A stretch of 64,000 nucleotides of DNA from Zingiber officinale (taxonomy: Eukaryota > Streptophyta > Magnoliopsida > Zingiberales > Zingiberaceae). Positions within the stretch are counted from its first letter, which is position 1; the number at the start of each line of letters is the position of its first letter. The stretch covers positions 102,938,947 to 103,002,946 of the forward strand of contig NC_055992.1 of the NCBI RefSeq assembly GCF_018446385.1. The letters run 5' to 3'. The translations under genes and the position numbers were made by a program. The notes under the pieces were generated by a model. That model worked only from the letters and a program-made list of their open reading frames with translations. It made no database searches and was not told the origin of the DNA. Of this stretch, positions 1 through 64,000 are shown piece after piece.

Positions 1-1376
1 CACTGAATTTTATAATTCATGTGGGATATGATCCACATCATACTAACCCTTGAGTTAGGTTTGGCTAATACGCCCAAGATTTAGTATGATCGGTAGGTAA
101 CGATTTACCAATTACATCTCTATGCAACTCTTGTTTATAGGATCATTATCCGCAGTTATATTAAAACTTGAGTTAGCTTTGGCTAATACGCCCAAGAATT
201 AATATAAATGTGATTTATGTCCTATCTTTCCAACCATTGGAAGAATGTCTATAGTTGTACTCGATCCAACCGAGTTAACTAGGAATACTCAATCTAATTG
301 AGTTTGTACTCGTCCATGCGTTGATAAGCGGGACCAAGATTGTCCCTCCGTACCCTACCAAGATAATATGTGTTGCTCTGCTTTGACAGATTCAACAACA
401 CATGTGATCGAGGTAGTGATAGGTATCACGGCACGGTAGGCATTAGAGTTGATGCGATTGAGATCTAATCTAATCAAGAAGGTGCATCTTGTACACGATT
501 TAGATCTAATCTAATTGTTAGACACTAATTAATTACTAATCATGCATCACATACACACAAGCAATTAATTAAATTTATTTGTGATTAGTCATGGCCCTAC
601 TACGATCTTCTCAAGCCAATGAGAAGATCGGATGGTCAACCTAAGGTCAACAGCTTCTTAAGCTCCTCCCTTTGACCACCTTGTGTTGCTTGCGCCCTCC
701 TCGTAACTCCGTCTCGAGTGGACCTTCCACCGCTCCAATTTTGTACATTAAAATTTTGAAACTCGAGTTATATTCGAGTCTAAACTAATTTACAACAAGA
801 ATAAATGGAGAAAAGGCACGACGCGCAGGTCCCGTATCAAATATACAGCACACACAACACAAATGACGGCGCGTAGGCCGTAATATGAATTACAACACAT
901 TTCCAATCAGATTCGGTTGTTTTGGGCCATGACCATCACAAATTATACATAATTCTAAATTATGTAATTTCCATAATTTTTTGTAATTTTAATACCAATT
1001 TTTACAATTTTTACGAGTAAAAATTCCCGGCGGTCCCGTTTAGCGGTTTTCGGGCGCAATCACGGAATGAATCCCCTTGCGGGGCCAGGGGCAGTGCCCC
1101 TACCCGCGATCTAACCATCGCGAGTGTCCCTAAGCGATCCTACAGTGTCTTAGCCCGCTGTCCCAAAAAGTTTTGGGGCGAAACCTTGCCGTTTCGAAAA
1201 AAACTTCTCGGTAGTCGAAGCCTACAAGTGTTGAAACACTTGTGCTTCGCTTCTACGAGAAAAATACCCATAAAAACTCTAAAAATCATAAAAATACAGA
1301 ATGTTACAGAATCTATATTTTTCATAAAAATGCAAACTAAACTCGTACAAATCTTCGCACGTGGCTCTGATACCAC
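1..1376 (-). mobile_element. 5' leader of a minus-strand Ty1/copia element (Angela-like), cut by the window edge
   Basis: This stretch lies just inside the LTR at 1377-3203 and follows a primer binding site, so it is the untranslated leader of an element running leftwards out of the window. I see no gag or pol reading frame. A block of about 46 bp occurs twice, near 46-91 and 164-209, both copies containing TTTGGCTAATACGCCCAAGA. Short frames on both strands around 1140-1461 have no recognisable domain and are not called. The Angela assignment is an inference from the long LTR and the initiator-Met primer site. Confidence 0.6.
1363..1375 (-). other. Primer binding site, initiator-tRNA-Met type
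   Basis: Read on the minus strand the bases are TGGTATCAGAGCC, the standard plant copia primer binding site complementary to the 3' end of tRNA-iMet. It sits one base from the LTR edge at 1377, which fixes both the LTR boundary and the minus orientation. Confidence 0.9.
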
Positions 1377-3203
1377 TGTTGGGTTTTTCGGGCCGCGAAA
1401 ACCGCTTTTTCGCGTTGCGAAAACCTCGAAACCCCCGCCACCAGATTCGTGCGAAGAATAAAATGTTGAAAAACCTATGAGTACGAGTTTACAAACTCTA
1501 GATCTACATTAGAGTACGAGTTTTACCCTTGATGCGTGCCTTTCGCGAATCCCGCTCGTCCAAGGTGCCGTATCTCAAGATTGTCAAAGTAGACAACCCT
1601 CTAGAAGTATCCACACGAACAACTCGATGGAGGGAGAACCATAGAGTGTGCTAGCACTCCAAGAAGGTCTCGGCAAGATGAGGAGAGGGGGAGCAAGAAG
1701 AGAGAGCAAGGAAGAAGATGGAATCAAAAATGCCTTGAATGAAAATGAATCTAATTCATTCCCCTTAGTGGCCGGCCACACATGTGTAACTCCTCTCATT
1801 TAATATGGCCGGCCACATTAAAGCAAAGGGAATTTGTAACCTCTATTAGGTGGCACACACATGTGCTAACTATGATGATGTGGCACATCATCATTGGCCA
1901 CTTCATGTCATGTCACAAATGATGTGGCATAAAGTCAAGTCAAACTTGACTCTTCCTCTTCCTCTTAAGTCAAGTCAAATTTGACTTAATCTCTCTCATG
2001 GTTGATTTAATCCAACCATTTAATTCAAGTCAATTTAATATAATGAATCTAATTCATTTAATTAAATTGATTCAATGAGTTATAATCTAAATTAGACTCA
2101 TTGAACACATGAATCAACTTGAGTCCAACTCAATTAGCCCAATTAGGATTATTCTTAATCCAATTTGATTCATCACATGAATCTTATCCTCTTGGTTCAT
2201 CATATGAACCTAATCTCCATCTAATTGTCCTTAGTGTGTGACCCTATAGGTTCTTGTAACGTTGGCAATGCCCCTAAACTTAGAAGCATAAGTAATGAGC
2301 GGTATCTAACAACACGTTATTACTACCCAAGTTACAAGAATGTTGAGATCCAACATCACCTTGTGACTACTAATTGTGACTCCTCACAATATATGACAAG
2401 TGTCCTTCTATCCTAGACATCTAGATTGATCAATGTGAGGCATAGACCGTGTCATCCTCTGACTAATCTAAATCTTGAACTCCAAGTAGACTCACTAAAT
2501 CAAATGAGCTCAATATCTCATATTGACTCATTTGGGAATGGTCATGCACTTCGTGGTCTCACTCTATCAAGAATATCGATGTCACTCCCGTCATATAGGA
2601 GGGATAGATCTCATCTACATCATTCACATCCCTCCACATAATTTGTTACATACCCAATAATCGCCTTTATAGTTCACTCAGTTACGGGTGACGTTTGACG
2701 AAACCAAAGTACATAACTCCTTATGTAGGGAACCATGGTGACTTCAGGTCTAAGGACTAGTAGTCATACTAATAGCCACATCAGAAAGTATATGACACTC
2801 ATATAACGATCCATGATACTTTCTCATGGCGGGTCATTCAGTATACATTCTCCAATGCATACTCATGTGTCAACTTGATATCTCTATATCCATGACTTGT
2901 GAGATCAAGTCATCGAGTTGACCTACATGCTAGTCTTACTGCATTAACATTGTCCCTGAATGTTAATACTCGACTAGAAATGATTAAGAGTAGTGTTCCC
3001 TATATCATCTCACCATCAGTTCAACTAACCGATTGATATAGGTAAGAATCTTCTACTCAAGGACGCTATTATACTTAGTTTATTTGGCACCAATACAAGT
3101 AAGTATAATAACCAAAAACAAATACCTTTATTTATATAAGAATATGATACAACAAGTCCATAATACAATAATCAAATGATTGACTCTAGGGCTCTAACTA
3201 ACA
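1377..3203 (-). mobile_element. 5' LTR (1.83 kb) of the minus-strand copia element
   Basis: On the + strand the block starts TGTTGG next to the primer binding site and ends CTAACA, giving inverted TG...CA ends. The length of 1827 bp fits Angela-type LTRs. The part rich in TTGACTCAAGTC-like words and GGCCGGCCAC near 1740-1820 looks like transcription-start and leader sequence. The right flank begins ttgca; the partner TSD would lie outside the window. Its overall look resembles the solo LTR at 54423-56862. No gene is visible in it. Confidence 0.75.
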
Positions 3204-4929
3204 TTGCATACATAATTAGCTAAACTATACATCATGTGATTTACAGGATGTTGATTTGAAACAAGCATCTCGACGTGAGATTATTTAGCACGATCGACAT
3301 ATAAAGGCGGGTACTTCTTGCTTTATCTCTTTAGTACATTGATCTTAGTGCATGAGCTATATTTTCGGATAGTTTATGTATTTATCTTGACTCCACTCGT
3401 ATTTTTCCTGTGCTTGATACTTATCCACTCAATCTTTGAGAAACTCGTTTCTATATCTATACAGTCTCTCATTGATATCTATGATATTTAGCAAATACCG
3501 AGTACCAGATACCAGATACTAGATAGTAGATATTGAATATATGGATACTCGATATCATGTTTACTTGTTTTGAATGTTGTATGTTTACATATCTTATTGA
3601 GCATGCTGCTTCATGTAGCATACCTGTTTTCTGTTTATATATATATGACGACTGCTGCATTTTACGCATCATATCATTGCATGCATGTCGGCGACCATGT
3701 CTCCCTTATGGTTGAGAGGGTCGTTACCCAGGGTTGTATACTCGGTCACTCATGGGTAGTGGTAGCTGGAGCGTGTCGCTTGTCCTGTCGTGCTCTCACT
3801 CGCTTACTCATGGGTAGTGATAGTTGGAGTTGTGAGCAGTAGGGACCCCCCCGTCGCAGACGTAACTAGTTAGCTACTATGTAACTATCACCTCGGCCAC
3901 TCGAGAGTAGTGGTAGATGGAGTGGTGTATAGCTTGTCACTGACCCGACCTCTCGACCATACAGGGGTCATGGTGTAGAGGGGTGGGCGGGAGTGACCAT
4001 CCATGCATCGATATTATATTATTTATGTTGTTGTTGCTTACTTATGCTGTTATTGCTTATTTATGCTGTTGTTGCTTACTTATACTACTATTGCTTACTT
4101 ATGTTGTTATTGTTTATTTATGCTGTTGTTGTTTACTTATGCTACTATTGCTTAATTTGCTGTTGTTGCTTACTTATGCTAATGCGCTCACATAGGTTGA
4201 GATATATACTTGAGGTATAGGTTTAGACATTGGTTTGCTTATTGGTAATATGTATATACCTCACATGTTACCCATGTAGTTATGAGCAGTACTGTAGCAG
4301 GTCTTTGCTACACCTGACCTTCTATTACTAGCTTAGGATATGGTTTCAGGTATGGACACTTATTATGATATCACTGTTGTATCTGCTATTTTCCCTACAA
4401 GACTGTATACCTTGTATCTCTAGTTCTTTATTATGTTCATGCACTATCTGTCTATTACCCGCTGAGTCTTAGTACTCACCACCCCATAAACTGGTTTATT
4501 TTGCTAGGTAGCAGGTAAAAGATTTATGGAGTTGCTTGGAGGTCCTATTCGCCAACCCCACGTCACATTTGAGGATGATCTTCTGGTTTCGGTTTCTTAC
4601 ACTATTTTGTTTTGGATTTGTGATCTTGGCATTGTAATAGTTTGATGTGGACTTGGAGTTTTGTCTTGTGACATCTTGTATTTGGTTTGGTGATGTTGTG
4701 TCAAGTCGAGGCGGCTCGTAGTTAGTTGTTTTGTTCATTTCATGTTCGTTATTTTGTGATTTTCGCTGTGTTGGTTTTTAGTATAGCCGAGTGGGTTGTT
4801 TAATGTATATATATAACTGTGTGGTTGTGTTTTATTTTGTTCCAGCCGTTTGGGCTGAATATATAACTGTGTGGTTGTGTATATATTTCAGCCGTATGTA
4901 GCTGATGTATTTTATATGTATGTATATTT
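3204..4929. mobile_element. Decayed LTR-like fragment, possibly Ty3/gypsy (Tekay/Del type)
   Basis: No coding gene is visible. The words CGCTGAGTCTTAGTACTCAC and the T-rich 3' half near 4450-4920 remind me of Del/Tekay LTRs, but no pair of ends or TSD was found. The fragment stops abruptly at about 4929, where the antisense ORF region of the Tat element begins. Cysteine- and leucine-rich frames at 3983-4220 are translations of the 19-bp tandem repeat inside it. Confidence 0.35.
4036..4187. repeat. 19-bp tandem repeat, about 8 copies
   Basis: Units follow the pattern GCTTACTTATGCTGTTATT with a few changes per copy, such as gcttatttatgctgttgtt and gcttacttatactactatt. Because 19 is not a multiple of 3, the open frames across it are accidental. 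Confidence 0.8.
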
Positions 4930-4939
4930 CATATTGTCA

Positions 4940-6083
4940 CCGGTACAGGGGAGTTGTTGCTGGATTTTTGTCTAGCAGGGACTCCTCTGGGGGCGTGATA
5001 GCCCCAATCTTTGTCGGCGGTCCAAGTGTCCCGTATCCAACCGGTGCCCATGCCCCAGGCTGCAGGCAGAGCCACCTCAGAACCTTTTAGTCTGAGCGGC
5101 CAGAGGCAAATAACAACAATTATCCATTTGTTGATCGACGAGTGGTGCAGTCCGGACGATATTGCATCCCGAACCCCCAAACACCGGACACGGATCCAAG
5201 GGTTGCTCACACAAATATGAGTCGATGCCCGGGTCAGTGTGGCGATCATTTCTCCAGGAGAGCTCGCGAATAGCCACACCCAGATATCCATTGGGGTATG
5301 TACGCTGTTTTTATACTTACTGGTTTGTATTCGCTCAGCTCTTACAATTTCTTTGTTGATGTAGTACTGGGTTGAGATCCTAGCCATATGCCAGAGGCTC
5401 GTATTTTTAGAGCACATAGCCCAGCAACTACACGCTCTGAGCGGCCAATCAACGGCTTCTGAGGCGCGCTTGGAGCAGCTGACTACCGAGGCCACTCAAT
5501 TGAAGGCCGATCAACAAAAGATCGTCAAGCTGCTAGAGGCGGAGAGGGGTAAGAGCATCGAGCAGGCTTCACAACTGGCAAGGCTCAATAAGAAAGCCAG
5601 CTCCTTCGAGGTGAAGATCCTTTCAGCCAATACCAGGAAGCTCCAAGCCATCGAAGACCTAAAGATCAAGAACAAGGAGGCTCAGATCCTGGCTCAAAAT
5701 TTGAAGGAGGTGATTGCAGGTTTGGCTACCGAACGGCAGAGTCGATCGGCTGAATAAGCACCGGCGCGGAATAGCTCGTCAATAAGGATGCCGAGCTTGC
5801 CACTTTGAAGGCAGAGTTGGAGGCTTCTCGAATGGCCTTGAAGGAGTATTAGGGCGGAGAGTCCGGCTGATTCAAGACCCTGAAGCGGGATTACCTCCGC
5901 TCGGACCCTTTCAACGATCGGCTCACCGACCAGGCGCTCCGCCTCTTCAACCTCGCCATTGATGGGGCTCTCAACCAGCTAAAGGGAAACAACTATATTC
6001 CATCCACATTGACCAACAAGGTCATCAGTCGAGATAAGCTAACCGAGTCACTACCCGATGATATGCTGGATTATCTAGAGTGA
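4940..6083 (+). pseudogene. Antisense additional ORF (aORF) of the Tat element, coiled-coil C-terminus, broken
   Basis: This frame runs opposite to gag-pol, between the integrase and the missing 3' LTR. The best part is 5363-5755: about 130 codons rich in Lys, Glu, Gln and Leu with heptad-like spacing, predicting a coiled coil. It is followed, after several stops, by a conserved-looking tail at about 5878-6081 (KRDYLRSDPFNDRL, then LPDDMLDYLE). An upstream block at 4940-5283 may be an earlier exon, with a donor near gtatgt at about 5287 and an acceptor ending in GATGTAG at about 5362. Tat elements are known to carry such ORFs, often antisense; their function is unknown. Stops after codon 95 of the coiled-coil block show it is inactive. 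Confidence 0.55.
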
Positions 6084-6493
6084 ACCCGCCCCTTGCGAAG
6101 CTAGCCTCATTTTGTATTGCCCCTCACCAACTTGTAAAAATTTTATAAGTCTTAATGCATGATCGCTCGTTCGACGTATCCTTGTTTATTTGATTTTACA
6201 TTTTATCATGCATCGTCATTCGACGTTTCTTTATTTTGTTGGTTGTCGCGCTTACTCATGCATCATCACTCTACTCGAGTAGGACTACGAACCACTTACG
6301 TTTCGCGAGAATGTAACCAGTCGCTATGATGTCCGAGAAATCTCTCCAAAGCTGCCGAGCAACCTTATTTTAGTGAAAACTGCTTCTTGGAGCAGCACGT
6401 TTCCTGGTCAGCCTTATTCTTGGCTTATATATTCATTGATCCTCTTCATTTGTCATAGACTTTATTTTTATACTGACCGATCAGCCGTTATTT

Positions 6494-7081
6494 GTTGTAG
6501 ACTCGGGTTTATAACAGCCACTCGGCTATTGGCGAAGGATTGGGTTTATGGTCGCCGCTCAACTATTGACGAAGGTATGAGTTTAAGGGCGTCATTCAAC
6601 CATTGACGAAGACATGGGTTAAGGTCGTCGCTCGATCGTTGATGAAGACATGGGTTTAAGGTCGCCGCTCAACTGTTGACAAAGACATGGGTTTAAGGTC
6701 GCCACTCGACCACTGACGAAGACATGAGTTTAAGGTCACCACTCTACCGCTGACGAAGACATGGGTTTAAGGTCGTCGCTCTACCATTGGTGTAAACTAG
6801 TGTTTAATGTCGCCGCTCAACGATTGGCGTAGACCAGGGTTTAATATTGCCACTCAACGGTTGGTGAAGATCAGGGTTTAACGTCACCACTCGACGGTTG
6901 GCAAAGACCAGGTTTTAACGTCACTACTCGACAGTTGGCAAAGACCAGGGTTTAACGTCGTCGCTCGATGGTTGGCGAAGACCAAGGTTTAACGTCGTCA
7001 CTTGACAATTGATGAAGACTAGAGTTTAATGTCGTCGCTTGACTGTTGGTGAAGACCGAGGTTTAACGTCATCGATCGACA
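6494..7081. repeat. 37-bp tandem array, about 15 units, in the 3' UTR of the Tat element
   Basis: From 6531 the units can be counted as exact 37-mers, for example 6531-6567 and 6568-6604. Each has a GGTTTAA core followed by GTCGYCRCTCRAC. Units in the left half carry gaagacATGGG and units in the right half carry gaagaccAGGG, so the array has two subfamilies. Copies differ by several bases each. It lies just downstream of the integrase end in element orientation. Confidence 0.9.
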
Positions 7082-7276
7082 CAAGAGTCTTGGATACTTG
7101 TGTATCTTATTCAGCGTTCACCTACGTTTACAGGGCATACTCTATTACAATATTATTTATATTTAACTACGCACCTCTCAACCGGCCCTATAGGGTTGGA
7201 GATGGTTCGTACTCCAAGGTCGATCAAGCTTTCTTCCTTCCTCGTCCTACAAGTAGTAGACTCTCAAGCTGAGCTT

Positions 7277-8230
7277 CTACACGACCTTATAAGATCCCAC
7301 CCATGAGGCTTCGAGCTTGGTGACTTCGCCGGCCGACTTTAATCTTTTCCACACCAGATCGCCAATCTGGAAGGACCTCCGGATTACCCTCCAGTTGTAG
7401 TTTTGTTTCATTCGCTGCCAGTACACTGTGAGCCGGGCAGCGACCTTATCTCGAGATTCATCCACCAAATCAAGCTCCATGAGTCTCCGCTCAGCGTTCC
7501 CCTCGTCGTAGAGTTGCACCCGGTCGAATTCTACTCCGACCTCGACAGGGACTCTCGCCTCGTTATCGTACACCAGTTGGAATAGTGTAACGTCGGTCGC
7601 CTCTTTTGGTGTCGTGTGAAGAGCGCACAGGACACTGGGGAGTTCATCGACCCAGCTGCCTCCTACGTGGTCGAGTCGAGTCCATAAGCCTCTGACGATA
7701 TCCTGGTTGGTAACTTTCGTCTGGCCATTGCTCTGGGGATAGGCTGCTGAGGTGAAGGCTTGCTGAAATCATAGCCTTCACACTACTCCCTGAGCCTCCG
7801 TCCGACGAACTATCTCCCATTGTCTGAGACGAGCCGACAAGGGATGTCGAACCGGCACAAGATGTTCTGCCATATGAACTTGATGATCATCTATTCAGTT
7901 ATCTTTGCTAGCGGTTCAACCTCTACACATTTTGAAAAATAATCCACCATGACAAGCAGGAATCTTCACTGACCGGTCGCCATTAGAAATAGTCCAACTA
8001 TGTCCATGCCTCATTGGTCGAACAGACAATACACCATGGATGTCTTCATCTCCTAAGTCGGTCGATGCAGGATATTGTGATATTTTTTGCATGACAGATA
8101 GGTGGCTACTGTTAGAGCAGCATCATCTTAAAGCGTGGGCCAGAAATATTCGGCAAGGAGGATCTTTCAGACCAGCGATCAACCCCCAAATGACTTCCGT
8201 ATGAGCTTTAGTGCACTTCCTGAAGGATGT
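7277..8230 (-). pseudogene. Gypsy integrase, broken
   Basis: Minus-strand translation gives the end of the integrase catalytic core, including YPQSNGQTKVTN and a following WVDELPSVL segment. An uninterrupted C-terminal part at 7277-7573 then contains VPVEVGVEFDRVQLYDE, WQRMKQNYN and FQIGDLVWKR, the usual GPY-like region of plant gypsy integrases. Upstream parts between 7700 and 8230 are recognisable but have several stops (for example after TEAQGVV) and shifts. This is a dead remnant. Confidence 0.75.
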
Positions 8231-8499
8231 ATTCCTCATCATCCGGTCTAACACACTTGAGTAGGGGCCTGGAGAAGACTCTTTTATACAGCTGGTTCCC
8301 GATCAGGGTGAACATCCGACCCTCTTTTTTAGTAAGCGAGCTTGCTCCTGATCAGCAGGTGTGATGCCCGATAGGAGGAACTCTATTAAAACTGTCCTCC
8401 AGTCACTCAGGAAAGTTATTCCTTCCATCCTATTGATGTGCGCCACCAGTGAGACTTGCTCGATCGGTTGCTCTATCACGACCAGTGACAATGAACTAG

Positions 8500-8960
8500 C
8501 TAATTTAGCCAATTCATCCGTAGCCTAATTTTCTGACCAGGGGATCTTCTGAATCACCACTTCTTGAAAACTGACTTTCAACTTCTCAAAAGCTTATATA
8601 TACAACCTGAGTCGAGAGCTACTTATCTCAAATGTTTTTAATAGTTGCTAACCAGCCAACTGAGAATTTGAGTGGATGAGGACTCTTGTAGCTCTGACAT
8701 GCCAAGCTGCCTATAAGACGACTATCAAGGCTTCATATTTAGCTTCATTATTCGTCACCCGATAATCCAACCGAATGGATAGCTGCATCCTATCCTCCCG
8801 CGATGAAATTAGAAGAATATCGATCCCGCTGCCTTACCGAGTGGATAAGCCATCCACATATATCTTCCACATTACATCTAGCTCAGCATGATGAACCTTG
8901 GTAATGAAATTAGCTAAGGCCTGGGCCTTGATCGCCGTTTGGGGTTGATACTGGATGTCG
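8500..8960 (-). pseudogene. Gypsy RNase H region, broken
   Basis: On the minus strand the translation includes IRLDYRVTNNEAKYEALIV and then VLIHSNSQLAGQ, matching the TNNEAEYEAL and SDSQL blocks of plant gypsy RNase H. A segment ending ATDELAKLASSLS follows. Stops interrupt it near 8880 and 8715. It lies between the reverse transcriptase and the integrase, as expected for Ty3/gypsy. Confidence 0.65.
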
Positions 8961-9357
8961 AATTCACTTAGCTTAGTTGTTCATTTGATTAGCCGTCTGG
9001 ACGCTTCTAGGTTAAGAAGGACCCTTCCCAAGGCACTGTTGGTCATCATGATGATGGGATGCGAAAGAAAGTAAGGGTGGAGTCTCCGAACGACGAGCAC
9101 TAGTGCATAAGCCAACTTTTAAAGACAGGTGTAGTGGGACTCTGCATCTTTTAATATATGGCTTAGAAAATACACAGGTTGTTGCTCATGGTCATTCTGT
9201 CTTACCAATGTCGAGCCAACCGCATACTCGATGGACGACAAGTAGATCCAGAGTAGTTCGCCAGCGCTCGGCTTGGCCAATACAGGCAAAGAGTTAAGGT
9301 ACTCCTTGAGCTCCTCCAGCGCCTTGTCGCACTCCGTGCCCCATTAAATTTTATCGC

Positions 9358-10110
9358 TCAGCGCAACACCTTGAAGAACGAATGACTCTGATCGGATAAC
9401 TTGGAGATGAACCTTGACAGCACAGTGATCCGCCCAATCAGCCATTGGGCCTCCTTCAAGTTGCAGGGCGAGGGCGTGTCCTGTAGCGCCTTCACCTTGC
9501 TTGGATTCACCTCGATGCCTCGTTCGGTGATGATGTATCCGAGGAAGCGGCCACTCCTTGCACCAAATAGACACTTGTTTAAGTTTAGCTTTATTCCATA
9601 GACCCTCAAGGTTCGGCAAGTTTCCGTAACGTTTACACAAAGATCAACAGCTCGGATGGATTTTATTAATATGTCATCGACATATACCTACATGTTGTGG
9701 TCGATCTATCATCAAAACACCTTGTTCATTAGCCTCTGGTAGGTGGCGCCGACATTCTTCAATCCGAACGACATGACATTGTAATAATAGATTCTGTCAG
9801 TCATTATGAAACTGACCTTCTCTTGATCCTCTCGGACTAGCGGCAACTGATGGTATCCGTGGTACGCGTTGAGTATGCAGATTAACTCGCATCCCGCCGT
9901 AGAGTCCACCATCTGATCTATGTGGAGCAGCGAATAGAAATCCTTTGGGCACGCCTTATTCAAATTGCGGAAGTCGATGCAAACCCGCCACTTGTTACTC
10001 GGCTTAGAGACCAGCACGACATTTACGAGCCAGCTCGAGAATTGAACTTCCCAGATGTGACCGACCTCCAACAATTTTTCTATCTCTGCCCGAATGATCT
10101 AATTTTGCTC
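9358..10110 (-). pseudogene. Gypsy reverse transcriptase, broken
   Basis: The frame at 9712-10074 carries WRVCIDFRNLNKACPKD, HIDQMVDSTAGCEL and MSFGLKNVGATYQRLMNKVF, the classic plant Tat/Athila reverse transcriptase blocks. The catalytic YVDD is still readable at about 9672-9690, in another frame after a disruption, followed by the thumb region at 9358-9609 (CLFGARSGRFLGYII). At least one frameshift and one stop separate the parts. Known role of the family: cDNA synthesis in cytoplasmic particles. This copy cannot make a full protein. Confidence 0.85.
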
Positions 10111-10394
10111 AGCGCTGAAGTCCCTCTTCTTCTACTTCATAGGCCGAGCGTCCGGTCGGACATGAAGCTTATGCTGAGTCACGCTCGACGAGATGCTCGA
10201 GAGCTCATGCGTCGACCAATCAAACATGTCATGGTTTCGCCTAAGGCAAGCGACTAACTATGCCTTCTTCTTGCTTTCCAGGTCAGCGGAAATAAACGTA
10301 GTTGCCTCCGACTGACTGGGGCCTCCTCCTTTTCTTCATATACCAGCGAAGGAGGTTCCTCCCTGATAGCATTCACCTCCAAGCGGGGATTCTT

Positions 10395-10800
10395 CTAAGT
10401 GGCCCTCACTTCGAACTTGACCATCTTGACGTAGCATCGCCGAGCGGCCAGCTGGTCGCCTTTGACTTCGCCCACCTCGTTGTCTACCGAAAACTTAATC
10501 TTCTGGCAAAAGGTGGACACTACCGCTCGAAACTTGTTAAGGGTCGATCGACCCACTATGATGTTATAGGCGGACAACGTGTCCACCATAATGAAGTTCG
10601 TCGTCCTCATCCTCTTCAGCGGCTCCTCTCTGAGCGAAATGGCCAGTCATGCCTGGCCAATCGACAACACTTCGTTGCCTGTGAAGTCGTAGAATGGGGT
10701 TGTCATTGGCTACAACTCGCTCCTATCGATTTGCAACTGGTCGAATGTCTTCTTAAATATAATATTCATCGAGCTCCCTATGTCAACAAAGGTCTGGTGA
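10395..10800 (-). pseudogene. Gypsy protease and protease-RT linker, partial
   Basis: Minus-strand translation shows a protease active-site remnant VDIGSSMNI (usual form DxGSS). It is followed by MVDTLSAYNIIVGRSTLNKF and AVVSTFCQKIKF, the linker typical of plant Tat elements. The part at 10395-10610 is open; the upstream part has at least one stop. The Asp-Thr-Gly triad has become Asp-Ile-Gly, an additional sign of decay. Confidence 0.65.
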
Positions 10801-11392
10801 ATAGTATAATTAGCGATTACCATTCAGATGATCAGGGCATTGTCGTGAGAGATCTCCAATCCCTCTAAGTCTTAGGCGCCAAAGCTTATTTCAAGTCCTT
10901 CGGCCTTCTCCTTGCTACATCCAACAGCATGGATCTCCAATCGCCGAGCGTATGATTTCCTCGCTCGGATGGAATCATCGCCGGTTGGACCACCGGTGAT
11001 CATTCCAATTTCTCCCTGAGCGGTGTTGCTCCTATTCTCCTCCTCTTGAGCCGAGGCTCTATTCTACTATGCGGGAGTTGAGGCAGGAGCTCGGGTGGGG
11101 CTCGTGTTGTTCCTCAGTTGGGACTAGCGATGTCAACGCTCAGACGCCCCTCTCTCTTCCTCCCTTTGGCCAGTTGACCGACGTTTATGATATCAATCAG
11201 GTGATAGTGACCGACGACGATATCCTCGTGGAGCCAATCAGCTTGCAATCGGCGTTAGATCATAATAACAGCGCGTGTTGTGTGTCGTCGACTGATGGAA
11301 GGAGTAGAATACTGGCGTCCATGTCTTGCCTTTTGCTGCCTTTGGGCGACCGACCCTACATGCTGCACGGCATGTGTCCTCGACTCCTGTTG

Positions 11393-12380
11393 TTATTGGA
11401 CTCCTCCCGATCGGGGCCCCTTTGGTGGTTGATGCCTACTCGATGGTCGCCACTCGGGCGATGCTATGGGCTCGGCAGGCACCTCGTTTCTTCTGTCCAT
11501 TTGGGCTTCTTCCACGTTTATATATTCTATGACCCTCCTGAGCAGATGGTCAAAGTCCCTCAGTGGCTTCCGGATGAGTGATCGAAAGAACTCCCCTTCG
11601 GTGAGGCCCTGGGTGAAGACGTTCACCAACACTTCTGCGGAGATCGAGGGAATGTCCATGGTTACCTGGTTGAAGCACTAGATGTAGGTCCTCAGTGTCT
11701 CCCTGGGCCCTTACTTCAAGGAGAACAGATTAACGCTGGTCATCTGGTGGTGGCGACTGTTGACGAAGTGGTGTAGAAACGCCGCTCAGAAGTCCTTAAA
11801 GTTGCGGATTGATCCGTTCAACAATTTCTTGAACCACCATTGTGCAGATCTAGATAGGGTGGTGAGGAAGACCCGACACTTCACCTCATCAGTGTACTGA
11901 TGAAGTGTGGACGCGTTGTCAAACTTGGCCAAGTGGTTGTCTGAATCAGTAGTTCCGTTGTATTCTCCGATCCCCAACGGGGTGTAGTGCCTCGGGCGAA
12001 TCATCTTCCCTTGGTGTCTTTCTTTTTCGCGCATCCCGAACAGGTGCGTCATCCGAGGAAGACCCCCGGTCCTTGTCCGCTCGGCCCCATTCCTCAAATG
12101 GAGTTCGGAACAATGCTCGATGAAAAGGGATCGGCGCATTGGGTACCTCCTCATATGTGTCGGTCGACTTCTTGTTTTGTCCCCGAACGGATACGTGATC
12201 CGCTCGGTCTCCATATCCTGCTTGATGCTCTGCCGCTGATGCCACTATCTCATGCGTTTGGGGTTCGGCCATCGCTTGTTGCTGTTGCTGCTCCACTATC
12301 CTTGTCGCTCGGGCTTGTATAAGCATATCGAGCTCCTCCTTTGTCAGCGTCACCATGGTGAGTCGTTCATCATCTTCCAT
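11393..12380 (-). pseudogene. Gypsy gag, broken
   Basis: The likely start is MEDDERLTMVTL at 12380. It is followed by a Gln-rich stretch, a charged linker and the Retrotrans_gag fold: LGIGEYNGTTDSDNHLAKFD, then VFLTTLSRSAQWWFKKL and, at 11393-11659, FTQGLTEGEFFRSLIRKP. These blocks sit in different frames, so there are at least two frameshifts. The protein would form the virus-like particle of the element. Confidence 0.75.
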
Positions 12381-13551
12381 CTTCTCGTTTCGGATGTAGG
12401 CTACGTTCCCACGGACGATGCCAAAATGATCCTGTCCAAAAATGAGAGGGTGGAAAGTTAGGGATGTGGCTGCTATGCTAACTGGCTGTAGAATGCGCTT
12501 CGCTCTGCAAAACAAGTAATATTAGTGCCGAGCCAGGGAAGGGGTCTCCGATGTTAGCCCTCCGACGCTCAAGTCAGTCACTGGAAGTATAGAAGGAAGC
12601 AGAGCAACAGTAATGCAAGCGCAAACAGTAATAACGCGTACCTCCACCGGTGATTGACCCCCATTTATATAGAACCCTGGTGGGTGATGTGCATGCTCCT
12701 CGATGCGTGGACACGTTCTCCAATATGTCCTATGAAGGGACCTGTCAGGAAAGTATCTCTAACACCATACCTTAACGGGACATGTATATCCCTAACAAGG
12801 CAATAGAAACTTCTATCGTACGATCCGTCTGTCGACTATGTCTCGTGTCAGCGACATTATCTCCCAGAAGGATATCGAGAGATACGACAATTATCCTGCT
12901 ACTTGGCCGAGCGGGATAGCCGCTCGGCAGGGACTCTTTCGCTCCGTCAGCTTCAGAGAGATGATAAGTGTTAGGATCGGTGATCGCGGCTAGAGAGGGG
13001 GGTGTGAATAGCCACCCCAAAATACTCGTTTCTTTCTACAATTAGGGTTAGCGCAGCGGAAATAAAACGAATAGAAACGAAAGGGAAGGAAGACAAACCT
13101 CAAACAAACCGATGTAACGAGGTTCGGAGATAAACTCCTACTCCTCGGCGTGTCCGTAAGGTGGACGAAGCCTATCAATCCGTCGATGGATGAGTCCCCG
13201 GAGAACCGGCTAATAGATGCTCCTTGTGGGTGGAGAAACCTCGCCACAATACTTGTAACAACAAGAAAGGAGTACAAGGAAAGCAAGAAGCAAATACAAA
13301 CAACAATATGAATGCAACACTCGCTTGCCTTCTCTGTCGACCGGAGGCGATGAAGCAGCAACATCACAACCCAACTGCAGCAGCTGATCGACGACTGAAA
13401 GCTCACGCGAAGCTTCGGAAGCGAGCTCAACAAAGGTCAGAACCTCAGAGCACAGAAGCAGAAGCTTCAATCCAAGGAAGAAGAAGAAGAAGAAGCAGAG
13501 GCTCTCTACGCCTTCAGTACTGAAAGTACTGAAGAAATCTAGTATCAGACA

Positions 13552-13760
13552 CTGATCGGTCTACGGACCGATCTCTCCACCCATCTGTGTGTAATCTGAT
13601 CGGTCGGGGACCGATCAGGTCGGCCTCGCACGCGGACCTCTTCAGTCCAGTCGGCTTTTACCCCGACCGGGCAGATACAGAGGAATTTATGTTCGACGAG
13701 CCGTCATCGGACCGATCGAATATTTGAGATCTTTATATCGATCACGGATCGATCCAGCTC
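13552..13760. repeat. Palindrome cluster, GATCGGTC/GACCGATC type
   Basis: Inverted pairs such as GATCGGTC-tacg-GACCGATC and GATCGGTC-ggg-GACCGATC recur with further single arms (accgatcg near 13711, cggatcgatcc near 13745). The cluster lies between the hairpin array and the conserved block near the LTR end. It is the counterpart of palindrome clusters in the other LTRs of the window. Confidence 0.7.
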
Positions 13761-13787
13761 ATGATTTTCGCCCAAACCAAGTCCAAA

Positions 13788-13990
13788 CCAACATCCGGTC
13801 AATCTTGACCTGTTGGTACATTGCGCCTAGCATCCAGTCACTCCCTTGACCTGCTAGGACTCCCCGCTAAGTGTCAGGTCAATCCCTTTGACCCACTTAG
13901 ACTTTTCTCTCCGTACCAAGTATCCGGTCAATCCTATGACCTACTTGGACTTCCCATCACCAGATGTCCGATCACCCTTGATCCATCTGG
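13788..13990. repeat. Array of five two-stem hairpins with covarying outer stems
   Basis: All five units have the form outer arm, 3-base bulge (tcc or tca), GGTCA-type arm, short loop, TGACC-type arm, outer arm. Unit 13788-13816 has outer arms CCAACA and TGTTGG. Unit 13826-13858 has CCTAGCA and TGCTAGG. Unit 13867-13900 has CTAAGTG and CACTTAG. Unit 13916-13948 has CCAAGTA and TACTTGG. Unit 13960-13990 has CCAGATG and CATCTGG. Every outer stem is a perfect 6-7 bp match although its sequence differs from unit to unit. In the last unit the inner stem also changes in compensation (GATCA with TGATC). This is seen directly in the sequence. Confidence 0.9.
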
Positions 13991-13999
13991 ATTTTCCCT

Positions 14000-14380
14000 T
14001 GCCCGGCTTCACTCACCAGGACTTTCACCTAGCTTCACTCACTAGGGTTTTCACCTGGCTTCACTCACCAGGATTTCCAATCTGCCTGGCTTCACTCACA
14101 AGGATTTCCCAACTGCCTGGCTTCACTCACCAGGACTTTTCCAACTGCCTGGCTTCACTTACCAGGACTTTCCACATCCGGTCCAGAGAACGAGCTCCCA
14201 AGCCCTCTCTGACCACAGTCCGGAGAACGAGCTTCCGAGCCCTCTCCGACTTCCCATGTGCCAAGCTTCCATACTTGGACTTCTCCGTGCCAAGTCTCCA
14301 TACTTGGACTTTTCCCGTGCCAAGTCTCCATACTTGGACTTGTCCCGTGCCAAGCTCCCTGCTTGGACTTTTCCGAGTCA
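14000..14380. repeat. Second array of small hairpins (CCTGG/CCAGG and CCAAGT/ACTTGG types)
   Basis: Units of about 26-32 bp contain CCTGG-cttcactca-CCAGG, one with CCTAG-cttcactca-CTAGG (a compensatory pair), then from about 14258 CCAAGT-ctccat-ACTTGG repeats and one CCAAGC-tccct-GCTTGG, again compensatory. One unit has lost pairing (CCTGG with CAAGG). The tail near 14385-14575 repeats GGTCAA and TTGACC pairs. Confidence 0.8.
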
Positions 14381-15060
14381 GGTCAACTCACCTTGGGTCA
14401 ACCAGGTCAACCTTGACCGCGGGTTGCACCCACAATCTCCCAAGCTTGTATCCTTGTCAAACATCAAGGTACAAACATTGTCAAACATAACTCGTCAAAC
14501 ATCAAAACACAACTCGAGTCAAGTCAACTCGAGTCTGGTCAACCAGGTCAACCTTGACCTAAGGTTGCACCAACAATAAGGATCCAGTTGTTTGGCCAAG
14601 CAGGGTAGCCGCTCGATCGGGATCCCTCTGCTTTGTCGACCTCAATTGCTCTTTGTGTAGTAACATGCCCTCCTCGTTCGGATAACCTCTCCGATCTCCT
14701 TAGCATCTTGCTGCTTCATACCGAACGTCTAGCTATCTTACCGTATTATCCGAGCTAGACGGTTGGCCCATCCGGATACTTATTACCCAACCGGCCTTTG
14801 CAACCTCTTGTCGATCGGACTTTCGGCGCCTGCCCTGATCGACCGTTGTAGTCGACCTCCGTTCGACCACTGTAAGTGAGTATTTTGATATCTTAGTATT
14901 GACCACCTTGACTTTGACCTCTATCTCGACGGTTGACTCATGTCGAATGGGCTCCTTCTAGTACCGCATCAATTAGGAAGAAAATCCTAATTTAAATATC
15001 GGAGTGGCTACGAGATTCGTCTCACGGCCCGTCTAACCTTCCCTCTAAATGTATTCCATG

Positions 15061-15135
15061 TTCTTTCACCCCCTTCTCTGGTGGCAAGTGAAGGGGTCTC
15101 TCTAAATGTATTCCATGTTCTTTCACCCCCTTCAC
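15061..15135. repeat. Tandem duplication of the SINE target flank (about 57 bp)
   Basis: The string ending TCTTTCACCCCCTTCxCTGG, with its upstream tctaaatgtattccatg, occurs twice in tandem, from about 15046 and from about 15103. The duplicated unit includes the 20-bp target word and the first bases of the SINE end (ggtggcaa). Confidence 0.75.
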
Positions 15136-15556
15136 TGGTGGCAAAAGACGAATACGTTCGGCCCCAGTGCCCCGCTAACCCGTCCCAGGGCCAACACGAA
15201 GGAGGTAAATCACGGACGACTACTAGCCTTTGGAATAGTGACTAGCACATAAGAGAGACATTTACCTCGCCCTTGTCGAGATTTGAACCTCAGACCTCAT
15301 TGGTGGCAACATCTCATGTGCTAGCCACTAGACCCATCCGAGGGGACAAAAATTATATGGATAAATTTTTTATAGTGACCAACATCACCGCTGAAACGAC
15401 CCCTTATCAGAAACCCCCGAAGGGATTTTTGGATGAACGGTACCACTTAATTGATAAGAGCCTGCGCAGGGGGTGCTCGAACATGGCACCTCAATCAAAG
15501 AGTACAACGTCATAACTAGAGTACCCCTGGTTCGATTGTTCTTTCACCCCCTTCAC
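15116..15556 (-). mobile_element. SINE-containing insertion, about 400 bp, flanked by a 20-bp direct repeat
   Basis: TGTTCTTTCACCCCCTTCAC occurs at 15116-15135 and again at 15537-15556. The left part of the insert (15136 to about 15345), read on the minus strand, is an Au-like plant SINE. It has a box A-like GTGGCTAGCACATGAG, a box B-like GAGGTTCAAATCTC, the body words GTGATTTACCTCC and GGGACGGGTT, and the 3' end CTTTTGCCACCA. The right part (15350-15536) is unidentified and may be a second short element. No coding gene is present. Confidence 0.7.
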
Positions 15557-15815
15557 AGACAATAGTAGGAGTGTGTGCATGTCAACTCATTCATTGGTTG
15601 ATGGATCATGGGTTGATGGCATGATCATTCACAGTATTTTGGCAGAAACAATCAACAACGTTCCCGCGCCACCATTTGCGCCCAAGCCTGCATCATCCCA
15701 AGCTCGGATTCGATGTCAGTGTCTCCGTCTCCATTGACCTACACCAATGAATTAAATTGCAATCGCCGGCGTGGTGACTACAGTGGTCTCCGGATTAATT
15801 GTTAAAGGTAAATCA

Positions 15816-16020
15816 TGTGGCAAAAGGCGAAATCGCTCACCCCTAGCGCCCCCGCCGCACCCGACCCAAGACTATCACGAGGGAGATAAATCACAGCATC
15901 CTGAGCAGGCATGTGGCAGGTGGGGTGAGTTGCACAGGGTCCGGGGATTTACGCCCCGACTACCCTGAGTTTCGACCCCGCGACATCATATGGTAAGTAT
16001 CCCACATATCAATTCGGATG
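15816..16020 (-). mobile_element. Second Au-like SINE copy
   Basis: Read on the minus strand the sequence runs from a box B-like GGGGTCGAAACTCAGGG through GTGATTTATCTCCCTCGTG and GGGGGCGCTAGGGGTGAGCG to CCTTTTGCCACA at 15816. It matches the body of the SINE at 22119-22335 in order and wording. The 5' edge and TSD were not resolved. Confidence 0.65.
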
Positions 16021-16339
16021 ACCTATGGGATCGAATGATGATGCTTGATTGATCCATTAATATATTGATTTTATTATAAGGAAAATCTTTAAAAAAATAC
16101 ATAAATAATATGTTTGTTGTTAAATTGAATAATATTATAATAGCTCCGGGATAATAATGAACCTCCATCAGTATTTTCTAATTTATTTTAATAAAGAAAT
16201 TTTATGGAATTAATTACTTTTAAAATTAATTGATTCAAAACGTTGGACAACTGAATTTTAAAAAATTATTATGATAAAAAAATTTTAAAAAAAATTGGTT
16301 AAATAAAAATTGAGTGACTCGCCACCCAATTTCATACCC

Positions 16340-17065
16340 GCAACTGGTTGAACCGGCCGATTACAAACAGGGAAAGGGGCGGCTGTCGACGACCCGAATC
16401 GGCTTGGTTTAGAAACAACCCCAATCCCTTGTGTTCGACTCTTGCGTTACCTCCTCCCTCTCCGACGTCGACGCCATTGCCGTATCTCTCGTCGCCATGC
16501 GGTAACAGTCGGCTGCTTCTTGCCGATGGTGGAGCTACCTACCCTTCTTGGTCCCTGCTGACGGCGGACCACCCGATCCGACGCCAACTCCAGACATCTC
16601 TCCGCTATTTTCTTAGTTGGAGTGTAGGTATTTCCTCTAATTTATGTTCATTCTTCCTTCATATTCGCAGTCCCGTTTCTGATTTGTGTGGTTATTGAAA
16701 AGACTAAAGCTTGTTGATGTTCGTGAATGCTTTGAGATACTATTTATTGTGAGGGCACATTACTGAGAATGAAGAAAATTTTGAAATTGATTTAAATAAA
16801 GATTTGATGGTAGATTGTACTCGTACCTAGTGTTTTTTTTTTTCTTCTTTTTCATTTTGTAGCTGCAAGTTTTCGGTTTTCATTCATGAGAGCAGTTTAA
16901 ATCTAATCTTATAGGAACGTCTGTGGATGCCATATTACCATGAAACTTTATCCTTTTTCTTGTACATTGATGAAATTTACTATCTTGTCTTAGGTTTTCT
17001 TTTGACTGTAATGATTCCTGATAGCAGTTAATATGTAGCAGGATCATACTTTTAATGCTCTAAGC
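16340..17065 (+). promoter_or_regulatory. Promoter-proximal region and 5' UTR of CPL4, with a leader intron and a 2-codon uORF
   Basis: A C-rich stretch near 16380-16627 looks like a noncoding first exon. A donor (GTAG then gtattt, intron from 16628) and an acceptor (TAGCAG ending at 17041) would join it to the coding exon; this splice is an inference. In the mature leader, ATG CTC TAA at 17055-17063 is a minimal upstream ORF whose stop ends two bases before the main ATG at 17066. Terminating so close to the real start usually lowers or conditions translation. Confidence 0.5.
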
Positions 17066-20000
17066 ATGAGCCTAGGGGCAGAATCTTCATTGCAATCTTC
17101 AAGCAGCAGTGAAGACTTTGCGGCTTTTCTTGACTCAGAGTTGGAATTAGCTTCTTGCGACAGTTCTCCTAATGAAGGGGATGTGACAAATAATGAGGAA
17201 ATTGATCCTCCGCAAAGGTATAAGTTAGGATTGAAATTTCACCAAATATCTTTACATTCCATGTTGAAGCCTTTAGGTTTATTCTTAATATCTAACAACA
17301 TATGAAATAGAACAGAGATTTTTTGATTGTGCATAAACAGCCCACTATGAAAAAATGGGTGCTTGATATTTTTTGGAACTTGAATGTGTTGGCTCATGCC
17401 CTATATCTATTTCATTATCTTCCCACAATTGGCTGATAATTAATCATCCAGTATATTGACATTGATGTTATGGCTGCATATTCACCTCTTCTAGAGTGGA
17501 TAATATTAACCAGATAATTGCATACTTTTCTGTTGCTGCCATTTTAACAATGATTATTATATGGTTTTATGTGGAATGTCAGATAGTCATTCTTCTCTAC
17601 TCGATCACTTTGTTTGTTCATGTTTGACATTGATAAAAGTATAAACTAATGTCATTGTATACATTACACCTTTATCGTTATGCCTATAAATTAATAGTGG
17701 GTTTAATCTTGTTGCATGTGTTTGCAGGAGTAAAAAACAAAAAATGGAGGGGTTTAAGACTTCAGAAGATCTTGAAACTGAAAGATTGGTCAAGCCAATT
17801 GAAGAACATATTGGTATCTCTAATTAGCTTGATGAGTAAGATAATGTTGTCATTCCCTTATTGAATTTTCTCTAGTATAGGATGAAAAGTGTAACACCCA
17901 ATTGAAAAGAACTTTTTTTATTGATAAGTCTACCTGGATTTTCATATACTAAGAAACATTAAATGCAACATAAGAAGATATCTGATTAGCTATCATTTCA
18001 TTTGAATACTATAAAAAAAAAATGGTAGCTTTGACCTTATATTTTTTCTTAGGTATGCTGAAACTTTCAAGTATGGAAAGAACAATCTCAGTTAAAATTT
18101 ATCATAATGTGCAGTAAACATATGAAGCTAGAAGCATGAGTTATCATAATGTGTAGATTTTTTATTTAACAATTAAGTACTTTGAGAAGGGAAATAATTT
18201 TCGTCATAAGGATATTTCAGTGCCTTGGGAGTTTGGATTTGACTTCCTATTAATTGTACATATTATTTGAAGGAACTTGGAGAAATGACTCAGTTTGTTA
18301 GGGTAGAGTGGACATAAAAATGGCCTTTGACTTTGAAAATTGTTGCTCAACTTTTAGTGTTATAAGACTGTAGTTGACATATTAGATAAAAGACATATAT
18401 TTTGATGTGGAACAGGGTTTGCATGAGAAGGTTATGTGAAACAACTGAACAAGTTTCTGTTTTTTTTTAATATTGTTCAATAAAATTGGTTTGCATAATA
18501 TTGATAATTATTAAGTTAACAATTATTATCAGTTTAAAACATACTGTTATTAGCCAAATAATTTTAAATTGGATCATAGATTGCAAAATTTGTAATCCAA
18601 ACATGAAAATAATTCACCATTCTATAGACTTCTTGCTGTATGATGTAAAAAGGCAACACGTTTGACTACTTTGTTTTTTTTGTTCAATTGAAACCCATTT
18701 CAATCCTAAAGATGAAGCAAGATTACCTTGGAAAATTTTAGATTGTCTGATTAGATGTATAATGAAATGGTATCTTGATCAACTACTTTAATTTCACAAT
18801 AAAGATGTCAACATCTTTTTAATTCATAAAAAATATTTAATACATCTTATGCTACAAGTTTCTCATGATAACAGATGAATTTGCAGTTTTTAGCCTTGTA
18901 AGGGCACAAAATGGTCTTTCTAATTTGTTGCTGGTGCATCTGCCACTGGGAAGATGTACCATACTTACATAATCTAAGATTGATTGATTAGATGTATGCA
19001 ATGAGATTTATCTTGATCAACCACTTTCGTTTCTGCAGTAGAAATGTCTTGACGTTTCCAATTGATCAAAACTTTCTTTTATTGTGTATCATTCTATTAT
19101 TTAACTTGTTACAGTCTGATAGATTAATTTGAAAGGTTGCAATACCTAAGATTGCATGATGGCCTGTCTTATTTGTTGGATGTGCAGGTACATCTACTCT
19201 TGGAAAGAATGTAATATGTCCTCCACATCCTGGTTTCTTTAAAGGATTATGCATCAGATGCGGGCAAATAGAAGAAGATGAATCAGGTGTTGCATTTGGT
19301 TATATCCATAAGGTAATCTAGTCTGCTGTGAGAGAGAACAACTTTTGTGCTTATACTTGCATTTTCAATTACTACACAAGGTAAGGAATTTAACTGAAAA
19401 CTGTCACTAACTGCACTACCCTGAGACTGTGTTGGTAACACATGCTGTTCACTACTTATTCTAGTTGCTTGGTGGACACGCAAAAGCAGAATCAAAGAAA
19501 ATGCATATGTTAGTTGAATGGCCGAACAGGCACCATGTAGATCATGAGAAGATTGCAACAATGCAGACCAGTTTCTCTTTCAAACTAATTTCATTAGCTG
19601 ATCATTTCAATTTTATAACGTCATATTTTTGCACATTACAATTCTGAAACAAAAATTGCAGCCAAGATTAAAAAAAAAAAATGCCTTGATCTCAAGTAAA
19701 AAATGCTGAAAAAGAATATTACAATGTTCATTTGCCAAACTTCTTGAAACCTTTTTATGGTTTTGAATTGTAATGCATTAAAAAAATTGTTTATAGGACA
19801 CTGAGACACTTTTCAATTTTTTTTTCACATACAACATTTTTACTGACACACGTTAAGATTTTCGGTAACTGAAAAATAAGAATTAATATTAAACTTTAGT
19901 CAGTTTAATCTTTTGCTGAGTTGAATTCTTTTGTACACCCTTTCTATACCCCTTTTTTGTGGTAAAAGAACTTTGATATTGTACTACCATAAAGACATGT

Positions 20001-23000
20001 TCCATTTTGCAGGATTTAAGACTAGGTAATGTGGAAATGGCGAGGCTACGTGGTGCAGATCTGAAGAGTTTGTTGCATAAGAAAAAGTTGATATTGATCT
20101 TAGATTTGGACCATACTTTACTCAACTCAACACGTCTTGTTGATGTCATTTCTGATGAAGAATATTTGCTAAGACAGATTGATGGGATGAAAGGTATAAT
20201 GTTACAGATCTTATGAAATTTCTTTTCCTTTCCATCTTGTTTTAATGAATGTGTTGGATCGAAAGATTAGAGGGACAAAAAATAGGATAGGTTGAGATTG
20301 ATTATCATATTTCCCGCCTTAAGCTAATTTGCAATTATGTATATTTATAAATTTCAACTTAATTCTTTTGACACAAGTTTCTGCCACTATCAAATCACTA
20401 ATATTGGCTGGTAATGGTTATATAGTATTTGAAATGTACTAAAACAACAAACAAGCTGTGAATCCTAAATATTCAGAGTCACTACATGAATCCTAACCCT
20501 ACCATTTAACTCTGTTAGGACTTATTGCTCGTTGATGACTTAACCTTATCAAAACATGGTCAATATCCATATTCATGGGATTGGCATTGTTTTACGCCAG
20601 CAATTAGATCCCAATGCCACCTTTCGCCCTTTTCTTCCCAGACTAGAACCAACATTTGTGGTGTTGGTTTTATATTTTTTAAAAATATAGACCTGGCAAT
20701 GTTGAGGTAACTAGTAATTGTAAAATATTCTTGAAGTTTGTTCTCCAAATTCTTATTACAGTAATTGCTTTATTGTGTTACATTCAATTTTGTTAGATGC
20801 TTTATTTTACCTCTCTTTTTGTGTGCTATGTAGATGATTCAGACAGAAGCTTATTCAGATTGGATTCTATGCATATGTTGACAAAGTTGAGGCCCTTTGT
20901 CCATAATTTTCTGAAAGAAGCAAGTTCTTTATTTGAGATGTACATTTATACTATGGCAGAGCGTTCTTATGCTATTGAAATAGCCAAGCTCCTTGACCCT
21001 GGTAAAGTCTACTTTGATTCAAAAGTAATCACTCAAGCTGATTGCACCCAGAGACATCAGAAAGGCCTGGATGTGGTACTTGGTGCTGAAAGCCTTGTTG
21101 TGATTCTTGATGACACAGAAGTTGTAAGTTCTGTGTAGGTCTCTTTTTTCATTTGAAAGTGATAAATAATCTTAGCATATGAAAATATAACAATTATTCC
21201 CGCACATTTAATTTCATATATGATAAATAATAATGTAATGGCATATGCGGGACTACTACATAGTACAATACTCCCCTTAAGTTGGATAGTTCCTAATTTA
21301 TGTTTGACTTATTGACAAATAGAAAAATGTCTTACAACAATCAGATGTGTCCATATCAATGAATTGAGTGACTCATTATTCAATGAATTGTTTCTATTCC
21401 CAACTAATGAGGTGATTTCGGCGGAGTTACCTTGTGAAATTGAAGACAGATTTGTGAGAAATACCAACTTGTTTCTTGAGAAGAAATGAGAAACATGCTC
21501 AATCTCATTTGATTAAATTGTTGCCTTAGTCCTTGTTTGATCATACCCTTTAATTGATTTATTTTTAATGAAAGGCAGACATATGAAACCAAGTCTTTCC
21601 CTGATATTTCAAATTGGTATCCATATGGTGCAGTTGCATACTTCTAATTCAGTCAAGAAAGAGCCTTTTATACAACAGGGTTGCATCATAAATATAGATT
21701 ATCACTGAGTTTTCTTTGTTTCATTATTATATACTACTCACATCAGATTACATATATATTATTATACTTATACGGCACCACATCTACAACTACAGCCTAC
21801 CATTTACTTGAAAGAGGATTCAAACAAAAAATTTTATATTAAAAAAATCACCTAAAGAAAAGGAAAAAAAGGTGTAGCACCAGTTGCGAATTCTTGACCT
21901 TTTATCTTATAGGAGAAGATATGGACAACCTTTTAATCTATTCAAACGTGCAGCTTCACCTTTGCATGCATACTTCATAAATACAGAGTCTTTAGTTTGA
22001 GACTTGAGTAGAGGTGAGGACAAATAAATTACTCTTTTGATGCACAGCAATTGTTAAATTCAGCATCATACTGCTAGAACTCTCAACCTCCTGAGTATAG
22101 TCCTATAGGGAGGTTAGGCTGTCCCCTTGGGGCGGTGTGGTGGTTAAGGCATGGAGTGTTGCCACATGAGGTCTTGGAATCGAAACTCGACGTGTCCGAG
22201 CATGCCTTCCCCCATGTCTTGGCCACCTGCACTAATGGCTAGTAGTCATCTGTGATTTACCTCCTCCGTGTTGACCTAGGGACGGGTTGGCAGGGGCACT
22301 GGGGGCGAGCGAATCACCTTTTTTTTTTTGCCACATATAGGGAGGTTAGGCCATCATATAAAGCATGTGGTCTTCCCATAGTGGAATTTTGAAGGAGAAA
22401 AAAATTTACCTGAAGAAAAGGCATGCTCTATCTGCTGTTACCAAGTTGAAACTAATAGGACATGAAATCATTCAAATACACCCACATATATAACATTATA
22501 ACATGATAGCTAGTATAAATATCTCATGTTGGGTTAAACTATCTAATCAAGCATTTCTAAAATTTATGTGATGCAGATTGAGTCTTTGTTATGGTTCTGA
22601 AAAATTATTTATTTGTTTGACTGGAATATTCTATGGATTGGCTGTCTATTTTAGTGTTTTATTCTTCTAGACTGCTAAATATCTTACCCGCCCTTAGTTA
22701 TTACCTCAGCACCAGCAGTTTAAGGCATGCAATAAAGGAGATTTGATAAGTGTCAACCATAGACAGCCTAAAAGCCTTCAGAAAATGATAATTATGTGGG
22801 AAGATATGTTGTTGTCTGAATAGATGAAATTTGGAAAGGAGGGTTGTTTGTTGAATTTGAAAGACAGATAAATGATCCAAGCAATATGATAGAAAACATT
22901 GCATTTTTCTTCGATGTGATATTACATAGCCATATCTCACTAGGAAAAGAAAATTTTAGCACATGATCTTGTGCTTAGCAAATGTTTGTGATATCAAGGG

Positions 23001-24358
23001 CGGAAAGAATGTTGAAAGAATATAAGATGATTTTTTGGTTAAATGTTTTTTTTTTCACAAACTAGTTTGTTAGGTGCTTGAACTGTAACATGATGTTATT
23101 TACTTTTTCCTTTTTTATTTTGGGTAGTATATATGTACACCACTAGACTGTTTGTAATCTCCTAAAATGGAGATATTTGATGCACCTCACTTGCTTTATT
23201 ATTATTATTTATCAATTTAACGTAAGTTATGTAAATCTGACTTGTTATTTGTCCCATGGTCATAAGGATCATATCTAGTCAAGAAATTGTCCATAATGTA
23301 TGTGCTAACTTATTTTTAAATTAGATTAATTCCTTCTTTTTGGACTAAATTGGAGACTTAAGCAAATAAAATGGAGGTGCATATCAAATAAACTGCAGTG
23401 GTTGCACATATATTTTACACTTATTTTTCTTGCTTAAAGACTGGTTACTGCAGGTCTGGCAAAGACACAAAGATAATCTGATTCAAATGGAGAGATACCA
23501 CTTCTTTGCTTCTAGTTGTCGCCAATTTGGTTTTAATGCTAAATCATTGTCTGAACTGATGAAAGATGAAAGAGAATCTGATGGTGCACTTGCGACTGTT
23601 CTAAAAATTCTGAAGCGAACTCACCAAATGTTTTTCGATCCAGTGAGTTACATCATTTTTAAAAGAATTGTGTTACAATTTCTCCTTTGTTACTTATTAA
23701 TAACTTATTTCAGGCCCTCGGTTCCGATGTGTCAACAAGAGATGTAAGGCCAGTAAGTGGGCATCTTTAGAGAGTTCATTTTATTGTGGTTGTCTTCTTC
23801 ACTCGCATCAGTTTTTTTTTTCCCTGTTGAATTGATATCCTGCTTATCCTATATTTGTTCTATGACTTCCATAAATTTTAACACTGTTGTATGTAGTTCT
23901 GCAATCTTGCATCCTGTTTTCCATGTTTAAATAGTTCCTTTTAACGGAACCATAGCTATGGAGTTTTTGACGTGCCCTTATGGAATATCTTTTCTTTCCT
24001 GTAGTTACTTAAAGGCATACGGCAAGAAATATTACAAGGGTGCAAAATAGTTTTCAGTCGAGTATTTCCATCCAATTCACCGGCCCAGGATCAACCAATC
24101 TGGAAGATGGCAGAACAATTAGGAGCAACATGCTGCACGGAAGTGGACCCATCGGTGACGCATGTCATCTCGACGGATACAGGTACCCAAAAGGCACATT
24201 GGGCGACACAGAACAAGAAGTTTTTGGTCAATCCACACTGGATTGAAGCATCGAATTTCTTGTGGCAGCGTCAGAAGGAAGAGAATTTTTCTATCAGCAA
24301 TCTCCCAAGCCACACAATTGTTGATTGCACTTCAAAAGCCCAAGAAAGTGTTCAATGA
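17066..24358 (+). CDS. CPL4: RNA polymerase II CTD phosphatase-like 4 (FCP1-type), 471 aa, 8 coding exons
   Basis: CPL4 removes phosphate from Ser residues of the Pol II C-terminal repeat in the nucleus. Exons with GT-AG borders are 17066-17217, 17728-17813, 19188-19312, 20013-20193, 20834-21123, 23454-23642, 23714-23752 and 24005-24358. Phases join cleanly and the sum is 1416 nt. The N-terminus is Ser- and acid-rich. The block CPPHPGFFKGLCIRCGQ then SGVAFGYIHK (about residues 88-121) is typical of plant FCP1 proteins. The catalytic DLDHT is at residues 152-156 (both Asp present), and LDDTEV closes the FCPH domain near 273-278. A C-terminal BRCT-like domain follows from about residue 355 (ILQGCKIVFSRVFP, VTHVIS, HWIEASNFLWQR). 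Total length is close to Arabidopsis CPL4. All key residues are present, so it appears functional. A SINE sits in intron 5. Confidence 0.88.
22103..22351 (+). mobile_element. Au-like SINE in CPL4 intron 5, with 16-bp TSD
   Basis: The body is 22119-22335. It starts after the target word tatagggaggttaggc (22103-22118), contains box A-like GTGGTTAAGGCATGGAG, box B-like GAATCGAAACTCG, GTGATTTACCTCC and GGGACGGGTTGGCAGGGGC, and ends with a T-run and GCCACA. The same 16 bp follow at 22336-22351 without a mismatch. The perfect duplication indicates a fairly recent insertion in the sense direction of the gene. Confidence 0.93.
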
Positions 24359-24849
24359 TGGCCTGGTTGGTCTTTTATGTTTCCTTGAAGCACATTTGTT
24401 GCTGATATTTCAGTTCCTTTAACAAGCTAATATCCCTGTTCATCTTGTGAGGATTTTAGATTTTCAAAACACCATGTAAATTTTTGCTCATCCCCCATTT
24501 TACTCGACAAAAACAGAGTCAGTCGTAGGGGCGACGGTATATTAATGGTAGTATCACAATGTTGTTCTATCGCTGTGCATCTTGTATCGTATTAATGGTA
24601 ATATCAATCTTGTTCTGTCTCTGTTTATCTTGTTACGTATTAATGTTCCAACGTTACAATATCAGCAAAATTGAGGTGGCGTTTGGTACAGGTATAAGAA
24701 TGAGAAATTAGATTCATTCTCAAATCTTGTATGATAATTGAAATTAAAATTTTAAAATGACATTTAAAAATTTAGATATTGATAAAACTCACCTCCTCCA
24801 TTTCACCATATCTAAAAATTTAGATATCATTTAAATTATTTTTGATGAA

Positions 24850-25135
24850 AATATTTATAATATGTGAAAAAATGTCACTTTCTCTCTTTATTCTCTATCA
24901 TACTTTTTTTCAATCTCTCTCATCACACTTTCTTCTGATTTTCTCTCATCATATTTTTTTTTTCTTTCTTCATTCTCTCTCATCATATTTTCTCTTTCAT
25001 CGTACTTTCTATCTCCTAATGTTCTTTTACCACACTTTCTCTCTCTTTAATTTCTCCCATCATATTTTCTTTCTCCTCATTTTCTCTGATCATACATTTT
25101 CTATTTTTCTCTCACATCCAACTTTCTCATATCTA
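24850..25135. repeat. Pyrimidine-tract minisatellite between CPL4 and NF-YA
   Basis: About 285 bp are almost purely T and C on the + strand, built from variants of TTCTCTCATCATATTTTCTC with an irregular 20-30 bp period. The long open frame across it is a product of the bias. No gene is seen from 24,359 to 25,440; 24,359-24,700 is probably the CPL4 3' UTR and terminator region. Confidence 0.75.
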
Positions 25136-25439
25136 ATTGTTATCCTCGTATGCATTCTCATTTCATAAGATTATCATTCTCATTCATATTCTTAGGAAAA
25201 CACTAAACCCCGAACTACGATATTTGTGTTTTCCAGATTTATTCTAGTAAAACAAAATAGCTGGTTGTGTAATTTGGTCGATGGAACTTAAAAATCTATG
25301 AAGAAGGTAGCCCTCCCACTCTGTTTTTGTTCATCAGAACAAATGACCTCATGGAGCGACGTTCATAGACCACGATTCTACAATATGCCTAGCTTTGTTC
25401 CGTCTAAAGATCAAAAAATCTTAAGAAATCCTTGCAAAA

Positions 25440-25727
25440 GTCTTGATCTATAGTTTAATCACGCAACAACGAAAAAAAAATTCCTTCGCGATCACCGCCG
25501 CGGCCGCTGCCGGCGCACGCCCGCGCGAGCACCCTGGCGATCACCGCCGTCATCGTGATCAGCTCCAGCACCGCCGCCAGCGTCGGCGCCACGTCGACGG
25601 CGACCTCATCGCGCACGGCGGAGCCTGGACGGCCACCGAGAGGCCGCGACGCCCACGAGGAATTCCCCTCCAAACTTCCCGACACCGACCCCGCCCAGAA
25701 CGTTCTTCTTCTTCAGCTGTTCTTCTG
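25440..25727 (+). other. GC-rich open segment of unknown origin
   Basis: This patch is much richer in G+C than its surroundings and is open in several frames on both strands. One + frame reads through a hydrophobic stretch (LAITAVIVISSSTAASVGA) and ends TGA at about 25727. I recognise no family and see no start with clear context. It could be a fragment of a gene captured or left by a rearrangement, or chance openness of GC-rich DNA. A short (GATAC)4 microsatellite follows near 25833-25855. Confidence 0.25.
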
Positions 25728-26145
25728 ACCGTTGCTGCTTCAATTTTATTTCTTTTTTTTTAAAAAAAATCATTTGGTTGGATTCGGGAGCGGATGCTTT
25801 CTTTTATGTTCGTTCACGCTGTCGTTTTGCATGGATACGATACGATACGATACGATTGCACAGTGCCTTTGAAATGGCGGCGTAGAAAATCGGTCTGGTC
25901 AGTCCTCTTCATCAGTTGGGGAAGGAAAAAAAAACTGCAATTTTTTTATTAAAATTAAATAAAACTGAAACTGATAATTAATTTTAAGAGTTGGCATGTA
26001 CATTAACAAAAGTGGCAAGAGGACAAACCCTAATCCACTCGCCTAATCAAGTAGGCAACCATCGATCTACAAACTCTGAAGATAGCAGCAGCTTCATTTA
26101 CACCTGGACCTTCACTCTGTCAATCCCTCTGCTCTACTGACATCG

Positions 26146-27675
26146 TCATTTGTCATCCTTCCCTCTTTCACCTGCTTTTCGATCAAAGAATTAAGAATTT
26201 CCAGACATTTTTTCTTTTAAAAAAAAGCCAAATTGCAAGGTTATACCTGGGCGATCATGCGATGCTCGAGAATTGAGAGCTTCCTGTGCGTCGTCGCTTT
26301 GATCAGCATTCTTGGAATTTAGGAAACGACCTCCGCAGCCCCTAGCTCTCCTCACTGCATGTTGATGACGGGACTCATGCAGATACGGCTACAGGTGAGG
26401 ATTTATAGGATGAACGACATGAACCGAGTAGATATTCAACGTAATATCAATGGATCATCGTAAATACCTTTCGAGCTCTTATGGCTTTTTTCTCAAGTTC
26501 AGCCTTCGCCCGGGACTGTCTTCGCCTGAGAATACCGTGATACTGCTTAGCATTAACATAAATTGGTTCCCTTGCCATGTTCAGAGGTAAAGGCAAGCGA
26601 GAGTGAGGCATTCCGATGATCTGATGAGGATGAAGCTGTAGAAGAACATTCAATAGAAAAAGTAGATGAAATGAACAACATCCAATCCAATTGCCAAGGG
26701 ACTTAATTACCATTGCTTGAGTGCCATAAGGAGCTAATAGGCCAGTAAAATAAGGATCTGCTGATGGATACATTGCATAGACCTGCATATATATAACAAG
26801 GATTCATTCAACAGCAATAGAATTTAGATAATGAGGAGATGTTAAAATTGGCTGAGGAAGTAGAAGGTCTACGAAGAACTCACACTTGAATGTCCAAACT
26901 CCAGCTGAGTCTGGGGTGCGAGATACTCGCCCATCATTGATGGAGCACCCTGGAGATAATTCTGGTTCTCGTCTGGTAGTTAAACAAGAAATATTTAACT
27001 AGTAAAGCATAGATACTACATCAATTGATCAAAGGGACATAATTAACTTTCAGATTTCCTAAAGGGCATTTCCTTTCCATTTGACTTCTTAGTGTTCTTT
27101 GAAAATCAACATGTGTTGTTCTTTGAAATTCGACATGCATCACAACGGTGTTGTTATTTGAATGTAGTAAGTACCACAGTAGATACAATGGAAAATAAGT
27201 GCGTCTTTTGAGAAATTTAAAAGTTAAATGCATCTTTTAAAAATTTTACAATTTTAAGTTTGGTCAATTGCCATAGGAACAAGTACTAACATAGAGATTC
27301 TCAAGTTTGGGAATCTAGGATTTGAACTCAGGCACGATGATGACAAGATATAAAATTCAACATGTCATCGTGTTTATGATTAAAATATACGATTTTGCAC
27401 GTCAAATGCTATATACCAGTTCATGTAATTAATCATGTTCTTTTCCTCCGAAGCCTTTCCACAGTTCTATAAGGAAATAAAATGAAAGGCAATTAATTAT
27501 ATATATAATTTTTGGTCCCTGTCTTGCTTTCTTCAATCTGAGCAAGGAATTTCTTTGTCATAATAGCAGAGCAAAGAAAAAGGCAATAATAACCTGGTCG
27601 AAGACTGGCTGCGGCCCACAGCTCCTGTTCCATGCTCGAACCTGGTGTACTTGGAACACCGGGATGCGATTCCAT
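26146..27675 (-). CDS. NF-YA: Nuclear transcription factor Y subunit A (NF-YA/HAP2), 192 aa, 6 coding exons
   Basis: NF-YA is the DNA-contacting subunit of the CCAAT-binding NF-Y trimer and works in the nucleus with NF-YB and NF-YC. Exons in order are 27675-27594, 26972-26884, 26782-26711, 26635-26468, 26388-26247 and 26171-26146, with consistent phases and a sum of 579 nt. The start ATG at 27675 ([12 protein letters not shown]) follows a probable leader intron. Residues about 104-137 ([18 protein letters not shown], then the Lys/Arg-rich helix) are the NF-YB/C-binding A1 helix and linker. Residues 138-159 ([20 protein letters not shown]) are the CCAAT-contacting A2 part, all key His and Arg present. 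The exon border falls exactly between the two. The last coding exon is only 26 nt and is the least certain. No miR169-like site was seen in the 200 bases after the stop. Confidence 0.9.
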
Positions 27676-28019
27676 TATTCGTCTAAGCTTGCAAACAAAC
27701 TGCATGCATGTCCTCACAAATTAAGCCATTTCTGACTGTGCGAGCACATGAAAGAGAAGGGGACAGATGATTTAAATAAAACGCAAAACCAAATAGTTTA
27801 ATTTATGGAGACCAACAATCATGAAGCAGATTGCAAAGATTAAGGATCAAAAAATTCCAATTAAAAGCGGCAACACAACATCTACAGCATAAATCGCCAG
27901 CATCGATCGAAATTCACAAATCCCTCGCGCAGTAAAAATTAAACCAGCAAATTAAACTGACTCGCAACGCGAAATCCACCAAGAAATCAATCAAAAACGC
28001 GCGGACCAAGAGCACTCAC

Positions 28020-28200
28020 ATCACACGGACTGCCGAAAACGGCGCTGTCGACTGCCTACTCCAATCGAATTGCGCCGACTCCTCCAGCCAATCAGATCGA
28101 AGAGAAGTCCTCGAAGCTTGCTTTGCCTGATCCCAACGAGGAAACAAACCCTAACCCCGCAATAACGCAAACTCCCGCAGCCGATCGCGCTATTCAACGA
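28020..28200 (-). promoter_or_regulatory. Noncoding first exon and promoter-proximal region of NF-YA
   Basis: On the minus strand a good donor, GAT then GTGAGTGCTC, opens an intron at 28019. An acceptor near 27700 (GCATGCAG) leads to the exon with the start codon. Sequence from about 28200 down to 28020 is therefore likely 5' UTR, and 28200-28440 promoter. An NF-YA leader intron is common in plants. Exact transcription start is not visible. Confidence 0.5.
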
Positions 28201-28577
28201 AACGACTGAAAGCGACGGCGAGGAAATAGAAACAAAAACATCGAGAGGAAAAAAAAACAGGGATGATTTTTATCCAGTATTTTATTCCGTACATAACGGA
28301 AATAGTCAAATCCGTTATGCGAGGAGGGCGCTTTATTATCCTGGAATCTTATCCTGGGACACGTGATCGATTCCGGACCGTCCGATTTCGATACGGGTCG
28401 AAAAAGTATCTCGCGCAATAAATTGGTCATTACACGGAGTACGCGTCGGAGTCGATTTGTTGCTGAAGGCCACAGGTAAAATTACCGTTTTAGATCCAGT
28501 TTGGCAAACTTTTCATTTTGCCCCTTTTAGGACCTTAGAGTATTTTATATAAAATGATGAAGTCGAGAGGTTAAAAT

Positions 28578-28871
28578 TTGGAGTTAAACTTACGGGCAAA
28601 TAATGCCGTTCTGCAAAGGTTGAGTATTAAAATTTGGATAAAAATGAAAATTTATCGAACTTATCGGAGTACACTGAAACTCGTCGCGAGGAGCGCGGCG
28701 CCGTCGCTGTCCCAGGCGACGCGTGGCAGAGGCTTTGCTGAAGTTACTGCAAATTTAAGTTGGGTTGCTGTTTTTATTTTTCAGCCGACCCTACCTCAGT
28801 TGGTAGAAGGAAGGTCTACAGTGGTCGCAGATTATCCTACTTTTGTCCAGGGAAGATTAGGTCATTCATAA
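28578..28871 (+). other. Open frame of 97 codons with a transit-peptide-like stretch, probably a gene fragment
   Basis: In the middle of the frame SLKLVARSAAPSLSQ and TRGRGFAEV resemble the Arg/Ser-rich N-terminus of a mitochondrial protein, and the local GC content rises there (28680-28740). The rest of the frame is ordinary AT-rich sequence. There is no recognised domain and no matching exon downstream before the copia element at 28934. I regard it as a possible exon remnant only. Confidence 0.2.
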
Positions 28872-28938
28872 TTTAAATCTTAGCACTGACGGATTATAGA
28901 AAAAGATTTTTTTTAAGTGAAAAGTAGACTTAAAAATT

Positions 28939-29977
28939 GTTGAAAATGAGTGAATGGAGAAGAGAGTGAAGAAGAAAGAAGCTCCATTGTGAAGAAGATT
29001 TTAATCCCATATTGGAAGTTTCAAGGCTTGATGGTTGGTTTATATTGTTTCACAAGCATGTGTGTTGTGAACAAATAAATGAGTGGAAGCTTGCTCTTTT
29101 GTGTTGTTGCATAGGGAGGGTGCAAATGTAGGGCCCGGATTGCACTGAACCAAGTGTGCTTGTGTGCGAGCACGACCTATGCACACCCAAATAAATTAAC
29201 CGACATTTTGCCACTTGGATTATTCTTTTTTCATTAACGCTTAAATAAGAAACGCATATTAATATAATGCATATGACGTTTCTTTAGCAAATGGAAAAGT
29301 AACCTCATGCAAGGCATCCTATAAAAGGCCTTGAGCATGAGAGGAAAAGAGATAAGGAAAAGAAAGATTAAATAATCTTTCCATCCACCTTCTTTTCCCT
29401 CTTCTTCTTCTCTGTCGTTTCTTTCTTCCACTCGACAGAACCTTGGTGATAGCATTCGGGTATTTCTCAGTTCGCCGCAACCACCAGTGCTAGGTGGAGA
29501 TTGCGGTTTCGCCGTTGTATCCTGGAAAACAGACGACCCGAGTAAGCCTCGAAGCACAGCCGGAGGTGGACGAATCTGTTTCAAGGAAACTGCGTCATTC
29601 GCAGGCCTCGGTCAGCCTCTTCGCTTGTTCGTCTTGTCTCGCTGTTCGCTCGACCGACCATTCTGCCTACCCGACCTCGCTGCTCGGTCGGCCCCTTCGT
29701 TCGCCCAGTCAGCATCTTCGCTCGCTCGGTCGTCCGCCCTCGGTACGCTCGGTTGGTCTCACTACTCGCACGATCAGCCTGTTTTGTTGCTCGTCCGGTC
29801 GACCTTCAGTCTGCGTGGACTTTGCTGCTTTGACACTCTGCTCACTTAATCACTCCGTGGTCGAAAACCAGAAATATCCGCTTAGGTCATTTTATTGTAA
29901 GTGAATTTAAATTCGAGATAATTTTAAATTCAGCTAATACCCTAAAATCTCCGGCAACTGATTGTTATTTCTCAACA
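28939..29977 (+). mobile_element. 5' LTR of the copia element
   Basis: It starts TGTTGAAAATGAG and ends TTTCTCAACA. A TATA-like CCTATAAAAGGCC lies near 29321-29333, suggesting transcription from about 29355. The part at 29630-29820 repeats the word GCTCGGTCG and its complements many times. Open frames on both strands (29234-29584, 29487-29904) are LTR sequence; the same frames recur in the 3' LTR. Confidence 0.9.
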
Positions 29978-30005
29978 ATCTTGAAATAGATTCGATTCCG
30001 TTGAG

Positions 30006-30486
30006 ATGGCTACAGAACGAAATGTTGAGGTGTAACAGACTCAACATGTGCAGACCCCCTCCGCCCCGATTGGAACTATGCCAATCAACCACGGGGAAAA
30101 GCCAGAGAAGTTCAATGGACTGAACTTCAAGAGGTGGCAGCAGAAGATGCTCTTCTACCTGACCATGCTCAACCTGGCTCGATCGTTGACCGAGGACCCT
30201 CCCAAGCGTGCTGAGGATGCTGATGCGTAGACCATCAGTACAATGGAGGGATGGACTCATTCTAAGTTCGTCTGCCAAAACTACATCCTCAACTACCTTG
30301 CCGACTCACTGTACGTTGTGTATAGCATGAAGAGAACGACTAAGGAACGTGGGAGTCCCTAGACAAGAAATACAAGACGGAGGACGCAGGGGCAAAGAAG
30401 TTCATCGTGGGTCGATTCCTGGACTACAAGATGGTTGACTCCAAGACAGTGATCTTGCACGAGATCCATTCGAAGGATGGTTCCGA
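30006..30486 (+). pseudogene. Copia gag N-terminal part, interrupted
   Basis: The gag start is ATG 30006 (MATERNVEV). A TAA follows nine codons later and a TAG ends the next open part at 30230, after EKPEKFNGLNFKRWQQKMLF, a typical copia gag opening. A frameshift near 30350 then leads into the long downstream frame. The first 28 bases between the LTR and this ATG hold no TGGTATCAGAGC. The copy therefore cannot make full-length Gag. Confidence 0.8.
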
Positions 30487-33400
30487 GTGAAACCTTCCAG
30501 TGGCGCTATCATTGAGAAGCTGCCTCCCGGCTGGAAGGAGTTCAAGAACTACCTGAAGCACAAGCGGAAGGAGATGAATGTGGAGGAACTCATAGTCAGA
30601 CTTCGCATCGAAGAAGACAACAAGAGTTCAGAGAGGAAGCTGTTCTCTCAGGCTACTGTGAAAGCCAACGTGGTCGAGCACGATCAAAGCTCGAAACGGA
30701 AGAACCCCAAGTCTTCTAAGATGGGACCCAGAGGAGGCATCAGCAAAAAGAAGTTCTCTGGGAAGTGCTTCAACTGTGACAAAGTGGGTCACAAATCTTC
30801 GGAGTGCAGAAAGTCGAAGAAGAAGCAAGAGGCCAACCTGAACGAGGGACCAGAAATGGACGACCTCTGCGTTGTGGTCTCCGAGCTAAACTTGATCGGT
30901 TCAAACCCGCGGCAATGGTGGATCGATACTGGAGCCACTCGACATGTCTGCTGCAACAAGGAGCTGCTCCACAACTTCGAAGAAGTCACTGGAGACAAAC
31001 TGTTCATGGGGAACTCAGCAACCTCGGACATCACGGGCCAAGGAAAGGTGGTGCTGAAGATGACCTCGGGCAAGGACCTCACTCTGAACAATGTGCTGTA
31101 TGTTCCGGAGATTCGTAAGAATCTAGTGTCCGGATCACTTCTGAGCAAGCATGGCTTTCGCATTGTTTTTGAGTCGGACAGAGTTGTATTGTCCAAAAAT
31201 GGGATGTTTGTAGGAAGAGGCTATGTATCTGATGGGCTGTTTAAGCTCAATGTAATGGCCATTAGGCCCAAGATAAATAAAACTGAAAGCTCTTCCACTT
31301 ATATGCTTGAGTCTTCGTGTTTGTGGCATGGTAGACTAGGACATGTTAACTACGATGTGTTGCGTAGATTAATAAACGTGCAAAGCATACCTTCATTCCA
31401 CCTTAACCCAAAACACAAGTGTGAGATTTGTGTTGAAGCGAAAATGACAAGGTCATCTTTTCAACATATTGAAAGAAGTAATGAACCACTTGACCTAATC
31501 CACACTGATGTGTGCGACCTAAAAGGTACGCCAACACGTGGTGGTAATAAATACTTCATCACTTTTGTAGATGATAATACAAAATTCTGTTATGTGTATG
31601 TTCTCAAAAGTAAGGATGAAGCTATAGAGAAATTTGCTCTCTATAAGAATGAGGTTGAAAATCAACTTAATAGAAAGATTAAGGTGGTTCGAAGTGACCG
31701 AGGTGGTGAATATGTGTCACCATTCGCTGAGTTGTGTGCTGAACATGGGATCAGACATGAAACAACAGCTCCTTATACTCCTCAACAAAACGGGGTTGCT
31801 GAGCGAAAGAATCGAACTCTTAAGGAGATGATGAACGCTCTTCTATTAAGCTCTGGATTGCCAGAGTCCATGTGGGGGGAAGCTGTGTTAACAGCTAATT
31901 ACCTTTTAAATAAGGTGCCCCGGAAGAAAATAGATAAGAGCCCTTATGAGTTGTGGAATGGAAGACAACCGTTATACAAGTATTTACGAATGTGGGGGTG
32001 TCTTGCCAAAGTGTTGGTACCTGATCCAAAAAGGATTAAGATAGGACTAAAGACTGTTGACTGCATATTTATTGGATATTCACAAAACAGCGCTGCGTAT
32101 AGATTCTGTGTGTATGAGTCACACATATCAGAGATACACAAGAACTTGATAATCGAATCGAGAACTACCTCGTTCTTCGAGCATGTGTTTCCATATAAGA
32201 CCCGAGAGGATGCTAGCTTCTTAAAACGGGCAAATGAAACACAAGGCGAAGAAGAAGATGATGATGACGATGAACCAGTGGAGGTTGAGCTTAGACAGAG
32301 TAAAAGAGCTCGGGTAGAAAAATCCTACGGATCGGATTTTATCACTTTCATGCTCGAAAGTGAGCCCCGGAATTGCTCAGAAGCAGTAAGATCATCTGAT
32401 GGACCTCACTGGAGAGAGACAATTGCATCTGAGATAGATTTTATCTTGCAAAATCATACTTGGGAACTCGTGGATCTTCCTCCGGGAAGTAAACCACTAG
32501 GTTGCAAGTGGATCTTCAAGAAGAAAATGAAGTCAGATGGCACGATCGATAAATACAAGGCCAGATTGGTAATCAAAGGATACCGACAACGAGAAGGCCT
32601 TGATTACTTCGATACATACTCTCCGGTATCGAGAATAACTTCCATTAGAGTATTGTTGGCTATAGCCGCTCTATGGAATCTCAAAATACATCAAATGGAT
32701 GTAAAGACAGTTTTTTTAAACGGGGATTTAGAAGAGGAAATCTACATGGACCAACCTGAGGGGTTTTCTGTGCCAGGACAGAAAAACAAGGTATGTAGAT
32801 TGGTGAAGTCATTATATGGCTTGAAACAAGCGCCAAAGCAGTGGCATGAGAAATTCGATAATGCCATGAAGGAATGTGGATTCAAGATCAATGAATGTGA
32901 TAAATGTATCTACATGAGAGCCACAGAGAGTGACTATGTCATCTTGTGCCTCTATGTAGATGACATACTTATCATTGGGAGTAATGATAAGATAATCAAA
33001 TCCACAAAAGTTATGTTGAACTCAAGATTTGACATGAAAGACATGGGCCTAGCTGATGTGATTCTGGGAATCAAAATTCTTAGAACGACAGAAGGACTTG
33101 TTCTTAGTCAGTCCCATTACGTGGACAAGATTCTTGAGAAATTTACCAAAGGTGATACTGCGTTGGCACGAACGCCGATAGATACGAGCCAACATCTATC
33201 GAAAAATCGAGGTGAAAGTATCTCTCAGCTAGAATACTCTCGAGTGATCGGAAGTCTGATGTACTTAATGAGTTGTACACGACCAGACTTAGCCTACGCA
33301 GTAAGCAAACTGAGTAGATATACGAGTAATCCCGGTGTTGAGCACTGGAAAGGGATAACAAGAGTATTGAGGTACTTGAGGTATACTCGTGAATATGGAT

Positions 33401-33954
33401 TGCACTATTCAAGATATCCTGCTGTGATCGAAGGATACAGCGATGCAAGTTGGATATCTGATATAAAAGACTCTAAGTCTACGAGTGGATATATCTTCAC
33501 TCTAGCAGGTGCAGCCATTTCCTGGAAATCTTCTAAGCAAACTGTAATAACCAGATCCACGATGGAATCTGAGTTTGTAGCTCTTGACAAATGTGGTGAA
33601 GAGGCTGAATGGCTACGACAATTCTTAGAAGATATTCCGAGATGGTCGAAACCTGTGCCGGTAATTTGTATACATTGCGATAGTCAATCAGCAATTGGTC
33701 GAGCACAGAGCCATCTATACAATGGTAAGTCTAGACATATACGTCGTAGACATAATACCATTAGACAACTACTCTCAACGGGAGTTATCACTATTGACTA
33801 TGTGAAGTCAAAGGATAACCTAGCAGATCCGCTAACCAAAGGGTTAAATCGAGAGTTAGTTGCAAGCTCATCACGAGGAATGGGCTTGATGTCGTTGTCA
33901 GCGATCAGTGCAGAGGACACCCAACCTATGCTGATTGGAGATCCCAAGAACTAG
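30487..33954 (+). CDS. Copia Gag C-terminus-Pol polyprotein, 1155 codons open
   Basis: This is the intact remainder of a gag-pol fusion, so the ATG at 30487 is inside the ancestral gag and not a natural start. Domains: zinc knuckle C-x2-C-x4-H-x4-C at about residues 94-107; protease active site DTGA at 147-150; integrase zinc region with H281, H286, C312 and C315; integrase catalytic D341, D404 and E439; reverse transcriptase with YVDD at 823-826; RNase H near 970-1110 ([15 protein letters not shown]). An acidic Glu/Asp run lies before the reverse transcriptase. All catalytic residues I could check are present, so pol proteins could act in trans if another copy supplies Gag. There is no extra downstream frame before the 3' LTR. 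Confidence 0.9.
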
Positions 33955-34404
33955 GTTCAAAGGAACAACTAATCTGCACTGACTAGACACACTGTGGGGG
34001 AGTACCCTAATGAAACAGTGACTAGACCAGGGTAAGCTGATGGGCTTTTAATGATCAAGAAGAGTATATGACAACTCTTGAGGGATCACCTATGTGAGAA
34101 AGAAGTGAGGCCGCTTCGAAGAGAATTGGAGGCACAATTCTTAGAGCTTCTCACAGAACCAGGCGTGTTCATGGCCAAGAACGAACACACTCATGAGAAC
34201 TGAGTTGTATCAGGGAGAGTCTTGGGTGAGATTTGTCACTGCTTACACAAACGACAGTATAGTTCAAAGACATCGTGTCTACTATCAGCCAGTACGCAAC
34301 CAAATCTTCACAAGGGAGGGTTCAAAGGGTAAAACCTACCTATCCTATACTTGACTCAACTGCTGGATGTTATCACTTACTCTATCTCCATTCATGTGGG
34401 GGAT
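33955..34404 (+). other. Copia 3' untranslated segment with polypurine tract
   Basis: About 450 bp between the pol stop and the 3' LTR contain no gene. GTGGGGGAT at about 34396-34404 directly precedes TGTTGA and is the polypurine tract. A similar GTGGGGGAGTA at about 33993 may be a spare copy. Confidence 0.7.
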
Positions 34405-35486
34405 TGTTGAAAATGAGTGAATGGAGAAGAGAGTGAAGAAGAAAGAAGCTCCATTGTGAAGAAGATTTTAGTCCCATATTGGAAGTTTCAAGGCTTGATG
34501 GTTGGTTTATATTGTTTCACAAGCATGTGTGTTGTGAACAAATAAATGAGTGGAAGCTTGCTCTTGTGTGTTGTTGCATAGGGAGGGTGCAAATCTAGGG
34601 CCCGGATTGCACTGAACCAAGTGTGCTTGTGTGCGAGCACGACCTATGCACACCCAAATAAATTAACCGACATTTTGCCACTTGGATTATTCTTTTTTCA
34701 TTAACGCTTAAATAAGAAACGCATATTAATATAATGCATATGACGTTTCTTTAGCAAATGGAAAAGTAACCTCATGCAAGGCATCCTATAAAAGGCCTTG
34801 AGCATGAGAGGAAAAGAGATAAGGAAAAGAAAGATTAAATAATCTTTCCATCCACCTTCTTTTCCCTCTTCTTCTTCTCTGTCGTTTCTTTCTTCCACTC
34901 GACAGAACCCTGGTGATAGCATTCGGGTATTTCTCAGTTCGCCGCAACCACCAGTGCTAGGTGGAGATTGCGGTTTCGCCGTTGTATCCTGGGAAACAGA
35001 CGACCCGAGTAAGCCTCGAAGCACAGCCGGAGGTGGACGAATCTGTTTCAAGGAAACTGCGTCATTCGCAGGCCTCGGTCAGCCTCTTCGCTTGTTCGGC
35101 TTGTCTCGCTGTTCGCTCGACCGACCATTCTGCCTACCCGACCTTGCTGCTCGGTCGGCCCCTTCGTTCGCCCAGTCAGCATCTTTGCTCGCTCGGTCGT
35201 CCGCCCTCGGTACGCTCGGTTGGTCTCACTACTCGCACGATCAGCCTGTTTTGTTGCTCGTCCGGTCGACCACCTGCTCGGCCCGGTCGACCTTCAGTCC
35301 GCGCGGACTTTGCTGCTTTGACACTCTGCTCACTTAACCACTCCGTGGTCAAAAAACCAGCCCCTGCTGGCAGCCTAAGATTATCAGCTCAGGTCATTTT
35401 AACAGATAAGTGAATTTAAATTCAGTATATTTAAATTCAGCTAATACCCCGTAAAATCTCCGGCTACAGATTGATTGTCTCCAATA
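34405..35486 (+). mobile_element. 3' LTR of the copia element
   Basis: It is almost identical to the 5' LTR. Differences include a 21-bp extra unit near 35270-35290 (a second ccggtcgacc-like word, giving a local duplication) and a changed stretch near 35350-35395. The terminal CA is TA here. Confidence 0.9.
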
Positions 35487-35874
35487 AAAATATAGCAGTG
35501 ACAGATAGAAAATTTAGACTAGATAAGTTATTTAGTCGGTTTGAATAGTTAAATATTTAATACCAACTAAAATTATATGCTAATATCGTCCGTAATTAAT
35601 AAAGAAGTTATAAGCTTAGATGATGGTATGGAGATAACAGAGGTCTATACGTGACGAGATTTGATTTTGTTGTCTATCAAAATCAATCAGAGGTGAAAAT
35701 TAAAGGGGATCCTCAGCAGCATCAGACTCCTCTAGTCCAATCTACCCTGACATCTTGGACTTGGCTTATCCAATTTTTTCGGCTCAATCTACCCCAACAC
35801 TAGGGATTTGGCACACCCAAGTCCTTCGGCTCGTCTACCCCAACACTAAAGACTCAGCTCGTCTGACTCCTCCA

Positions 35875-36297
35875 TGTTGGTAGTTTTGAGAGCATGAAAA
35901 CTAAAACGAAGAAATTAAAATAATGCGGTAACCACTCACATTGATCTCCCGAAGAACCGCAACCGAAGACGTCGATTGATGAAGAGATTGTCGTTGTCGG
36001 AAGCACGATCACGGAGCAACCGGAAAGCGCTTCAAGGTTCACGAGCCAAATCCCTGCCTCTGGATGCTCTCCCTTTGCTCTCTCTTATCACCTTCGCTGC
36101 TCCTCTGCTCGCCTCTGATCGCTTGCTTTTCACCTCCCCCTCCGAATATATGCTTGGGCGCACCTTAAATAAGAAGGCTGAGGAAGACGAAGGGGAAAGG
36201 ACACCCCTTCGTCTCCCTGGCGTTTGCAGCAAACATTAGTTTGCAGCAGCGAAAGGGACGAACTCTTTCGTCTCCAGTAACACCTAAATGTCCAACA
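35875..36297 (-). mobile_element. 3' LTR of the deletion derivative
   Basis: It mirrors the LTR at 41149-41575 with only scattered changes. In element orientation it is preceded by a purine run (GAGTGGGAGA on the minus strand, 36298-36308), the polypurine tract. Confidence 0.88.
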
Positions 36298-36363
36298 TCT
36301 CCCACTCGTCCAAGTCAATCCATATGGTCACATAGACTATGTCAGTCACATAGACTACAAGGT

Positions 36364-36550
36364 AATCAAGTCACGAAGACCAGAGCGAAATTAGTCTCAA
36401 AGACTAAATAAGTCACATAGACTTTATGAGAATCAAGTCACGAAGATCAGAGCAAAATTTAGTCACAAAGACCAAATAAGTCACGAAGACTTTATGAGGA
36501 TCAAGTCACGAAAACCAGAGCAAAACTTAGTCACATAGACCAAATAAGAA
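36364..36550. repeat. 68-bp tandem repeat, nearly 3 copies, beside the 3' LTR
   Basis: Units begin AATCAAGTCACGAAGAYCAG and end agactttatgag, and each is itself built from sub-units with AGTCACxxAGAC. It lies in the 3' untranslated part of the minus-strand element. 36,550-37,570 is AT-rich element sequence with no gene. Confidence 0.8.
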
Positions 36551-37577
36551 CATTCATTCCATACATTAGGGAAAATGGTTCGTGCGACAGCAAGCACAGT
36601 GAGCATTCAATTGCTAAGAAGATTGTCACACCTTACTTAGCTGCTCCATAGAACAAATCAGAGACATAAATGTCCATAGAACGAATCAAAAACATAAATG
36701 GCTTGCTTTTACCCCAGATTAAATTATTTACATCATCATGAACATCTCTAATCCCTCATATTGACCATATGTCAAGAGCATGTTCAACATCTCCAATCAA
36801 ACAAATTATTCACAATTACATTTTATATACTGAACTAAAAATGTAACCGGTACCAGTGAATAAATGTCACAGATATAAATCAATCTTAATCTTCCTTTTT
36901 AGCTAGAATCCATTCATTCTAATCAATCACTTTCCTAGTTATGCTCCATAGACCGAATCATCCATAGTCAATAGGAAACATGCTAAAGTAGCATACACTG
37001 ATCAGAACTTCAAGTAGACAGCTAAATAGTCACTTAGGGTAAAATCAAGATTAACTTATAATCTCAAGGGTCTCACCTAGTAAAGAAGCAGGGATCCATT
37101 CTCCTACTACCCTTCTTGTCGCCATAGCACATGTGGTATGAATCACATGCTAGGATGTTATTCTCTTTACCAAAAAGAGCGCATGTTTTTCCCAAATTTA
37201 ATATCATACAGATTTCGATCTAGACATTCCCAATGTCTAATCTTGAATTCAACATATGAATTCTAATTTGGCCTCAAGCAGATTCAGTAAATGGTAGGTG
37301 TATTTACTCCAATCATTATACAAATGATCTCATCTTGACACAAATATCAAGGCGACCTTAACTTATGGGTATGTCTCTATTCACAGCTACATAAGTTGTC
37401 CCACAAGCAACGGTCTTACCTCTATTCGTACTTAACAAATAAAGATGATTGTCCATGTGAGTGGACCAATCCCAATCTGCCAACATGCTTATCGAGACTT
37501 TTTGTTCGAATGTAACCAAAACATATACACTGAATAGATCATGACATTTTTCATTTATCAAAATGTCTTTACAATTG

Positions 37578-38310
37578 TTACATTCTTCGAAGTCCCAAAG
37601 ACTTCATATGCCCATGAAATGACTCTTTAGTCAATGGCTTAGTAAAAGGATCAGCAAGCATATTTCGTGTAGGGATGTACTCAAGAATAACATTTTTCTT
37701 GTCAACAATGTCCCTTACAAAATTAGACTTAATTTCTATATGCTTGCATTTGCTGTGATATTTGGGATCCTTGGAAAAAACTATCGCAACTTGACTGTCA
37801 CAGTACACAGTAACAAGACTCCCACTATTCTCAGCAATTTTCAGATGCTTCAGGAACCTTCTTAGCCAGACAGCGTCTTGCACAGCCGCTGCACAAGCCA
37901 CATACTCAGCTTCCATTGTCGACAAGGTTACACAAGCCTGCTTCTTACTGTTCCATGAGATGGCGCCACCATTCAGCAAGAAGACATAGCCAGATGTGGA
38001 TTTCCTGTCATCAAGGTCCCCTGCCCAATCTGCATCTGAGTAGCCACTAAGGCTCATATCTGATCCTTGGAAACAGAGACAATAATCAGTTGTTCCTTTA
38101 AGATATCTGAATATCCTCTTCACCGCTTTCCAGTGTCTCGATCCTGGGTTTGACTGGAAACGACTAACTAAGCCAACAACATAGCTTATATCGGGACGAG
38201 TACACAACATAGTGTACATCAAACTACCAATAACACTGGCATATGGTTTTTTCTTCATTTCAGCTATTCCTCAGGAGTCTTGGGATACATACTTTTGCTC
38301 AAAACAGTAC
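37578..38310 (-). pseudogene. Copia RNase H and reverse transcriptase tail
   Basis: The open part 37578-38258 reads PYASVIGSLMYTMLCTRPDI, LSGYSDADWAGDLDDRKSTS, VTLSTMEAEYVACAAA, VTVYCDSQVAIVFSKDP and ends MLADPFTKPL..., the complete copia RNase H with its catalytic acidic residues. Upstream, to about 38310, LSKSMYPKTPEE is readable, joined after a 1-nt frameshift. It is all that remains of the reverse transcriptase. It directly abuts the gag zinc knuckle. Confidence 0.85.
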
Positions 38311-39144
38311 CTTTTTAGGCTCAACACACTCCCGAGCAAAATGACCCTTCTTACCACAATTGAAGCAGGTCAACTTGCTCCTAGGTTTTTGTCCATTTTT
38401 CTTTCCTTTCTTCTTGATTTGGTTTTTCGCAGCAACAGCATTAGCCTCCTTTCCTTTTCCCTTTCCTTTCGTAAACCATTTGTTTTCATTCTTGGAACCA
38501 GAACCTTCAGCTACAAAAGCTTGACCAGAAATCCTTGCGGATTCAATCCGCTCCGCCTCAAGTTCAACATGGCGTGAGACATCAGTGAAAGTCTTGATAC
38601 TCTCACTATGGGTCAGATTCTATTTCATCGTTTCCTAAGAATCAGGAAGGGAAAGAATAACTGTCTGAACCTATTGTTTATCGGTCAACGCATAACCAGC
38701 AGTCTTAAGCTCTCGAATCATGTTATCCATCTCCCTGAGATGTTGGGCCATGGTAACATTCGAGCGCTTTTTACAGCTATCAAACTTGATAGTTAGCTGA
38801 CGGAGCTTACTCAGACTGACTCCACTGTACTTCTCTCTAAGGGCTACCCAGACAGCATGAGCCGATGGTAATGACTCATATTCAAACACTAAGTCATCCA
38901 CCATTGAACTAATCAATATGCCCTTAGCAATAGAGTCCTTCCTTTTCCATGCCTTATAGGCATCAAGGTCACGTCTGTGCTGTGCTGAAGAACCATCAAC
39001 CGGTTCCCCCATAATTTGGTTTACAGCCTCTAGAACTTCTTGTTCCTCAAGAACATATTATATCTCGGGGTGCCAGATTTTGTAGTTATCCCCATATAAT
39101 TTTTCACCCTTATTGAGTTCAGCTATGATATTTTTAGTTGTCAT
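38311..39144 (-). pseudogene. Copia gag (UBN2 type) with zinc knuckle, interrupted
   Basis: Start MTTKNIIAELNKG at 39144. One stop follows in the first 35 codons. The middle block 38671-39012 contains KRKDSIAKGILISSM, REKYSGVSLSKLRQLTIKFD and HLREMDNMIRELKTAG, typical of plant copia Gag (UBN2 domain). Near 38370-38320 the translation gives CFNCGKKGHFAREC, a CCHC zinc knuckle, followed at once by the reverse transcriptase tail. The copy is broken by the stop and at least one shift. Confidence 0.82.
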
Positions 39145-39532
39145 GATCTACATAAATAAATAAATTATTTATTATTTCAGTGTAATTCATATATGTGCAA
39201 TTAACCATTGTCTCAGTGTAAATTAGAATTAGTTTACAAAATCAAGTGATAACATTGTTTCCACTCATCATTTGTATGTTCTAATCTAATCAACATTGAT
39301 TAATTTTATTGCACATATCCCATCTAATGAACGAATCATTTTTCATATGAACTAATCATATGGATATATGAACTAATCATATCATGAAATGAACTAATCA
39401 TTTCCAAGTTAGTTAACATATAACATAACTTTTATTATATAATTCTGTTCGTACAAAACAACAGAAATTATTACATGACTCAAAAACTAGATGAGCTAAC
39501 ACTGCTCGTACATAACGACAGTAAATAGAACA

Positions 39533-40024
39533 CTAATAAACTAGATAGGCCAGCACTGCTCCCACTAGGACAAACACTGGTATAGCATCCAACACTATCC
39601 CTATTAACCTAGACTCATTTGGGATAATCTCAGATAGGGCAGCTTCAGGATTCTCCATTAGATCCATTTCTGGATCTTCCTCGAGCATCTCCTGGTCCTC
39701 TTCAGACTCTTCAGGCTCTTCTTCACCCATATGGTGAAGTAGTTCCTCACACAGTACTGAATATGTGACACACCCTTCATGACGCCCCCATACATAGTCT
39801 GCTATTATCCTGGGATACTCTAGCAATGAATGCATCAATGCCCAGATCCTATAACTGTCCAGGACTGGAAACTCTTCTGACTCAAGTTTCCAAAATAGTC
39901 TATCTAGCCGTCTAACATGTTCGTCAACTCCATAAGCAGACTTATACTCTATCTCCTGAATCTCCTCTCGGAGCTGGTTTCGCCGCACTTCGCGACGAGT
40001 CAATGTGGTAATCGTCCATGTCAT
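39533..40024 (-). CDS. Extra ORF in the leader of the copia derivative: acidic, tail-anchored, gag-like, 163 aa
   Basis: This intact frame lies between the 5' LTR and gag on the coding strand. Residues about 25-99 (EYKSAYGVDEHVRRLDRLFW, then a bulky hydrophobic block with HSLLEYPRIIADYVW and CEELLHHM) resemble in layout the UBN2 part of copia Gag, where a mean-size helix with H-R-x-x-x-L is followed by a W-x-x-y-x block. Residues 100-127 are almost all Glu, Asp and Met. Residues 140-163 (LIGIVLDAIPVFVLV...) form one hydrophobic segment ending at the stop, predicting a C-terminal tail anchor. No known function; the gag resemblance is my inference. Confidence 0.6.
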   Translation of the reverse strand: MTWTITTLTRREVRRNQLREEIQEIEYKSAYGVDEHVRRLDRLFWKLESEEFPVLDSYRIWALMHSLLEYPRIIADYVWGRHEGCVTYSVLCEELLHHMGEEEPEESEEDQEMLEEDPEMDLMENPEAALSEIIPNESRLIGIVLDAIPVFVLVGAVLAYLVY

Positions 40025-40794
40025 CTGAAAAATTGAATTTAAATAAGTCAGTACAAAACCGACTAACTAGTACAAAACCAGTTTAATTCAATTTATACAG
40101 GCATACCATCATTATAAATCAAGAAAAATAAATCTTCTCGATTTTCAAGAGTTTAAGTCGACTGACCCATTAGATTGGTCAATCAGGAGTCTGGATGTTA
40201 AACTTAGTCTATTGTCCTCATTAGAACTAATCTAATTGGACCTATGTTCTGTTATCGTTTAAGCCCATTTGAGTCAATCATAGACTTATTAATCAAACTC
40301 AGGTTCGTTTGACTCGCCCAATTGCCCATTGGATTAAGTATGACTCATTAGAACAAATCCAATGTTTCTGATCAAATTTGACACAACGGAACTAATCTGG
40401 TCATATTTGATCAGCCCAACTTCTGTAATCAAGAATACCCAATTAATTCAATAATAAATCGGACTGGTTAAACCAACAAATAATTTAAACCAGCTTTAGG
40501 TATCATTGAATCAAATTGGTCTGCCTAAATCAATTAATAATTTAAACCATACCTGGGTTTAATTGATCAAGTTGGTAGGGTTCTATTTTCGATAAATTGA
40601 ACCATAAATTAATTAAATATTTTTATTTATTAATTAATAATATATTTTCTTATGTATTTAATTAATTAATAAATATATTTAATTAAAGTTTAACTCATGC
40701 ACTGTTATTTTTCAAATTATTAATAATAATCAATTAAATCTTAAACAGTACTTCTGCATGCAACGATTACGATTTACTGGGGCTTCGAAAGAAA

Positions 40795-41055
40795 AAAAAA
40801 ACTATTCATCCCTTTAATCGATTCAAGGATTCCTGAATCGATTCAGTTCATGTTTTTTTTTAATCGATTCTTACAGTGCTTCGTAAAAACACTGTTCATT
40901 CTATTTTTTCTTCTCTTCAATCGATTGAAGTAGTTTCTTCTTCTCACTGTGCTTCGTCAAAAGCACTGTTCATCCCGTGATTTTGAATCGATTTGAATAT
41001 CATTTCAATCGATTCAATCCAATTGAATCGATTGGTTAATCGATTCAATTGATGA
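40795..41055. repeat. AATCGATT palindrome cluster in the copia leader
   Basis: TCAATCGATTGA-like words recur at least eight times, for example caatcgattgaag, tgaatcgatttga, caatcgattcaat and tgaatcgattgg. It lies 100-350 bases inside the 5' LTR in element orientation. The remaining leader, 40,025-40,795, is AT-rich with repeated ctaatcaaa-like words and no gene. Confidence 0.75.
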
Positions 41056-41148
41056 ACAGTATCGTCTTCTTCGCGACAAAAGAAGAAAAATGCGAACTTT
41101 TTCGCGTCGATTTCTATGCTTTCAAAACTATGCATGCTCTGATACTAT

Positions 41149-41575
41149 TGTTGGTAGTTTTGAGAGCATGAAAACTAAAACGAAGCAATTAAAATAATGC
41201 GGTAACCACTCACATTGATCTCCCGAAGAACTGCAACCTAAGACGCCGATCGATGAAGAGATTGTCGCTGTCGGAAGCACGATCACGGAGCAACCGGAAA
41301 GCGCTTCAAGGTTCACGAGCCAAATCTCAGCCTCTGGATGCTCTCCCTTTGCTCTCTCAGATCACCTTCGCTGCTCCTCTGCTCGCCTCTGATCGCTTGC
41401 TCGCTCTTCACCTCCCCCTCCGGATCTGTGCTTGGACGCACCTTAAATAAGAAGGCTGAGGAAGACGAAGGGGAAAGGACACCCCTTCGTCTCCCTGGCG
41501 TTTGCAGCAAACATCAGTTTGCAGCAGCGAAAGGGACGAACCCTTTCGTCTCCAGTAACACCTAAACGTCCAACA
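41149..41575 (-). mobile_element. 5' LTR of the deletion derivative
   Basis: It starts TGTTGGTAG one base from the primer site and ends ACGTCCAACA. Small open frames on both strands repeat in the other LTR and are not genes. Confidence 0.88.
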
Positions 41576-41580
41576 CTCCA

Positions 41581-42215
41581 GCTAGGCTCATCCGAATTCC
41601 CTTGGATGGGATTCACATATTATGCGGCGCCCCCACTGAGTCGTTGCTACCGGAAGACTCGAACAATGTAGTTGTTTCCTCTAGGAGGATGTGGATAACG
41701 TAAGCATTCATCTCGGAGGGCGTGAGCAATGTAGCTGTTTATCTTGAAGGACATGAGTAACGTAAGCATTCATCTCGGAACACATAGAGAATGTGAGGAT
41801 ACAACTGCAACTCTATAAAATGTCGTTCGCTCACACAGACACACGTATGCGCACAAATCATCAACATTTTTTGACTACTTCATTTCCTTGCTCTCTCTAG
41901 TCCCTTAGTAACTTGAACGTCGGAATACTCACATTGAGCCATGTGGAGGGGAGGGCATTTTGGGCTTTTCACCTTTCATTTATGAGGTTTTCTAGGATGC
42001 GAAAGAGAGGAGGATTTTTTTAGGGATTTTTGGCCACCACCGCCTCTCACGGGGGCCTTCTCACCGGCATGCCGATAGCTCACGCGCAAGAATGCCGCCT
42101 TCTCTCACCTTCGCCGCCGCCCATGCACATCGTCGGCTCATGCCTCGCACACGAGGATGTCACCAGCTCTGCTTTTCTACGATGTCGATCGCCCCTCTCA
42201 TTACCGCCTACAAGC
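41581..42215. other. Intergenic stretch without a recognised gene
   Basis: A frame at 42030-42320 is open but runs into the LTR beginning at 42216 and shows no domain. Words such as cgtaagcattcatctcgga occur twice near 41699 and 41760, suggesting an old repeat. Confidence 0.4.
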
Positions 42216-42355
42216 TGTAGAATCGGTGTGCATGTGAGATGGGGGGTTAATCACGTGTATTTTAAAAATGATTATCTTTTTGAAATACGAGTGTGCAATG
42301 GAAGAAATAAAAATAATTAAGTAAAAAAAAATATAATTTGAACACAAGGAGTTAC

Positions 42356-43367
42356 TGTTGGAGCAATCCCAATGATCCGTGCGACCATGTGTTTTGGTGT
42401 TTGGGCAAAGGGTTTAAGTTAGGTTCACCCTTGTATTTGATATGTGTATTTGAGTTGTGCAGGTTTGCAGGATACACATGTGACTCAGGTTGATGGCTTC
42501 GGGTCTGGTGAAGGATGGAGCATCTGAGGGACCATGGACAAGGCAGCGAGGACAAGGGCCGAGGGAAGCGACTTCGAGGCATACGCGAATGATGGCATTG
42601 GGGACGAGCCGCGGGCTTGAATGCATCCGAGGGACGAGAGCCAAAGGAAGTAGGCTTGAAGGTAAAAGGTCAAAACTGCAAAGGAAGCATCAAGTGAGTC
42701 ATAAGGGTGAGGGTACGAGTGCACGAGAGATTGTACTCGAAGTAAAATCCTAGTTTTTAGGGTTTTACTGTAACAGTACTGTAGCAGTACTGTAGCGCTA
42801 CTGTAGCAGTACTGTAGCAGTCGACTGCATGTTTTAGCAGTCGACTGGTGCAGTCGACTGGCAGCGAACAAAATGTGTGGAATCGAGCCGTTGGGATGTA
42901 ACGGTCGAATTTCCACAGAGGGCAGTCGATGTCGACTGGTAGGCGGGGTTTTCCAACCCGTGGCCTATAAAACCAAAGCTTGGGAGCTTGGTTTGAGTTG
43001 ACGAAATAGAGGTGGTTAATCTCTATTAGTAGTCTACCTGTGCCCTAGCGTCAAAGGAGCTCTTGTGAGGGTTGTGGTGAGGTTTCTCCACCCACAAGGA
43101 GGTTTGAGCTAGCCGGAAGTTTTCCGGGGAGTAATCCACCGAAGGATCGGGATCGTCCACCTTACGGACACGCCGTGGAGTAGGAGCTTTATCTCCGAAC
43201 CACGTAAATGATCGTGTAGCTTGGTTTGCATTCTTTCCTTTAGTATTTAGCTTTCTACTTGTTTTGTTTGCATTTTCGCTTGCGCACTAACGTTGTAGAA
43301 AGAAGCGAGTATTTGGGGGCGCCATCTATCCAACCCCCCTTCAAGCCGGCCGAACGATCCCTAACAA
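42356..43367 (+). mobile_element. 5' LTR of the gag-only element
   Basis: U3 contains a TACTGTAGCAG-type array and CAGTCGACTG palindromes (42766-42935), then a TATA box CCTATAAAACC near 42963. The block with CACCTTACGGACACGCCG, GGAGTAGGAGC and ATCTCCGAACC lies at 43150-43210. It has three complete CAGTCGACTG words and one decayed; the 3' LTR has five. Confidence 0.9.
42766..42935. repeat. CAGTCGACTG palindrome cluster, 5' LTR
   Basis: TACTGTAGCAGTACTGTAGC repeats, including the self-complementary GTAGCGCTAC, lead into GCAGTCGACTGC, GCAGTCGACTGG and GCAGTCGACTGG. After about 60 bp of unrelated sequence a degenerate gcagtcgaTGtcgactgg follows. The cluster lies about 25-200 bases before the TATA box. 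Confidence 0.9.
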
Positions 43368-43420
43368 GTGGTATCAGAGCAAGACCGCTCTCCGTCGGAC
43401 TAACCGCCGAGGAAGCAAAG

Positions 43421-44260
43421 ATGACCGGCTTGATAGATCCGCCAAAGTTCGAAGGAGGAAGCTTATGGGATATCACCTTTTGGATGGTGAAGATGAAGAA
43501 CTTCTTCGAGACGGATTGGGACACAATGATGGTGGTGGAAGAGCCATTTGAAGTCCCTAAAGACAAGAAAGTGAAGAAGCTTCGAACACGACATTGGACG
43601 GAGGAGCAAACCTCACGATCGGAGGCAAACTCAAAGGTAATAGCAATTTTAATTGATTTATTGCCTCCTAATGTGATAAGTGGTGTAGGTAAATATGAGA
43701 ACGCCCATGAATTGTGGAGTAAAGTGAAGAAATTTCCATGGGAGGAATTTTTACCTACACAAGAAGAAGAAGAAAAATCCGAAGAAAGTGATGAAGTGGT
43801 CCAAGAGGAGAAGAAGGACCAATCGGATGTGGAGCCCAAGGAGTTGGGTTTAGTAGCTCAAGAAGAGAAGGTGGAGCAAACGGAAGTTGAGTCATGCTCA
43901 ATATCCGAGGAGGAGAAGGAAGATGAGGTATCATCTACATCCTCAAGAATTGAAGAAGATTCCAAGACAAGTGAAGAAGATGAAGTCTTGGAAGTAAACA
44001 TAGCAAGCACCTCCATCGAAGTGAAGTCAAAGAACAACATAATTTGCTTCGGATGTAATGAGAAGGGACACTACAAGAGTAGGTGTCCAATGAGTAAGAA
44101 GAAGGTATCTCCTAAACTCAATTCAATTCCTTTAGAATCTGATTTGAGTTGTAGGAAGAAGAAGGAGAAGAAGCACATTAGATGCTTCACGTGTGGAGAA
44201 CTTGGACACTACCACACAAGATGCTCAAGGAGGGAGAGTTCAAGAAGTTGGAGCATCTAA
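43421..44260 (+). CDS. Gag of the nonautonomous element, 279 aa, two zinc knuckles
   Basis: The start MTGLIDPPKFEGG at 43421 is chosen because it opens the copia Gag pattern (PPKFEGGSLWDITFW, then the W-x-x-v-K-x-F block). Residues about 110-215 are very rich in Glu, Ser and Asp. Two CCHC knuckles follow: CFGCNEKGHYKSRC and CFTCGELGHYHTRC. The frame ends shortly after the second knuckle, while an overlapping frame continues the homologous-looking sequence, so a 1-nt shift near 44230 probably broke a longer protein. In this family Gag forms the particle; the gag-only layout means cDNA enzymes must come from elsewhere. Confidence 0.8.
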   Translation: MTGLIDPPKFEGGSLWDITFWMVKMKNFFETDWDTMMVVEEPFEVPKDKKVKKLRTRHWTEEQTSRSEANSKVIAILIDLLPPNVISGVGKYENAHELWSKVKKFPWEEFLPTQEEEEKSEESDEVVQEEKKDQSDVEPKELGLVAQEEKVEQTEVESCSISEEEKEDEVSSTSSRIEEDSKTSEEDEVLEVNIASTSIEVKSKNNIICFGCNEKGHYKSRCPMSKKKVSPKLNSIPLESDLSCRKKKEKKHIRCFTCGELGHYHTRCSRRESSRSWSI

Positions 44261-45111
44261 AGAAGTGGGAGAAGAAGAAGAGGGGCTCATGTCAAGGGGG
44301 AGCTCCAAAGGTAAAGGGTAAGGTAAACCCAAATTTAAATTCGAAATCAAATTTAAATTCCTCCATGCATGCTAGGAATAATTGTTATTATTTACCCATG
44401 CAAAATTTTGGATTTAAATATCATGATAGGAATAGGGTTAATGTAGATCAAAATCCTAGGAAATCTATGCATGAAAAATCTAGAAACAATAGACCTAGGG
44501 AGACCCAAGGCATTAATCCCAAGAAGGGGAGACACATGCCTAGGAAGGGTAGGTCTAGGAATGTCCAATTTGGACAAATTAACTCTAGGGTTAGAAACCT
44601 AGAGAAGGAGAATCAAACTTTAAGGGGAAAGCTTGATAAGTTGGAACAATTCCTTAAGAGATTCAATGTTGGATCTAAGGAATTAAGGATGATGTTGGGT
44701 AGCCAAAGACCCAACAATGATAGATCGGGCTTGGGATACCGATCTAGTTCCTCTAAGGCTAATGAGAGATCATGTGCTAGGGTGGCAAATGATCATGGCA
44801 AGAGAGTGTCCTCCAAAGCTAAGGGAAAGTCTTATGCTAGGGTTGCATATGACTATAGCAAGGAGAAGCCAATAAATGGCAAGGGAAAACCATTTAATGG
44901 TAAGGAGAAATTAACGAAGGACAAAGTGTCCAAGGTTAAGAAAGTTAGATTTGTAGGTCAAGTTTCACCGGGGGTGGACCGATGTGGCCTAGCCATTGTG
45001 GATGAGTCACCTAGGGAGGTGACTAAGGTTAAGAGCTCTAGGGGGAGCTCAAAGAGTCAATTTGGGACCCATGGCCAATGGATCTCAAGGGGGTTTTACT
45101 TGGGAGTCTAG
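44182..45111 (+). CDS. Gag C-terminal extension, 309 codons, Lys/Asn-rich with coiled coil
   Basis: It overlaps the end of the first gag frame by 79 nt in another frame. From KMLKEGEFKKLEHLKKW it is strongly basic with many Asn, Ser and Gly. RVRNLEKENQTLRGKLDKLE at about residue 137 is a clear heptad coiled coil. The words RSCARVANDHGK and KSYARVAYDYSK are a short internal repeat. It ends GQWISRGFYLGV, about where protease should begin in a complete relative. The ATG at 44182 is internal, so the natural start is upstream. Confidence 0.65.
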   Translation: MLHVWRTWTLPHKMLKEGEFKKLEHLKKWEKKKRGSCQGGAPKVKGKVNPNLNSKSNLNSSMHARNNCYYLPMQNFGFKYHDRNRVNVDQNPRKSMHEKSRNNRPRETQGINPKKGRHMPRKGRSRNVQFGQINSRVRNLEKENQTLRGKLDKLEQFLKRFNVGSKELRMMLGSQRPNNDRSGLGYRSSSSKANERSCARVANDHGKRVSSKAKGKSYARVAYDYSKEKPINGKGKPFNGKEKLTKDKVSKVKKVRFVGQVSPGVDRCGLAIVDESPREVTKVKSSRGSSKSQFGTHGQWISRGFYLGV

Positions 45112-45539
45112 ACAAGCCATGAAATGTGCCAAGTGGTTTGGAGACGGACTTGAGTCTCAAACCTAGGGTTTTGGCACAATTAGTTTATGTTTCATGCAAG
45201 AAATATGACAATTGGGGTCATATAGCATGAAAATTGGTTTTGGATGTATAAATGCCATATAAACCAATGCTAGGGATGCATTGTGGGTTAATATGGGCAA
45301 ATACATCAAGAGGAAGCCAAAACTAGGACTTTAGGTCAAGGTTCAATTGAACTTTTTAGCTAGTTTTGAGTTTTGTGTCAATCTTGGGATTGGTGATAGA
45401 TACATTTTTGAATGTATTTTTCCCAAGTAGACATGGGTAAAACAGACCTCTCCACAAAATTTGGGGATTTTTGGAGGTCTGTGGAATTATTGGTGCATTT
45501 CTGAAATTGGGTCAGAAATGCTGAAAAAGGCTGAAAAAC

Positions 45540-45655
45540 TGTGCCAGTCGACTGCTAAAACATGCAATCGACTGGCTGGAAATAGAAGCATTCTGTTCGC
45601 TCAACCAGTAGCGACCAGTCGACTGGCACTTCTTGCAGTCGACTGATACCAGTCT
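45540..45655. repeat. CAGTCGACTG palindromes inside the element
   Basis: CCAGTCGACTGC, CAATCGACTGG, CCAGTCGACTGG and GCAGTCGACTGA occur within 110 bp of noncoding internal sequence, about 520-640 bases before the 3' LTR. They carry the same core palindrome as the LTRs of the same element. Between 45,112 and 45,540 no gene is seen. Confidence 0.85.
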
Positions 45656-45802
45656 GAAATTGTTTTCAGCACTGGATTTTGACCAAGTCAACTCATACAA
45701 GTGTATGAAATCCATGGGGGATAAACACACGAGTTTAGGGTCAATTGGAATGACAAGTTTTCAACAATTGGGATATTGTTGGAGGACCTTTTGGATGTTA
45801 GG

Positions 45803-46176
45803 CAAAGGGGGAGAAGTAAGGTTTAGTTGGGAAAACCTAAAAGTGCCTTTGCGTAGGGGGAGCCTTGGGATAGGTTCTTAAAAAGCCCGTTGTAAAAATC
45901 CTAGCTCATGGGGAGCATAGGTGTAGGGAGAGCCTTGGGATAGGTTCAAATGCATGATGCATTGTTACGGCGGTTGCCAAGTGTGTAACCTTGGCAACGT
46001 AAGTCCATTCGGCGTTGTAAGTCCAAGTGTGTAGCCTTGGCATCATAAGACCATTCGGCGGAGTAAGTCCAAGTGTGTAGCCTTGGCATCGTAAGTCCAT
46101 TGTATGTATTAGCATGTTTATTTGCTATTTGTTTTCCCTAACTTAAACGTATTGTCAAACACCAAAAAGGGGGAGA
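45803..46176 (+). other. Multiple polypurine-tract-like motifs and a 46-bp tandem repeat
   Basis: AAAGGGGGAGAAG at about 45805, TAGGGGGAGCC at about 45857, a weaker TAGGGAGAGCC at about 45929 and the terminal AAAAAGGGGGAGA at 46164-46176 repeat the polypurine tract. In between, 45979-46100, three units of 46 bp contain AAGTGTGTAGCCTTGGCATC and AAGTCCATTCGGCG. Multiplied tracts before the 3' LTR are reported for Sireviruses. Confidence 0.75.
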
Positions 46177-46177
46177 T

Positions 46178-47143
46178 TGTTGGAGCAATCCCAATGGTCC
46201 GTGCGACCATGTGTTTTGGCGTTTGGGCAAAGGGTTTAAGTTAGGTTCACCCTTGTATTTGATATGTGTATTTGAGTTGTGCAGGTTTGCAGGATACACA
46301 TGTGACTCAGGTTGATGGCTTCGGGTCTGGTGAAGGATGGAGCATCTGAGGAACCATGGACAAGGCAGCGAGGACAAGGGCCGAGGGAATCGACTTCGAG
46401 GCATACGCGAAGGATGATATTGGGGACGAGCCGCGGACTTGAATGCATCCGAGGGACGAGAGCCAAAGGAAATAGGCTTGAAGGTAAAAAGTCAAAGCTG
46501 CAAAGGAAGCATCAAGTGAGTCATAAGGGTGAGGGTACGAGTGCACGAGAGATTGTACTCGGAGTAAAATCTTAGTTTTTAGGGTTTTACTGTAGCGCTA
46601 CTGTAGCAGTACTGTAGCGCTACTGTAGCAGTACTGTAGCAGTCGACTGCATGTTTTGGCAGTCGACTGGTGCAGTCGACTGGGTCAGTCGACTGCATGT
46701 TTTAGCAGTCGACTGGTAGGCGGGGTTTTCCAACCCGTGGCCTATAAAACCAAAGCTTGGGAGCTTGGTTTGAGTTGACGAAATAGAGGTGGTTAATCTC
46801 TATTAGTAGTCTACCTGTGCCCTAGCGTCAAAGGAGCTCTTGTGAGGGTTGTGGTGAGGTTTCTCCACCCACAAGGAGGTTTGAGCTAGCCGGAAGTTTT
46901 TCGGGGAGTAATCCACCGAAGGATCGGGATCGTCCACCTTACGGACACGCCGTGGAGTAGGAGCTTTATCTCCGAACCACGTAAATGATCGTGTAGCTTG
47001 GTTTGCATTCTTTCCTTTAGTATTTAGCTTTCTACTTGTTTTGTTTGCATTTTCGCTTGCGCACTAACGTTGTAGAAAGAAGCGAGTATTTGGGGGCGCC
47101 ATCTATCCAACCCCCCTTCAAGCCGGCCGAACGATCCCCAACA
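46178..47143 (+). mobile_element. 3' LTR of the gag-only element
   Basis: It is nearly identical to the 5' LTR except in the palindrome block at 46590-46715, which has five CAGTCGACTG words and lacks the approximately 60-bp spacer of the 5' copy. A TATA box, CCTATAAAACC, lies near 46740. It ends CCCCAACA before gttac. Confidence 0.9.
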
Positions 47144-48387
47144 GTTACTTGATTCGAAGACTTCGACGACCCCTACTCCAAGACTCACGATCCCTCGAAT
47201 TGTATCGATGGATCCACTATAAACTTCTTTTGGAACCGCCGGAAGAGAAAATCAAATACAAGTACGAAAAACGGGGAAGTGTAACAGCCTACACTTTCAT
47301 TTTACAAGTATGAAAAATGTACAAAAATATTAAATCGTTATCAACACTTTAGAAATGTAGAATCTGAACGGGATCGTGTATTGGTGTTGGTGTGCTGACA
47401 ATAGTCGGATGTTCTCAGAGCAGTAGTGCAACAAACCATAGTTGAAGCAGCAGAAGAGTTGTTGAAGCTTGTAGAACTAATGGATTCATTGTGCTGCTCG
47501 AACACTTCTTTTAAAAAAAGTTGAGGGCACCTCCAAGCTCATTGGAGGTGCATCCAACCTTAGGTTTAATCTCTTAAACCTTAGTCATGATAAACAACAA
47601 GGACTCCGGCTTCTATCCACTCGAGGGCCCCTGCCAAGCGCTTCAAGGCACCTCCAAGCACGAATCAGGGGGGGCCTCCAGTGCACTCCAGGGCACCTCC
47701 CCCACAAATCAAACTTTATCTTCGTGAGGGTGCCTCCAACGGGCCTGGGCCCTTCCAAGTCTGCTCCGAGGTGCCTTTAGTCAGCTCTGAGGCGTCTCGG
47801 CACTATTCATCCAAGGTTGATTTTTGCTACCTTAGTCCTACAAAGTGTGTTAGTCCAAAATAAAATGTAACCTGCAAAATAAATTTAGCATGATAATAAA
47901 ATAATATTATTAATTAAATCTTGGATGTCCAAGACTATGATCTAGTCATGGTCATAGTTTAGGTATCCAAAATATACCTAAACTGGATCAACGCCTAAAG
48001 TCCCTAATTGGGGTTCGTCATCACTATAACACTCTCTTCCAGTGACTTACCTTACTTACCATGAAGAATCGTTTGACTTGCCTTTGACCCATCAGGTCTT
48101 CTCGCCAGTCGCCAGGTCCACAGATCCAACTGGACTTTGACAAGTTGTCAGGTCCCGCGGACCCAGCCGGACTTCCCGCCAGATATCGAATCACTCCTTG
48201 ACCTATCTGGACTTCCCATCATCTATCAAGTTTAACAAACCTAACTAGATTTCAACCTGGTCCTTCAAACTCGTCAAGTCTCGCACACTTAGTAACAAAG
48301 TTAGATCACATCACACCGAATTTTAATCCATTTGTCATTTATCAAAACCTAAGTTTGATCATTGTTGCTTACTGCACCAACATAAGC

Positions 48388-49690
48388 AGTCTTGATTGGC
48401 CGGGGCTGCCTCTCCCCTTCTCTTCTTTCCGCACACGTCGTCTTGTCCCCGCCTCCGGCTCACAGATCCTCCGCCTCCAGCCCGGGATTCCCCCCCCCCC
48501 CCCTCTCTCCTTAGCCTTCGTAGGGGTCGCCCCTCTCACACTTGTTGACAGTCTCACTCATGCCGCCTCTCCCTCTTCTCTTTTGTGAGATGTCATCGCC
48601 GTAGGGACATGCATCGCCTCCCTCGACATGATGTCATTGCCTTCACAAGCCAATAGCCGCTGACGTTGCTCTACAACCCCCCTCAAGCATACCTCGGTCG
48701 TTGGTGCTGCTACCGACACACCCAATGCCAAATCCGACCGTCCAACGCCCCTGCCCTCAAGTTCGATGCTGATCTGGGCTCCAATCAGTACCACCGTACG
48801 ACCCTAATCCTGATCCGACCTTTGGGTCACCATTGCCTTACCTTGTTGTTGTGTTCTAGCATTGGAGTTGTCCGGTCTTTGAGCCATTGTTGTGTTCCAA
48901 CATTGTAGTTGTTCAGCCTTCAAGTCGATGTGGTGTTCCGACCTGTGAGTTGTGGTTGTATTCTGGCTCGCAAGCCGATGTTCTATTTTTGGCCTTCGTG
49001 TCATTGTTGTGTTCCGAGCTTCGAGTCGTTGTCATATTCTGGCTTGCGTGTCACTACTATATTCCAGCTGCGTGTCGTCTTCCGGATCCATGTCACATCC
49101 GACTCCGTGCTGTCGCCTCCAAATCCATGCTGCATCTAGCTTTGTGTCGTCGCCTCCAGATCCATACCACATTCGGCTCTGTGTCATCGTCTCTAACTCC
49201 TCATAATCACCTCCAGTTTCGTGCCACTTTTAGTTCATTTTTGCTGATTTGATATATTTTACATTCAGTTATTTCATTATAATAATGCTTATTTTTTTAT
49301 TTCTATGATCAAAAATTGACTTGAATGTTAGATGATCAAACCGAGACAACACTCAGTCTATTTTCTAATAATTTTATAGGCACCATTAACCAAAGACGAC
49401 TTTCGAACACCTTTGATTCTTATCTTTTTGGGAGGTTTAGAGATTCAGTCAATATAAAAGAGTCAATATAAAAGAGAGCTCACCTCTCCTCCCTTCACGT
49501 CATGACAAGTTGATCAATATGCCAACTATATCATCCATTATTCTCGGCTTCTGGACGGGATTAGAGTCCACCCTCAACGCTTATTTTAACCTCTTATGTT
49601 TTTAGGGAATTCGTGAATCTTCCTCTTCATCGTGCCGCGGCTACCTACCCCTCGACAGTTTTTGTTTTGCTGAGTCATCAGACCAGACAA
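48388..49690. repeat. Degenerate repeat region without a gene
   Basis: There is a run of 14 C near 48491. From about 48830 to 49230 variants of TTGTGTTCCxACxTTCGAGT and, after 49090, of TCGCCTCCAGATCCATxC recur with a period of roughly 45 bp. Many short frames on both strands reflect this. 49,250-49,690 is AT-rich with nothing recognised. Confidence 0.5.
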
Positions 49691-49839
49691 GAACAGATGA
49701 GTTTATTATTTTCCGCACTAGTTATTATAATTACAATGATAATATATAGTTTAAATATGACTGACTATAAAACCAGATGAAACACATAGATGAACTGTAG
49801 AAGTAGTGTGTATATATAGATATAGCAGGGTTCAGGTGA

Positions 49840-50847
49840 TCAGAGGTTCCAGATGGAGACGGGCAATCCAAGGTCATCGTGCACGTCATCCAGCTGCGGC
49901 GCCCCGCCGTCTTCCGCCTCGTCGACAGGGTGGCCTTCCAAAGCCCGCATCTCCATCAACGTGTCCCAGTTGAAGTCGCCGCCCATCTGGTGCAACTCCG
50001 AGCCCCCTGCGCTGCCCTGGTCCATCGATACCGTCCCGCTGTTACAGCCACTCGCCTCCTCTTCCCGCGTCAGCATAAGCACAGGCTCCGCCTCTCTGCT
50101 ATTCTCCTCCTCCGGCGCCTTCAGCACCCCTAGCTGCTGCAGGAACTCCTTCAGATCAATCTGCGGTTTCTCCGCTCTCGCCGGCGCCGGATCCACCACT
50201 TGGTCGATGCCTCGGCGGTCTCCACCTAGCGAGATCTCCAGCTGCGTCTCTATCGGCGCCAATGGCGTCCGGAACCCGCCGCCTGAATTACTGCAGGAGG
50301 CGGTGGAAGAGAGAAGCTGAGGAGTAGGAGGACGAGGAGGAGGAGGAGGCCTCGTTTTATTTTCGGAATTGTTCTTGAGTTCCTGGAGGCGCTGGTGGAT
50401 GACGTGGACGTTGTGCTGGGCGTTGAGGTTGAGGAGGCCGCAGGAGGGGACGGCGGCGCCAGTGGCTGAGGTCACAGTGACGCCGCCCTTGGAGGCGGCC
50501 GGCAGCCACTTGAAAGGCCTGCCGTGGAGGTGCGACGACGAGGCGCTCGGCTTGAGCAGGTGGGAGGAGGCGGACGTAGCGCGGAGGTGGGGCAGGTTGA
50601 CGTAGGCGTCGGGGCCGTAGAGCCGTCGCGCCGCCTCATCGTAGGCCAGCGCGGCCTCCTCGGCGGTGGCGAAGGAACCGAGCCAGAGGCGCGTCCGCTT
50701 CTTCGGCTCGCGAATCTCCGCCACCCACTTCCCCCACGTCCTCTGCCGGACGCCGCGGTACTCACAGGAGGCATTCTGGGGCCCGCCCTTGCCCCTCGCT
50801 GGCCCCTTCTTCCAAGGCCGCAGCGGCGCCTTCCGGAGATTCTCCAT
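49840..50847 (-). CDS. DREB2-type AP2/ERF transcription factor, 335 aa, intronless
   Basis: A nuclear factor expected to bind DRE/CRT (RCCGAC) elements of stress-responsive promoters. A basic stretch [11 protein letters not shown] (residues 12-22) is a likely nuclear signal and typical of DREB2 proteins. The AP2 domain spans about 30-87 ([51 protein letters not shown]), with the DREB-type Val and Glu at residues 42 and 47. A Pro-rich run lies near 166-176. The C-terminal half is acidic with FNWDTL and [11 protein letters not shown], a plausible activation region. Single exon as in most DREBs. The N-terminus and AP2 domain look most like the DREB2D/2F branch; the exact subgroup is an inference. 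GC content is much higher than the surroundings. Confidence 0.9.
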
Positions 50848-51862
50848 CGAACAATCTACGTACGTCCTCAGTAGCCCAGCGAAGTGGAGTGGAATGAGAT
50901 GTATAGTTAGTTAGCACACAGAGCGTGGTGTGTCATGTGGTGCATGCATGGCTTAAATAAATGCTGTCACGGTCGGAGTTTGGCTCTCTGGAGACGCACT
51001 GCATGCGACCGTTTCAATTTGAAGTTTAAATCGTTCATCCTAAGCATGCATGGAGATTGAAGGGGTATTACCGTATAGGCGTATACGTACGTGCGTGCAT
51101 CGGTGCATGTGAGCAGAGGGGGGCATGGCACTTTGACCTAGATAGCTACCAACCTCATTCCCGTCATGCATGAGCATGTGAGTTGAGGAAGAAGAAGAGA
51201 GGGAGTGGCATTGATTGAGTTTATGGCCTATGGGAGAGGTTCCACCTCTCGATCATTTTTGGTTTTCACGGGGCCTTCTTCTGCTCACGATCTATCACAT
51301 GTTGCTGATGAACTAGCTAGCTACTGTGATCTCCTCGAGATCCACTGTCTGATACCATCTCACCGTTTTGTCCATGCCTTTGTCCCCCGGCCTCTATTTT
51401 GCCTGCATGCAATGGCAATGCAATGGCCAAGTTGAGTTTAATTATATTGTGAGTGATGTTGAGCTATGCGTCTAGCTTGTTTAGTTAATAGCTAATTAAG
51501 TTCAGTGAAATATATAACATCAAACGATATTGGGCTTCTGAGGACGTGTTGGTCTTGTTGCTAATTCATTTGTCGCATTGGCCCACAATGAAAAAGCGCG
51601 GGTCCAATTTACAATTAAGCCCGAGTAATTTACACACTCACAATTATCACAAAATCAAGATAGTCCGGTGTACGAAGTTTTCATCAATATAGGATTTTAG
51701 AGAAGAGTAAAATTATATTGAATCTATTGTACACAGTCTTATCTTATATTATAATAGACTATTTATGTGATTCAAACTTGATGTACGAGTCACACAATAA
51801 TTTTACCCAACTCAAAATGTAAAAATTAAAATGGGACTCTATTTTAAAATTATCAATATTTC
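50848..51862 (-). promoter_or_regulatory. Upstream region of the DREB gene
   Basis: No other gene is seen. On the minus strand a weak TATA-like TTTATTTAAG lies near 50951-50962. Alternating purine-pyrimidine words such as cgtatacgtacgtgcgtgcatc occur near 51078-51100. Frames at 51205-51435 and others show no domain. Confidence 0.35.
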
Positions 51863-52469
51863 AATATGAGCAGAGCCGACTTTAGGGGGGAGGTGGCTTA
51901 GGGCCTAAGGCCTCCCTATTTTAGGGGCCTCCATGTTATTAAGGTTTTCTATTTGTATTTGGTTTTTATTAAATTTGATAATGAATCAATTTTTTGACGG
52001 ACCAATTAGAACATTCTATCAAGACACTTCGGCTTCTCCAATGCTAACACCAAATATTTACTTTGTATCCACCTCAAACGAGATGACTAATTCAAAAATC
52101 AGGCTCTCACTCACACATCCATTATCAAAAACACTCCTTCTCGAAAGCACTCCAGAGGTGGAGAAATCTTGTATAAAACTCTCAATGCAACAATAAGAAG
52201 AATTAAACAAATACAAAGAATCTCTTACAAGATTTATACAAATGAAATCCTAACTAGCTTCTTCTTCTTGTTTGGGAACGCCTCTTGACCTTGGAAGTGC
52301 AGCAACACTTATCTCCAAGAATTAACTTCAAGATCTAGCGAACTCGATGATAAGAGTGGAGAAGAGATCTGTGAGCGCTGCTGAGAACTATCCACGCAAA
52401 CACTTTTTATCGGGCTGATAACGATTAGTTTTTCAAATTTAATTAACTACCCTAATTGATTAATCCTTC

Positions 52470-52735
52470 CTAATCGATTATCGTAATCGATTAGGAAGCT
52501 TTCTATTCATGCTAAAATAGGCTATAAGCGATTAAGCTTTCTTACTTAATCGCTTACCAAACTCTCTGTGCATTCGCGAAACCCAGGCTTAATCGATTGT
52601 TGTAATCCATTAAGCATTTGTAATCGATTGACCTAATCGATTATGAACCTCTCTGTACACTTCGTGAAAACTACTTAATCATTTACCTTAATCGATTAAA
52701 CTTCAGTAATCGACTAACCTAGTCAATTACCAAGC
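52470..52735. repeat. AATCGATT palindrome cluster, LTR
   Basis: CTAATCGATTATCG, GTAATCGATTAGG, TTAATCGATTGTTG, GTAATCGATTGACC, CTAATCGATTATG and TTAATCGATTAAAC recur over 265 bp, with decayed forms such as aagcgattaagc between them. Confidence 0.85.
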
Positions 52736-53225
52736 CCTAACTTCCAACCCGAAGTGTAGAGTTCATTTACCCAGTATCCGATCAACCGTGACCTGTTGGA
52801 ACTCCTCATTGCCTAGCATCTGGTCAACCTTGACCTGTTGGAACTTCTTCACCAAGTGTCCGGTCAATCCTTTGACCACTTAGACTTTTCTCCTTGTGCC
52901 AAGTATTTGGTCAAACCTTTGACCTACTTGAACTCCTAATCACCAGGTGTCCGGTTAACCTTGACCCACCTAGATTTCCACTGTCTGACTTCACTCACCA
53001 GGACTTCCTCACTGCCTAACTTCACTCACTAGGGTTTTTCACCTGCCTTCACTCACCAGGATATTTTCACTGTCTAGCTTCACTCGCTAGGGATTTTCAC
53101 ACCAAATGTCCAATCTGTTGGTGCGGTTAGCACTAACGATTTAACCCAGGTTTTAATGAATGACAAAATAGGTTAAGTTAGTTTTGTTGTTGATCTAACA
53201 CTCTGACCGAGTGTGCAGGAAAAGT

Positions 53226-53422
53226 CCAGGACAGGTCGACGGGCTGACCTGATGTCTGGCACGAATCCCAACTAGGTTGACGGGCCGACCGGATAGTTAG
53301 CACGAAGTCCAAATGGGTCGACGGGCTGACCGGGTGTTTGGCACGAAGTCCAGCTAGGTCGACGGGTTGATCGGATAGTTGGCATGAAGTCCAGACGGGT
53401 TGAAGGACTGACCTGATGTCTG
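53226..53422. repeat. Array of five two-stem hairpins, about 41-bp period
   Basis: Units at 53226-53259, 53268-53300, 53309-53341, 53350-53382 and 53391-53422 share GGTCGACGGGCTGACC-like inner stems with a gga, ggg or tga bulge on the 3' side. Outer arms differ: CCAGgACA with TGTCTGG, CCAACTA with TAGTTAG, CCAAA with TTTGG, CCAGCTA with TAGTTGG (one G-T pair), CCAGAC with TGTCTGA. Orientation is opposite to the array at 13788-13990, in line with the opposite LTR orientation. Confidence 0.85.
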
Positions 53423-53683
53423 ACAGGTAAGTAAAGGTAAGTCACTGGAGGAAAGTGACTGTGAGGACGCAATACCGAGAAGGGAACTTAGGCGCCGATC
53501 TGACTTAGAACCATTTTGGAACTCTAAGTCGAGATCTTGACTAGATTTCGGTCTCGGAGAGATAGAATCTAATTAATACTATTTCTGTTTATTATAACTG
53601 TGTTAATAATCTGTTTTGCAGGAGATATAAGTGTCTCGGACTAACGTTTTCTTGCAGGTAGGAACCCATTGGAAAACAGGGTC

Positions 53684-53782
53684 CGAGCGCCCGGGAGGTC
53701 CCCGGGCGCCTGGAGGTTCAGGCGCCCGGGAGGTACCCGAGCGCCTGGAAGTCCGGGCGCTCGGGAGGTACCCGGGCACCCG
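53684..53782. repeat. CCCGGGCGCC-type palindrome cluster
   Basis: GCGCCCGGGAGGTCCCCGGGCGCC-like inverted pairs recur about four times in 100 bp, each with a gaggtac or gaggttc spacer. The cluster lies about 110-210 bases before the TATA box of the same LTR. Confidence 0.85.
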
Positions 53783-54417
53783 GAGGCAAAAATATATCCA
53801 CTTCGCGACATCAACACGTGGAGTTCGCTGGTTGACTCGGCTACGTCACATCCAAGACGCCCTGAAGGTTCTAGGTGCTCCGAACCTCATATATAAGGAG
53901 GGTCAAGGCTGAAGTCAGAACAACAACTCATAATCCGCTCTCCTGTGCTCCTGTGACGCTGCGAAGCTCCGACAACGCGCTTCTCTTTTAGTTTCTTCCT
54001 TTGTCGGTATTGTTTTGTTTTTTCATTGGCATTTCTGTACTTAGTTTGTAATAATTTCTGAATTGCTAGTGAATTGCCCATCGAAAGCACCCTTGTGTGC
54101 GGGCCTTGGAGTAGGAGTCGCCAAAGGCTCCGAACCAAGTAAAAAGGTTCTTGTGTTAGCATTGTTTTGATTTCGTCTTTTTCCGCTGCGTACTCTCGAC
54201 CTTTTTAAATCGCTATTCACCCCCCCCCCCTCTTTAGTGAAACTCACGATCCAACACAATCAACACTAATCCACTTAGATTTTCTTCTTCTGCCAACCTT
54301 CCAGTTGGACTTGCCCTTGCCTCACTTCTAGCTAAGACTTTCCTAATCAAGTATCTAGTCAACCTTACCCACTTGAGTCTTCTTCACTGCAAACTGGTCC
54401 AACCTTAACCAGAGGGG

Positions 54418-56867
54418 AATTGTGTTGATTAGTCCTAGGAAGATCGTACCGGTTCCACTGTACAAAAATTTTGTACAAGTGTCAAACCTTTCCTAAATAA
54501 CCTATTGTATTCTTTAGAAGTTAAATTAGGAATCACAAACGGAACTTAACATTATTGATTCCAAATTTAACTTATCTGTTCTTAATGGTTTAGATTTGGA
54601 TCGCAAGCGAAACTTAACACTATTGATCCAAATCCACCTATGTTATAAATTCAATTAAATATTAATTTCTAAAATTAGCTTCCAGGTTAAACATGGCGAG
54701 GCACTAGGCCTTCTTGGATATGAGAGCAACCACCACTTCCTAGACAAAGCCTTTTAAGGAAAGGTAATATTTAATTTCCTTATATAACTCTAGGTTTAAC
54801 CAAAAGGAACAATCAAATCACAAATTCGAAAAACAAAAAAAAACAAACTCGAATAACAAATTCGAAAAAAACTAGAATCTATTGCCTCTTGTGTTTGGAC
54901 TTCATACAAAAAAAAACTAGCATGATGCGAAAGAAAATTACTAGTTATACCTTCTCTTTGTATGCTAATGACCTCGAGATCTTTTGCCATATTCCTCACC
55001 TCGCCTTGGACGTCGTGTGGGCGACGATCCTCCAAGATGAACACCACCCAAAAGCCTTCTTCTCCTTCTCTAGAATTGAGCCACCACCACCACCAAGGAG
55101 CAAAAGAGAGCAAGGGGAAAAGAGAGGGAGAGAGGGTCGGCCACAAGAGGATCACCAAGCAAGAGAATAAGAATTGTTATGTCATGTGGTCTGTCCTCCC
55201 ATTCTTTTATAATATTTGCCCAAGGCAAATAAGGAAAGACTTTTTATAAAAATTAAAATCTTCCTCTTATTTTTCCTTTTCCCCTTTTATTTTTTCTTTT
55301 CTTTCCTCTTGATTGAATCAATCACCAATCATGGATTGATTGGAGATTTAATTTGGTCGGCCCCTTGCTTGGGCACCAAGCAAGGGTGGTCGCCCACATC
55401 ATCAAGGGGAAGAAAAAATTTTATAAAATTTTATAAAAGAAGAAATCCTCTTATAAAATTTTACAAGCTCTCTTTCCTAATGTGGATGTTAAAAAAGGAA
55501 AGTTTTAAAAATTAAAAACATGTTTTAAAATTTAAAATTTCTCTTCTAAAAATTTTCTTTTTTAACATGGTTACAAAAATATAAAATTTTAATTTTAAAA
55601 CTTCTCTTTCTTTTTTCTAAAACCATGAGGATGGTTAAAAAAAGGAAAGTTTTAAAACTTTTAAAACTCTCTATTAAACCATGTGGCCTAATTCAAATAA
55701 GGAAAATTTTATATTTTAAAATTTCTCTTTTAAAACTTATAGTTTTCTACAAAGAGAAGATTTTTAAAAATTCAAAACACCCCTCCTTATTTGACAAATT
55801 GTGGCCAACCCTTCATTACTTAGACACCAAGCAAAGGGTCAGCCCCTTAAGAGGAGATGGCGGTTGACCCTTACTTGGTCACCAAGCCTTGGGGCGACCT
55901 CCTTCTTGGACACCAAGAAGGGTTTTTATTTGGATGGGCTTGAGGCTTTAATGAGGCTATGATAGGGACCTAGAGGAGAAATTGGTTTTGGCCTTCCGAT
56001 TAGCTTGAGTATCTTATGTTCGCCTCGAACACAGAACTTAAGCTCATCAATAATAACTCATTCCACTAGAGAGTTATTATTGCGCTACCGCACCAATCCC
56101 AAATTACATTATGGGTTCCTTCATATATGAGTGTGTTAGTATCCCTGTGTTTAAGATAACGAATGTCCACTAATTAAGTAAGTCACTGACAACTTTACTT
56201 AATTAATATCTAGCTCCAAGAGTAGTATCACTCAACTTCATTGTCATGTTGGACTAAGTCCACCTACAGGGTTTAACATGACAATCCTTATGAGCTCCTC
56301 TTGAGGACATTCTCAACCTAGATAACTAGAACACAGTTTCCTTCTATAATCAACAACACACACTATAAGTAATATCATTTCCCAACTTATCAGACCTATT
56401 GATTTATCGAGATAAATCTCACCCTTTGATAAGTTAAAGAAATAAATACTAAATATATGTGATTGTTATTATATTAGGATTAAGAGCACACACTTCCATA
56501 ATAACTAAGGTCTAGTTCTTTTATTAAGTCGGTATAAAAAGAACTTACCTAAAATGGTCCTACTCAATACACTTAGAGTGTACTAGTGTAATTTATTAGT
56601 GAAGATAAACTAATACTTAATTATACTACGACTATTCCAATGGTTTGTTCCTTTCCATCTTAGTCGTGAGCAACTGTTTATAATTTATAAAGAACTGATA
56701 ACATGATCTTTTGTGAGTGACACCACACACCATGTTATCTACAATATAAATTAATTAAACAACTACACTTAACAAATAAAATGTAGACATTTGACGAATG
56801 TGATTTTTTTATTTCAAAAATAAATGTTTACAAAAGCTAGGCTTTTAGTATACACTCTAACAAATTG
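54418..56867 (-). mobile_element. Solo LTR, 2.44 kb, with perfect TSD aattg
   Basis: Body 54423-56862 starts TGTTGATTAG and ends CACTCTAACA; aattg flanks it at 54418-54422 and 56863-56867. Its length, T-rich middle and gtcggcc words near 55133 and 55357 resemble the Angela-like LTR at 1377-3203. Orientation is inferred from that similarity. Several short frames (54889-55170, 55216-55515) have no domain. Confidence 0.88.
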
Positions 56868-57012
56868 TACCAACAATCTCCCCACATAGACAATTGCAAC
56901 TGCAATCTCCATACATTATTAAAGATCAAAACTCAAATATCAAGATTCAAGTTTGAGTCAACTCAAGTTTAGTCAAACTGGTCAAACTTGACCTAGGAAA
57001 ATTACACCAACA

Positions 57013-58960
57013 ATCTCTCCCTTTTTGATGTTTGATAATACGTTTAAGTTAGGCTAATCTCATAGCTTCAACTTCTTCTTCATGCTAAAGCATGAATGGG
57101 GATTTCCTTCATTCTCCCCCTTTCCAAGAGGATAGCATCCCCCTTTAGGTAATGAAGGTTTCCTAACTTAAACCCTGCATTCTCCCCCTTTGGCACACAT
57201 CAAAAACTCTTCCCCTGAAGAGTTTCTTACATGTTGTTCACAACCTCACTTGTTATTCACAACATCACAATGAAAGTCTCATGCCCTTCATTGTGCCCAA
57301 ATGCTCATCCTAGAGCATACATAACAATGAAGATTTAAAGTCTTCCATTGTTTTGTTATAAAAAAAATATTATATCTTTAAGGAGTAGCTCCCCCTCAAA
57401 ACATGCTTTAAACTTCTATCATTGCACCAATAATGACTTGGAGTTTCTAAATCTTTAGGAAACCTAAAATTTTGAAGTTTTGAGGTTCAATGATCAAATT
57501 AAATGTAAACCTCATCCTAAATTTCAACTTAGTTCGTCTTTAACCAATCATTTCTTGTTTTAACAATAAAACTTCTCTTGAGTGTTTATCTAAGCACTTT
57601 CTAGGGCTGGGAATGGTTAATATGACTAAACACCGCTTATTCAACTTAAATAAACTTATTTAAGCTGAAATCAGGGTCTTAAGCGCTTAAACAAAGCTCG
57701 TAATCGCTTAAGACCAGTCGTAATCGATTAAAGTTAGGATTTAATCGATTCTCGAATGTCAATCGATTGTTATAATCGATTAAGGCCTTTAATCGATTGT
57801 TGTAATCGATTCCGTGAGCTACTATGCTCACGGGAACTCATCTAATCGATTGGCCTGATCAATTAGAATGTGATAATCGACTAGCCTAGTAAATTATCAT
57901 TTCTAATTTTTGAAATCGATTTCAGTCGAATTTTAGAAATACCACAAAAATTTTATAAAATTCTAAAAATTATGAAAATTCTTATAAACATTATTTAAGG
58001 CATATACTATCATGAAAAATAGTTTTCTAAAAAAAATATATCTTATTTTAAAAGATTGACACAAAATTAGAAACTTTTGAAAACTTCAATATTTTTCCAA
58101 GTTTATGTCTAACTTTCCAATGGTGATTACTATCAGCAAATAGTCTTCACCAAAGTTTTCCAAAATCATTTTGAAATCATTTTTAAAATCAATTTCTAAC
58201 CATGTTCCTTGTGCTAAGTGCACGTGACTTATATATTAACTTTTCTAATGATTAAATAACACATAACTATGTGTTTTGATAAAGCTAAAACTCAAATAAA
58301 TATACTAAATCAACATCTTGAGTCTTGTGCAGCATCCTAACATCTCATTTATATCTAATGTATAATAAAACACATACAAGTTACCTTATGGTTATTGTGA
58401 GATGTATATTTTGATTTTGCCCTAATCTAAGTGATCATACATATCTATCTAGGCATTGTTAAATTGATCATCCACCTAAAATGTTACTTGTTGATAAACG
58501 TCATTGTCCTTAATTACAAAGAATCAAAAGTAATGCATAATGATTGATGACATACATCAAAAAAAATATTTTCAAAAGAAAAACTTACTATAACTATGTG
58601 ATGTCTGTATGACATGACATAGTATTTATGTATTTTATTTTTTATAATAAATATAAATACAAAATATGATGTCATGACATAGGATGGGGAAGAAATCATG
58701 ATAATTTAGCATAAATAAATATACCTAGATTATCTATCTAAGTATCTCTAAAAATTTACTAACTTAAGATTAGTCCTAAATTGCTCCCTTTTTATAAGAA
58801 AATATCAAAACCAAACTTGACATTTCTTTTGTCTTTTTCTTATTTGTGTCAATTTAAATTAAGTTCAATTCCTCAAATTTTGGCACATTTTACTCTTCCA
58901 AAGAGTAAACAATTATTCCTTCTCATTTTCAAGGAGTACGACTGCCTTAAAAATGGCTCC
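57013..58960 (-). mobile_element. Internal 3' part of the minus-strand Sirevirus-like element
   Basis: On the minus strand several purine tracts precede the LTR: 57013-57022 (the real one), then complements of TCTCCCCCTTTCC at about 57112, ATCCCCCTTTAGG at about 57138, TTCTCCCCCTTTGG at about 57181 and GCTCCCCCTC at about 57389. AATCGATT palindromes follow at 57695-57915. The rest is AT-rich noncoding sequence; no gag or pol frame is visible. Confidence 0.6.
57695..57915. repeat. AATCGATT palindrome cluster, internal
   Basis: GTAATCGATTAAAG, TTAATCGATTCTCG, TCAATCGATTGTTATAATCGATTAAGG, TTAATCGATTGTTG and CTAATCGATTGGCC occur 680-900 bases inside the LTR edge. The palindrome is the same as in this element's own LTR (52470-52735). 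Confidence 0.85.
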
Positions 58961-59052
58961 AAGTGTCAACTTCACTAAGATTGGGTTAACTACCTTAGTG
59001 AAGTTGACACAAATATTGAAAATTTGAATGAAAATATGCCAAAATTTGAGGA
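58862..59052. repeat. Imperfect inverted repeat, about 190 bp
   Basis: AATTCCTCAAATTTTGGC at about 58867 is matched by GCCAAAATTTGAGGAATT at about 59038. Further in, GTGTCAACTTCACTAAG at about 58959 is matched by CTTAGTGAAGTTGACAC at about 58994, with a short loop. The arms between these blocks are less similar. Confidence 0.8.
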
Positions 59053-59059
59053 ATTACAC

Positions 59060-59985
59060 CTAAAATGGGTCAAATTTTGGACTTTAGATGTAAATCTAGT
59101 TTAGGACCATTTTAAAAACCTAAATTGAGACCTTGACTAGATTCTGGTCTCGAATAGGCAAGATCTAATTAATATTGCTATTTTATTATTGTGCTAACTT
59201 TATTTTACAGGGTATATTTTAGTTTTTAGAATAACATATTTTACAGGACAAAAGGAGCAAATTCAGTCTCAAGTGAACAGTACTCAAGACGCCTTCAAAG
59301 CATTTGAAGGCGCCTTGAGTTAGACGATGGAAGGCGCCTTGGAGAGACTTGAAGGCACCTTCAGTCGAATAAGGCAGAAGGCTTCGTCGACGATAAGAAT
59401 CCGCTTTTAAGGGATAAAAGCTGGAGTTAAAGGCGCCTCCGGTGGCATTGAAGGCGCCTTCAATCCCCTTTAAAAGGGCTACTCGACCAAGGTTTCAATA
59501 CAACTCAGATACAACTCTTCTACAAGCTTTTGTGTATCTGTTCAACACTCCGATCACTCCAACTCCATGCGACTACTCTGCTACGATGTTACTGTGTTTG
59601 ATTGCTGCTGAGAAGTCATCCAACACCGAGCTTGATTCATTAAATCTACAAAGTATTGGGTAATAAAGTTTCTTTGTGTACTTAATTATTACATAAAGGA
59701 AAGTGTAGCTTGTTACACTTTCCTATTCTTTTATTTGTACTCGATTCCCTCTTCCAGCTGTTCTGGAAGAGGTATTTAGTGAATTCTCCATCGATAGGTC
59801 CGCGGGACTTGGTCTTGGAGTAAGAGTCGCCGAAGGCTCCGAACCAAGTAACTCCTTAAGTTATTGATCTTGTTCTATTTTCGTGTTTAGTTTTTCCGCT
59901 ACGTACTTATTTTATAAATCGAAAAAGGTAAGTTTTTAAAACCACATAATTAAGCTTCCCAACTCACGTGTGTACCGATCCCATA
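59060..59985 (+). mobile_element. LTR fragment, + orientation, with AAGGCGCCTT palindromes
   Basis: It resembles the second half of the solo LTR at 53116-54256: the words ACCTTGACTAGATTCTGGTCTC at about 59131, ctaattaatattgct and the U5 block GGAGTAAGAGTCGCC, AAGGCTCCGAACCAAGT at 59816-59851 occur in the same order. A TTAAAAGGG TATA-like box lies near 59468. It ends about 59980 (CCGATCCCA). The beginning is missing. Palindromes span 59287-59462. Confidence 0.65.
59287..59462. repeat. AAGGCGCCTT palindrome cluster
   Basis: TGAAGGCGCCTTGAG, GGAAGGCGCCTTGG, GAAGGCACCTTCAG, AAAGGCGCCTCCGG and TGAAGGCGCCTTCAA occur in 175 bp, ending just before the TATA-like box of the LTR fragment. Confidence 0.88.
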
Positions 59986-60059
59986 GAAACAAGGTTGAGA
60001 AAAAAAACTAACAATTGATTCTTCTAATAAAAAAACCATTGAGAAAGAAAAAAAATAAA

Positions 60060-61830
60060 GAGATGTTTTGAAGAGAATTATTAGTGTTGTAAAAACTCTT
60101 GCTAATAGTAATTTGGCATTTCGTGAAAGTAATGAAAAACTTGATGATCATAATAGTGGAAATTTTCTAAGTATGATTCGAATGATTGCTGATTTTGATC
60201 CGATCATGGAAGAGCACCTTCAGCACATCTGAAGAAAGGAGACTAGTCATGTCCATTATCTTGGCCATAATATTCAAAATGAATTACTACTTTTGTTGTC
60301 AGGCGAGATTAAGAATAAGATCCTTGAAATCATTTGAGGAGCAAAATATTTTTTTGTAATTCATGATTGTACTCCGGGCATTAGTCATGAAGAACAAATA
60401 ACCCTTATATTGAAATGGGTTGATATTTCCAAGACTCCCATAACAGTGGAAGAGTTTTGTATTCAATTTTTGAAAGTTGTTGAAACATCAGGGGATGCAC
60501 TTTACAATGAGCTTAAATCTATTTTGGGAATATTCGAACTTGATTTTAATGACATGAGAGGGTAGGGTTATGATAAGGGTTCAAATATGAAAGGACGGTA
60601 TAAAGGAGTAAGCACCAAAGTATTTAAAAAGTATCCTAGGGCATTTTACACTCTATATAGTTGTCATTCTCTTAATCTTACCCTTTGTGATATGACTATG
60701 TGTTGTGTTCAAGCTAATTCATTTTTTAGAGTGATACAAAAATTAATTTATAAATTGTTCTCCAGTTTAACAAAACGTTGGGAGGTCCTTAAATCTTTTG
60801 TAAAAGGTCGCAATCGAGAAGGACTTACATTAAAATCATGGTCAGATACATGTTAGAAAAGACATCATGATAAAGTAAAAGCTATAAAATTTCATGTTCC
60901 TCAAATAAGAGATGCACTATTGCATCTAGTAGAACATAGTGGTGATGCAACAACAGTGAATGATGTGGGGTCTTTGGCAAATTATGAACTTCAAAGTTTT
61001 GAATTTTTTTGTGGCCATGATAATATCGTTTGAAGTATTGCAGAAAGTAAATAAAGTTAGCAAGATTCTCTAAAGAAAAAATATTGCTATTGATGACAAT
61101 ATTAGTCTCTTAAAAGATTTGATTATCATTTTGGAAGAATGCAGAAATACTAGTTTTGAAGCCTCAAAAAGTGAAGCTGAAAAGATTGCTTTAGGAATGG
61201 AGGTTAAGCTCATATTTCATGAAACTCGAATTTGTCGTAGAAAAAGATTCTTTAATGAAAATTCTCGAGATGAACTAATATAAGGAGCCGAAGTATATTT
61301 AATGAATAAATTATTGTTTGTAGATAGTTGATAATGCTCTTTCTTCGCTCAAGACAAGATTTGAGCAGTTTCAAAAATACGAAAGACTTTTGAATTTTTA
61401 TTTAACTTAGCAAGTTAAAAGACGCAGATGATGAGAGTTTGAAAATTCATGTACCACACTTGAAGATTTTTTTAAACATGAAGATGATTATGATATTAAT
61501 GTGCTTGAATTATATTCTGAATTGTAATTACTTAGAAAAGTGTTACTGAATTGGATTACTAAACCACCAGAAGTCTTGGAGTATGTCAAAATTTTGCATC
61601 ATGGGGTTCCCAATGGTTGGATAGCTTATAAATTAACCATACCGGTTACGGTAGCTTTTACTGAACAAAGTTTCTCAAAGTTGAAGTTGATAAAGAATTA
61701 TCTTTGATCAACTATGTCACAGGATAGATTGAATGGTTTAGTCATATTGTCTATTGAAAAAAGATGGTAGCTAAGTTTGATTATGATGATTTAGTTGACA
61801 ATATTATACGACAAAAAACGCAAAGAGTAT
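60060..61830 (+). pseudogene. hAT transposase (ZMYM1/TTF type), decayed
   Basis: Readable blocks in order: VKTLANSNLAFRESNEKLD at about 60085; FDPIMEEHLQHI; HDCTPGISHEEQ; the RNase H-like core with NMKGRYKGV, PRAFYTLYSCHSLNLTLCDM and SLTKRWEVLKSFVKG (open frame 60587-60856). At the end, LTIPVTVAFTEQSFSKLKLI with STMSQDRLNGLVILSIE (61630-61765) is the C-terminal hAT dimerisation motif. Stops and shifts are frequent, and the N-terminal zinc finger part is missing or lies beyond the inserted LTRs. It is inactive. Confidence 0.85.
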
Positions 61831-62035
61831 GAACATTTTACTAATAGATTTAGTTTATATATGTCATTTTTATAATTTAATGAATTTATGTAGCATATTG
61901 AATATTGATGATAATTAATCATGTGCATTTAATTATCAGCTCTTACGTAATATTTTTATATGTAATAAAAAAATATTATATAGGACTTTCATCAGCCTAA
62001 GGTGTCTAACTTTCTAAAGATGACCTGAATATTAG

Positions 62036-63280
62036 TGTAGGAGTGGCCATATAATTATTACTATAATGTATAAAATTAGATTACTTTTTAGTTTAATTTA
62101 ATTAAAAATATTATATATATATAATTTAAAAGGATTAAAATCATTAAGAAAAAACTTAAAATCAGTCACTACTAATAACCATCACTATAATAATTTTGAT
62201 AATTTTAATAAGTTTATAAATATTATGTTTTTAATCAAATTATTATTATTTTTTAGGACTAATCATAATTATATAAAATAATAATATTTTAATATAAGAA
62301 ATATGTTGGAATATATTTTTGACTTCTTAAAGTAAGTTATCTTTTTGTTTTAGGAAAAAATCAAAATGACACCCATTATTTATAAAATCATCATATAAAT
62401 ATCTTATTTTTAATTAAAGTTAAATGATCATCCCATTTAACATGAACCACCAAAAATATCTGATCTTTAGACCGTATAAAAGTTAGCATCGGTTCCTACA
62501 ATTGTAGAATCTAGAATTACTAATAGTAATTTTATATAATTTTTATTTTACTTCTATTAGTGATAAGCGAATTAAAATAATATTTCAATAAATAAAATAA
62601 ACTATGAGAATTGTATGACACGATATTTTAAATAAATATTATTTGATCATAATCAATATTATAGAAGTTAGCATATATAGCTTTTATAATGTATGGAGCC
62701 AATTGCTAGTTTTTATGATGATGATTTTATATTATTTTGATTTTATTTTTGAATGATAATTTAGTTAAAATAATATTTTGATGAGTAAAATAAATATGTA
62801 GACTACATGATACTCATTGTCATGAACATAATAATGTAATCATGATCTAATGAGTAGAAGTTAACATATAATTTTGATAATATATAACAACTACTTGCTA
62901 AATTTTATACTTTATAAAAATTAATATGTAACTTCTACCAAATATAACAGTAAGTATCTATCTGCTAATTTTTACATATGGTAAAAGTCAACCTGTAATT
63001 TCTATAACAACATCAAATTCAAAAGTATTTTTAAATTAAAAGTAGGGGAGGGACGCACTCATATTTTTGCCCTTTTATTTTTGGGACAATTGAGAGTGTG
63101 TTTTTTAATTTTTGTCCATTAATATTTATTAAAAATCACAAGATAAAGATTTTACAATCAACTTTTTATGATATTTTACTTTAAGACCTATTTTTAGAAT
63201 AATTTCGTTGCATTAGTATTCTTTCCCTATTTTTAGCTGAAAACCATTTTTTTTTTTTTTTGTTGCTTTTGCCCATTTGA
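62036..63280. other. AT-rich intergenic region with a degenerate 190-bp duplication
   Basis: No gene is seen. Around 62513-62706 and 62707-62895 two blocks share the order TAATTTTATAxxATTTT, GAATTAAAATAATATTT, ATAAATAAAATAAA and AGAAGTTAxCATATA, indicating an old tandem duplication. A T-run of about 14 lies at 63250. Confidence 0.5.
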
Positions 63281-63477
63281 GTGAAGTGTAACCATCCTAA
63301 ACCCAACCTGCCAGCTGTACACGGCCTAAACGATCGGAGGCGGAACCGCGGAACCCACGACGTAGCCGCGATCCCAACTCATCACGACTCGACAAAACCC
63401 TCGCTCTACAAGTTATGCCACCACTTCCACTTCCGCTTCCACCGACGGCCTGCTTCCTGCTTTACTCTTCCGCCGCC

Positions 63478-64000
63478 ATGGTCTCCCTCGCCGACTCATC
63501 CTCGAGTCCCTCGCGATCGCGAATCCAGCGTTCCCTTGGTCGGTCCATGCGCACCGTCCGCTCCAACCTCTTCCGCAACGACCCGCCGCCTGGCGCTCCT
63601 CCGCCGTCGCGCTCCGCCGCTGTCTCTGAGAATTTGACCGACTCCGTCGTCGACTTCCAGCTTCAGCAGCTCGCGATCGGTCCCCTTCGCCCTTCTGATG
63701 CCAAGTCAGCGATCTTCTCTGCGGAAACTGTGTCCGAGATCCTCGAGCTCTCCCAGGGTCTCTCCGACTGTTCTAGCTTCGACTCTGATATCTCCGGCGA
63801 GCTTCAGAGGCTAGCCTGCGTCACCCCATCGGAGGCGCCGCCGAGCCATGCTGCGCCTTCCGATTCTGAGGCGTTCCAGTACGTGTTTGCTTTATCTTCG
63901 TCGTCCTTGGAGGTCCTCGAGAGCGCTACGGTGGAGAGCATCGAGCCGGCGACTAGGGCCTGTGTCGAGGGGCTTGGGGCGTCGTCCCCGGAGGTGAAAC
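63478..64000 (+). CDS. N-terminal 174 codons of a Ser/Pro-rich protein, possibly an ARM-repeat protein; cut by the window edge
   Basis: The start ATG at 63478 has a strong context (CCGCCATGG) and opens a frame with no stop to the end of the window. It begins MVSLADSSSSPSRSR, then RSMRTVRSNLFRNDPPP, SENLTDSVVDFQLQQLAIG and LSDCSSFDSDISGELQRLAC. GC content is high, as is common in first exons of monocot genes. The last block and the overall layout remind me of the N-terminus of plant ARM-repeat proteins related to U-box protein PUB4, but no ARM repeat is in view, so this is a weak guess. The upstream C-rich stretch 63281-63477 is probable 5' UTR. Confidence 0.6.
   Translation, partial: MVSLADSSSSPSRSRIQRSLGRSMRTVRSNLFRNDPPPGAPPPSRSAAVSENLTDSVVDFQLQQLAIGPLRPSDAKSAIFSAETVSEILELSQGLSDCSSFDSDISGELQRLACVTPSEAPPSHAAPSDSEAFQYVFALSSSSLEVLESATVESIEPATRACVEGLGASSPEVK

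Follow-up and report, generated by a model that had tools for sequence, protein, structure and literature searches.

Tandem bulged hairpins with paired arm changes in the LTR of a high-copy Sirevirus-type family of Zingiber officinale

Palindrome-rich LTR control regions are already known in Sireviruses. As far as the available portions of Bousios et al. 2010 (PMC2829016) go, the repeated motifs (RM) of Sirevirus LTRs are palindromic with a CGG-CCG core, share a single sequence within each element (similarity commonly above 85%, Table 3 of that paper), and are read as sites of factor binding; no mention of their covariation was found in those portions. The array described here lies in a 64,000-nt stretch of Zingiber officinale contig NC_055992.1, the whole of which is referred to as the window. 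Like these motifs, which precede a mid-LTR TATA box, it forms a crowd of palindromic repeats in the LTR's upper half (in the window's subfamily and near kin likewise ahead of a TATA box), and a relative on contig C17 also carries CGGTC..GACCG palindromes between its array and its TATA box. It differs in that its units have a GGTCA/TGACC core, a 3-nt bulge on one side only, and outer arms that are specific to each unit. The original prediction, made from the sequence of the window, had held that no LTR feature of such form is named, a claim that finds no support in view of the Sirevirus palindromic motif arrays known upstream of the TATA box (PMC2829016, same portions), and it had left unnoticed both the minus-strand reading of the element and the position of the array in U3.

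Three further systems are close. A palindrome region of maize LTRs (2016, Genome Res 26:226), as cited in the available parts of PMC5311732 and PMC10760457, is a hairpin-forming, fast-evolving part of the LTR regulatory region, as is the array here; the maize region is known as a hotspot of small-RNA mapping, whereas the present array is known from its sequence alone, and no paired-change test on the maize palindromes was found in those parts of the two papers. Tnt1 and similar copia U3 activators (symmetric or tandem) likewise consist of symmetric regulatory boxes (Tnt1 box I, PMC2829016), a likeness of description, and differ in that the available text of that paper mentions no covarying stem series for them. 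For RNA hairpins maintained by template switching (PMC8794818, in the part available), compensatory changes are predicted from copying, as they might be here; unlike in those hairpins, the bulge length, the edge of the stem and the reduced rate of stem change in the present array argue for constraint. Among the papers listed in a survey of the literature, no earlier report of covarying stems in LTRs was found. The present array adds a bulged GGTCA/TGACC unit whose outer stems are unit-specific, together with the evidence that its pairing partners change together.

The hairpin array and its host LTR

All five bulged units of the original prediction, with the outer arms that it listed, are present at 13787-13990 of the window (Table 1; spans are given with 7-bp outer arms). 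Its account of the inner stems stood with respect to the near-constant core and the change on both arms of u5, and had missed a mismatch in u2 (A-C, + strand). Folding of 13780-14000 against dinucleotide shuffles (60 shuffles), a control proposed along with that prediction, gave z -4.6 for the sense and z -8.5 for the antisense strand, both being more stable than the shuffles. A search of Rfam with the array returned no family, the two matches obtained (E up to 1) both lying far under the gathering score. The window also holds a decayed second copy of the five-unit array at 52766-52990 (+ strand letters), in the same orientation, with several pairs broken and with unit 5 as CCAGGTG/CACCTAG.

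Table 1. Features of the LTR and its hairpin series in the window (arms in + strand letters for u1-u5)
Feature	Position	Strand	Description
Unit u1	13787..13817	(-)	outer ACCAACA/TGTTGGT, bulge TCC, inner GGTCA/TGACC, loop 4
Unit u2	13826..13858	(-)	outer CCTAGCA/TGCTAGG, bulge TCC, inner AGTCA/TGACC (one mismatch), loop 6
Unit u3	13867..13900	(-)	outer CTAAGTG/CACTTAG, bulge TCA, inner GGTCA/TGACC, loop 7
Unit u4	13916..13948	(-)	outer CCAAGTA/TACTTGG, bulge TCC, inner GGTCA/TGACC, loop 6
Unit u5	13960..13990	(-)	outer CCAGATG/CATCTGG, bulge TCC, inner GATCA/TGATC (both arms changed), loop 4
Solo LTR, Sirevirus-type retrotransposon	12969..14575	(-)	1607 bp; TG...CA ends, target duplication
Target-site duplication, low side	12964..12968	(.)	ATAAG, by eye
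Target-site duplication, high side	14576..14580	(.)	ATAAG, by eye
Second hairpin array	14002..14170	(-)	six copies, mostly CCTGG or CCTAG / CTTCACTCA-type loop / CCAGG or CTAGG
Third array	14258..14374	(-)	four ~29-nt copies, CCAAGY/RCTTGG hairpins, CTCCAT-type loop
GATCGGTC/GACCGATC palindromes	13554..13717	(-)	resemble the Sirevirus CGG-CCG type; promoter side of the array

That the units lie within an LTR, as predicted, was borne out by its TG...CA ends and ATAAG flanks, and the occurrence of ATAAG on both sides identifies it as a solo LTR. Orientation was drawn from the primer binding site (PBS), gag and polypurine tract (PPT) of the relatives L002 and L004; one complete relative has its PBS (TGGTATCAGAG) on the minus strand, together with a gag frame that contains a CCHC-like knuckle, so that in sense the window LTR starts at 14575 and ends at 12969. 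The PPT has the sequence AGGGGGAG, after which come AT and the LTR start (TG). Among 28 rows compared (including the window twice, its decayed second copy and one unrelated hit), AGGGGGAGATTG stands immediately 5' of the LTR start in 9, and no such motif occurs within the stretch examined in the others, some of which would be the other end of an element or stop early. Three extra PPT octamers were present within 700 nt at 4/4 junctions, a count that is circular for the PPT/AT/TG motif by which the junctions themselves were located, and the C17 stretch has 6 such octamers in sense and 0 in antisense. A polyC signal (a run of at least 5 C with TCTAGC close after) was found upstream of the LTR end at 12/12 junctions located by the PBS motif, for which reason the conservation of the PBS itself at these junctions is a circular count.

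TATAAA was found 333-468 nt sense-downstream of u1 in 12 of the 28 rows, all in the window's subfamily and its near kin. Among these rows, the other subfamilies showed none at this distance, and the window copy likewise lacks it; the TATA box of the C17 relative is TATAAAAGG. In the window's subfamily and near kin, the array thus lies in U3, upstream of the promoter. Another TATAAA, beside the array (~13733, about +80), was considered as the promoter and rejected, as it is private to the window copy. Clustered PPTs, the AT/TG junction, the polyC signal and the PBS junction are features of Sireviruses in the available portions of PMC2829016, and with several of these hallmarks (clustered PPTs, AT/TG junction, polyC signal) the element looks to be of Sirevirus type (Ty1/copia). 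In the related genus Amomum, SIRE is reported as the prevalent copia lineage in most of the genomes analysed (PMC11066291, part available). The gag piece matched the copia-type gag PF14223 weakly and under the cut-off (E 0.0042), and the single internal region that was read, from one relative, had no recognisable pol frame; on these grounds the array's subfamily looks non-autonomous. As a separate observation, the LTR contains its first ~60 bases (sense) two times, at 14374-14436 and 14515-14577, 141 nt apart, with a GGGAGATTG run preceding the inner copy. L019, a relative, has three starts of this kind, and the LTR may have grown through alternative start points.

Other hairpins surround the array. 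The arms of the CTTCACTCA series covary in the fetched stretches (204 CCTGG/CCAGG, 193 CCTAG/CTAGG and 14 mixed), and a count of hairpins with the CTCCAT loop of the third array was dropped as noise only. The C17 stretch contains 13 CGGTC..GACCG palindromes; in the interval from array to TATA box, one of its two LTRs has 3 of these and the other 5. The CGG-CCG core of the RM box is absent from u1-u5, whose cores are GGTCA/TGACC, AGTCA/TGACC and GATCA/TGATC. Long GATCGGTC-type hairpins also occur in an internal region, sense-upstream of the terminal PPT (L004, 3020-3120). Elsewhere in the window, GC-rich hairpins of CCAGGCGCCCGGG/CCCGGGCGCCTGG type stand in tandem with a ~35-nt period at 53680-53790, possibly as part of another LTR with its own palindromes, and an 82-base tandem repeat at 53222-53422 contains GGTCGACGGGCTGACCGG pieces. 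The flank of L002 (~2580-2800; C17:17416836, minus) holds, in the opposite orientation, an array of another subtype, in which CTAAGTG/CACTTAG occurs along with repeated CCAGATG units; this suggests a neighbouring or nested element.

Copy number and covariation of the stems

A unit pattern (CCAAGTN ... NACTTGGAC plus core) was searched across the genome (3.09 Gb, 211 contigs), producing 34,711 matches (17,358 + 17,353) and 0 for the reversed control, with 16,837 of the matches having the G-C form at the innermost outer pair. Among the arrays listed, between 4 and at least 10 units are adjacent. For unit counts, units were located by bulge and core only, except for one anchor unit per locus on contig C1. 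All seven outer pairs were Watson-Crick in 320 of 517 units (69 merged stretches; C1 anchor units included), and 353 distinct units had a mean of 4.55 of 7 outer positions paired, compared with 2.67 (sd 0.07) when arms were re-dealt among units; the arms are thus more complementary than shuffled ones, the opposite of what the original prediction had named as its refutation. Outer arms with 6/6 complementarity numbered 1654, against 14 with reversed arms (64 offset combinations, both strands), and 1464 of the 1654 were accounted for by the 3/0 offset, its one-base outward register, and the mirror images of both. The one-sided 3-nt bulge was present in 364 hairpins with 6/6 arms, and 9 bulge-less hairpins were all of GATC/GGTC type and not array units. 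A genome-wide ratio of single mismatches at inner pair 1 (A-C 6,709, G-T 244) was left unused, because the first 100 A-C copies listed were near-uniform and look like a few amplified lineages.

Covariation between LTR lineages was analysed in two samples. Sample 1 contained 67 LTRs (60 distinct) aligned over u1-u4, remaining from 71 arrays after removal of 3 unrelated hits and 1 window duplicate, and includes the array in the flank of L002. Sample 2 contained 35 arrays from 40 new loci on contigs C2-C8, 5 of the 40 loci having given no u1-anchored array, and its counts omit u4 inner pair 1, since the loci were chosen by that pair. Arrays were found by a u1 pattern that includes the arms with some alternative letters, which shapes the variation seen in u1 and not that in u2-u4; the C1 loci were picked by one well-paired unit, which biases u3 and u4 toward an apparent lack of change; u4 is possibly mis-aligned in arrays with extra units, and u5 is outside the tree counts.

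Over the 67 LTRs, 95.0% of cells in u1-u4 were Watson-Crick. Cells with a paired change numbered 35, whereas 1000 re-dealings averaged 6.4 and never exceeded 13, and slid partners gave 2-5; base pairs with a paired change numbered 6, a value reached by 75 of 1000 shuffles, and further pair types 7, reached by 22 of 1000. When all 2304 column pairs (48 true) were ranked by mutual information, true partners made up 4 of the 5 highest and 7 of the 20 highest. On a tree built from non-stem columns, sample 1 produced 14 double changes, 10 of them from Watson-Crick to Watson-Crick, compared with 1-2 doubles of any kind for slid partners, and sample 2 produced 13 Watson-Crick doubles compared with 0-2. 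Pooling gave 16 Watson-Crick to Watson-Crick doubles against 0-2, of which 5 are in u1 (with letters within the search pattern) and 11 outside it, and 21 doubles of any kind against 2-5. When outer arms were paired across units, the 12 combinations yielded 11 doubles in total (0-3 each), and the 4 true combinations also yielded 11 (2-3 each); the excess over this control is therefore only about threefold, and since copies share ancestry, independent events are few. In support of the original prediction, arms change in pairs at orthologous positions between lineages, at a level exceeding both slid-partner and re-dealt controls.

Several paired states match no other unit type seen, namely ACCAATA/TATTGGT, CCCAACA/TGTTGGG and inner AGTCA/TGACT in u1, CTTAGCA/TGCTAAG in u2, and CTAAGTG/CACTTAG in u3, and these units are therefore not simple copies of one perfect hairpin, which had been raised at the outset as the alternative. 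Paired states at u3 outer pair 1 and at u4 outer pairs 1 and 7 do match other unit types, and could be whole-unit swaps.

Stem constraint and competing explanations

Shared changes were taken as transmitted, and were compared with changes found in single copies. Shared changes per column amounted to 0.43 (outer stem), 0.45 (inner stem), 0.83 (bulge), 1.09 (spacer) and 1.52 (loop), and single-copy changes, in the same order, to 0.95, 0.72, 1.08, 0.97 and 1.14. Stem and non-stem columns of sample 1 had 42 and 113 shared changes, compared with 82 and 119 in single copies (p=0.007), and those of sample 2 had 40 and 128, compared with 89 and 126. A tree from the compared non-stem columns is biased in principle, and a split-half control was therefore performed (102 pooled arrays, half-column trees), in which shared changes were fewer in the stems than in the held-out half for 6/6 splits (0.71-0.78 vs 1.92-2.71 per column), and the stems had a lower shared-to-single ratio (p 0.00001 to 0.068, below 0.05 in 5/6). 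With a tree from all columns (102 arrays), the constraint on stems was seen at p=0.001. Base composition differs between stem and non-stem columns.

The timing of changes was read from LTRs separated by 5-8 kb, on the assumption that each such pair belongs to a single element. In 18 comparisons (18 of 19 listed LTR pairs, the C17 pair having been merged into one stretch, and one LTR entering two comparisons), 22 one-sided and 0 paired stem differences were found over 1300 stem cells. Paired changes make up 7/33 of shared and 0/22 of post-insertion changes, a modest difference (p=0.034), and 6 of the pooled Watson-Crick doubles sit in single copies. Paired changes appear to have arisen mostly during the multiplication of lineages and not after insertion, and on this reading stems are not visibly perfected by host replication once the element has inserted.

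Foldback template switching, during reverse transcription or DNA replication, would copy one arm from the other and make stems perfect without any function. The mechanism has been proposed for RNA genes (PMC8794818, part available), the region is recombinogenic, as tandem arrays vary in unit number, and the six single-copy Watson-Crick doubles are compatible with copying and with selection. Pure copying would, by our own reasoning, leave the stems at about the neutral rate, but they change more slowly than spacers; no array unit with a closed bulge was seen, pairing ends sharply after pair 7 (pair 8 being Watson-Crick in 31/411 units), and one-sided states persist in lineages (24 + 11 + 5 shared one-sided changes). 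The lack of paired changes among the 22 post-insertion differences counts against copying at replication, and has no weight against copying by reverse transcriptase. Template switching is accordingly unlikely as the main cause, and of the two causes between which the original prediction had left the choice, it is the selected fold that is favoured.

The inner stems could also be sites in duplex DNA for stress factors, in the form of inverted W-box-like half-sites (TTGACY, which we take to be the WRKY W-box), with the arrays acting as a U3 enhancer. The position of the array in U3, upstream of the TATA box, would suit such sites, TTGAC is found on the right arm in 301/411 units and its mirror on the left arm in 228/411, and stress-factor sites have been suggested for Sirevirus motifs (PMC2829016, in its available portions). 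They leave unexplained, however, why outer arms are specific to each unit, match within it and change in pairs across ~20 nt. An origin of the inner stem from W-boxes alone is contradicted by u5, where GATCA/TGATC loses the core and keeps its pairing, and by the 70/411 units with neither core nor mirror, and factor binding to duplex DNA is judged an improbable explanation.

Selection of an RNA fold on the sense strand would tolerate sense G-U states. The sense:antisense ratio of G-U states among shared one-sided changes was 17:4 in sample 1 (single-copy 27:23) and 7:8 in sample 2 (single-copy 31:16), with pooled values of 24:11 for shared and 49:36 for single-copy changes (p=0.31), and the non-stem columns of sample 1 have a G-to-A tendency of the same sign as the wobble bias. 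A call of the RNA strand from this bias was dropped, as the excess in sample 1 failed to replicate in sample 2, and RNA is therefore not favoured over DNA; against shuffles, the antisense strand folds at least as well as the sense strand. A cruciform or other non-B DNA form might then be what is selected at U3, for example by keeping nucleosomes or methylation off the promoter. The same covariation evidence would apply to it, and tolerated mismatches lacking a reproducible strand bias fit DNA equally, but extrusion from duplex DNA generally calls for longer stems than the bulged 5 + 7 bp found here, and this form is considered quite unlikely. Plain tandem duplication with neutral decay, in which covariation would come from shared ancestry or whole-unit swaps, can point to the u3 and u4 states shared with other unit types and to the double changes that cross-unit pairing of arms also gives, but is highly improbable, as the original prediction had argued, given five paired states (two u1 outer, u1 inner, u2 and u3) that equal no other unit type and slid-partner controls that, with the same ancestry, give only 0-2 Watson-Crick doubles.

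The proposed fold and its meaning

The reading that we prefer, with a probability of roughly 0.6, is that the array is part of a palindrome-rich U3 cis-region of a very-high-copy Sirevirus family, in which selection keeps the stems pairable. The tandem stem-loops look descended from one another. In lineages that are still transposing, selection would preserve the pairing of each stem but let its letters drift in pairs. Loops and spacers would drift more freely, and stems would decay after insertion. A single strand may fold at some point in the life cycle, most probably the genomic RNA in the U3 portion of its 3' end, or the minus-strand cDNA copied from that portion. That such a single-strand fold is recognised through its constant bulge and inner stem, with the outer stem as a generic clamp, is our preferred guess only, and tentatively held.

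It is possible, though doubtful, that protein-binding stem-loops form a string of modules at the U3 end of Sirevirus genomic RNA, each with a constant bulge and inner stem and a drifting outer clamp. If so, the string could serve packaging or the handling of the 3' end by Gag or a host protein, and its stem-loops would exist in tens of thousands of unit copies, readable straight from covariation. The available part of PMC10760457 asks why elements retain structures that possibly invite silencing. A need for the fold itself is suggested by paired changes that occur between transposing lineages but were absent when the two LTRs of one insertion were compared, and a family with so many copies allows this need to be tested from sequence alone.
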